42,371 nucleotides of DNA from Pseudomonadota bacterium. Its GTDB lineage: Bacteria; Pseudomonadota; Gammaproteobacteria; Ga0077536. Made by a program: the position numbers and the translations under genes. Of the stretch, positions 1-42,371 are shown piece after piece. The stretch is from NCBI GenBank assembly GCA_029977665.1, contig JAPOKK010000003.1:1-42371 (forward strand), written 5' to 3'. The number at the start of each line of letters is the position of its first letter. The stretch's first letter is position 1. The notes below the pieces were generated by a model. It did no database searches. It was not told the DNA's origin and saw only the letters and a list, made by a program, of their open reading frames with translations.

Positions 1-43
1 CTGAAAACCCTGTTGTTATTCTGCCGCACCAGTCCTGCCCCGT

Positions 44-1207
44 TCAGTCCGCCTGCCGGCGCAGGAACGCCGGAATGTCCAGATAGTCGGTGTCGGTCTC
101 GTTGGCGCTTTCGCTCGCGAAGCGCTCGTCGCGATTACGTATCACGGTGGGCCGTTCGAAGCGCTTGTAGTCGACATCTTCCTCCGTCTTGCGTGGTACG
201 GCAACGGCGGCAACCGGCTCCTCGCGCGGCGCCGGCTGCTGCGCGCGCGCCTCGCCACCGATACCGGTCGCGACCACGGTCACCCGGATCTCGTCTTCCA
301 TCTCCGGGTCGATCACCGTGCCGACGACCACCGTCGCGTTGTCGGAGGCGAATTCCTTGACGGTGTTGCCGACTTCCTCGAACTCGCCCATCTTGAGGTC
401 CAGACCCGAGGTCACGTTGACGAGGATGCCTTTCGCTCCGGCCAGGTTGATGTCCTCGAGCAGGGGACTCGAAATGGCCGCCTCGGCGGCGACGCGCGCA
501 CGATCGGAACCCCGCGCGGCGCCGGTGCCCATCATCGCCATACCCATCTCCGACATCACCGTGCGCACGTCGGCGAAGTCGACGTTGATCAGACCCGGGC
601 AGGTGATCAGCTCGGCAATGCCCTGCACGGCGCCGAACAGGACGTTGTTGGCTGCCTTGAACGCGTCGAGCAGGCTGATGTCACGGCCGAGCACGCTGAG
701 CAGCTTCTCGTTCGGGATCGTGATCAGGGAGTCTACGTAGAGCGCGAGTTCCTTGATCCCTTCGTTCGCGATCTCACCGCGCTTGCGGCCTTCGAAGGGG
801 AACGGGCGCGTGACCACGGCGACGGTCAGGATACCCATCTCCTTGGCGATCTGCGCGACCACGGGCGCACCGCCGGTACCCGTACCACCACCCATGCCGG
901 CGGTGATGAATACCATGTCCGCCCCTTCGAGGACGTCGCCGATGCGTTCGCGGTCGTCGATCGCGGCCTGCCGCCCGATTTCCGGGTTGGCACCCGCACC
1001 GAGCCCCTTGGTGATGTCAGCACCGAGTTGCAGGGTGGTCTTGGCGGACGAGTTCTTCAGCACCTGTGAATCGGTATTGGCGCATATGAACTCGACCCCG
1101 TCGATGGAGGCGTTGAGCATGTGTTCGACGGCATTGCCGCCACCACCGCCCACACCGATCACCTTGATGACCGCCCTCTGGCTGTAGGAGTCCATCAGTT
1201 CAAACAT
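44..1207 (-). CDS. ftsZ: Cell division GTPase FtsZ
   Basis: Tubulin-like GTPase that polymerises into the cytoplasmic Z ring and recruits the divisome. The 387-residue length is typical. The nucleotide-binding tubulin signature GMGGGTGTG lies at about residues 104-112, and the T7-loop NVDFADV at about 208-214 supplies the catalytic aspartates. An acidic, variable linker leads to the conserved C-terminal tail with DIPAFLRR (about 377-384), which docks on FtsA. A GGAGGG ribosome site eight or so bases upstream supports the ATG at 1207. It is the last dcw gene in the window, 109 bp after ftsA. lpxC often follows ftsZ but would lie outside the window. Confidence 0.99.
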
Positions 1208-1316
1208 GTCGTTCCCTCCGTCTGCGTATCGCCTCCCGCGCCGTGGCGGGAGTTCGTTCTAGTGGCAAGATTATCCAGCGTTGTGTGCGGCGATGCGTCG
1301 CTCCTCATCGCCTTTT
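1208..1316 (-). promoter_or_regulatory. ftsA-ftsZ intergenic leader with hairpin
   Basis: This is the longest gap inside the dcw cluster. It holds a perfect 7-bp inverted repeat (CTCCCGC / GCGGGAG, six-base loop) at 1233-1252, just upstream of the ftsZ ribosome site. On the minus strand a GATAAT (five of six matches to a -10 box) lies near 1270-1275, without a convincing -35 box. ftsZ often has its own promoters in proteobacteria, so a local ftsZ promoter or mRNA-processing hairpin is possible. The hairpin is seen directly; the function is inference. Confidence 0.3.
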
Positions 1317-2549
1317 CTAAAAATTCCCATGGAACCAGGCCTTCATGCGTTCCCACAGGGACGTCGTGGTGTCGAAGCGTCCGGGCTGCGTGAAGCCGGA
1401 TCCATCCTGGGCGCCGAACAGCAGCAGGCCGACGCCGGTTGCATAAATCGGGTTGCGTACCACGTCGACGAGACCGGCCACGTACTGCGGCGTGCCCAGG
1501 CGTACCGGCATGTGGAACACTTCCTCGGCGAGTTCGATGACGCCTTCCATCTTGGCGCCACCGCCGGTCAGCACGACACCTGCCGCGATCATTTCCTCGA
1601 AGCCGCTGCGCCTGAGTTCGGTGGCGACCAGGTTGAACAGTTCTTCGTAGCGCGGCTCGACCACCTCGGCCAGGGTCTGGCGCACGAGGCGCCGCGGCGG
1701 ACGGTCACCGACGCTCGGCACTTCGATGGTCTCGTCGGGATTGGCCAGCTGGGTCAGCGCGCAGGCATAGCGAATCTTGATGTCCTCGGCGTGATGCGTC
1801 GGCGTGCGCAGCGCGACGGCGATGTCGTTGGTGACCTGGTCGCCGGCGATCGGGATCACCGCCGAGTGATGGATGGCGCCGTGGACGAAGACCGCCATGT
1901 CGGTCGTGCCGCCACCAATGTCGCATAGGCATACGCCGAGTTCCTTCTCGTCCTCGGTCAACACGGCGTGGGACGAGGCCAGCTGCTGCAGGATGATGTC
2001 GTCGACTTCGAGGCCGCAGCGTCGCACGCACTTGACGATGTTCTGCGCCGCCGACACGGCACCGGTGACCATGTGCACGCGGGCTTCGAGGCGCACACCC
2101 GACATACCGATCGGTTCGCGGATGCCCTCCTGGCCGTCGATGATGAACTCCTGCGGCAGGATATGGAGGATCTTCTGATCGGCCGGAATCGCCACCGCGC
2201 GTGCCGCGTCGATGACGCGCTCGACGTCGTTCACCGTCACCTCGTTGTCGCGGATGGCGACGATGCCGTGCGAGTTGAGGCTGCGGATGTGGCCGCCGGC
2301 GATGCCGGCATAGACGGAATGGATCTCGCAGCCGGCCATCAACTCGGCTTCCTCGATCGCGCGCTGGATCGACTGCACCGTCGACTCGATGTTGACCACG
2401 ACGCCCTTCTTCAGCCCGCGCGAGGGGTGCGAGCCGAGTCCGACGACCTCGATCTCGTTGTCCGGTGATATCTCGCCCACGATGGCGACCACCTTGGAGG
2501 TGCCGATGTCGAGCCCGACGAGCAGCTTCTTGTCCGATTTCCTGGCCAT
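1317..2549 (-). CDS. ftsA: Cell division protein FtsA
   Basis: Actin-like ATPase that tethers FtsZ filaments to the inner membrane and helps recruit later division proteins. The N-terminal phosphate-1 segment reads VGLDIGTSKV near residue 10. A second nucleotide-binding segment with DIGGGTTDMAVF lies mid-protein, and LTGGGA lies in the C-terminal half. The C-terminus (ERMKAWFHGNF) is the amphipathic membrane-targeting helix. The reading frame stays open to 2645, but the start MARKSDKK at 2549 matches the family and gives 410 residues. It follows ftsQ by 37 bp. Confidence 0.97.
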   Translation of the reverse strand: MARKSDKKLLVGLDIGTSKVVAIVGEISPDNEIEVVGLGSHPSRGLKKGVVVNIESTVQSIQRAIEEAELMAGCEIHSVYAGIAGGHIRSLNSHGIVAIRDNEVTVNDVERVIDAARAVAIPADQKILHILPQEFIIDGQEGIREPIGMSGVRLEARVHMVTGAVSAAQNIVKCVRRCGLEVDDIILQQLASSHAVLTEDEKELGVCLCDIGGGTTDMAVFVHGAIHHSAVIPIAGDQVTNDIAVALRTPTHHAEDIKIRYACALTQLANPDETIEVPSVGDRPPRRLVRQTLAEVVEPRYEELFNLVATELRRSGFEEMIAAGVVLTGGGAKMEGVIELAEEVFHMPVRLGTPQYVAGLVDVVRNPIYATGVGLLLFGAQDGSGFTQPGRFDTTTSLWERMKAWFHGNF

Positions 2550-2586
2550 CAATACCTGTCCTGGACGGCGCCTGTGCGCGCCTCCA

Positions 2587-3357
2587 TTAACTGTTCTCAT
2601 CCGTTTGGCCGTGCTCGCGCGGCACAGCCTGCTCGCTGACGGCAAAGCCGTTGGTGTACCTCAAGTCGACACGTCCGACGCGCGTCCAAACATCGCCCAG
2701 CCCCTGCCGCCAGGCTGCGAGGAAGCGCTCGAGCCGGGTCTCCACGTCGCGGCGGCCGAAGGCGAGCTCCTTGCCCCCGGCGAGTTCCACTCGCCAGGCG
2801 TGACGTGCCGAGAGTTCGAGCGCAACGATGTCGAGATTCACGCTCGCCAGCCGCTCGCGCATGCGCCTGTAGGTGTCGAGCACCTCGATCTCGGCTCCGA
2901 GCGGGCCATCGAGACGCACGAGCCCGGTCGGCAACGCTTCGCGCGGTGGGGCGAAGATATCGCCGCGCTCGTTGAGCAGCGCCTGCTCGCCCCAACGCGC
3001 GACCGGCGCCTGCTCGACGATACTCACGTGCAGGCTTTCCGGCCATACGCGCCGGATGGTCGCTTCCCGGATCCACGGCTCGTCGAGCAGCCGCTGGCGC
3101 ACCCGCGCAACGTCGACGCGGAAGAACCCCGCGTCCACCACGCCTACCACGACTTCCTGCAGGTGCTCGGGATCGAGATGCTTGAACTCGCCCTCGATCT
3201 GCACACGGCGTATGGGCAGCGCGGTCGGATCGCTCAGCTCGCTGGCTGCCCAGGCAATGGCGCCGATGGTCCCCAGCAGGATCAGCGAGAAGACCACCAC
3301 CGTCGGTGACGGCAGCGACTGTGTCACCGGCGGCGTCTTGACCACGGCCTGGCTCAT
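2587..3357 (-). CDS. ftsQ: Cell division protein FtsQ
   Basis: Bitopic inner-membrane protein that links early and late divisome proteins through the FtsB/FtsL complex. After a short cytoplasmic tail, a membrane helix spans about residues 20-38. A POTRA domain follows from about 45 (PIRRVQIEGEFKHL) to 115, and then the FtsQ-type beta domain. The frame is open far upstream because of high GC; the ATG at 3357 overlaps the ddlB stop as ATGA and gives a normal 256 residues. Confidence 0.96.
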   Translation of the reverse strand: MSQAVVKTPPVTQSLPSPTVVVFSLILLGTIGAIAWAASELSDPTALPIRRVQIEGEFKHLDPEHLQEVVVGVVDAGFFRVDVARVRQRLLDEPWIREATIRRVWPESLHVSIVEQAPVARWGEQALLNERGDIFAPPREALPTGLVRLDGPLGAEIEVLDTYRRMRERLASVNLDIVALELSARHAWRVELAGGKELAFGRRDVETRLERFLAAWRQGLGDVWTRVGRVDLRYTNGFAVSEQAVPREHGQTDENS

Positions 3358-4313
3358 GCGTCGCCTCCTTCGCCCATGCTCGCGGCCAGGATGGCGATGA
3401 CGAGATCCTCGAACGATAGGCCGGCGGCACGCGCCGCCATCGGTACCAGCGAATGGTCGGTCATGCCGGGAACCGTGTTCAGCTCGATGAGCCAGTTGTT
3501 GCCGGCCGCGTCGCGCATGAAATCGACGCGTCCCCAGCCACGCGCGCCGAGCGCCTCGAACGCACGCAGCCCGGTCGCCGCAAGCTCGCTCTCGGCCGCG
3601 GCGGAGAGGCCGCAGGGACACAGGTAGCGGGTGTCGTCGTCGACGTACTTGGCCTGGAAGTCGTAGAACTCGCGCGAGGTCTCGAGCTTGATCGCAGGCA
3701 GCGCCTCGCCGTCGACGATCGAGAGCGTGTACTCGGCGCCATCGACGGCACGCTCGACCAGCACCGTCTCGTCGTAGCGCCGCGCCGCTGCGATTGCGGC
3801 AGCGAGCGCCTCGCCGTTGTCGACCTTGCTGATGCCGATACTCGACCCTTCGCGCGCCGGCTTGACGAACACCGGCGCACCGAGGCGCGCGAGCACCGCC
3901 TCGACATCCGCCCTGTCGTCGACCACCTCGAACGGCGGCGTCGGCAACGCCGCACCCAGCCAGGTGAGCTTGGCGCGCGACTTGTCCATCGCCAGTGCGC
4001 AGCCCAGCACCCCGCTGCCGGTGTAGGGTATTCCAATCAGGTCCAGCACCGCCTGAAGCTGTCCGTCCTCGCCGCCGCGCCCGTGCAAGGCGATGAAAAA
4101 GCGGTCGACATCGGCCTGCAGCAGCGCATCGTCGAGACGTCCGTTCCAATCCAGGCCCCGCGCCTCGATGCCCGCCTGCTGGAGGGCGGCGAGGACCGCC
4201 GCGCCACTGCGCAGCGAAATCTCGCGCTCGGCCGAGATGCCACCCATCAGCACGCCGACGCGCCCCGCGCGGGCAATGGTGCGGCGGCGGCGATCCGCGT
4301 CGAGCAGGCTCAT
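3354..4313 (-). CDS. ddlB: D-alanine--D-alanine ligase
   Basis: Cytoplasmic ATP-grasp ligase joining two D-alanines for the MurF substrate. The N-terminal lobe begins with VGVLMGGISAEREISLRSG near residue 20. HGRGGEDG (about 95) and EGSSIGISKV (about 155) contribute to substrate and ATP binding. The C-terminal ELNTVPGMTDHSLVP (about 275-290) carries the metal-binding Asn and D-Ala-D-Ala contacts. The 319-residue length is usual. It overlaps murB upstream and ftsQ downstream by four bases each, so it is probably translationally coupled. Confidence 0.97.
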   Translation of the reverse strand: MSLLDADRRRRTIARAGRVGVLMGGISAEREISLRSGAAVLAALQQAGIEARGLDWNGRLDDALLQADVDRFFIALHGRGGEDGQLQAVLDLIGIPYTGSGVLGCALAMDKSRAKLTWLGAALPTPPFEVVDDRADVEAVLARLGAPVFVKPAREGSSIGISKVDNGEALAAAIAAARRYDETVLVERAVDGAEYTLSIVDGEALPAIKLETSREFYDFQAKYVDDDTRYLCPCGLSAAAESELAATGLRAFEALGARGWGRVDFMRDAAGNNWLIELNTVPGMTDHSLVPMAARAAGLSFEDLVIAILAASMGEGGDA

Positions 4314-5224
4314 GACCGGCCCTCCGGGTCACCGACGATCTGCACCTCGCTTTCGAGCACGACACCGGTCGCGCGCGCGACGCTAGCGCGTACGTGCTCG
4401 ATGATCGCTTCGATGTCCGCGGCGCTGCCGTCGGCATCGTTGACGATGAAGTTGGCGTGCACCGTCGACACCTGGCAACCGCCGTGACGATAGCCCTTCA
4501 ACCCGCACTGCTCGATGAGACGGCCGGCATAGTCACCCGGCGGATTCTTGAACACCGAACCGCAGCTCGCCTGCCCGGTCGGCTGGGTACGCCCGCGCTG
4601 CGCGAGCACTTCGCGGATGCGTGCCGCCCCGCCGCCCGCCGCGGAGGCCGGCAGGCGCAGCCAGGCGGCGAGAAACCAGCCGTCCGGACCGGCCACGCCG
4701 CGGTAACGGGGCGCGAACGCATCGGCCTCGTAACGGCGCACCTCACCATTGTCGTCAATCATCTCGACCGCGGCGACGAACTGCCAGGTCTCGCTGCCGA
4801 GCGCGCCCGCGTTCATGCGCAGCGCGCCGCCCAGCGTGCCCGGTATACCGGCGAGGAACTCGAGACCGGCGCGATCGCGGCGGGCGGCTTCGCGCGCGAG
4901 ACGCGCGCAGGGCACGCCACACTCCGCGTAGACGAGATCATCCGACTCCCAGCGCAGGGTGTTGAGGCCGGCGGCGGTGGCGATCACGGTGCCGCGCAGC
5001 CCGCCGTCGCGCACCAGCAGATTGCTGCCGAGTCCGAGCCAGCAGAGCGGCGCAGCGTGGCCCTCGCCGCGCAGGAAGGCGACGAGGTCGGCACGGTCCG
5101 CGGGCTCGAAATACCGTGCGGCCATCCCCCCGCAGCGCCAGGTCGAATGGCGTGCCATGGGCTCGTCGTGGCGCAGGCGTCCGCGCAGCATCGCCTGGCC
5201 GGGCCGCTCGAGGTGTGCCGTCAT
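4310..5224 (-). CDS. murB: UDP-N-acetylenolpyruvoylglucosamine reductase
   Basis: FAD- and NADPH-dependent reduction of UDP-GlcNAc-enolpyruvate to UDP-MurNAc, the step after MurA. The FAD-binding part contains LGLGSNLLVRDGG (about residues 60-72) and GIPGTLGGALRMNAGA (about 120-135). The C-terminal part contains the catalytic serine in QASCGSVFKNP and ends with the ESEVQIVG block typical of the short type-II MurB. The start at 5224 gives 304 residues and leaves a 13-bp gap after murC. The open frame extends further upstream only as a shadow of murC. Confidence 0.96.
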   Translation of the reverse strand: MTAHLERPGQAMLRGRLRHDEPMARHSTWRCGGMAARYFEPADRADLVAFLRGEGHAAPLCWLGLGSNLLVRDGGLRGTVIATAAGLNTLRWESDDLVYAECGVPCARLAREAARRDRAGLEFLAGIPGTLGGALRMNAGALGSETWQFVAAVEMIDDNGEVRRYEADAFAPRYRGVAGPDGWFLAAWLRLPASAAGGGAARIREVLAQRGRTQPTGQASCGSVFKNPPGDYAGRLIEQCGLKGYRHGGCQVSTVHANFIVNDADGSAADIEAIIEHVRASVARATGVVLESEVQIVGDPEGRS

Positions 5225-5237
5225 CACGCCCGCCCCC

Positions 5238-6638
5238 TCATGCGACCATCTCCTCGGCGATGTGGCCGATGTTGCCCGCACCCAGCATCGCGACCACGTC
5301 GCCATCCTGCACCAGGCCGCCGACGACCTCGATGACCTTGCGCGGATCGTCGACGAACACCGGCTCGACCTGTCCGCGCGAGCGTATCGCGCGCGCCAGC
5401 GCGCGCCCGTCCGCCCCGGCGATGGGCGCTTCGCCGGCAGCGTAGACCTCGAGCAGCACGAGCAAGTCGGCACGTGAGAGGACATCGGCAAAATCATCGA
5501 GCAGGTCGCGCGTGCGCGTGTAGCGATGCGGCTGGAACACGACAACGAGGCGGCGTCCCGGCCAGCGGCGGCGAATGGTCGCGAGGACCGCGTCGAGTTC
5601 GCGCGGATGATGGCCGTAGTCGTCGACGAGCGTCACCGCGTGCCCACCGAGCGCGACCTCGGGGTGGATCTGGCAGCGCCGCGCGATGCCCTCGAAGCGC
5701 GCCAGCGCACGCCGGATCGCGGCGGGTGCGATACCGAGTTCGAGCGCCACGGCGATCGCCCCGAGCGCGTTCTGCACGTTGTGCTCGCCGGGCAGATTCA
5801 GCTCGAACCCGCCGCCCGTCTCGGCGAACCGGCAGCTGACCGAGAAATGCTCGCGGCCATCGACGTGGCGCAGGCCATGGCCGCGCACGTCCGCGTCCGC
5901 ATGAAAACCGTAAGTGATCACGCGTGCGCGAATCTCGGGGATCAGGGAGGCGGCATGCTCGTCGTCGAGACACACGCAGGCGACGCCGTAGAACGGCAGG
6001 CGCCGGAAGAACTCGACGAACGCCGACTTGAGCAGCGAGAAATCCCCCTCGTAGGTCGTCATGTGGTCGGCGTCGACATTGGTCAGCACGGCCATCAGCG
6101 GTTGCAGGAGCAGGAACGAACCGTCGCTCTCGTCCGCTTCGGCGACGAGATACTTGCCTTCGCCGAGCCGCGCATGGGCGTTGATGCTGCGCACCAGGCC
6201 GCCGACGACGAAGGTCGGATCGAGCTCGGCCTCGGCCAGGACCGCGGCGACCAGGCTCGTGGTAGTCGTCTTGCCGTGCGTACCGGCGATGGCGATGCCG
6301 TGGCGGAAACGCATCAGTTCGGCGAGCATCTCGGCGCGCGGCACGGTCGGGACGCGCCGCGAGCGCGCGGCCTCCAGCTCGACGTTGTCGGCCTTGACCG
6401 CGCTCGAGTAGACCACGACGTCGGCATCGGCGATGTTGTGCTCGGCATGGCCGATGACGACCTCGACGCCGGCGTCGCGTAGGTGCGCAGTGACCCGCGA
6501 TTCCGACGTGTCGGAGCCGGACACGCGGTAGCCGATGTTGCGCAGCACCTCGGCGATTCCGCTCATGCCGGCACCGCCCACGCCGATGAAGTGGATGTGC
6601 TCGACGCGATGCATCAGCTGGCGTTCGTCAGTCGGCAT
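5238..6638 (-). CDS. murC: UDP-N-acetylmuramate--L-alanine ligase
   Basis: Adds L-alanine to UDP-MurNAc, the first of the ATP-dependent Mur ligases. HIHFIGVGGAGMSGIAEVL near residue 12 forms the UDP-binding Rossmann start. GTHGKTTTTSL (about 120) is the ATP P-loop, and EADESDGSFL follows at about 180. A later NVQNALGAIAVA segment is also typical. I chose the ATG at 6638 because a GGAG ribosome site sits about nine bases upstream. The ATG at 6614 has no such site. This start overlaps murG by 11 bp and gives 466 residues. Confidence 0.96.
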   Translation of the reverse strand: MPTDERQLMHRVEHIHFIGVGGAGMSGIAEVLRNIGYRVSGSDTSESRVTAHLRDAGVEVVIGHAEHNIADADVVVYSSAVKADNVELEAARSRRVPTVPRAEMLAELMRFRHGIAIAGTHGKTTTTSLVAAVLAEAELDPTFVVGGLVRSINAHARLGEGKYLVAEADESDGSFLLLQPLMAVLTNVDADHMTTYEGDFSLLKSAFVEFFRRLPFYGVACVCLDDEHAASLIPEIRARVITYGFHADADVRGHGLRHVDGREHFSVSCRFAETGGGFELNLPGEHNVQNALGAIAVALELGIAPAAIRRALARFEGIARRCQIHPEVALGGHAVTLVDDYGHHPRELDAVLATIRRRWPGRRLVVVFQPHRYTRTRDLLDDFADVLSRADLLVLLEVYAAGEAPIAGADGRALARAIRSRGQVEPVFVDDPRKVIEVVGGLVQDGDVVAMLGAGNIGHIAEEMVA

Positions 6639-7710
6639 CGACGTACTCCAGGCAGGCTTGCGAGACCAGCGCGACGGCGTCCGCGCGTGCCAGCGCCCGT
6701 GCGCGCTCGGCCATGTCCAGCAGGCGGGCGCGATCGGTGAGCAGGCGCGCAATTTCGGCAGCGAACTGCGCGACGTCGAGCTCGCGCTCCGGTATCAGCA
6801 ACGCGGCGCCGGCCTCGACGAGATGACGCGCGTTGGCCGTCTGGTGATCGTCGACCGCGTGCGGATAGGGCACGAGGATGGACGCCACGCCGGCAGCGGC
6901 GAGTTCGGCGACGGTCAGTGCGCCGGCGCGCGCGATGACGAGATCGGCCGCGGCATAGGCACCCGCCATGTCGTCGATGTACGGCGTGACCTGGACCTCG
7001 GCCCGCCCGGCGAGGGCAGCGTAGCGGGTACGCGTCGCAGCAACATCCGCCTCGCCGCACTGATGCAGCACGCGCAGCCCGTCCACGCCGCTCGCGGCGA
7101 GCGCGGCCGGCACCGCCTCGTTCAGCGCGCGCGCGCCGCGGCTGCCGCCGAACACGAGCACGCTCGGTGTCTCGTGCGTTGCCAGGCGCTGCGCGGGCGG
7201 TGCGAGTGCCGCGATGTCGCGGCGCACCGGGTTGCCGCACGTCTGCGCGCTGCGGATGGTGGCGAAGGTGCCCGGGAAGGCTTCGCAGACACGGCTAGCG
7301 ATGCGTGCGAGCAGCCGGTTGGTGAGTCCCGGGATGGCGTTCTGTTCGTGGATCACGAGCGGACGCCGGCACAGCCACGCGGCCACACCGCCGGGGCCGC
7401 TGACGAAGCCGCCCATGCCGAGCACCACGCGAGGCCGCACACGGATCATGTGCACGAGCGCGCATAGCAAGGCCGCGCCCACCGTCAACGGCGCACTCAG
7501 CCAGCGCCATACGCCGGAACGCCGCAGTCCGGCGACGGGCACGATCAGCAACGGCAGGCCGGCGGCGGGAACCAGGCGCGACTCGATGCCCCGCCGCGTC
7601 CCCATCCAGAACAGCTCGCAGCCTTCGGCACGCAAGGCCTCGGCGACCGCGAGTCCCGGGTAGACGTGGCCGCCAGTGCCGCCGGCGAGAATCATGACGG
7701 CGCGGTTCAC
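6628..7710 (-). CDS. murG: Lipid II synthase MurG (GlcNAc transferase)
   Basis: Inner-membrane-associated GT28 glycosyltransferase that adds GlcNAc to lipid I to make lipid II. The N-terminal ILAGGTGGHVYPGLAVA is the diagnostic glycine loop, and HEQNAIPG lies near residue 125. The C-terminal donor-binding half has VFGGSRGARALNE and then VIARAGALTVAELAAAG. The start is a GTG at 7710 that forms a GTGA overlap with the ftsW stop and has GGGAG eight bases upstream. It gives 360 residues. An internal ATG at 7695 would trim five residues. Confidence 0.96.
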   Translation of the reverse strand: MNRAVMILAGGTGGHVYPGLAVAEALRAEGCELFWMGTRRGIESRLVPAAGLPLLIVPVAGLRRSGVWRWLSAPLTVGAALLCALVHMIRVRPRVVLGMGGFVSGPGGVAAWLCRRPLVIHEQNAIPGLTNRLLARIASRVCEAFPGTFATIRSAQTCGNPVRRDIAALAPPAQRLATHETPSVLVFGGSRGARALNEAVPAALAASGVDGLRVLHQCGEADVAATRTRYAALAGRAEVQVTPYIDDMAGAYAAADLVIARAGALTVAELAAAGVASILVPYPHAVDDHQTANARHLVEAGAALLIPERELDVAQFAAEIARLLTDRARLLDMAERARALARADAVALVSQACLEYVDAD

Positions 7711-8909
7711 GCGGCTGCTCCCGCACGCACTGACGGCGCCGCCGGCCGGCGCGCCTCGTGGCCGGCACGCAGCACGATGCCAATTGCCGCGCAGTTCACG
7801 ACCAGGTTGTTGCTGGCATAGCTGAGGAACGGCAGCGGCAGGCCCTTGGTCGGCAGCAGCCCCATGTTGACGCCGATGTTGACGAACGCCTGGATACCGA
7901 TCAGCAGGCCGATGCCATAAGTCACGTAGGCGGCGAACAGCTGGTTGGCGCGCTCGGCCACGCCGCCGAGATAGAAAATGCGCCAGACGAGGAACAGGAA
8001 CAACGCGATCACGCCGGTGCTGCCGAGCAGCCCGACTTCCTCGCCGATCACGGCGAATACGAAGTCGGTGTGCACTTCCGGCAGGTAGAACAGCTTCTGC
8101 ACGCTGTTGCCGAGGCCGACGCCGAACCACTCCCCGCGACCGAAGGCGATCAGCGCCTGGGTCAGCTGGAAACCGCTGTTAAACGGGTCCGACCACGGGT
8201 CCATGAACGTCATCAGGCGCTGCACGCGGTACGGCGCGAGCATCGACAGCGCGGCGAGCGCGGCGAGCGCGGCAAGCCCCCAGAAGATGAAACGCAGCAT
8301 CGGCACGCCGCCGAGGAAAAGCATGCCGAGGCCGGTCGCGAACAGCACGACCGCGGCGCCGAAATCCGGCTCGATGACGAACAGGCCACCAATCACCGTG
8401 AGCACGCCGATGGGCTTGATGAAGCCGATGAAGTCGGCGCGCACCTGCTGGTTGTGACGCACCAGGTAGGCAGCGAGGTAGACGACGACGGCGAGCTTGG
8501 CGAACTCCGAAGCCTGGAGGGTAACCGGTCCTAGACCGATCCAGCGCATGCTGCCGTTGACCTCGCGGCCGAGCCCGGGCACGAGCACGGCGACGGCGAG
8601 CGCCATGCCGGCGAACAGCAGCACCGAGCTCATCTGCTCGAGGTGACGCAGGGGCAGGCGCGTGATCACGATCGCCGCGCTGATGCCGAGCCCCCCGCCG
8701 ACGAGCTGCCGCCAGAAGTAGTACAAGGCATCGAGCTCGCGGCGCTCGGCGATCGCGACCGAGGTCGACACCACCATGATGACGCCGATCGCGAGCAGCA
8801 TCAGCGCCGCCCCGATCAGCCACAGGTCGTAGGCCACGAACGCGCGCTCCTCGCGCCCGCCCTGCGGCACGGCCTGGGGTACTGCCTGCTGCGCGACCGC
8901 GGCTTCCAT
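7707..8909 (-). CDS. ftsW: Septal peptidoglycan glycosyltransferase FtsW
   Basis: Polytopic SEDS-family polymerase working with FtsI at the septum. The 400-residue protein has about ten hydrophobic segments beginning near residue 30 (LWLIGAALMLLAIGVIMVV). SEDS landmarks include GREVNGSMRWIGLGPVTLQASEFAKLAVV and GVGLGNSVQKLFYLPEVHTDF. The usual C-terminal SYGGSS motif reads SYASNN here, which is unusual and is listed as a finding. The ATG at 8909 shares its A with the murD stop (TGATG). Confidence 0.96.
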   Translation of the reverse strand: MEAAVAQQAVPQAVPQGGREERAFVAYDLWLIGAALMLLAIGVIMVVSTSVAIAERRELDALYYFWRQLVGGGLGISAAIVITRLPLRHLEQMSSVLLFAGMALAVAVLVPGLGREVNGSMRWIGLGPVTLQASEFAKLAVVVYLAAYLVRHNQQVRADFIGFIKPIGVLTVIGGLFVIEPDFGAAVVLFATGLGMLFLGGVPMLRFIFWGLAALAALAALSMLAPYRVQRLMTFMDPWSDPFNSGFQLTQALIAFGRGEWFGVGLGNSVQKLFYLPEVHTDFVFAVIGEEVGLLGSTGVIALFLFLVWRIFYLGGVAERANQLFAAYVTYGIGLLIGIQAFVNIGVNMGLLPTKGLPLPFLSYASNNLVVNCAAIGIVLRAGHEARRPAAPSVRAGAAA

Positions 8910-10276
8910 CAGCTCCCCTCCAGGGCCGCGACCGCGGCGACGAAGATCGCGCCGCGCTCGGCGTAGTTGGCGAACATGTCGAGACTCGCGCAGGCCGGTG
9001 ACAGCAGCACCGTGTCGCCGGCGCGGGCGGCACGGCGGGCGGCCTGCACCGCGGCCGGCATGTCGGTCGCGAACACGCAATCGCAGCGCCCGGCGAGCGC
9101 CAGCTCGATGTCGCGCGCCGCGCGGCCGATCAGGACGACCGTGTGTGCGCGACGCGCGACGACCTCGGCGAAAGCCTCGAACGTCGCGCCCTTGGCCTCA
9201 CCGCCGGCAATGAGCACGCCGTCGCGGTCACCGAGCAGGCCCTCGATAGAAGCGATCGCGGCACCGGGATTCGTCGCCTTGGAATCGTTGATGTAGCGCA
9301 CGCCGTCGACCGTGCCGGCGTTCTCGGCCCGATGTGGCAGACCACGGAAAGTGCGCAGCACCTGCGCCACGCTTGCATCGTCGACCCCGAGCGCACGCGC
9401 CATCGCCGCGGCGGCGAGCGCGTTGGAGACGTTGTGCAGTCCGGCCATGGCGAGTTCGTCGACGGCGAGCAGGTCGCCACCGGGGCCGGCCAGCCAGGCG
9501 CGCGCGCCCTGCCGACGCAGGCCGAAACGTGCCGGGCCCGGGGCGCCGAGGGTGAAGCTGACGCGCTCGCCGCGCACCGGCAGCGCATCGACCACCGGAT
9601 CATCGGCATTGAGCACGGCGATGGCCGCGCGGTCGAGAATGCGCGCCTTGGCCGCGACGTAGGCCTCGAACGAACCGTGACGATCGAGATGGTCGGGCGT
9701 GATATTGAGGATCGCGGCCACGGTCGGTGCGAGCGAGTTCGTCAGTTCGAGCTGGAAGCTCGACAGTTCGAGCACGTAGCAGTCCGGCTCGCGCGCCTGC
9801 AGCAGGTCGAGCGCCGGCGGCCCGAGATTGCCGCCGCGGCGCACGTCGCGCCCGGCCGCCGCGAGCATGTCGGCGACCAGGGTGGTCACGGTGCTCTTGC
9901 CGTTGGTCCCGGTGATCGCGGCGAACGGCGCGCGCGCCGCGCGTGCGAACAGTTCGATGTCGCCGAGCAGCTCGACGCCGGCTGCGCGCGCGGCGGTCAG
10001 CGCCGGCTGGTCGAGCGGCACGCCCGGGCTGATCACCAACTGCCGGCAGCCGACCAGGCGCGCGGCGTCGAGCGCCCCGGTGACGACCTCCACTTCGGGG
10101 TGGGCGCGGCGCACGGCGTCCGCCCCCGGCGCATCGGCACGACTGTCGAAAGCCACGACCGCGAGACCCTGCGCGCGCAGGTGGCGCACGCAGGACTGGC
10201 CGCTCGCGCCGAGCCCGATGACGGCGTGGACGGCGGTCTGCTGCTGCGCTCGGTGGGTCATGGCATGGCTCGACAT
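8909..10276 (-). CDS. murD: UDP-N-acetylmuramoylalanine--D-glutamate ligase
   Basis: Adds D-glutamate to UDP-MurNAc-L-Ala. VIGLGASGQSCVRHL (about residues 20-34) is the Rossmann start. ITGTNGKSTVTTLVADML (about 115-132) is the Mur-ligase P-loop, and LNITPDHLDRHGSFEAY follows around 190. RAENAGTVDGVRYINDSKATNP is the family Asn-Asp-Ser-Lys block, and LLSPACASLDMFANYAERG closes the protein. The start is at 10276 (455 residues); an ATG at 10261 is an alternative. Neither has a strong ribosome site. It lies ten bases after mraY. Confidence 0.97.
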   Translation of the reverse strand: MSSHAMTHRAQQQTAVHAVIGLGASGQSCVRHLRAQGLAVVAFDSRADAPGADAVRRAHPEVEVVTGALDAARLVGCRQLVISPGVPLDQPALTAARAAGVELLGDIELFARAARAPFAAITGTNGKSTVTTLVADMLAAAGRDVRRGGNLGPPALDLLQAREPDCYVLELSSFQLELTNSLAPTVAAILNITPDHLDRHGSFEAYVAAKARILDRAAIAVLNADDPVVDALPVRGERVSFTLGAPGPARFGLRRQGARAWLAGPGGDLLAVDELAMAGLHNVSNALAAAAMARALGVDDASVAQVLRTFRGLPHRAENAGTVDGVRYINDSKATNPGAAIASIEGLLGDRDGVLIAGGEAKGATFEAFAEVVARRAHTVVLIGRAARDIELALAGRCDCVFATDMPAAVQAARRAARAGDTVLLSPACASLDMFANYAERGAIFVAAVAALEGS

Positions 10277-10286
10277 GAACGGCGAC

Positions 10287-11369
10287 TCAGCGAATCTTCA
10301 GCGTGGCCAGCGCGGCCAGCACCAGGATGACGGTGATGATCCAGAAGCGCACGATGACACGCGGTTCGGGCCAGCCCTTGAGTTCGAAATGATGATGGAT
10401 CGGCGCCATGCGGAAGATGCGCTTGCCGGTCAGCTTGAACGAGACGACCTGCAGGATCACCGACACCGTCTCCATCACGAACACACCGCCCATGATGAGC
10501 AGCGCGAGCTCCTGCCGCACGACCACCGCGACGGTGCCGATCGCGGCACCCAGCGCCAGCGCGCCGATGTCCCCCATGAAGACCTGCGCCGGGTAGGTGT
10601 TGAACCAGAGAAAGCCGAGGCCCGCACCGACGATCGCGCCGCAGAACACGCACACTTCACCGACCCCGTAGACGTAGGGGACGGCGAGGTAGCGCGCGAA
10701 GTTGACGTTACCGGCGACATAGGCGAACACCACCAGCGCCGCGGCCACGAGTACCGTCGGCAGGACCGCGAGGCCATCGAGACCGTCGGTAAGGTTGACC
10801 GCGTTGCTGGTACCGACGATCACGAAGTAGGTCAGCGCCACGTACAGCGCACCGAGTTCGATGGCGACGCTCTTGACGAACGGCACGATGAGTTCGGTCT
10901 CCGTCGGCGACTGCGCGGTGTGGTAGAGGAACAGCGCCGTGCCGAGAGCGACGACCGATTGCCAGAAATACTTGTACGGCGCGCGCAGTCCCTTCGAGTT
11001 GCGCCGCGCGAGCTTGAGGTAATCGTCGATGAAGCCGATCACGCCGAACAACAGCGTGGTCGTCATCACCACCCAGACGAAGCGGTTGTCGAGGTCGGCC
11101 CAGAGCAGCGTACTGGCGAGGATCGAGACCAGGATCAGCACACCGCCCATGGTCGGCGTGCCGGCCTTGGAGAGATGGCTCTGCGGACCGTCGTCACGCA
11201 CGTTCTGGCGGATCTGGAAGCGCGTCAGGTGACGGATCATCGACGGCCCGATGACGAGCGCGATGAACAAGGCCGTGAGCACGCCGAGGATGGTCCTGAG
11301 CGTGATGTACTGAAACACGTTGAACCCGGTGTGATAGCGGGTCAGGTACTCGGCCAGGTACATCAGCAT
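10287..11369 (-). CDS. mraY: Phospho-N-acetylmuramoyl-pentapeptide-transferase
   Basis: Polytopic inner-membrane enzyme transferring phospho-MurNAc-pentapeptide to undecaprenyl phosphate, making lipid I. The 360-residue protein has about ten membrane helices. The conserved cytoplasmic loops include [13 protein letters not shown] (about 75), FIDDYLKL (about 117, catalytic Asp pair), [10 protein letters not shown] (about 190) and [12 protein letters not shown] (about 324-335). The start [10 protein letters not shown] at 11369 lines up with the E. coli start and overlaps murF by seven bases. Confidence 0.98.
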
Positions 11370-12724
11370 GACGCGCCCTCCGCCTTCGTGAGGTCCGCGA
11401 CCACGCGCTCGAGGCCCATCGAGCGCGAACCCTTGACGAGCAGGGTCACAGCCGGCGACGCCGCTGCGATGGCCGTGCGCAAGGCCTCGACGAGTGCCGC
11501 GATATCATCGAAGTGCGCGCCGGCCGGGCCGAACGCGCGCACCGCGTGGCCAGCCAGTGCGCCGAGCCCGAACAGGCGCTCGACGCCGGCGGCACGCGCC
11601 GCCGCACCCGCCTCGGCGTGGTAGCGCTCGGCTGCTTCACCGAGCTCGCCCATGTCGCCAAGTACCAGCCATTTCGCGCCGTCGTACTCGGCGAGAACCG
11701 CGATCGCGGCGGCGAGTGCCGCCGGGTTGGCGTTGTAGGAGTCGTCGATGAGCGTGAGCCCCGCGCCGACCTCGTGCACGACGAGGCGTCCGGCGACCGG
11801 CGCGGCTGCGGCGAGGCCGGCGGCGATGTCGTCCAGGTCGACACCCACGGCCAGCGCGGCGGCCGCTGCCGCGAGCGCGTTGTCGACGTTGTGGCGGCCA
11901 CGATGGGCGATGGTAATCGCGCGCTCGCCGGCCGGCGTGCACAGGCGGAAGCGGGTTGGCCCGGCCCCTGTCGCCACGTCGAGCGCGTACACGTCTCCCC
12001 CCGTGCCGAAACTCAGCACGCGCCGTGGCGCGGCCATCTCGCGCCACAGGCCGGCATAGGCATCCTGCTGGTTGATGATGGCCACGCCGTCGTCGGGCAG
12101 GCGGGTGTAGATCTCGCCCTTGGTGCGCGCCACGGTGTCGACATCGCCGAACCCCTCGAGATGAGCCGGCGCGCAAAGCGTCACGAGGCCGACGTCGGGA
12201 CAGGCGATGTCGCCGAGCAGGGCGATGTCGCCGGCTCGGTTCGCACCCATCTCGATGACCGCGGCCTCGTGCTCGGGGCCGAGTCGGAACAAGGTCAGGG
12301 GAACGCCGATGTCGTTGTTGAGGTTGCCGTGCGTGACGAGCGTGTGCCGGCGCGTCGCAAGGATGGCGCCGATCATTTCCTTGGCCGTGGTCTTGCCCGC
12401 GCTGCCGGTGACGCCGATCACCGGGATCGCGAAGCGCAGACGCCATTCGCGCGCCAGCGTGCCGAGCCCCCAGCGCGGATCGTCGACCACGATCTGCGGC
12501 AGCGCGGCGCCACGGCGTTCGCGCACCACCGCGCCGGCCGCGCCCGCGCGCACGGCATCGTCGAGCTTGTCATGGGCGTCGAAGCGCGGCCCGGACAGCG
12601 CGAAGAACAGTTCGCCCGCGCGCAACGTGCGGGTATCCGTACCGACCCCGTCGAAGCGCGCGTCGGCGCCGTGCAGCGTGCCGCCGAGGATGCGCGCGGT
12701 ATCGGCGAGACCGAGCGAAATCAT
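11363..12724 (-). CDS. murF: UDP-MurNAc-tripeptide--D-Ala-D-Ala ligase
   Basis: Adds the Ddl product D-Ala-D-Ala to UDP-MurNAc-tripeptide, completing the cytoplasmic pentapeptide. [21 protein letters not shown] (about residues 103-123) is the P-loop. [14 protein letters not shown] and [15 protein letters not shown] follow, and then [17 protein letters not shown] around 330, all MurF hallmarks. Length 453 is typical. It overlaps the murE stop as ATGA. Confidence 0.97.
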
Positions 12725-14223
12725 GCCGCCCCCTCCGCCAGGGCAAGCTCGACCTGTTGCTGGTCACTGAACGGCAAACGGCGGCCGGCGATCTCCTGGG
12801 TCGTCTCGTGCCCCTTGCCGGCGACGAGCACGATGTCGCCGGGCCCGGCCGCGTCGATCGCCACACGGATCGCTTCGGCCCGGTCCTCGATCAGCACGGC
12901 GGCCTCCGGGGCGCGCATACCGGCGACGATCGCCGCCGCGATGTCCGCGGCGCGCTCGGAGCGCGGGTTGTCGCTGGTCACGATCACGCGGTCGGCGCCC
13001 TGCTCGGCATAGGCTCCCATCTGGGCCCGCTTGCCACGGTCACGGTCACCTCCGCAGCCGAACACGACGTGGAGACGGCGCGGGCCGAGTTCGCGCAACG
13101 TGGCAAGTGCCGCGGCGAGGCTGTCGGGGCCGTGCGCGTAATCGATGAACACGCGCGCGCCGCGAGCGCTCCTGCCGCAGGCCTGCAGGCGCCCCGGCAC
13201 CGCTTCGAGCCGCCCGAGAACCTCGGCAATCGTCGCGAGATCGTGGCCGCCGGCCTGCAGCAGACCGGCGATGACGAGCAGGTTGTCGACGTTGAAGCGG
13301 CCGATCAGGCGCGTCGCCACGGGCAGGCGCCGCGTGCCGGCGGTGAGTTCGAAACGCAGCCCGTCGGCATCGAGACCGATCGCACGCGCGGTGAGGTCGG
13401 CGTGACCGGAAACGGCGCCGCGGCCGTGACCGGACGAGCAGGTGAGCAGCGGCAGGCGCGAGCCGAACGCGGCGGCGAGTTCGGCACCGAAGGGGTCGTC
13501 GATGTTGACGACCGCCGCGGCCACGTCGGGCAGCTCGAACAGGCGACGCTTGGCGGCGGCGTAGTGCGCCATGTCGCCGTGGTAGTCGAGATGGTCGCGT
13601 CCGAGATTGGTGAACGCCGCAGCGTGTATGCTTACGCCGTCGAGACGTCCCTGGTCGAGCGCGTGAGACGACGCTTCGAGCGTGGCGGCGGGCGTACCCG
13701 CGGCACGCAAACGTGCCAGCCAGCGATTGATGCTGATGACGTCCGGCGTCGTGTTCGGATTCGCTTCCAGCGCCCGGAGCGGGCCGGCGCCCAGGGTTCC
13801 GATGTAACCCGCCGCGCCTTCCAGTATTGCGAGCGCCTGCGCGGCGAGATGGGCCACGGTGGTCTTGCCGTTGGTGCCGGTGACGGCGAACACGCGCACG
13901 CCGCGCGACGGCGTATCGAAGAAGCGGTTGGCAAGCTCGCCGAGCAGGCGGCGCAGGGCCGGCACGTGGACCACCGGTACCCCGCCCGCGACCTCGTCAT
14001 GCGGGCGCTCGGCGAGCACCGCGACGGCGCCGCGTGCGACCGCGTCGGCCGCGTAGCGAAAGCCGTCCTCGCGGTGACCGCCGACAGCGAGGAAGCAGCA
14101 ACCGGAACCCACCGCCCGGCTGTCCAGCGCGAGATCGCTGATCACGCGGTCGTTCGCCGCCGCGACATCACAGATGCCCGCGAGCAGGGTCGACAGTGGC
14201 ATGTTCTCGCTCAGCGCGTTCAT
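12721..14223 (-). CDS. murE: UDP-MurNAc-L-Ala-D-Glu--meso-DAP ligase
   Basis: Adds the third stem-peptide residue. VTGTNGKTTVAHLAAQAL (about 113-130) is the P-loop and LEASSHALDQGR a conserved block. VTSDNPRSERAADI (about 405) carries the DNPR motif that selects meso-diaminopimelate rather than lysine, in line with a Gram-negative wall. GKGHETTQ lies near the end. The start at 14223 gives 500 residues and an ATGA overlap with ftsI; the longer open frame is an upstream shadow. Confidence 0.97.
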   Translation of the reverse strand: MNALSENMPLSTLLAGICDVAAANDRVISDLALDSRAVGSGCCFLAVGGHREDGFRYAADAVARGAVAVLAERPHDEVAGGVPVVHVPALRRLLGELANRFFDTPSRGVRVFAVTGTNGKTTVAHLAAQALAILEGAAGYIGTLGAGPLRALEANPNTTPDVISINRWLARLRAAGTPAATLEASSHALDQGRLDGVSIHAAAFTNLGRDHLDYHGDMAHYAAAKRRLFELPDVAAAVVNIDDPFGAELAAAFGSRLPLLTCSSGHGRGAVSGHADLTARAIGLDADGLRFELTAGTRRLPVATRLIGRFNVDNLLVIAGLLQAGGHDLATIAEVLGRLEAVPGRLQACGRSARGARVFIDYAHGPDSLAAALATLRELGPRRLHVVFGCGGDRDRGKRAQMGAYAEQGADRVIVTSDNPRSERAADIAAAIVAGMRAPEAAVLIEDRAEAIRVAIDAAGPGDIVLVAGKGHETTQEIAGRRLPFSDQQQVELALAEGAA

Positions 14224-15962
14224 GGCGCCGCCTCCTCGGACGAGGTGGACGGCAGGGCGCCCGCCAACCACACGGTGGGTGCGGCCGGTTCGCCGAGGGC
14301 ATCGGGCGGGATGTTCAGGATACGCGTCGCCTCGCGCATGACGCTGGCGAAGATCGGCGCCGCCACGCGGCCGCCGAAATGCTCGCCGCCGTCCGGCTCA
14401 TCGATCACCGTGATCGCGACCAGGCGCGGTTCGCGCGCCGGGATCATGCCGGCGAAGAGTGACAGGTAGCGGTGTTCGGCATAGCCGGCATCGACCGACT
14501 TGTGCACGGTGCCGGTCTTGCCGGCGACGGTATAGCCCGGCACCGCCGCCTGCTGTGCGGTGCCCTGCACGACGACGCGCTCGAGCATGCGGCGCACGTT
14601 GCGCGCGGTCTCGGCACTCAGCACGCGTTCGCGCGCCACGGGTTCGTCGCGCCGGACGATGGACAGCGGTTGCAGCCAGCCATCGTTGGCGAGCACGGTG
14701 TAGGCGCGCGCGAGCTGCACCGCAGTCACCGACATGCCGTAACCGAACGACAAGGTCGCGTGCTCGATGTCACTCCAGTTGGCGTAATCGTTGAGACGGC
14801 CGTAGGTTTCCCCGGGCAGGACGACATCGGTCAAGGAACCGAAACCGAAGCTGCGCAGGCCGCGCCACAGCGTCTCCGGCTCGAGCGAGAGCGCGATCTT
14901 GCTGGCGCCGACGTTGCTCGATTTCTCGATCACCCCGGCGACGTCCAGGGTGCCGAAGTTACGTACGTCGCGCACCGTGTTGCGGCCGACCTTGAAATAG
15001 CCGGGGGTCGTTTCGATCGCGGTATCCGGCGCGTAGCGTCCGCTCTCGAGCGCGATGGCCACGGTGAACGGTTTGATTGTCGAGCCCGGTTCGAAGAGGT
15101 CGGTGACGGCGCGGTTGCGGTAGTGCGACACCTTGCGGTCGGCACGGTTGTTGGGATTGAACGACGGCTGGTTGACCAGCGCGATGATCTCGCCGGAGTG
15201 CGGATCGACGATGACCATCGATCCCGCCCGCGCGCGCTCCGCGTGCACGGCGTTCTTGAGTGCGCGGTAGGCGACGTACTGCACGCGCTCGTCGATGCTG
15301 AGCACGATGTCCTGCCCGGGACGGATCGGGTGCAGCCGCTCGACGTCCTCGACGACCCGCCCGAGGCGATCCTTGATCACCCGGCGCAAGCCCGGCTGGC
15401 CGCGGAGCTGCTCTTCGAATGCCAGCTCGATGCCCTCCTGCCCGCGATCGTCGACGTTGGTGAAGCCGAGCACGTGCCCGGCCACCTCGCCTTCCGGGTA
15501 GAAGCGACGATACTCCTGCTGCAGTCCGACCCCCTCAAGATCGAGTTCGCGGATGGCAGCGCCCTCGTCGGGGGTGAGGTGGCGCCTGAGGTAGACGAAC
15601 TTGCGCTCGAGCCGCGGCATGACCAGCGTCTCGAGTTGCGCCACGGAGACGTTCAGGGTCTCGGCCAGTTCGCCCCAGCGTTCGCGTTCGGTGATGAAGT
15701 CGGCCGGTTTGATCCAGGCCGACTGCGTCGGCGTACTGATGGCAAGGGGCTCGCCGTTGCGATCGAGCACCATGCCGCGATTCGCGTGGATCTGGTCGGT
15801 GCGCAGGTAGCGGGCATCGCCGTGCCCCTGGAGGAACTCGCTCTCGTGCAGCTGCAACTCGACCGCGCGCCCGACCAGGGCGCCGGCCGCGAGCAGGAAG
15901 CTCGCCACCACCAGGCGGCGACGCAGTTTGAGATCGCGCCGGCTGCGGGTACGCGTGCTCAT
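14220..15962 (-). CDS. ftsI: Septal transpeptidase FtsI (PBP3)
   Basis: Class B penicillin-binding protein cross-linking septal peptidoglycan with FtsW. A cytoplasmic basic tail is followed by one membrane helix (about residues 15-35) and a pedestal domain beginning at RGMVLDRNGEPLA (about 62). The transpeptidase domain carries all three active-site motifs: STIK at 294-297, SSN at 348-350 and KTGT at 482-485. The 580-residue length is normal. It forms ATGA overlaps with ftsL and murE. Confidence 0.98.
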   Translation of the reverse strand: MSTRTRSRRDLKLRRRLVVASFLLAAGALVGRAVELQLHESEFLQGHGDARYLRTDQIHANRGMVLDRNGEPLAISTPTQSAWIKPADFITERERWGELAETLNVSVAQLETLVMPRLERKFVYLRRHLTPDEGAAIRELDLEGVGLQQEYRRFYPEGEVAGHVLGFTNVDDRGQEGIELAFEEQLRGQPGLRRVIKDRLGRVVEDVERLHPIRPGQDIVLSIDERVQYVAYRALKNAVHAERARAGSMVIVDPHSGEIIALVNQPSFNPNNRADRKVSHYRNRAVTDLFEPGSTIKPFTVAIALESGRYAPDTAIETTPGYFKVGRNTVRDVRNFGTLDVAGVIEKSSNVGASKIALSLEPETLWRGLRSFGFGSLTDVVLPGETYGRLNDYANWSDIEHATLSFGYGMSVTAVQLARAYTVLANDGWLQPLSIVRRDEPVARERVLSAETARNVRRMLERVVVQGTAQQAAVPGYTVAGKTGTVHKSVDAGYAEHRYLSLFAGMIPAREPRLVAITVIDEPDGGEHFGGRVAAPIFASVMREATRILNIPPDALGEPAAPTVWLAGALPSTSSEEAAP

Positions 15963-16222
15963 CGCAGTTCCACCACCTGGCGCGGCGCGGGCGTGACCAT
16001 ACCGAGCTGCTCACGCGCAATGCCCTCGACCCGCACATGGGTCGCCCAGGTGGCCTGTTCGAGCAGCAGCTGACCCCACTCCTGGTCGAGCTGCTGCTGG
16101 GTGTCGCGAAGTGACTGCAGCTCGACGAACAGCTTGCGGCTGGCGTGGCGGTTGAGCACCAGCTCGACGGCCGAGGCAAAGGCGCACAGCCCGACCAGTA
16201 CGGCGACGGCGAGCAGCCTCAT
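15959..16222 (-). CDS. ftsL: Cell division protein FtsL
   Basis: Small bitopic divisome protein that forms a coiled coil with FtsB and connects FtsQ to FtsW/FtsI. The protein is 87 residues: an N-terminal membrane helix (about 2-20) and then a charged helix rich in Gln, Leu and Glu (about 28-62) suited to a coiled coil. Sequence recognition alone would be weak; position between rsmH and ftsI, size and topology make the call. It starts at 16222 with an ATGA overlap to rsmH. The longer open frame upstream is a shadow of rsmH. Confidence 0.93.
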   Translation of the reverse strand: MRLLAVAVLVGLCAFASAVELVLNRHASRKLFVELQSLRDTQQQLDQEWGQLLLEQATWATHVRVEGIAREQLGMVTPAPRQVVELR

Positions 16223-17133
16223 GCGAGGCGCTCCAGCACGCGCAAGCGGGCGCTGCGGGCGCGCGGGTTGGCGGTGGTCTCGGCGGCGCTGGCCATCACC
16301 GGCTTGCGGGTCACTTCGTGAAAGGTCGGCACCGGCAACGGCCCGGCGCGACGTGCGTCGCGATAGTCCTGTTCGAGCGCGCGGAAGCGCTGCTTGACGA
16401 GCCGGTCCTCGAGCGAGTGGAAGGCGATGATCAGCAGGCGACCGCCGACGGCGAGCAGATCGAGGGCAGTATCGAGCAGGCGCTCGACTTCGCCGAGCTC
16501 GTCGTTGATGCGGATGCGGATGGCCTGGAAGGTGCGCGTGGCCGGATCGATGCGCCCGCCGCCGCGACCGATCGCCGCGCTGACGAGCGCGGCGAGGTCG
16601 AACGTCGTCTCGAGGGGATGGGCGGTGCGCGATTCGACGATACGCCGCGCGATGCGGCGCGAGTGGCGTTCCTCGCCGTAGCGCCAGAGCACGTCGGCGA
16701 TCTCCTGCTCGTCGGCGGTGGCGAGCCAGGTCGCGGCGGAGACACCGGTGGTCGGGTCCATGCGCATGTCGAGCGGGCCGTCGTGGCGGAAGCTGAAGCC
16801 GCGCGACGGGTCGTCGACCTGCGGCGAGGAGATGCCGAGATCGACGAGCATGCCGGCGACCCGGCCGCGCAGCCCGGCGAGCGCCTGAGCGAGCCCGGAG
16901 AACGCCATGCGATGCACCTCGACGCGCGGATCGGCTGCAGCCAGCGAGGTGGCGTCGGCGATCGCCTGCGGGTCGCGGTCGCACACGACGAGGCGGCCGG
17001 CATCGCCGAGCGCGCCGAGTAGCGCGCGCGCGTGGCCGCCGCGTCCATAGGTCGCGTCGATATAGATCCCGGCGGGTTGCACGTTCATGAGATCGACAAC
17101 CTCATCGAGCAGTACCGGTACGTGGACGGACAC
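16219..17133 (-). CDS. rsmH: 16S rRNA (cytosine(1402)-N4)-methyltransferase
   Basis: SAM-dependent methyltransferase that modifies C1402 in the ribosomal decoding centre (formerly MraW). HVPVLLDEVVDLM at the N-terminus, YIDATYGRGGHARALL (about 24-39, SAM loop), GMLVDLGISSPQVDDPSRGFSF (about 93-114) and IAFHSLEDRLVKQRF (about 235-250) are family signatures. Length 304. The start is a GTG at 17133, nine bases after mraZ. RsmI, encoded just upstream of rnpB in this window, methylates the same nucleotide on the ribose. Confidence 0.98.
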   Translation of the reverse strand: MSVHVPVLLDEVVDLMNVQPAGIYIDATYGRGGHARALLGALGDAGRLVVCDRDPQAIADATSLAAADPRVEVHRMAFSGLAQALAGLRGRVAGMLVDLGISSPQVDDPSRGFSFRHDGPLDMRMDPTTGVSAATWLATADEQEIADVLWRYGEERHSRRIARRIVESRTAHPLETTFDLAALVSAAIGRGGGRIDPATRTFQAIRIRINDELGEVERLLDTALDLLAVGGRLLIIAFHSLEDRLVKQRFRALEQDYRDARRAGPLPVPTFHEVTRKPVMASAAETTANPRARSARLRVLERLA

Positions 17134-17142
17134 CGGTCTTGC

Positions 17143-17601
17143 TCACAGCGCCAGTGATTCGAGCGCCGACGACGGCGCGTTGCCGTCGGCGCTGACGTCC
17201 TCCAACCATTCGTCGCGCTCGGCCCGCCAGCGCACGGCATCCCAGATCTCGATCTTGTTGCCCTGCCCGAGCATCACGACCTGTTTGCTCAACGCCGCGA
17301 TCTCGCGTAGCTCGGGCGGTAACAGGATGCGGCCCTGGCCGTCGCAGCTCAGATCGGTTGCGTAACCTCGCATCATCTGTTTCGTGCGGCGGCTCTGCTT
17401 GTCGAAATCCGAAAGCCCGGACAGCTTGGCCTCGATGATCTGCCACTCGGCCAAGGGGTAGAGCCACAAGGAACGATCCCAGGGATTGAGGGTGAGGACC
17501 AGCTCGCGACTGTCGCAGGCGGTGAGCATTTCACGGAAGCGCACGGGGACGGCCAAGCGGCCCTTGACGTCGAGATTGACGGTCGTGAGTCCCCGGAACA
17601 T
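17143..17601 (-). CDS. mraZ: Transcriptional regulator MraZ
   Basis: First gene of the dcw operon. MraZ proteins are ring-forming, AbrB-like DNA-binding proteins that repress their own operon by binding TGGG-type direct repeats. The sequence has the two tandem MraZ repeats: the first begins with VNLDVKGRLAVPVRFRE (about residues 8-24) and the second with the DGQGRILLPPELRE block (about 90-103). Length 152 is normal. A sigma-70-like promoter and three repeats spaced ten bases lie about 80-140 bp upstream. Confidence 0.97.
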   Translation of the reverse strand: MFRGLTTVNLDVKGRLAVPVRFREMLTACDSRELVLTLNPWDRSLWLYPLAEWQIIEAKLSGLSDFDKQSRRTKQMMRGYATDLSCDGQGRILLPPELREIAALSKQVVMLGQGNKIEIWDAVRWRAERDEWLEDVSADGNAPSSALESLAL

Positions 17602-17679
17602 GTGCGTGCGGGATCCCGCTCAGCGGCGCGCGCCCGCAAGCGCGCGGGGCGGTCGATTCAAGGCCGCTGATGCGTGTAG

Positions 17680-17704
17680 ATCCACTTTTCCCCACCAATC
17701 ACCA
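17680..17704 (-). promoter_or_regulatory. Likely MraZ operator (three 10-bp spaced repeats)
   Basis: On the minus strand three TGG-started pentamers (TGGTG, TGGGG, TGGAT) start exactly ten bases apart, at 17704, 17694 and 17684. Known MraZ sites are TGGGN repeats separated by five bases, so the spacing fits and the central copy matches best. The row begins a few bases downstream of the predicted transcription start, where a bound repressor would block RNA polymerase. Direct observation for the repeats; function by family knowledge. Confidence 0.6.
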
Positions 17705-17713
17705 CAAGTGGCA

Positions 17714-17743
17714 ACTATAAGGACGGGCCACGAAAAGTGTCAA
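17714..17743 (-). promoter_or_regulatory. Sigma-70-type promoter of the dcw operon
   Basis: On the minus strand a perfect -35 box TTGACA (17743-17738) and a -10 box TATAGT (17719-17714, five of six) are separated by 18 bp. Transcription would start near 17707, giving an mraZ leader of about 105 bases. This is the clearest promoter in the window and the only obvious entry point for the overlapping dcw genes downstream. Confidence 0.7.
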
Positions 17744-17892
17744 GGTGATTACCGGGAATCGGGCACGAATTCTTGCTTTAGTTACAGTAACTTAGCTCTC
17801 AGCCGATGGAATCGAAGTAAGCACACACTAACAACTCATAAGAAAGATCGAAAAAAATCATCACGATAAGCTGCAATGCTCATGGCCATTCG

Positions 17893-17916
17893 AGAATAGA
17901 AACTCGCTGCCGCGAG
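17893..17916 (-). terminator. Possible rnpB terminator
   Basis: Downstream of the RNase P RNA on the minus strand, CTCGC and GCGAG form a 5-bp stem with a four-base loop (17903-17916), followed by the weakly T-rich TTTCTATTC. The stem is short and the T tract interrupted, so this is a modest candidate. Confidence 0.3.
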
Positions 17917-17939
17917 CGCGTCTCAGAAGTGCGGAGAAA

Positions 17940-18327
17940 GGCAAGGCGGCCTGTAAGCCGGGTTCTGTACTGCTGCAAAGCAGCATGGTGATCATTCATC
18001 TGCGATCCGCGTCACCGCGAACCTGTAGCGACCTACCCGGAAACTCACGCGGACCGCGCTGACCCGCCTCGCGGCGGTACGTTTCCCTATTTGGTCTTGC
18101 TCCGGATGGGGTTTACCCTGCCACCGGCGTTAGCCGGCGCGGTGCGCTCTTACCGCACCTTTTCACCCTTACCGCACCCGTGGGTGTGGCGGTATATTTT
18201 CTGTGGCACTTTCCGTGGGCTCGCGCCCCCCAGGCGTTACCTGGCATCCTGTCCTACGGAGCCCGGACTTTCCTCCATCGACGAACCCGCAAAGGTCCGC
18301 GACAGCGATCACCCGGCCGACTTGCCG
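17940..18327 (-). ncRNA. rnpB: RNase P RNA (bacterial class A)
   Basis: Catalytic RNA that removes tRNA 5' leaders. Read on the minus strand it has the signature block GGAGGAAAGTCCGGGCTCC (around 18278-18255), the internal block GGTAAGGGTGAAAAGG and the GGTAAGAGCGCACCG type segment. The 3' end has GAACCCGGCTTACAGG. The two ends pair as P1 (GGCAAG at 18326-18321 with CTTGCC at 17945-17940). This sets the limits to within a few bases and gives about 387 nt. The position between rsmI and mraZ is the same as I recall for Pseudomonas. Confidence 0.96.
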
Positions 18328-18333
18328 GCGCCA

Positions 18334-18362
18334 AGTCTGAGCCTCGGCGCGACGCTTTTCAA
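18334..18362 (-). promoter_or_regulatory. Possible rnpB promoter overlapping the rsmI stop
   Basis: On the minus strand TTGAAA (18362-18357, five of six to TTGACA) contains the rsmI TGA stop codon. After a 17-bp spacer comes CAGACT (18339-18334), a weak -10 box with three of six matches. The implied start near 18327 agrees with the RNA 5' end set independently by P1 pairing, which strengthens an otherwise weak match. Confidence 0.45.
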
Positions 18363-19183
18363 TCGTCCGCGGCGAGCGCGAGCGCGCGCCGGTAGACCGC
18401 GTTGCGCCGCGCGCCGGTGAGGCGGGTGACGACGCGCACCGCGGTGCGCTGATCGGTTTCCGCGAGCAGCACGCCGAGCAGGCGATCGATCTCGGCTTCC
18501 TGCGCGTCCGTCGCGACCTGCGGAGCCCCCGCTACCAGCACCACGATTTCGCCGCGCGTCGCGTGCGGATCCGCGCCAAGCGTGCCGAGCAGCGTTTCGA
18601 GCGTGCCGCGGTAGACGGTCTCGAAACGCTTGCTCAGTTCGCGCGTCACGACGGCGACGCGGTTCGCGCCGAACGCCTCACGCAGATCGGTGAGCATGGC
18701 GAGCAGGCGATGCGGGGCTTCGTAGAAGACCAGCGTACGCGGCTCGTCGGTGAGCGCGGCGAGGCGGCGCGCGCGCGCGCCGCCCGCGCTCGGCAGGAAG
18801 CCCTCGAAGACGAAGCGGTCGGTCGGCAGGCCACTGATGCTGAGCGCGGCGACGAGCGCGCTCGGTCCGGGCACGGTGCGTACCGCGACGCCGGCGTCGA
18901 GCGCGCTCGATACGAGGACGTAGCCGGGATCGGAAATGAGCGGCGTGCCGGCATCGCTGACCAGCGCGCAGGCTTCACCGGCGTCGCGCATGCGCGCGAC
19001 GAGTTGACCGGCCATGCGCCGCTCGTTGTGCGCATGCAGCGGCTCGAGCGCGGTCGTGATGCCGTAATGGTCGAGCAGCCTGCGGCTGTGGCGGGTGTCT
19101 TCGCAGAAGATGCGATCGACGGCGGCGAGCACGGCCACGGCACGCGGGCTGAAGTCGCCCAGGTTGCCGATCGGCGTCGCCAC
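18359..19183 (-). CDS. rsmI: 16S rRNA (cytidine(1402)-2'-O)-methyltransferase
   Basis: Tetrapyrrole-methylase-fold enzyme that 2'-O-methylates C1402 of 16S rRNA, partner of RsmH. ATPIGNLGDFSPRA at the N-terminus, EDTRHSRRLL (about 28-37), ALVSDAGTPLISDPGY (about 74-89) and VFEGFLPSAGGARARRL (about 124-140) are family signatures. The only usable start codon is the GTG at 19183, which cuts into the first strand: the homologous LYVV residues are encoded just upstream without an ATG, GTG or TTG. Translation may begin further upstream, for example at an ATC at 19207 behind GGGGAGGGG. See finding. Confidence 0.93.
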   Translation of the reverse strand: MATPIGNLGDFSPRAVAVLAAVDRIFCEDTRHSRRLLDHYGITTALEPLHAHNERRMAGQLVARMRDAGEACALVSDAGTPLISDPGYVLVSSALDAGVAVRTVPGPSALVAALSISGLPTDRFVFEGFLPSAGGARARRLAALTDEPRTLVFYEAPHRLLAMLTDLREAFGANRVAVVTRELSKRFETVYRGTLETLLGTLGADPHATRGEIVVLVAGAPQVATDAQEAEIDRLLGVLLAETDQRTAVRVVTRLTGARRNAVYRRALALAADD

Positions 19184-19241
19184 GACGTAGAGCGCGGGGC
19201 GCTCGATTGACCCCTCCCCGGGTGCCGCTGATACTGGCTGC

Positions 19242-21143
19242 GTGTCCCCCGCCTACTCTGTGTTCGCCCGCCTGCGGGTACTGGGTGCGCTACTCATTGC
19301 GCTCATTACATGCGCCTGCGCACCGCAAGGCAACGTGCGCGAGACGCCCAGCGCGCCCGCGCCCGATCCGCAGGCGCTGGCCAACGCACAGCTCGCCGCC
19401 GGCAATTTCGCTCAGGCCGCCAACGCCTACGAAACGCTCGCCGCGACGAGCAGCGGCGCGCAGGCGACGCGGCTGCGCGCGATGGCGGCGCTGGCCTACC
19501 AGGACGCCGGTGACTACGCGACCGCCGACGGCCTGCTCAGCCTGCTCGAAGGCGCCAGCGGCGCCGACGGTGCGATCGCGACCGCGCGCGCACGCGCGTT
19601 GCTGCAAGCCACGCGCGACAGCGAAGCGCTGGCGCTTGCCGAGACCGTCGACACCACCCCGCTGACGCCCTACCAGCGCGGCGTCCTGGCGCGCACGCGG
19701 GGCCGCGCGGCACTCAACCTCGGCGATGCGCAGGCAGCGGCACCCGCGCTGATCGCCGCGTGGCGCTACCCCTACCCCGCCGAGCGCGAGGACGAACTCC
19801 GCCAGCAAACCTGGCGCGCGGTTTCGAGCCTGCCGGAAACCGACCTCGAGCAGGGCGCGACGGCGGCCACCGCCGACACGCAGGCGGCCTGGTACGCGCT
19901 CGCGCTGACCGCGCGCCGCTCGATGCTCGATACCACGACTTTCGCCGCGCGTGCCGAAGACTGGCGCATGCGCTACCCGGGGCATCCCGCGGGTGCACTC
20001 ATCGAAGCCTTGCTCGAACGCTCCGAAGCGCTCGGCGAGCGGCCACGCCGGGTTGCCCTGCTGCTGCCGTTCGACGCCACCTTCGGCCCCGCCGCCGAGG
20101 CCATCCGCGACGGCTTCATCAGCGCCTGGTTCGGTGACGAGAACGCCGCTTCGCGGCCACGCGTGGGCGTCTACTCGACCAGCGACGGCGACACCGCCAG
20201 CGTGGTCAACCGCGCGCTCGGCGACGGCGCCGAGTTCATCGTCGGCCCGCTGCGCAAGGAACTCGTCGAACAGCTGCGCGCGGACAGCGACCTCAACGTC
20301 GGCGTGCTGGCGCTCAACGTGGTCGATGACGCCACGCTTCCGCGCACCGGCTTCTACCAGTTCGGCCTGACCCCGGAAGACGAGGCCGCACAGGTCGCCG
20401 AGCGCGCCATCGCGCGCGGCCAGGGCGCGCTCCTGCTCGCGCCCGACAGCAGTTGGGGCAAGCGCCTGATGGCCGCCTACGAGACCGCCTGGAACGCGGC
20501 CGGCGGCACCGTGCTCGCGAGCGTCCATTACAACGAGAGCACCGAGGGCTACACGCGTGCCGTACGCCAGGCGCTGAACATCGACTTGAGCCAGGCGCGC
20601 GCCGCGGCGCTGCGCGAACGGCTCAATCTGCCGCTGCACTTCGAGCCGCGCCGGCGCCAGGATGCCGCGGTCATCCTGCTCGCGGCCTACCCGGGCAACG
20701 CGCGCCAGCTGATGCCGCAGCTGCGTTATTTCGGCGCCGGCTCGATGCCGGTCTACGCGACCTCGCATGTCTACGCCGGCGCCAGCAGCGCCGAGGGCGA
20801 CATCGATCTCGACGGCATCGAGTTCGCCGACATGCCATGGCTGTTCGATGGCGCCGACCGGCGCACACACGCCGTGGTCGAGCGCTACTGGTCGCCGCGC
20901 GCGGCCGGCATCGAGCGACTCTACGCGTTCGGTATCGACGCCTACCGGGTGCTGCCACATCTCGGCAAGCTGCGTCTGCAGCCCGGGCTGCGCGTGCCCG
21001 GCGTCACCGGCGACCTGTCGATGGACCAGCGCGGGGTGCTGCATCGAAAGCTCACCTGGATGCGCTACGTCAACGGCACGCCGCGCCGCGCCGAGGCAGC
21101 CGCGACGCGCGCGACCGGACATGGCGCCGCCGCCGGCGAGTGA
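19242..21143 (+). CDS. lpoA: Penicillin-binding protein activator LpoA
   Basis: Outer-membrane lipoprotein that in E. coli activates PBP1A from the periplasm. A basic, hydrophobic signal sequence ends in ALITCAC (about residues 19-26), a lipobox-like end with the lipidated Cys probably at 26. Helical, alanine-rich repeats resembling TPRs fill roughly 40-255. From about 268 (RRVALLLPFDATFGPAAEAI) a periplasmic-binding-protein-like domain runs to near the end. It is 633 residues against about 680 in E. coli. The start is a GTG at 19242; a second GTG at 19260 is possible. It heads a plus-strand group divergent from rsmI. Confidence 0.9.
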   Translation: MSPAYSVFARLRVLGALLIALITCACAPQGNVRETPSAPAPDPQALANAQLAAGNFAQAANAYETLAATSSGAQATRLRAMAALAYQDAGDYATADGLLSLLEGASGADGAIATARARALLQATRDSEALALAETVDTTPLTPYQRGVLARTRGRAALNLGDAQAAAPALIAAWRYPYPAEREDELRQQTWRAVSSLPETDLEQGATAATADTQAAWYALALTARRSMLDTTTFAARAEDWRMRYPGHPAGALIEALLERSEALGERPRRVALLLPFDATFGPAAEAIRDGFISAWFGDENAASRPRVGVYSTSDGDTASVVNRALGDGAEFIVGPLRKELVEQLRADSDLNVGVLALNVVDDATLPRTGFYQFGLTPEDEAAQVAERAIARGQGALLLAPDSSWGKRLMAAYETAWNAAGGTVLASVHYNESTEGYTRAVRQALNIDLSQARAAALRERLNLPLHFEPRRRQDAAVILLAAYPGNARQLMPQLRYFGAGSMPVYATSHVYAGASSAEGDIDLDGIEFADMPWLFDGADRRTHAVVERYWSPRAAGIERLYAFGIDAYRVLPHLGKLRLQPGLRVPGVTGDLSMDQRGVLHRKLTWMRYVNGTPRRAEAAATRATGHGAAAGE

Positions 21144-21507
21144 GCGCGAAGCGGCCACCGCCGTCGGTGCCCGCCTCGAACGAGCTGCCGAACGTTACCT
21201 CAGCGAGCGCGGCCTGCGCATGCTCGCACGCAACTATCGCTGCCGCGGCGGCGAACTCGACCTGGTCATGCAGCACGGCGACAGCATCGTCTTCGTCGAA
21301 GTGCGCTACCGGCGCTCGCGCGCCTACGGGTCCGCGGCCGAGAGCGTCGACCGGCGCAAACAGCAACGCTTGCTGCGAGCGGCGGAGCACTACCTTGCAC
21401 GTCACGGCGCCCGCGCTGGCTGCCCGTGCCGCTTCGACGTCGTCGCCCTGCATGGCCCCCTGGATGCCCTCGAACTCGACTGGATCGAAGGGGCGTTTTC
21501 TGCATAA
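21121..21507 (+). CDS. yraN: UPF0102 family protein YraN
   Basis: Small protein with a predicted restriction-endonuclease-like fold and no settled function. Family residues are clear: AERYLSERGLRMLARNYR (about 24-41), then GGELDLVM and VFVEVRYRR, which place the nuclease-like Glu, Asp, Glu and Lys/Arg positions in order, and CRFDVVAL towards the end. The 128-residue length is usual. The start at 21121 overlaps the end of lpoA by 23 bp, so the two are probably coupled. Confidence 0.92.
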   Translation: MAPPPASEREAATAVGARLERAAERYLSERGLRMLARNYRCRGGELDLVMQHGDSIVFVEVRYRRSRAYGSAAESVDRRKQQRLLRAAEHYLARHGARAGCPCRFDVVALHGPLDALELDWIEGAFSA

Positions 21508-22158
<651 letters not shown>

Positions 22159-22169
22159 GCACCTGCGGC

Positions 22170-22799
22170 ATGCGCCGCGTTCGTGCCGCCGGACAGCACA
22201 CGTCTTGCGCGGCGCACCTCGCGCGGAGCTTGCCGGCCCTGCTCGCGCTCGCGCTATGTGCTGGCTGCGCGCCGCTGCTCGTGGGTGGCGCCGCGACGAC
22301 CGGCGCGGTCGTCGCAGGCGACCCGCGCACCGCCGGCACGCTGGTCGAGGACCAGGCGATCGAGATGCGTGCGGCTGCCGCACTTCGCGCCGACCAACAG
22401 CTACGCGAACAGACGCACGTCAGCATCACGAGCTACAACGAGGTCGTCCTGCTCACCGGACAGGCGCCGAGTCGCGCGCTGCGCGAGCGCGCCGTCGCCC
22501 TCGTGCGCGAGGTCGACAAGGTGCGTCACGTCTTTGACGAAATCGCCATCGGCGCGCCCAGCGCGCTCATCTCGCGCACCAACGACGGTCTGGTCACGAC
22601 GCGCGTCAAGACACGCCTGCTGACCGACGCGGCGATCAACGCCCAGCGCATCAAGGTCGTCACCGAGGCGAACGTCGTCTACCTCATGGGATTCGTAACG
22701 CCGGAACAGGGCGCGCTTGCCGCCGACATCGCGAGCGCCACACCCGGCGTCAAGCGCGTCGTGAAACTCTTCGAGTATCCGCCGGGAACCGCCGACTGA
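22170..22799 (+). CDS. dolP: BON-domain outer-membrane lipoprotein DolP
   Basis: Dual BON-domain lipoprotein (formerly YraP) that in E. coli binds anionic phospholipids at division sites and supports outer-membrane integrity. A signal sequence with a long basic start ends in LALCAGC (lipidated Cys near residue 32). The glycine-rich GGAATTGAVV segment follows. The first BON domain is at about residues 67-120 (VSITSYNEVVLLTGQ) and the second at about 137-200 (IKVVTEANVVYLMGF). The ATG at 22170 gives 209 residues. It is the last gene of the plus-strand group and is convergent with sspB. Confidence 0.92.
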   Translation: MRRVRAAGQHTSCAAHLARSLPALLALALCAGCAPLLVGGAATTGAVVAGDPRTAGTLVEDQAIEMRAAAALRADQQLREQTHVSITSYNEVVLLTGQAPSRALRERAVALVREVDKVRHVFDEIAIGAPSALISRTNDGLVTTRVKTRLLTDAAINAQRIKVVTEANVVYLMGFVTPEQGALAADIASATPGVKRVVKLFEYPPGTAD

Positions 22800-22850
22800 G
22801 GCCGCTTTGCACGCCAGCCGCGAGACCCCCCGGCATCGAGGTGTGCCTGC

Positions 22851-23261
22851 CTACTTGACGACGGTGAGATGCGGCGGCCGCTTCGGGCCATCCTGCGGCT
22901 CGGACGCAGGCGTCTGCGCCGCATCGTCGGCCGGCCCCGAAGCAGCAGCGCCCTCGGCCTCGCCGAGCACGATACCCTGCCCGTTCTCACGCGCGTAGAT
23001 CGCCTGAACGGCGCCAATCGGCGCGTAGACGTGCTGGGGCCGGCCGGCGAAGCGCGCATTGAACTCGACCGCTTCGTTGCCGAGATGCAGGTCACGCACG
23101 GCGCTCGGCGATACGTTGAGCACGATAACACCGTTGTCGACGAACTGGCGCGGCACCATCACCTGGTCGTGGTCCGCGTGGACCAGCAGGTGCGGGGTGA
23201 GGCCGTTATCGACGATCCATTCGTAGATCGCGCGCAACAGGTAGGGACGCGTGGAAGTCAT
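22851..23261 (-). CDS. sspB: ClpXP adaptor SspB
   Basis: Adaptor that delivers SsrA-tagged proteins from stalled ribosomes to ClpXP. The folded domain starts with TSTRPYLLRAIYEWIVDNG and includes HLLVHAD and NVSPSAVRDLHLGN, which line the tag-binding groove. An acidic, Ala/Pro-rich linker (about 97-128) follows. The C-terminus LTVVK matches the ClpX-binding tail (LRVVK in E. coli). Length 136. It lies 27 bp after sspA on the same strand. Confidence 0.95.
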   Translation of the reverse strand: MTSTRPYLLRAIYEWIVDNGLTPHLLVHADHDQVMVPRQFVDNGVIVLNVSPSAVRDLHLGNEAVEFNARFAGRPQHVYAPIGAVQAIYARENGQGIVLGEAEGAAASGPADDAAQTPASEPQDGPKRPPHLTVVK

Positions 23262-23288
23262 GATGCGGACACGGCCTGAGGGCCGCGC

Positions 23289-23912
23289 TCAGCGAATCTC
23301 CTGTTCGACCGGCGACAGGCTGAGGTGGAAGGCACGCCGGTCGAACAGCCGATCGGCGTACTTCAGGAGGGGCTTGGCCGGTGCGCCGAGCTTGACGCCG
23401 TAACGCGGCAGGCGCCACAGCAGGGGCGCCATGCACAGGTCGACGAGCGAGAACTCTTCGGACATGAAGTAGGGAAACTGCGAAAACACCGGCGCCAGCG
23501 CGAGCAGGTTGTCGCGCATGGACTTGCGCGCATTGGCCGCGGCGATGTCGTTGTCCCCTTCGAGTTCCTCGGCGAGCGAGTAGAGATCACGCACGATGCG
23601 GTAGCGGAACTGGCGGTTGTTCGCGCGTGCCACCGGGTCGACCGGCATCAGCGGCGGATGCGGATAACGCTCGTCGAGATACTCCATCATGATCTGGGCG
23701 TCGTAGAGCACCAGATCGCGGTCGATGAGCGTCAGCAGGCTGCTGTACGGGTTGAGATCGTGCAGATCGTCCGGCTTGCTCTCCTCGTCGATGAAGTGGA
23801 TCTCGACGTTGATGTCCTTTTCGGTGAGGACCAGGCGCACGCTATGGCCGAGCGGGTCGGCTGCATCGGCGTACAACGTCATCACTGAACGCCGATTAGC
23901 GAGCGCGGTCAT
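23289..23912 (-). CDS. sspA: Stringent starvation protein A
   Basis: Glutathione-S-transferase-fold protein that binds RNA polymerase and adjusts transcription in stationary phase. The N-terminal thioredoxin-like part begins ANRRSVMTLYADAADPLGHSVRLVL. DAQIMMEYLDERYPHPPLMPVDPVAR (about 75-100) is highly characteristic, with the PHP segment used for polymerase contact. EEFSLVDLCMAPLLWRLP follows in the helical domain. I prefer the ATG at 23912 (207 residues), which aligns with E. coli SspA. An ATG at 23924 sits directly on GGAAGG and overlaps petC by 11 bp. Confidence 0.95.
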   Translation of the reverse strand: MTALANRRSVMTLYADAADPLGHSVRLVLTEKDINVEIHFIDEESKPDDLHDLNPYSSLLTLIDRDLVLYDAQIMMEYLDERYPHPPLMPVDPVARANNRQFRYRIVRDLYSLAEELEGDNDIAAANARKSMRDNLLALAPVFSQFPYFMSEEFSLVDLCMAPLLWRLPRYGVKLGAPAKPLLKYADRLFDRRAFHLSLSPVEQEIR

Positions 23913-23913
23913 C

Positions 23914-24654
23914 TTAGTGAACATCCTTCCAGTATTCCCGTTTCATCAGGTAAGCCGCGACCAGCAGCACGAGCAGGAAGGCAATCACCCAGAACCCGAT
24001 CCGGTAGCGCACGAGCTTGGCGGGCTCACCCATGTAGACCAGGAACGCGACGAGGTCACGCGTCGCCTGGCGGTACTCGCCGGGGCTCAGCTTGCCGGGA
24101 CTTTCCAGCTCGAGGACGGGCCCGCCGTGGCCGCCGTGCCCATCGCCGTGCGCGTCCGCCTCGTGCTTGACCTGCAGGCCCTGCAGTTCGGCCAGCACGT
24201 GGGGCATGGCGGTATCGGGGAAGTAGAGGTTGTTGACGCCCGTCGGCCGCTTCTCGTCGAGATAGAAGCCATTGAGGAAGGAGTACAACCAGTCCGCACC
24301 GCGCGAACGCGCGATGACCGAGAGATCGGGCGGCGCCACGCCGAACCACTGTTCGGCGTCTTCCGGCTTCATCGCGATCGTCATCGTGTCGCCGACCTTG
24401 TCGCTGGCGAACATCAGGTTTGCCTTGACCACGTCTTCGCTCAGGCCGAGGTCCGTCGCCATGCGGTTGTAGCGCATGTACTGCGCCGAGTGGCAGCTCA
24501 GGCAGTAATTGACGAACAGGCGCGCGCCGCGCTGCAGCGACGTCTTGTTGCCCAGGTTGACGTTGGCGTCGAGCTTCTCCGGACCGTGTCCGCCGGCGGC
24601 GAAGACGAGACTGGCTGCGGCCCACAGGACCAATGCGGTAATCAGCTTGTTCAT
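23914..24654 (-). CDS. petC: Cytochrome c1 of the bc1 complex
   Basis: Membrane-anchored c-type cytochrome taking electrons from the Rieske centre and passing them to cytochrome c. A signal peptide (about 1-20) precedes the haem site CLSCH at 51-55. The probable Met axial ligand lies in FPDTAMPHVL (about residue 150). A His/Gly-rich stretch at about 164-178 is unusual. One C-terminal membrane helix (about 218-236) anchors the protein. The start at 24654 shares a base with the petB stop (TGATG); 246 residues. Confidence 0.95.
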   Translation of the reverse strand: MNKLITALVLWAAASLVFAAGGHGPEKLDANVNLGNKTSLQRGARLFVNYCLSCHSAQYMRYNRMATDLGLSEDVVKANLMFASDKVGDTMTIAMKPEDAEQWFGVAPPDLSVIARSRGADWLYSFLNGFYLDEKRPTGVNNLYFPDTAMPHVLAELQGLQVKHEADAHGDGHGGHGGPVLELESPGKLSPGEYRQATRDLVAFLVYMGEPAKLVRYRIGFWVIAFLLVLLVAAYLMKREYWKDVH

Positions 24655-25907
24655 CAGCCCGTCACCCTCTCCGGCACAGGTTTGGTCTTGTCCAATTTGG
24701 TGTAAATCGGCATGAGGAAGAAGAACAGGAAGTACAGGATGGTGCACACCTGCGCCACCGCCGTGCGCCCCGGCGTCGGCGGCAGCAGGCCGAGGTAGCC
24801 GAGGATCAGGAAGGAGACCACGAAGATGGTCAGCGCCGACTTGTACAGCGTGCCACGGTAGCGGATCGACTTGACCGGGCTGCGGTCGAGCCAGGGCAGC
24901 GCGAAGAACAGCATCGTCGCGAGGCCCATGAAGATCACGCCACACAGCTTGCCGGGGCCGCCGAAGAAATCGCCGGTGTTGGCACGCAGTACCGAGTAGA
25001 ACGGCGGGAAGAACCACACCGGGGCGATGTGCTCCGGCGTCTTCAGCGGGTCCGCGGGCACGAAGTTGTTGTGCTCGAGGAAGTAGCCGCCCATCTCGGG
25101 CGCGAAGAACACGACCGCGGCGAACAGGATGAGGAAGACGATCACGCCTACCGAATCCTTCACCGTGTAGTACGGGTGGAACGGGATGCCGTCGAGCGGC
25201 TTGCCGTCCGGGCCCTTGTTCTTCTTGATCTCGACGCCATCGGGGTTGTTCGAGCCGACTTCGTGCAGCGCGATGATGTGCAGCACGACCAGGCCGACGA
25301 TCGCGAACGGTAGCGCGATGACGTGGAAGGAGAAGAAGCGGTTTAGCGTGATGTCCGAGACCACGTAGTCACCGCGGATCCACAGCGACAAGGTATCGCC
25401 GACCCACGGGATCGCGCCGAACAGCGAGATGATCACCTGGGCGCCCCAGTAGGACATCTGGCCCCACGGCAGGAGGTAGCCGAAGAACGCTTCGGCCATC
25501 AGCGACAGGTAGATGAACATGCCGAGGATCCAGATCAGCTCGCGCGGCTTCTTGTACGAGCCGTAGAGCAGCCCCCGGAACATGTGCAGGTAGACGACGA
25601 CGAAAAACGCCGACGCGCCGGTGGAGTGCAGGTAGCGGATCAGCCAGCCCCAGCTGACGTCGCGCATGATGTACTCGACCGAGCCGAAGGCGAGGTTGGC
25701 GTCCGGCTTGTAGTTCATCACCAGCCAGATGCCGGTCACGAGCTGGATCACCAGCACCACCAGCGACAACACGCCGAAGTAGTACCAGAAGTTGAAGTTC
25801 TTGGGGGCGTAGTACTGCCCCATGTGGTCGTTCCACAGCTGCATGAGCGGGAACCGGTCATCGACCCAGTCGCGCAGGCCGACGAGCCCTTTCGTGATCA
25901 TGTTCAT
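24654..25907 (-). CDS. petB: Cytochrome b of the bc1 complex
   Basis: Integral membrane subunit carrying haems bL and bH and the two quinone sites. The 417-residue protein has eight hydrophobic segments and no fused c1. The haem-ligand histidines are visible in RYLHSTGAS and VVYLHMFRG (helix B) and FFSFHVIALP and VLHIIALHE (helix D). GYLLPWGQMSYWGA and the Qo-region PVWFFPPFYS follow; the latter differs from the usual PEWY/PVWY by a Tyr to Phe change. It overlaps petA by four bases. Confidence 0.97.
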   Translation of the reverse strand: MNMITKGLVGLRDWVDDRFPLMQLWNDHMGQYYAPKNFNFWYYFGVLSLVVLVIQLVTGIWLVMNYKPDANLAFGSVEYIMRDVSWGWLIRYLHSTGASAFFVVVYLHMFRGLLYGSYKKPRELIWILGMFIYLSLMAEAFFGYLLPWGQMSYWGAQVIISLFGAIPWVGDTLSLWIRGDYVVSDITLNRFFSFHVIALPFAIVGLVVLHIIALHEVGSNNPDGVEIKKNKGPDGKPLDGIPFHPYYTVKDSVGVIVFLILFAAVVFFAPEMGGYFLEHNNFVPADPLKTPEHIAPVWFFPPFYSVLRANTGDFFGGPGKLCGVIFMGLATMLFFALPWLDRSPVKSIRYRGTLYKSALTIFVVSFLILGYLGLLPPTPGRTAVAQVCTILYFLFFFLMPIYTKLDKTKPVPERVTG

Positions 25908-26500
25908 GCCGCGCCTTCCTCCAGCTCACCGATCATCAGGTGCGTGTCGTCGATGTAGTAATACGGCGGCACCTCCATGTTGGTCGGCGCCGGAACACCG
26001 GCGTAGACGCGTCCCGAGAGGTCGAACTTCGAGCCGTGGCAGGGGCAGTAGAAACCGCCCTGCCAGTCGCTGCCCATGCCTTCGGCGTCGGTGCTCGGGA
26101 AGAAGTTCGGCGAGCAGCCCAGATGGGTGCAGATACCCACTAGCACGAGGTATTCGGGCTTCTCGGAACGCCACGGGTTGGCGGCGAACTCCGGTTGCAG
26201 CGACTCGCTCGAGGCCGGGTCGCGCAGCACGCCGTCCAGGGACTCCAGGGCGGCCAGCTGCTCGGGCGTACGGCGCACCACCCACACCGGCTTGCCGCGC
26301 CACTTGAAGATCAGGCGTCCGCCTGGTTCGAGCTGGCTGATGTCTGCCTCGACGGGAGCGCCGATGGCCTTGGCCCGGGCGCTGGGCTGGAACGTGGCTA
26401 CGAAGGGAATCGCGGCCAGGCCGGCCCCGATTCCTCCGATGACCGACGCCGTGCCCGTGAGAAAGCGACGCCGATCCGGATCGACAGCGTTCTCGCTCAT
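25904..26500 (-). CDS. petA: Rieske iron-sulfur protein of the bc1 complex
   Basis: 2Fe-2S subunit that takes the first electron from ubiquinol at the Qo site. An N-terminal twin-arginine-type segment DRRRFLTGTA (about 9-18) runs into a membrane anchor (about 16-36). The cluster ligands are clear: CTHLGC at 124-129 and CPCHG at 152-156, each supplying Cys and His. The ATG at 26500 gives 198 residues; the longer open frame adds no family sequence. It is the first gene of petABC, with a promoter candidate about 190 bp upstream. Confidence 0.97.
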   Translation of the reverse strand: MSENAVDPDRRRFLTGTASVIGGIGAGLAAIPFVATFQPSARAKAIGAPVEADISQLEPGGRLIFKWRGKPVWVVRRTPEQLAALESLDGVLRDPASSESLQPEFAANPWRSEKPEYLVLVGICTHLGCSPNFFPSTDAEGMGSDWQGGFYCPCHGSKFDLSGRVYAGVPAPTNMEVPPYYYIDDTHLMIGELEEGAA

Positions 26501-26777
26501 GCTGTGATGTCTCCCAACTTGAAGGTCTGTGATGAATGTCTCTGGCAAGCGGAGTGGCACCCGGTCACGGACGCGGAGCGCGCGGGGAATTCGGCTTCAC
26601 CCTGGGATAATCGCTGTTGCGGCCAGATCCCGCGCTTGCCGCGTTCCCTCCCGAACACGGACTGCCACGAGATATCGACAATCAGTATGTTGCGGTGGAT
26701 TATATCACCAAAATCCCGCCCGCCACGGCGCGCCCATGGCGCGCGGAGGACACCGCGGCGGCCCTGCCGCGCCAGCC
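26501..26777. other. Divergent region between petA and algW
   Basis: About 277 bp separating two divergent genes. It holds the petABC promoter candidate at its algW-proximal side and a long petA leader. On the plus strand a TTATAT around 26700-26705 could serve algW, but no matching -35 box is convincing. I see no open frame with family features and no recognisable riboswitch. Confidence 0.5.
26699..26707 (-). promoter_or_regulatory. Extended -10 promoter candidate for petABC
   Basis: On the minus strand TGATATAAT (26707-26699) is a perfect TATAAT with the TG of an extended -10 element one base upstream. No good -35 box is visible, which such promoters can lack. Transcription would start near 26692 and leave a leader of about 190 bases before petA. 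Confidence 0.55.
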
Positions 26778-27869
26778 ATGAAATCCATCCTGTTCGTCAT
26801 CCACTGGGCGTTGGTCGGCCTTGGCGCGGCCGCTCTGGTCGTCATCCTGTGGGCCGCTCTGAGCGGCAGCCCCGTAAGCTGGCCGGGACCGCGCGTCGAG
26901 CTGCCACGCCGAGGTTACGCCACGGCAGTGGCGCGTGCCGCACCGGCGGTCGTCAGCGTACGCACGCTGAGCCGGCGCGCGGCCGGCGGCAACGCGCTCA
27001 CCGAGGATCCGCTGTTCCGGCGTTTCTTCGACGACGGTGCGGCCATGGTACGCAGCGAGACCAGCCTCGGCAGCGGCGTGCTGCTCGACCCCTCCGGCGT
27101 CATCGTGACGAACTACCACGTCATCGCCGGCGCCGACAGCATCCATGTCTCGCTCCGCGACGGACGCCAGGCCGATGCGCGCGTCGTCGGCACCGATCCG
27201 GAAACCGACCTCGCAGTGCTCAAGATCGACCTTGACGACCTGCCGACGATCGAACTCGGCGATTCCGACGCGCTGCGCGTGGGCGACGTCGTGCTCGCCA
27301 TGGGTTACCCGCTCGGCATCGGCCAGACGGTGACGCAGGGCATCGTCAGCGCGACCGGCCGCAACCGCGTCGGCATCAACACCTTCGAGAGCTTCATCCA
27401 GACCGATGCCGCGATCAATTTCGGCAATTCCGGCGGCGCGCTGGTCGACAGCCGCGGCGCCCTGGTCGGCATCAACGCAGCGCGCATCGACTCCGAGGGC
27501 ATCGGCTTCGCCATCCCGACTGCGCTCGCGCTCGGCGTCGCCCGGCAGATCCTCGAGCAGGGCAGCGTGCAGCGCGGCTGGTTGGGCCTGGACGCGCGCG
27601 ACCTCAACGATGCTCAGCGTGCCGAATCCGGCGCCGGCCAGGGCATCCTCGTCCTCGGCGTCCTCGCCGACGGACCGGCTTACCGTGCGGGTGTGCGCCC
27701 GGGCGACATCATCACCCACATCGGTGGCGAGCCGATCGGCGATTCTCGCACCGCCATCGACCGCATCACGGCGCTGACACCCGGCAGCCGGGTTGCCATG
27801 ACCTTGCTGCGCGCGGGCCGTCCGGTGCCTGCCGAGGCGATGGTGTCGCGGCGCCCGTTGCCGCGTTGA
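26778..27869 (+). CDS. algW: AlgW/DegS-type periplasmic serine protease
   Basis: Membrane-anchored HtrA-family protease. DegS/AlgW senses misfolded outer-membrane proteins and cleaves the anti-sigma factor RseA/MucA to release the envelope-stress sigma factor. One N-terminal membrane helix (about 5-28) is followed by the trypsin-like domain. The triad is His114 (TNYHVI), Asp144 (DPETDLAVLKI) and Ser218 (FGNSGGAL). A single PDZ domain (about 255-350), rather than two, separates it from DegP. Length 363. Adjacency to hisC matches P. aeruginosa algW as I recall it. It is the only plus-strand gene in this region. Confidence 0.93.
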   Translation: MKSILFVIHWALVGLGAAALVVILWAALSGSPVSWPGPRVELPRRGYATAVARAAPAVVSVRTLSRRAAGGNALTEDPLFRRFFDDGAAMVRSETSLGSGVLLDPSGVIVTNYHVIAGADSIHVSLRDGRQADARVVGTDPETDLAVLKIDLDDLPTIELGDSDALRVGDVVLAMGYPLGIGQTVTQGIVSATGRNRVGINTFESFIQTDAAINFGNSGGALVDSRGALVGINAARIDSEGIGFAIPTALALGVARQILEQGSVQRGWLGLDARDLNDAQRAESGAGQGILVLGVLADGPAYRAGVRPGDIITHIGGEPIGDSRTAIDRITALTPGSRVAMTLLRAGRPVPAEAMVSRRPLPR

Positions 27870-27884
27870 GCAACGGTCGTCGCG

Positions 27885-28973
27885 CTATTGCAGCGCCGCT
27901 GCCAGCATCTCGAGGAACTGCTGGTTGTCGCGCGGCGTGCCGACGCTCACGCGCAGGCAGTCGGCGAGCAGCGGATGGCTGCCATCAAGATTGCGTACGA
28001 GCACACCGCCGCGCCGCAGTGCCGCGCACAGCGCGCTGCCGCGGCCGGCCGGCGCGCGCGCCAGGAGGAAGTTGGTCGCGCTCGGCCACACGGTCATGCC
28101 GGGGAGCGCGGCAAGCCGCGCCGCGAGGTGTTCACGCTCGGCAAGCACCGCTTCGACCTGGCGCTCGAAGACCGCCTCGTGGGCGAGTGCGAACAGGGCG
28201 CCGGCCTGCGACAAGGCGTTGATGTTGTACGGCATGCGCACGCGCTCGAGCAGCGCCAGCCATTCCGCGGCGCCGTACAGCGCGCCGACGCGCAGGCCGG
28301 CCAGGCCGACCTTCGACAGCGTGTGCATCACGACCAGGTTCTCGTGCGCAGCCACCTCGCCCACGCGCGTCGCGCCGGCGAAGCGGTAATAGGCTTCGTC
28401 GAGCACCACCAGGCCGGGCGCCGCCGCGCACAACGCCTCGAGCGTGCCTTCATCGAGACGATTGGCGGTCGGGTTGTTGGGGCTTGCCAGGAACACGAGC
28501 GCCGGCTGCTCGCGCTCGATGGCCGCCAGCATGGCCGGGACGTCGAGGGAAAAATCGGCCGCGGCGAGCGGAACGCCGACGCTGCGCATGCCAACCGCCT
28601 GCGCGGCGCTGCCGAACAAGGCGAAGCTCGGCTCGACCGTCAGCACGCAGGCTTCCGGTCCGCGCGCGAAGGCGAGGCAGAGCATGCGGATGAGTTCGTC
28701 GGAGCCGTTACCGAGCAGCACGTCGGTCGGCGCCGCCAGGCCGTGATACGCGAGCAGGCGCGCGCGCAGCTCGCGCGCCTGCGGGTCCGGGTATCGGTTG
28801 AGTTCGACCTCGGCGACGACGGCGAGCCAGGCCGCGCGCAGCGCGTCCGGCAGCGACCACGGGATCTCCATCGCGTCGAGCCTGACCAGGCCGTCGCCCT
28901 GCTCGGTGCGATAGGGCTCGAGTTCGCGCACCCAGGGCGCGGCGAAGCACGCGATGCGCGCGCCGATGCTCAC
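27885..28973 (-). CDS. hisC: Histidinol-phosphate aminotransferase
   Basis: PLP-dependent aminotransferase converting imidazole acetol-phosphate to L-histidinol phosphate. [12 protein letters not shown] (about 59-70), LGNGSDELI (about 87-95), SPNNPTAN (about 164-171) and LDEAYYRF (about 191-198) are class-II aminotransferase blocks. Lys221 in [13 protein letters not shown] is the PLP lysine. Length 362. The start is a GTG at 28973 forming a GTGA overlap with hisD. The end is convergent with algW, 15 bp away. Confidence 0.96.
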
Positions 28974-30271
28974 TCGTCCGCGGCGCGGTAAGCCGCCGAG
29001 CGGGCGTGGGCGTCGAGACCCTCGGCGGTCGCGAGCACCGCGGCGATGCGCCCGAGGTGCGCCGCGCCTTCGGGCGAGCAGTCGATCACCGAGGAACGCT
29101 TCTGGAAATCGTAGACGCCGAGCGGCGAAGAGAAACGCGCGGTCCCGGCGGTCGGCAAGACGTGGTTGGGTCCGGCGCAGTAGTCGCCGATGGCTTCAGG
29201 CGTGTGGCGACCGAGGAAGATCGCGCCGGCGTGCCGGATATGCGCCAGCCAGCGCTGCGGATCGGCGACCGACAGCTCGAGGTGCTCGGGCGCGATGCGG
29301 TTGGCGAGCGCGACCGCGGCGTCCAGGTCGCTGACCTGCACGAGCGCGCCGCGCGCGGCGAGCGCGGTGCGCACGATGTCGGCCCGCGGCAGCGTCGGCA
29401 GCAGGCGCGCGATGCTCGCCTCGACCGCGTCGAGGAACGCGCCGTCGGGGCTGACCAGGATCGACTGCGCCTGCTCGTCGTGCTCGGCCTGCGAGAACAG
29501 GTCCATTGCGATCCAGTCGGGGTCGGTGCCACCGTCGCACACGACGAGGATCTCCGACGGCCCGGCGATCATGTCGATGCCGACACGACCGAAGACCATC
29601 GACTTCGCGGTGGCCACGTAGATGTTTCCGGGTCCGACGATCTTGTCCACGGCCGGCACCGTGTCGGTGCCATAGGCCAGCGCACCGATCGCCTGCGCGC
29701 CGCCAATGGTGAACACGCGGTCGACGCCGGCGATCGCGGCCGCCGCGAGCACCACCGGCTCGACGTGCTCGTCGGGTGCGGGCACGACCATGACAATCTC
29801 GCCGACGCCGGCGACCTTGGCCGGGATCGCGTTCATCAGTACGGAAGACGGATAGGCGGCCTTGCCGCCAGGCACGTAGATGCCCACGCGGTCGAGCGGC
29901 GTGACCAGCTGGCCGAGCACGGTGCCGTCCGCCTCGCGGTAATTCCACGAAACCGCCTTGTGTTTCTCGTGGTAGCTGCGGATGCGCGCGGCGGCCTGCT
30001 CGAGCGCGGCGCGCACGGCCTCCGGCACCGCGTCCAGGCTCGCGGCGGGGTCGGCGACCTCGAGCGCGGCCGCGGCACCCACCGCGCGGCGATCGAATCG
30101 ATTGGTGTAGCGCACGAGCGCGGCGTCGCCCTCGCGCCGCACGGCGTCGAGGATCTCCTTCACCGCGCGGGTGACGTCCGGGCGTTCGTCGTCGTCCCAG
30201 GCGAGCAGCGCGGTCAGTCGCGCATCGAAATCCGCTGCCCGCGCGTCGAGCCGGTTGATCAGCGCGCTCAC
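28970..30271 (-). CDS. hisD: Histidinol dehydrogenase
   Basis: Zinc- and NAD-dependent enzyme making the last two oxidations, histidinol to histidine. [23 protein letters not shown] (about 125-147) is the hallmark. [16 protein letters not shown] (about 208-223) and [12 protein letters not shown] (about 235-246) follow, and then [11 protein letters not shown] (about 260), which carries the zinc-ligand Gln and His. [21 protein letters not shown] is near the C-terminus. Length 433. GTG start at 30271, overlapping the hisG stop as GTGA. Confidence 0.97.
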
Positions 30272-30927
30272 GCCGGCTGCTCCACGACCTCGCGCAGCGC
30301 GCCGATGATCTCGCTGACCCGCGCGTGCTTGGTCTTCATCGCGGCCTTGTTGACGATCAGGCGCGAGCTGATCTCGCAGATCGTCTCCATCGCGACCAGC
30401 CCGTTCGCCTTGAGCGTGTTGCCGGTATCGACGAGATCGACGATACGATCGGCGAGCCCGACCAGCGGCGCGAGTTCCATCGAGCCGTACAGCTTGATGA
30501 TCTCGGCCTGCATGCCGAGGCTCTCGAAATAATCGCGCGCGGTGCGCGCGTACTTCGTCGCGATGCGCGGGCGCCGGCGCGAGAAGTCCTGTCCGGGCAA
30601 ACCGGCGACCATCAGCCGGCAGCGCGCAATGCCGAGGTCGAGCGGCTCGTAGTAGTCGTGCCCCTCGTACTCCATGAGCACGTCCTTCCCCGCCACGCCG
30701 AGGTCGGCGGCGCCGTACTCGACGTAGGTCGGCACATCGGTGGCGCGGATGACGAGCAGCTTGACGTCTTCGCGCGAGGTATCGAGCACGAGCTTGCGCG
30801 ACTTTGCCGGGTCGTCGAGCGGCTCGATACCGATGCGAGTCATCAGCGGCAGCGCGTCTTCGAGGATGCGGCCCTTGGAGAGCGCGATGACGAGGTCGCC
30901 GGCGTTACGGTTCACGGTTGCAGTCAT
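30268..30927 (-). CDS. hisG: ATP phosphoribosyltransferase, short form
   Basis: Catalyses the committed step of histidine synthesis, joining ATP and [21 protein letters not shown] begins the protein, and [20 protein letters not shown] (about 65-84) and [16 protein letters not shown] (about 160-175, PRPP site) are typical. At 219 residues it lacks the C-terminal regulatory domain of the long enzyme. It is therefore a HisGS form that normally needs the HisZ regulatory subunit, which is not in this window. It is separated from murA by 87 bp. Confidence 0.96.
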
Positions 30928-31014
30928 GGTCGTCGTGTCGTCAGGTCGGGCGCTCGCGGCACCGGCCGCGAAGCGAGCGATGGTCGCGGGCCGCGCCGCG
31001 GGCGGGCGCCGGGC

Positions 31015-32292
<1,278 letters not shown>

Positions 32293-32544
32293 CTAGAGCG
32301 TCTGGAACTTGCGTGCTTTCTCCCAAGCCTCGCGAGTATAGGTCTGGATGGAGAGTGCGTGGATGGCGCTTTCCATGCTGTCGCCAAGTGCCGCGTAGAC
32401 CATCTTGTGCTGCTTGATCACCGGCATGCCGGCGAACTCGTCGCTGATCACGCGGGCCACGAAGTGCGACCCGTCACCATCGACGTGGGCCTCGGCACCG
32501 GGGATGCCGTCTACGATCATCTGCTTGATTTGATTCGGATCCAT
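32293..32544 (-). CDS. ibaG: BolA-family protein IbaG
   Basis: Small BolA-like protein (YrbA); relatives pair with monothiol glutaredoxins in iron-sulfur handling and affect the envelope under acid stress. The 83-residue sequence shows the class-II KH-like fold pattern, with GDGSHFVARVISDEFAGM (about 23-40) and KQHKMVYAALGDSM (about 44-57). The latter includes the conserved His before the second helix. The start at 32544 gives the usual size. It lies between mlaC and murA, where mlaB normally intervenes. Confidence 0.94.
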   Translation of the reverse strand: MDPNQIKQMIVDGIPGAEAHVDGDGSHFVARVISDEFAGMPVIKQHKMVYAALGDSMESAIHALSIQTYTREAWEKARKFQTL

Positions 32545-32570
32545 GGGCTCTCTGACGCTCGTGGCGTGAC

Positions 32571-33191
32571 TCAGTTGCCGTACTGCTGGTTCTTGCTGTC
32601 GAGCGAGGCGATGAGGCCGTCGAGCCCGTCCTTCTTGACCTTGGAGTCGAAATTGGCCTTGTAGGTCTGGATCAGGCTGACGCCGGAAATGGAGACGTCG
32701 TAGACCTTCCACTCACCGCTCTTGTTGTGCAGGCGGTAGAGCACCGACAGCGGCGAGCTGCCGGGCTGCGCGATGTCCTGCATCACGCGCGCGAACGACG
32801 CCCGGCCGGACTGCTCGACCGGCGGATAGGTGATTTCCTGGTTGGAGAACTGCAACAGGGCGGTTGCATAGGTGCGCACCAGGAGTTTGCGGAACTGCTC
32901 GATGAAGCCGGTGCGACTCGCTTCGTCGGCCTCGCTCCAGTGCTCGCCGAGCACGAACTGCGACATGATGGGGAAATCGAAATGCGGAAAGATCAGCTCG
33001 GAGACGAGGTCGTACATGCGGCCCGTGTCGGCCTCCAGCGCTTCCTTGTCGGCGCGCACCCGGTCGAGCACCTTGTCGGTCGTCTCGCGCACGATCGTCG
33101 TCGGGTCGTCGGCCGCGTTCGCCGAGTGCGCGGCGGTCGCGCTCAGAATCATCAGCAGGGCGAGCATGGGTGCCCAAATGCGCTTGTTCAT
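32571..33191 (-). CDS. mlaC: Phospholipid-binding protein MlaC
   Basis: Periplasmic carrier (Ttg2D/YrbC) that shuttles phospholipid between the outer-membrane MlaA complex and the inner-membrane MlaFEDB transporter. A clear signal peptide ends near residue 26 (SANA-ADD). IFPHFDFPIMSQFVLGEHW (about 67-85), RKLLVRTYATALLQFSNQ (about 101-118) and VYDVSISGVSLIQTYKANF (about 167-185) are family blocks. Length 206. The usual partners mlaF, mlaE, mlaD and mlaB are not next to it here. Confidence 0.94.
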   Translation of the reverse strand: MNKRIWAPMLALLMILSATAAHSANAADDPTTIVRETTDKVLDRVRADKEALEADTGRMYDLVSELIFPHFDFPIMSQFVLGEHWSEADEASRTGFIEQFRKLLVRTYATALLQFSNQEITYPPVEQSGRASFARVMQDIAQPGSSPLSVLYRLHNKSGEWKVYDVSISGVSLIQTYKANFDSKVKKDGLDGLIASLDSKNQQYGN

Positions 33192-33336
33192 CGTGTTCCT
33201 CTCACACTTCCTCTACCGCAGGCCGCTGGCGGATACGAACCATGGCGTGGGCGGGGATCATGGCATTGTGCGCCGGGCCTGGGCGGCGCCGTCACGCGCG
33301 GGAGCGGCGACGGGGCGCCTGTCCGCAAGGGGCGCT

Positions 33337-33345
33337 AATGTAGCA
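33337..33345 (-). promoter_or_regulatory. Possible extended -10 promoter for mlaC
   Basis: In the 189-bp gap upstream of mlaC, the minus strand reads TGCTACATT (33345-33337), a TG-extended -10 with four of six matches to TATAAT. No clear -35 box is visible. The implied leader is about 140 bases. The rest of the gap (33192-33380) shows no gene. Confidence 0.35.
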
Positions 33346-33380
33346 CAAACCGGCCTGCCGGCACGCCGATCGCGCGGCCT

Positions 33381-33767
33381 TCAGGCGTGATCCTCGACGA
33401 GTTCCACCTTGTAGCCATCCGGGTCCTCGACGAAGGCGATGACGTGGGTGCCGCCCTTCATGGGCCCCGCATCCCGCACCACCTTGCCGCCGCGTGCACG
33501 CACCTCGTCGCAGGCCTTGTAGACGTCCGCCACGCCGAGCGCGATGTGACCGTAGGCATCGCCGAGGTCATAGCTGTCGGTGTCCCAGTTGTGGGTCAGC
33601 TCGAGGACGGTGTTCTCGGCCTCGGGACCGTAGCCGACGAAGGCCAGCGTGAAGCGGCCCTCGGGAAAGTCGCGGCGCCGCAGCACCTGCATGCCGAGCA
33701 CGTCGCAGTAGAAGCCGATCGAGGCCTCGAGATCGGTCACGCGCAGCATGGTGTGCATCATTCTCAT
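33381..33767 (-). CDS. gloA: Lactoylglutathione lyase (glyoxalase I)
   Basis: Converts the methylglyoxal-glutathione hemithioacetal to S-lactoylglutathione. The metal ligands align with E. coli GloA at identical positions: His5 (MMHTMLRV), Glu56 (VLELTHNW), His74 (YGHIALGV) and Glu122 (YKVELVED). FVGYGPE and [12 protein letters not shown] are typical of the nickel-type bacterial enzyme. The start at 33767 gives 128 residues; the longer open frame upstream is a shadow. It lies 31 bp after purT. Confidence 0.96.
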
Positions 33768-33798
33768 GGTCGGTCTCCCCCGCCGGCCGCGTGCCGGC

Positions 33799-34989
33799 TC
33801 AATCGATGTCGATGGTAATCGCCCCGGCGACGGTACGCGCCCGCGCCCGCGCAGTCTCGATGTCCGCGCCGCGCGCGAGGGCCACGCCGAGGCGGCGCTT
33901 GCCGGCGATCTCCGGTTTGCCGAACAGGCGCAAATCGGTGGCGCCGCCGCCGATCGCCTCGGCCACGCCAGCATAGCGGATGTCGCGGCCGCGTCCCTCG
34001 GCGAGAATGGCGCAGCTCGCCGCCGCGCCGAGTTGCTCGATGTGCGGCAGCTCAGCGCCGATGATCGCGCGTACGTGCAGCGCGAACTCCGACTGTGTCT
34101 GCGAAATGAGCGTGACCATGCCGGTGTCGTGCGGCCGCGGCGAGACCTCGCTGAACCACACTTCGTCGCCCTTGACGAACAGCTCGACGCCGAACAGGCC
34201 CCAACCGCCGAGCGCGTCGGTCACGGCGCGCGCGATCTCCTGCGCGCGCGCCAGCGCCGGTGGCGACATCGGCTGTGGCTGCCAGGACTCGCGGTAGTCG
34301 CCGTCGACCTGGAGGTGGCCAATCGGCGCGCAGAAGCTGGTACCGCCGCGGTGGCGCACCGTCAGCAGCGTGATTTCGTAGTCGAATGCGACGAAACCCT
34401 CGACGATCACCCGTGGCCGCGCGGCGCGCGCGCCGCCGACGGCATAGTCCCAGGCGCGCGCGGCGTCGGCCGCATCGCGCACCGTGATCTGCCCCTTGCC
34501 GGACGAACTCATGACCGGCTTGACGATGCACGGCATGCCGACCGCCGCGATTGCCTCGGCGCATTCCGCGGCACTGCCGGCGAAGCGGTAGGCGGACGTC
34601 GGCAGGCCGAGTTCCTCGGCGGCGAGGCAGCGTATGCCTTCGCGATCCATGGTCAGGTGGGTCGCACGTGCGGTCGGCACCACGACGAAGCCTTCCGCTT
34701 CGAGCGCAACCAGGGTGTCGGTCGCGATGGCCTCGACCTCGGGAACGATCCAGCGCGGGTGCTCGGCCTCGATGACTGCGCGCAGCCGCGCGCCATCGAG
34801 CATGTCGATGACATGGGCGCGGTGGGCGACCTGCATGGCCGGGGCGTCGGCATAGCGATCGACGGCGACGACCTCGAGACCGAGGCGCATCGCTTCGATC
34901 GCGACTTCCTTGCCGAGCTCGCCGGAGCCGAGCAGCAGCAGGCGGGTCGCGTTCGCGGCCAGCGGGGTTCCGATGGACAGTGTGCTCAT
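33799..34989 (-). CDS. purT: Formate-dependent GAR transformylase PurT
   Basis: ATP-grasp enzyme making formylglycinamide ribonucleotide from formate, an alternative to folate-dependent Pur[22 protein letters not shown] (about 17-37) starts the N-terminal domain. [15 protein letters not shown] (about 152-166) is the ATP-grasp loop, and [28 protein letters not shown] (about 270-297) carries the metal-binding Glu pair. Length 396 is normal. It lies 27 bp after pdxB. Confidence 0.97.
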
Positions 34990-35016
34990 GGGCAGTCGTG
35001 GTTCTCGGGAGCGCGC

Positions 35017-36147
35017 TCAGGCGCGGCGGGTGAAGCCGAGCAGGTCGAGTTCGGCGACAGTATCGGGATTGCACCCGGCACATGCAACGGGATGGCTGGC
35101 AAACTCGCGGCGCAGGCCGAACGTGCGGCGATCGGCATCGAAGCTCGCGGCGCGCGCGCCGTTCGCATCCTCCGCGGCGAGCGCACGCATGCGCGCGGTG
35201 TGCGCCGCGAGATCGTGGGCCTCGGCGAGCACACCCACGACGCCCGCAGCGCCCGCGTGCAATGTCGACGCCGGCGTTGCCGCGAGCAGGTCCGGCGCGC
35301 GGAAGGCGCAACCGTTCCAGGTGCTCAGGGCCGCGGCCAGGCGCAGGCTCGCGTTGGCGCGCGCTTCGCGCGTGTGGCCGGCGATGTGCGGACTGGCCAG
35401 CCAGCTCGCGGCCAGCGTCGCGCAGGCGACGCGCGGCTCGCCGTCCCAGCAATCGAGCGCGGCGAGCAGGCGGCGCGGTCCGCGTACGGCGGCCACGAGC
35501 GCGTCTTCGTCGACCACGCCGCCGCGCGCGGCATTGATCAACAGGCTGCCCGGGCGCAGGCGCGCGAGTTCGGCGGCGCCGATCAGTCCGGCCGTCGCGT
35601 GCGCGCCCGCGCGGGTCAATGGCACGTGCAGCGAGAGCACGTCGCTGCGCTCGAGCAGCGTCACGAGATCGGTATGCGGCACGTCCTGGTCGGCCATGGA
35701 GAGCGGCGGATCGTTGGCCAGCCAGGGTACGCCGATGCGCGAGGCGAGCGCTGCCAAGGCGCGCCCGACATGGCCGTAGCCGACGATACCCAGGCACAGT
35801 TCGCGCACGTCGCAGCCGCGGCGCGCGGCATAGCGGTAGAGGCAGCACACGACATGCTCGGCGACCGCCTGCGCATTGCAGCCCGCGGCATCGGCGACGG
35901 TAATGCCGGCCGCTTGCAGCCAGTCGAGATCCAGGTGGTCGGTACCCGCGGTCGCGGTGCCGACGAAGCGCACGTCGCTTGCGCCGAGCAGCGTGGCGTC
36001 CACGCGCGTCACCGAACGCACCAGCAGCACCTCGGCGTCACCGATCGCGGCGCGGCCGAGGTCGCGGCCGTCGAACAGGCGTACTTCACCGAACGCACTG
36101 AAGAGTTCGCGCGCGCCGGTGATCTCGCGGTCGATCAGCAGTTCCAT
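35017..36147 (-). CDS. pdxB: Erythronate-4-phosphate dehydrogenase
   Basis: D-isomer-specific 2-hydroxyacid dehydrogenase in the DXP-dependent route to pyridoxal phosphate. FVGTATAGTDHLDLDWLQAAGI (about 62-83) and GCNAQAVAEHV (about 92-102) are close to E. coli PdxB. GIVGYGHVGRALAALA (about 122-137) is the NAD loop. The catalytic set is visible as Arg in NAARGGVVDE, Glu in WDGEPR and His in SPHIAGHT. Length 376 includes the PdxB-specific C-terminal dimerisation domain. It lies 31 bp after secF. Confidence 0.96.
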   Translation of the reverse strand: MELLIDREITGARELFSAFGEVRLFDGRDLGRAAIGDAEVLLVRSVTRVDATLLGASDVRFVGTATAGTDHLDLDWLQAAGITVADAAGCNAQAVAEHVVCCLYRYAARRGCDVRELCLGIVGYGHVGRALAALASRIGVPWLANDPPLSMADQDVPHTDLVTLLERSDVLSLHVPLTRAGAHATAGLIGAAELARLRPGSLLINAARGGVVDEDALVAAVRGPRRLLAALDCWDGEPRVACATLAASWLASPHIAGHTREARANASLRLAAALSTWNGCAFRAPDLLAATPASTLHAGAAGVVGVLAEAHDLAAHTARMRALAAEDANGARAASFDADRRTFGLRREFASHPVACAGCNPDTVAELDLLGFTRRA

Positions 36148-36178
36148 CGGCGCGCCGCTGCGGCGCTGGGCCGCGCCC

Positions 36179-37105
36179 TCAGGGGCGTCCGTCGAGGGCT
36201 TCGCCTTCCTTGGCGACCGGCATGAGGTCGACCTTGCTCACGTTCAGCCACAGCAGCATCGCGCTCGCGACGTAAATCGAGGAGTAAGTGCCGACGAAGA
36301 TGCCGATCATGAGCGTCGCGGCGAAGGCGTGGATGAGCTCACCACCGAAGACGAACAGCGCCACCACGACGAGCAAGGTGGTACCCGAGGTCATCAAGGT
36401 ACGCGAGAGCGTCTGGTTGAGCGACTTGTTGATGACCTCGCGCGGCTCGTCCTTGCGATATCGCTTGAAGTTCTCGCGGATACGGTCGAACACGACGATG
36501 GTGTCGTTCAGCGAGTAACCGATGACGGCGAGCACGGCGGCGAGCACGGTGAGGTCGAATTCCATGCCGGAGACAGCGAAGAAGCCGAACACGATGGTGA
36601 CGTCGTGCACGGTGGCGACGATGGCGCCGAGCGAGAACTTGAGCGTGAAGCGCACCATCACGTAGATCAGGATGCCGCCCAGCGCATAGAGCAGCGCGAG
36701 GATGCCGTCTTCGACCAGTTCGTCGCCGACCTGCGGGCCGACGAACTCGATGCGGCGCATCTCCGCACCCGGCAACAGCGCGAGAATGCGGTCGCCGAGC
36801 CCGGCCGAGCCGGCCTCGCCGGCCGGCGGCAGGCGAACCAGCACGTCGTTGTCGGCACCGAAACGCTGCACCGAGGCGCCGTCGAACTCGGAGCCGGCCA
36901 ACGCTTCACGGATGGCACCGAGATCGGCCTTGTCCGGATAGCCCAGCTCGACCAGCGTGCCGCCGGTGAAATCGATGCCGAAATTGAGCCCCTTGGCGAC
37001 CAGCGCGCCGATGGCAAGCACGGTCAACAAAGCGGTCAGAATGACCGCAATGCGCGTCTTGCCCATGAAGTCGATATTGAATTCCCTGCGCTTGTACTCG
37101 GCCAT
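36179..37105 (-). CDS. secF: Protein translocase subunit SecF
   Basis: RND-type inner-membrane protein that, with SecD, uses the proton gradient to help pull proteins through SecYEG. Six membrane helices are arranged around a periplasmic loop. GLNFGIDFTGGTLVELGY (about 37-54) is the hallmark first-loop motif, and IGYSLNDTIVVFDRIREN (about 193-210) the conserved fourth and fifth helix region. Length 308. It follows secD by ten bases. Confidence 0.97.
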   Translation of the reverse strand: MAEYKRREFNIDFMGKTRIAVILTALLTVLAIGALVAKGLNFGIDFTGGTLVELGYPDKADLGAIREALAGSEFDGASVQRFGADNDVLVRLPPAGEAGSAGLGDRILALLPGAEMRRIEFVGPQVGDELVEDGILALLYALGGILIYVMVRFTLKFSLGAIVATVHDVTIVFGFFAVSGMEFDLTVLAAVLAVIGYSLNDTIVVFDRIRENFKRYRKDEPREVINKSLNQTLSRTLMTSGTTLLVVVALFVFGGELIHAFAATLMIGIFVGTYSSIYVASAMLLWLNVSKVDLMPVAKEGEALDGRP

Positions 37106-37115
37106 GGCGGCGACC

Positions 37116-38933
37116 TCAGATCGAAAGTTTGCTCACGCGCCGTCCCCCGTAGATGAGGTTGACGATGGCGCGCGTGCCGGTGATGGCGGTGAACATCGAG
37201 GTGGCAATGCCGAGCGAGAGCGTCACGGCGAAACCCTTGATCGGCCCGGTGCCGAAGCTGAACAGCACGATCGCGGCGATCAGCGTCGTGACGTTGGCAT
37301 CGGCGATGGTCGAAAACGCCTTGTCGTAGCCCGCGTTGATGCTCATCTGCGGTGAATTGCCGATCGCGAGTTCTTCGCGGATGCGCTCGAAGATCAGCAC
37401 GTTGGCGTCGACCGCCATGCCCACCGTGAGCACGATGCCGGCGATGCCGGGCAGCGTCAGCGTCGCCTGCAGCAACGACAGCAGCGCGACGATGAGCACG
37501 AGGTTCAACAGCAGCGCGACGTTGGCGACCAGGCCGAACACCTTGTAATACAGCGCCATGAACACCAGCACCGCGGCCATGCCGATGATCACCGAGCGCA
37601 CGCCCATGTCGATGTTGTCCTGGCCGAGGCTCGGCCCGACGGTGCGTTCCTCGACGATCTCGATCGGCGCGGCGAGGGCGCCGGCGCGCAGCAGCAGGGC
37701 CAGCGTGCGCGCTTCCTCGGTCGTGTCGAGGCCTGTGATCTGGAAGCGCTTGCCAAGCTCGTCGCGGATGGTGGCGACGTTGATCACTTCTTCCACCGCG
37801 CGGCCCTTGCGCTGCTCGATGTAGACCACGCCCATCGGGTTGCCGACCTCTTCGCGGGTCGCGCGGCTGAAGATGCGCGCGCCCTTGCCGTCGAGCGTGA
37901 TGAACACGGCGGGGCTGCCGGTCTGCTGCTCGATGCCGGAAGCGGCGTCGATGATGTACTCGCCGGTCAGCATCACGCGCTTCTCGAGCAGCAGTGGGTT
38001 GCCGTCGCGGTCCTTGTAGAGCTTGGAGGCGAGCGGCACGCGCCCGCCGACCGCCGCCTGCACGTCGCCGGTGGTATCGACCATGCGAAATTCGAGCGTC
38101 GCGGTGGCGCCGAGAATTTTCTTCGCCTCGGCGGTGTCTTCCACGCCCGGCAACTGCACGACGATGCGGTCCTCGCCCTGCTGCTGGATCACCGGCTCGG
38201 CGACGCCGAACTCGTTGACGCGGTTGCGCAGCGTCGTCAGGTTCTGCTTGACGGCCGTACGCCGGGTCTCCTCCATCAGCTGCTCGTTGACCGTCAGGGT
38301 CAGCTCGCTGTCCGACGCGCCGTCACTGCTCGACAGGTCGGGGAAGTCGGCGCCGACGACGTCGGCGCCGCGCGCCTTCATCTCCGCGTTCAGGAACTCG
38401 ACGTCGATACCGCCCTCGGCACGCCGCGTCAACGCGCGGTAACGCACCTTCTTCTCGCGGAAAGCCGTGCGCAGCTCGGAGATGAAACGTTCGTCGGTCT
38501 GCACGCGCACCGCGTCCATGTCGACTTCCATCAGGAAGTGCACGCCGCCGCGCAGGTCCAGGCCCATGTACATCTGCTCGCCGCCGAGCGCGCGCAGCCA
38601 GCCGGGCGTCGCCGAGGCGAGGTTGAGCGCGACGATGTAGTCCTGCTCACCGACGGCTTGCTCGACCACGCCGCGCGCGGCGATCCGGGCCTCGGTATCG
38701 TCGAAACGCACCAGCAGGCGGTTCTGCTCGAGCGCGATGCGCTTGGGCGTCACGCCGGCCTCGTCCAGGGCCGCCTCGACGCGGGCACGCAGCGCCTCGT
38801 CGACCGCCTGGCCACGACGCGCGCTGACCTGCAATGCCGGGTCGGAGCCGTAGATATTGGGCAGCGCGTAGAGCACGCCGGCCGCGATCACCAGCGCAAC
38901 CAGCAGGTAGCGCCACAACGGGTATCGGTTCAT
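37116..38933 (-). CDS. secD: Protein translocase subunit SecD
   Basis: Partner of SecF. An N-terminal membrane helix (about 8-26) is followed by a large periplasmic region with GLDLRGGVHFLMEVD (about 123-137), and then LPGVEDTAEAKKILGATATLEFR (about 276-298). Six helices occupy the C-terminal third. GMAVDANVLIFERIREEL (about 507-524) holds the conserved Asp of the proton path. Length 605 is typical. It lies 60 bp after yajC. Confidence 0.98.
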   Translation of the reverse strand: MNRYPLWRYLLVALVIAAGVLYALPNIYGSDPALQVSARRGQAVDEALRARVEAALDEAGVTPKRIALEQNRLLVRFDDTEARIAARGVVEQAVGEQDYIVALNLASATPGWLRALGGEQMYMGLDLRGGVHFLMEVDMDAVRVQTDERFISELRTAFREKKVRYRALTRRAEGGIDVEFLNAEMKARGADVVGADFPDLSSSDGASDSELTLTVNEQLMEETRRTAVKQNLTTLRNRVNEFGVAEPVIQQQGEDRIVVQLPGVEDTAEAKKILGATATLEFRMVDTTGDVQAAVGGRVPLASKLYKDRDGNPLLLEKRVMLTGEYIIDAASGIEQQTGSPAVFITLDGKGARIFSRATREEVGNPMGVVYIEQRKGRAVEEVINVATIRDELGKRFQITGLDTTEEARTLALLLRAGALAAPIEIVEERTVGPSLGQDNIDMGVRSVIIGMAAVLVFMALYYKVFGLVANVALLLNLVLIVALLSLLQATLTLPGIAGIVLTVGMAVDANVLIFERIREELAIGNSPQMSINAGYDKAFSTIADANVTTLIAAIVLFSFGTGPIKGFAVTLSLGIATSMFTAITGTRAIVNLIYGGRRVSKLSI

Positions 38934-38993
38934 CGAAACGTCCGTAAGGGATTCGTGGGGTCGGGCGGGAACGCGCCGGCCGGCACGGCAGGT

Positions 38994-39323
38994 CTACAGG
39001 TCCTTGATCGTGCCCTTGGGCATGACCTGGGCAATGGCGTGCTTCTGCACCTTGACCTCGGTGCCCTTGGCCACTTCGAACTTGACGAAGTTGTCGCCCA
39101 CCTCGGTCACGCGCCCGAGCAGGCCGCCGCTGGTGACCGCCTCGTCGCCCTTGGCCAGGGCCTCGACCATCTTGGTGTGTTCCTTCTGCCGCTTCATCTG
39201 CGGCCGGATCAGGAACAGGTAGAAGACGACGAACAGGATGATGAGCGGCAGGAAGCTCGCCAGACCCGGCTCGGCGGCCCCGCCGGCACCCTGCGCCCAC
39301 GCGTTCTGAATCAGGTAATCCAT
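38994..39323 (-). CDS. yajC: Sec translocon accessory protein YajC
   Basis: Small inner-membrane protein that co-purifies with SecDF. One membrane helix (about 24-43) is followed by FLIRPQMKRQKEHTKMVEALAKGDEAVTSGGLLG (from about 38), with the diagnostic RPQ...R.KE and the GD.V.T.GG block, then a short beta-rich tail. Length 109. It is the first of the yajC-secD-secF set and probably heads a transcript running on into pdxB, purT and gloA. Confidence 0.97.
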   Translation of the reverse strand: MDYLIQNAWAQGAGGAAEPGLASFLPLIILFVVFYLFLIRPQMKRQKEHTKMVEALAKGDEAVTSGGLLGRVTEVGDNFVKFEVAKGTEVKVQKHAIAQVMPKGTIKDL

Positions 39324-39347
39324 GGAATTCCCCGCAAAATGGCGCGC

Positions 39348-40577
<1,230 letters not shown>

Positions 40578-40642
40578 TTAACCGGGAAGTCCGCGCCCCG
40601 CAGACCGCTGGTCACTGGCGCGGCAGAGCCCTGCGTGCGAGC

Positions 40643-41698
40643 TCACGCCGGCGCCGGCGCGGCCCGCTCGAGCAACATCGCGTCGCCGTAGCTGAAGAAG
40701 CGGTAACCGGCCGCGACGGCATGCCGGTAGGCTGCCATGACCCGCTCGTGGCCGCCGAAGGCGCTGACCAGCATCAACAGCGTGGAGCGCGGCAGGTGAA
40801 AGTTGGTCAGCAGCGCGTCGATCACGCGGAAGCGGTAGCCGGGACGGATGAACAGCCGCGTCTCACCCTCGCTCGGTACGAGCGTGCCGTCGGCTGACGC
40901 GGCGGCGGCGCTTTCCAGCGCGCGCACGACCGTGGTGCCGATGGCGACGACCCGCCCACCGCGCGCCCGCGTCGCCGCGATCGCCTCGCACAGCGCGCCG
41001 GAGACGGTGTAACGCTCCGCATGCATGACGTGGCTGTCGATGTCCTCGCCGCGCACCGGCCGGAACGTACCCGCGCCGACGTGCAGCGTGAGCTTGCCGA
41101 TAGTGACGCCGGCCGCGGCGATCTCCGCGAGCAGCGCGTCGTCGAGATGCAGGCCCGCCGTCGGTGCGGCGACCGCGCCGGGAGTGCTGGCAAAAACCGT
41201 CTGGTAGCGCGCGCGATCGCCTGCCTCCGGCGCGCGGTCTATGTACGGAGGCAACGGCACCTCGCCGCGCGCCTCGAGCACCGCGTCGATGCTCGCGCCG
41301 GCCGGCGCAGCAACGGCGAGTTCGAACAGGTCGTCGTGCCGCGCACGCACCACCAGGCGATGGGCGTCATCGAGCAGGATCAGGCTGCCCGGGCGCGGTG
41401 ACTTACTCGCGCGCACGTGGGCCAGCGCCCGTTCGCGGTCGAGGACCCGTTCGATCAGGATCTCGACCGCACCACCGGTCTCCTTGCGACCGTGCAGGCG
41501 CGCCGGGATGACGCGGGTGTCGTTCAGCACCACGAGGTCACCGGCACGCAGCAATTGCGGCAGGTCGGCCACGCCACGATCGACACAGGCACCCTCCCCC
41601 GGCGGTACAACCAGCAGGCGCGCGGCACGCCGCGTGGGCAGGGGATGCTGCGCGATCTGTGCCTCGGGCAGGTGGTAATCGAAGTCGGCGAGTTGCAC
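40643..41698 (-). CDS. queA: S-adenosylmethionine:tRNA ribosyltransferase-isomerase
   Basis: Transfers the ribosyl part of SAM to preQ1-tRNA, making epoxyqueuosine. FDYHLPEAQIAQHPLPTRRAARLLV (about 7-31) is the diagnostic start. LVVLNDTRVIPARLHGRKETGG (about 54-75), APTAGLHLDD (about 177-186) and LHVGAGTFRPVRGEDIDSHVMHAE (about 204-227) are family blocks. Length 351. The start is a GTG at 41698 with AGGA about eight bases upstream. A 162-bp palindrome begins 13 bp upstream of the start codon and lies in the gene's leader. Confidence 0.97.
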   Translation of the reverse strand: MQLADFDYHLPEAQIAQHPLPTRRAARLLVVPPGEGACVDRGVADLPQLLRAGDLVVLNDTRVIPARLHGRKETGGAVEILIERVLDRERALAHVRASKSPRPGSLILLDDAHRLVVRARHDDLFELAVAAPAGASIDAVLEARGEVPLPPYIDRAPEAGDRARYQTVFASTPGAVAAPTAGLHLDDALLAEIAAAGVTIGKLTLHVGAGTFRPVRGEDIDSHVMHAERYTVSGALCEAIAATRARGGRVVAIGTTVVRALESAAAASADGTLVPSEGETRLFIRPGYRFRVIDALLTNFHLPRSTLLMLVSAFGGHERVMAAYRHAVAAGYRFFSYGDAMLLERAAPAPA

Positions 41699-41710
41699 CG
41701 CGCGATCCTA

Positions 41711-41872
41711 GCAGCCTGTCGAACTCAGGCAATCGTCGCGAGCAGGGTGGGAGGGCGCGTCCAGATGGACACGATTTCGAGGCGCATAGTGGTTGCACGT
41801 AACGAGAAATCGGGCTTATCCGCGCCGCCCTCCCGCCAGCGCAGTCGATTGTTCCGAAGTCCGACAGGCTGC
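41711..41872. repeat. 162-bp imperfect palindrome with 15-bp inverted ends
   Basis: The ends GCAGCCTGTCGAACT (41711-41725) and its inverted copy (41858-41872) match in 14 of 15 bases. Inside, further blocks pair in order: CAATCG (41730-41735) with 41846-41851, GGGAGGGC (41749-41756) with 41827-41834, and CGATTTC (41772-41778) with 41806-41812. All share one centre near 41792. The whole could fold into one long hairpin. It resembles a small non-autonomous transposable element or an extragenic palindrome. No transposase gene and no target duplication are visible. Confidence 0.65.
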
Positions 41873-41896
41873 CGGCAGACCTGCAACCTCCACCGG

Positions 41897-41925
41897 TCGA
41901 CCGTCCCGCGGTCATTCTCTATACT
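41897..41925 (+). promoter_or_regulatory. tRNA-Leu promoter
   Basis: TCGACC (41897-41902, four of six to TTGACA), a 17-bp spacer and TATACT (41920-41925, five of six) are followed by the GC-rich CGGCGCCC. Such a discriminator is typical of stringently controlled stable-RNA promoters. Transcription would start near 41932, about 13 bases before the mature tRNA. Confidence 0.6.
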
Positions 41926-41944
41926 CGGCGCCCTTCGCATCCAT

Positions 41945-42031
41945 GCCGGGATGGCGGAACTGGTAGACGCGCCAGACTCAAAATCTGGTATCCGAAAGGA
42001 TGTGGGGGTTCGATTCCCCCTCCCGGTACCA
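41945..42031 (+). tRNA. tRNA-Leu (anticodon CAA)
   Basis: Full cloverleaf of 87 nt. The acceptor GCCGGGA (41945-41951) pairs with TCCCGGT (42021-42027), followed by discriminator A and an encoded CCA. The anticodon stem CCAGA/TCTGG encloses the loop CTCAAAA, giving anticodon CAA (decodes UUG). A long variable arm follows, as expected for leucine tRNA, and the T arm reads GGGGGTTCGATTCCCCC. Confidence 0.97.
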
Positions 42032-42371
42032 GCACTTGCGTGCTCGAGGGGGAACGCCGTTCGCGTTCCAGCAATCACCTGGCGAACACGCCAGAGCACG
42101 CGCGCTGATGCCGTGCGATGCCGCGACTGACGCGACAACGCCTTGGGCCGAGCCGCTCAGCTCGTCTGCCCGAACCCCGCCTCATCAAGACGGCCCGACA
42201 CTGGGTGGCAGCATCTTCATCGGAGTCACATGCGCCTGAGCGCAGACGTTTGGGCTCAGGGTAACTCGCTTACCGCAATTCCCCGATACTCCCGTATGAA
42301 GAGACGCTTTCGAGCGCCTCGGGCCTGACGCTCTCGAGATGATTACCTCAGCGTTTCGGTCTGTTGCGCGC
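42032..42371. other. Region downstream of tRNA-Leu, no gene recognised
   Basis: No open frame here shows family features. Three hairpins can be drawn: GGAACG/CGTTCC (42051-42069), CCTGAGC/GCTCAGG (42235-42260, twelve-base loop) and GAGACGCT-TTCG-AGCGCCTC (42301-42320, one mismatch). None is followed by a T run, so none is a clear terminator. I see no copy of the tRNA 3' end that would mark an integrated element inside the window. Confidence 0.4.

Follow-up and report, generated by a model that had tools for sequence, protein, structure and literature searches.

A decayed MITE with IS1182-type ends in the predicted promoter of queA, and the one-stranded hairpin of its family

The window considered here, by which we mean the whole stretch of 42,371 nucleotides of contig JAPOKK010000003.1 that was analysed, contains towards one end the gene queA and, divergent from it, a tRNA-Leu gene, with a long palindrome in the spacer between them. 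The features of this region are as follows.

40643-41698, minus strand: queA, 351 aa, GTG start
41705-41713, minus strand: predicted extended -10 of queA, TGCTAGGAT, formed anew by the end of the element together with the duplicated target
41708-41711, no strand: queA-side copy of the target duplication, CTAG; a single 4-mer in empty sites
41712-41729, plus strand: left terminal inverted repeat, CAGCCTGTCGAACTCAGG, 16/18 identical to the family consensus; same ends on the IS elements L164, L206 and L226
41730-41853, plus strand: structured core, with imperfect hairpin arms and conserved internal loops
41854-41871, minus strand: right terminal inverted repeat, CAGCCTGTCGGACTTCGG as read on the minus strand, 17/18
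41872-41875, no strand: second copy of the duplicated target, on the tRNA side, now decayed to CCGG, as located by alignment with the empty site of genome G001
41897-41925, plus strand: predicted tRNA-Leu promoter, TCGACC-17-TATACT, intact and divergent from queA
41945-42031, plus strand: tRNA-Leu (CAA)

An earlier, sequence-only reading had described a 162-bp palindromic element with inverted ends of 15 bases and further block pairs around a common centre. These observations hold: the 15-nt arms at 41711-41725 and 41858-41872 are 93% complementary, and GGTGGGAGGGCG/CGCCCTCCCGCC, which lie inside them, as well as the inner blocks are in register. The reported distance of 13 bp to the queA start codon agrees with the GTG at 41698. 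Folding of the minus-strand RNA, which had been proposed as a check, gave one long imperfect hairpin of -85.4 kcal/mol (z -6.6); the plus strand gives the same type of structure at -86.5 kcal/mol (z -6.5), and none of 200 shuffled sequences reached the stability of the 162-nt fold. The extent needs a small correction, since the palindrome does span 162 bp but its outermost G and C belong to flanking target duplications. The element proper covers 41712-41871 and is a palindrome of 160 bp with 18-bp inverted ends. The end consensus of its family is CAGCCTGTCGGACTTAGG, adjoined on both sides by the outer 4-mer CTAG. A core model (R1) scores 103.8 bits on the window copy (E 1e-26), this copy being itself among the sequences from which the model was built, and the strand favoured across the family corresponds to the plus strand of the window. 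The element carries no transposase gene, and no shared open frame was found in it, each frame being open in at most 11 of 48 copies. Its size, lack of such a gene and 18-bp terminal inverted repeats are those of a MITE. An Rfam scan of the window returned nothing over the element up to E 10, and two other, better-preserved copies had no match at gathering score; identity with a known Rfam RNA family was rejected on this absence of a covariance-model match.

The clearest view of how the element arrived comes from sites that lack it. The region upstream of queA was compared in the window genome and 29 relatives. The sister species G001, with a QueA that is 96% identical, has the same tRNA-Leu/queA spacer without the element, and so have other relatives. 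Read on the queA strand, the window has ggtctg-CCGG-(160 bp)-CTAG-gatcgcgcgGTG, and the empty sites read ggtctg-ATAC-catcgcgcgGTG in G001, ggtctg-CTAC-gatcgcgcccGTG in G007 and ctctg-ATAG-actcgcg in G014 and G020. When the window flanks are joined with one 4-mer, they align with G001 over 242 nt without gaps and with 94.6% identity. The two copies of the duplication in the window are unequal (CTAG versus CCGG). A second empty site is provided by CTAG...CAAG around the element in G092 versus CTAA in G228, and a third by CTAG...CCAG in G203 versus TGAG in G056; the comparison of G203 with G310 is less clear, and that of G014 with G020 at the L060 site is not clean. At three sites there is thus one 4-bp target, of which the duplicated copies are partly decayed. 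Because CTAG is palindromic, filled sites by themselves would look the same whether the target had been duplicated or the inverted repeat were simply longer, and the case for duplication therefore rests on the empty sites. The absence of the element in G001 could also reflect loss instead of the state before insertion.

Dispersed copies had been named as the observation that would favour a mobile repeat, and a search of the genome and its relatives found several. The own genome (4.24 Mb in 442 contigs) has three copies including that of the window. The second (C275:21539-21692) is 77% identical and scores 61.8 bits with R1, and it has an orthologue in G001, which belongs to the same genus; the third lies on C369 at about 6411-6578 and scores 95.7 bits. 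Of 58 sampled genomes, among them the own one, 14 had matches, with 15 in G010 and 14 in G032. The exact 22-mer of CTAG plus end occurs in at least 120 stretches of public genomes, and the hosts among these matches are mostly Gamma- and Betaproteobacteria and Verrucomicrobiota. The core model used for the distribution counts leaves out the element ends; it matches at least 89 of 369 sampled genomes (24%) and at least 72 of 272 genera of the class Gammaproteobacteria, and 48 of 398 genomes in a sample of the phylum. About 40 sampled genomes outside the Gammaproteobacteria have a core-model match, nearly all of them in one family. Most copies of the structured core are 165–169 bp long. Where flanks can be read, the ends are present on most core-model copies, in many cases as variants, and the 4-mer most often found outside them is CTAG. 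Two copies were searched for on plasmids without a match, and no paper was found in the literature with the exact end sequences.

The same ends are also found on complete insertion sequences, of which there are three: L164 (1650 bp, Verrucomicrobiia), L206 (about 1620 bp, Verrucomicrobia) and L226 (about 1570 bp), the last in G008, a genome of the window's bacterial family, with one stop in the transposase match. The transposases of L164 and L206 belong to the IS1182 family (NF033551, E 8e-91 and 1e-95; DDE_Tnp_1, DUF772), and that of L226, about 50% identical to that of L164, also matches NF033551. In G025, of the same bacterial family, a transposase remnant adjoins a perfect end. The core of the element was looked for inside these insertion sequences and not seen, so that a plain internal deletion of one of them would not yield the element. 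A search of the own genome (G000) for an IS1182 transposase found none, in an assembly of 442 contigs that can hide repeated elements; its copies therefore look stranded. Together with the divergence of the three own-genome copies, this suggests that the window copy is probably no longer mobile.

Several other elements share these ends. With a different interior there are elements of 125–126 bp (L110, L112, L126, L140), 190 bp (L122, L136, L202), 211 bp (L111, L145, L148, L198, L213, L219) and 40–60 bp (L129, L132, L147). By inspection, the core is absent from the 125–126-bp elements of Opitutaceae and from the 211-bp elements of one betaproteobacterium; in the 211-bp class each end forms a small hairpin by itself. 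Relatives of the element of 190 bp occur in Rhodoferax. Copies at L206 (3400-5090), L219 (6070-6310) and L067 (1426-1549) have palindromic flanks, as if inserted into the loop of a terminator-like hairpin. At L081, in G008, a 90-bp flank on one side of the element has at least 13 further perfect copies in that genome, and similar stretches in G056, G203 and G310; this is another dispersed repeat family.

The hairpin of the family shows a strand bias that the window copy no longer displays. Across 34 copies, 38 of 53 pairs have changed on both sides, and 93.9% of the cells are paired, versus 77.0% in shuffles and 32–44% with slid partners. For 31 matches from other genomes the values are 29 of 33 pairs and 97.6% versus 79.0%, in a model-fitted alignment that favours structure. 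Folding is biased to one strand in 32 of the 34 copies, by -13.6 kcal/mol on average, of which shuffled sequences explain -5.9; the bias exceeds the copy's own shuffled control in 30 of 34, and the same strand is favoured in 27 of 28 further loci. With pairs predicted on both strands, G-T outnumber A-C mismatches by 72 to 22 in the 34 copies; a model-fitted alignment gives 95 to 3. Copies are related by ancestry and do not amount to independent observations. Strand bias has been lost from the window copy (-87.5 versus -87.8) and from the C275 copy, and the C369 copy keeps it; loss in the first two fits decay. Judged from these alignments and predicted folds, members of the family measure about 168 bp, their pairs covary very strongly and one strand is favoured in folding. 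Covariation of the arms, which had been put forward as a mark of a regulatory RNA in front of queA, is thus real across the dispersed copies of a mobile family and does not extend to queA leaders. A hairpin kept by compensatory changes with a one-strand bias probably matters to the element itself, and the bias suggests a function of the hairpin, whether as RNA or as single-stranded DNA, within the life cycle of the element.

With respect to queA, 13 of the 30 sequences compared, the window included (L228-L230, L233, L235-L237, L240, L241, L252-L254 and, in the window, 41705-41713 on the minus strand), have a TAnnnT box that ends 6–7 nt ahead of the start codon and often follows a TG. This is where one would expect the extended -10 of a transcript without a leader. 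The conserved box suggests that the queA mRNA is leaderless in much of the window's bacterial family, and the insertion target was apparently the predicted -10 box of such a promoter, which was thereby cut in two and formed anew, as TGCTAGGAT, by the TG of the element and the duplicated target. Since the boxes in relatives place the start point at or near the GTG, the element probably lies upstream of the transcript and outside any leader, and the location in a queA leader given by the sequence-only reading is probably mistaken. Any effect on queA would run via lost upstream promoter context, not via a leader hairpin.

That reading had also offered a transcribed hairpin that controls queA, for instance an attenuator. 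Closeness to the start codon (13 bp) and a stable fold speak for it, but neither the sister species nor the other relatives compared have the element in front of queA, copies are dispersed elsewhere, the predicted queA start point lies downstream of it, the Rfam scans gave no match and the family's strand bias is gone from the window copy. Copies moreover show no preference in orientation relative to flanking genes, as assigned with a crude ORF picker, which argues against a role in leaders or 3'-UTRs. We consider such control very improbable, and a regulatory role of the window copy for queA is not supported. It is hardly credible, either, that the element is a palindrome of the REP type that owes its movement to a RAYT (HUH) transposase. 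Palindromic forms of 38–60 bp with the same ends do exist, and 4-base tags are described for REP families (PMC3733652), but the 4-bp target is duplicated and the transposases between or beside these ends, in a search that covered IS1182 DDE proteins only, are of that family.

A transposase could also have exchanged a stem-loop at the target for the element, as is done by IS1272, itself a member of the IS1182 family (PMC5678879, PMC4923244), and a few copies indeed have palindromic flanks. The excess of such flanks is small, with 3 clear cases among 83, and the three empty sites keep both flanks with only 4 bp between them, which contradicts replacement at these sites and makes it a most unlikely route. 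IS1272 shares the transposase family, but it is a complete insertion sequence that replaces target hairpins without duplication (PMC5678879), whereas here a 4-bp target is found between intact flanks; membership of the IS1272 type, with loss of the target stem-loop and no duplication, was rejected at the empty sites.

Elements of this kind are already known, since a table for Methanosarcina acetivorans lists IS1182-associated MITEs, with ISMac2 as partner, that are 160 bp long and have 4-bp repeats (PMC3852290). By description they resemble the window element in transposase family and approximate size, in having inverted ends and a 4-bp direct repeat, and in their dispersal; they differ in their archaeal host, and the passage describing them makes no mention of hairpin conservation. 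YPAL, or RU-2, of Yersinia (about 168 bp) is alike in length and in being palindromic, intergenic and mobile, and a covarying stem-loop is reported for it, as in the present family; it carries an open frame, which the present family lacks. YPAL target duplications are 3–26 bp (PMC2229807) versus 4 bp here, and identity with YPAL was rejected (best local score 20, shuffled mean 21.8). ERIC, or RU-1, is likewise a MITE-like long imperfect hairpin, of enterobacterial and Vibrio intergenic regions; it is set apart by description, with about 127 bp and TA at the termini (PMC2229807).

The window palindrome is a real, non-autonomous mobile element. The suggestion that it might be a MITE is upheld by the dispersed copies, by ends held in common with IS1182-family elements and by empty sites with a 4-bp target. 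The explanation that we prefer, with a probability of about 0.88, is insertion of an IS1182-transposase MITE into the -10 box of queA with duplication of a 4-bp target, the insertion now being old and decaying. An IS1182-family DDE transposase would have acted in trans on the 18-bp ends, and the ends, empty sites and IS partners show that 160 bp entered a CTAG-like 4-bp target, which was duplicated. The landing site would be the -10 box of the queA promoter, and the event is most simply placed after the lineage of the window genome had split from that of the sister species. The duplicated TA and the element's own TG would have rebuilt an extended -10, so that the loss to queA was probably confined to upstream context, with a promoter retained. 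The copy that remains would no longer move, and in the wider family the hairpin is probably important to the element, be it as RNA or as single-stranded DNA.

By itself the window copy is an ordinary decaying insertion, but the family to which it belongs is large, has a strongly conserved hairpin and has apparently not been catalogued. That family deserves a catalogue entry, in view of its spread, strong covariation and strand bias, with no Rfam entry and no match found in the literature. Its one-stranded structure deserves study, since a hairpin kept on one strand makes it testable why some bacterial MITEs, such as ERIC, YPAL and the present family, keep long structured palindromes. A tentative proposal, which we regard as possible but somewhat less than probable, is that the one-stranded hairpin of the 168-bp elements, with its fixed internal loops, serves their own mobilisation or the control of the IS1182 transposase. 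If true, these would be structured mobile elements, uncharacterised so far and widespread in Gammaproteobacteria and their relatives.
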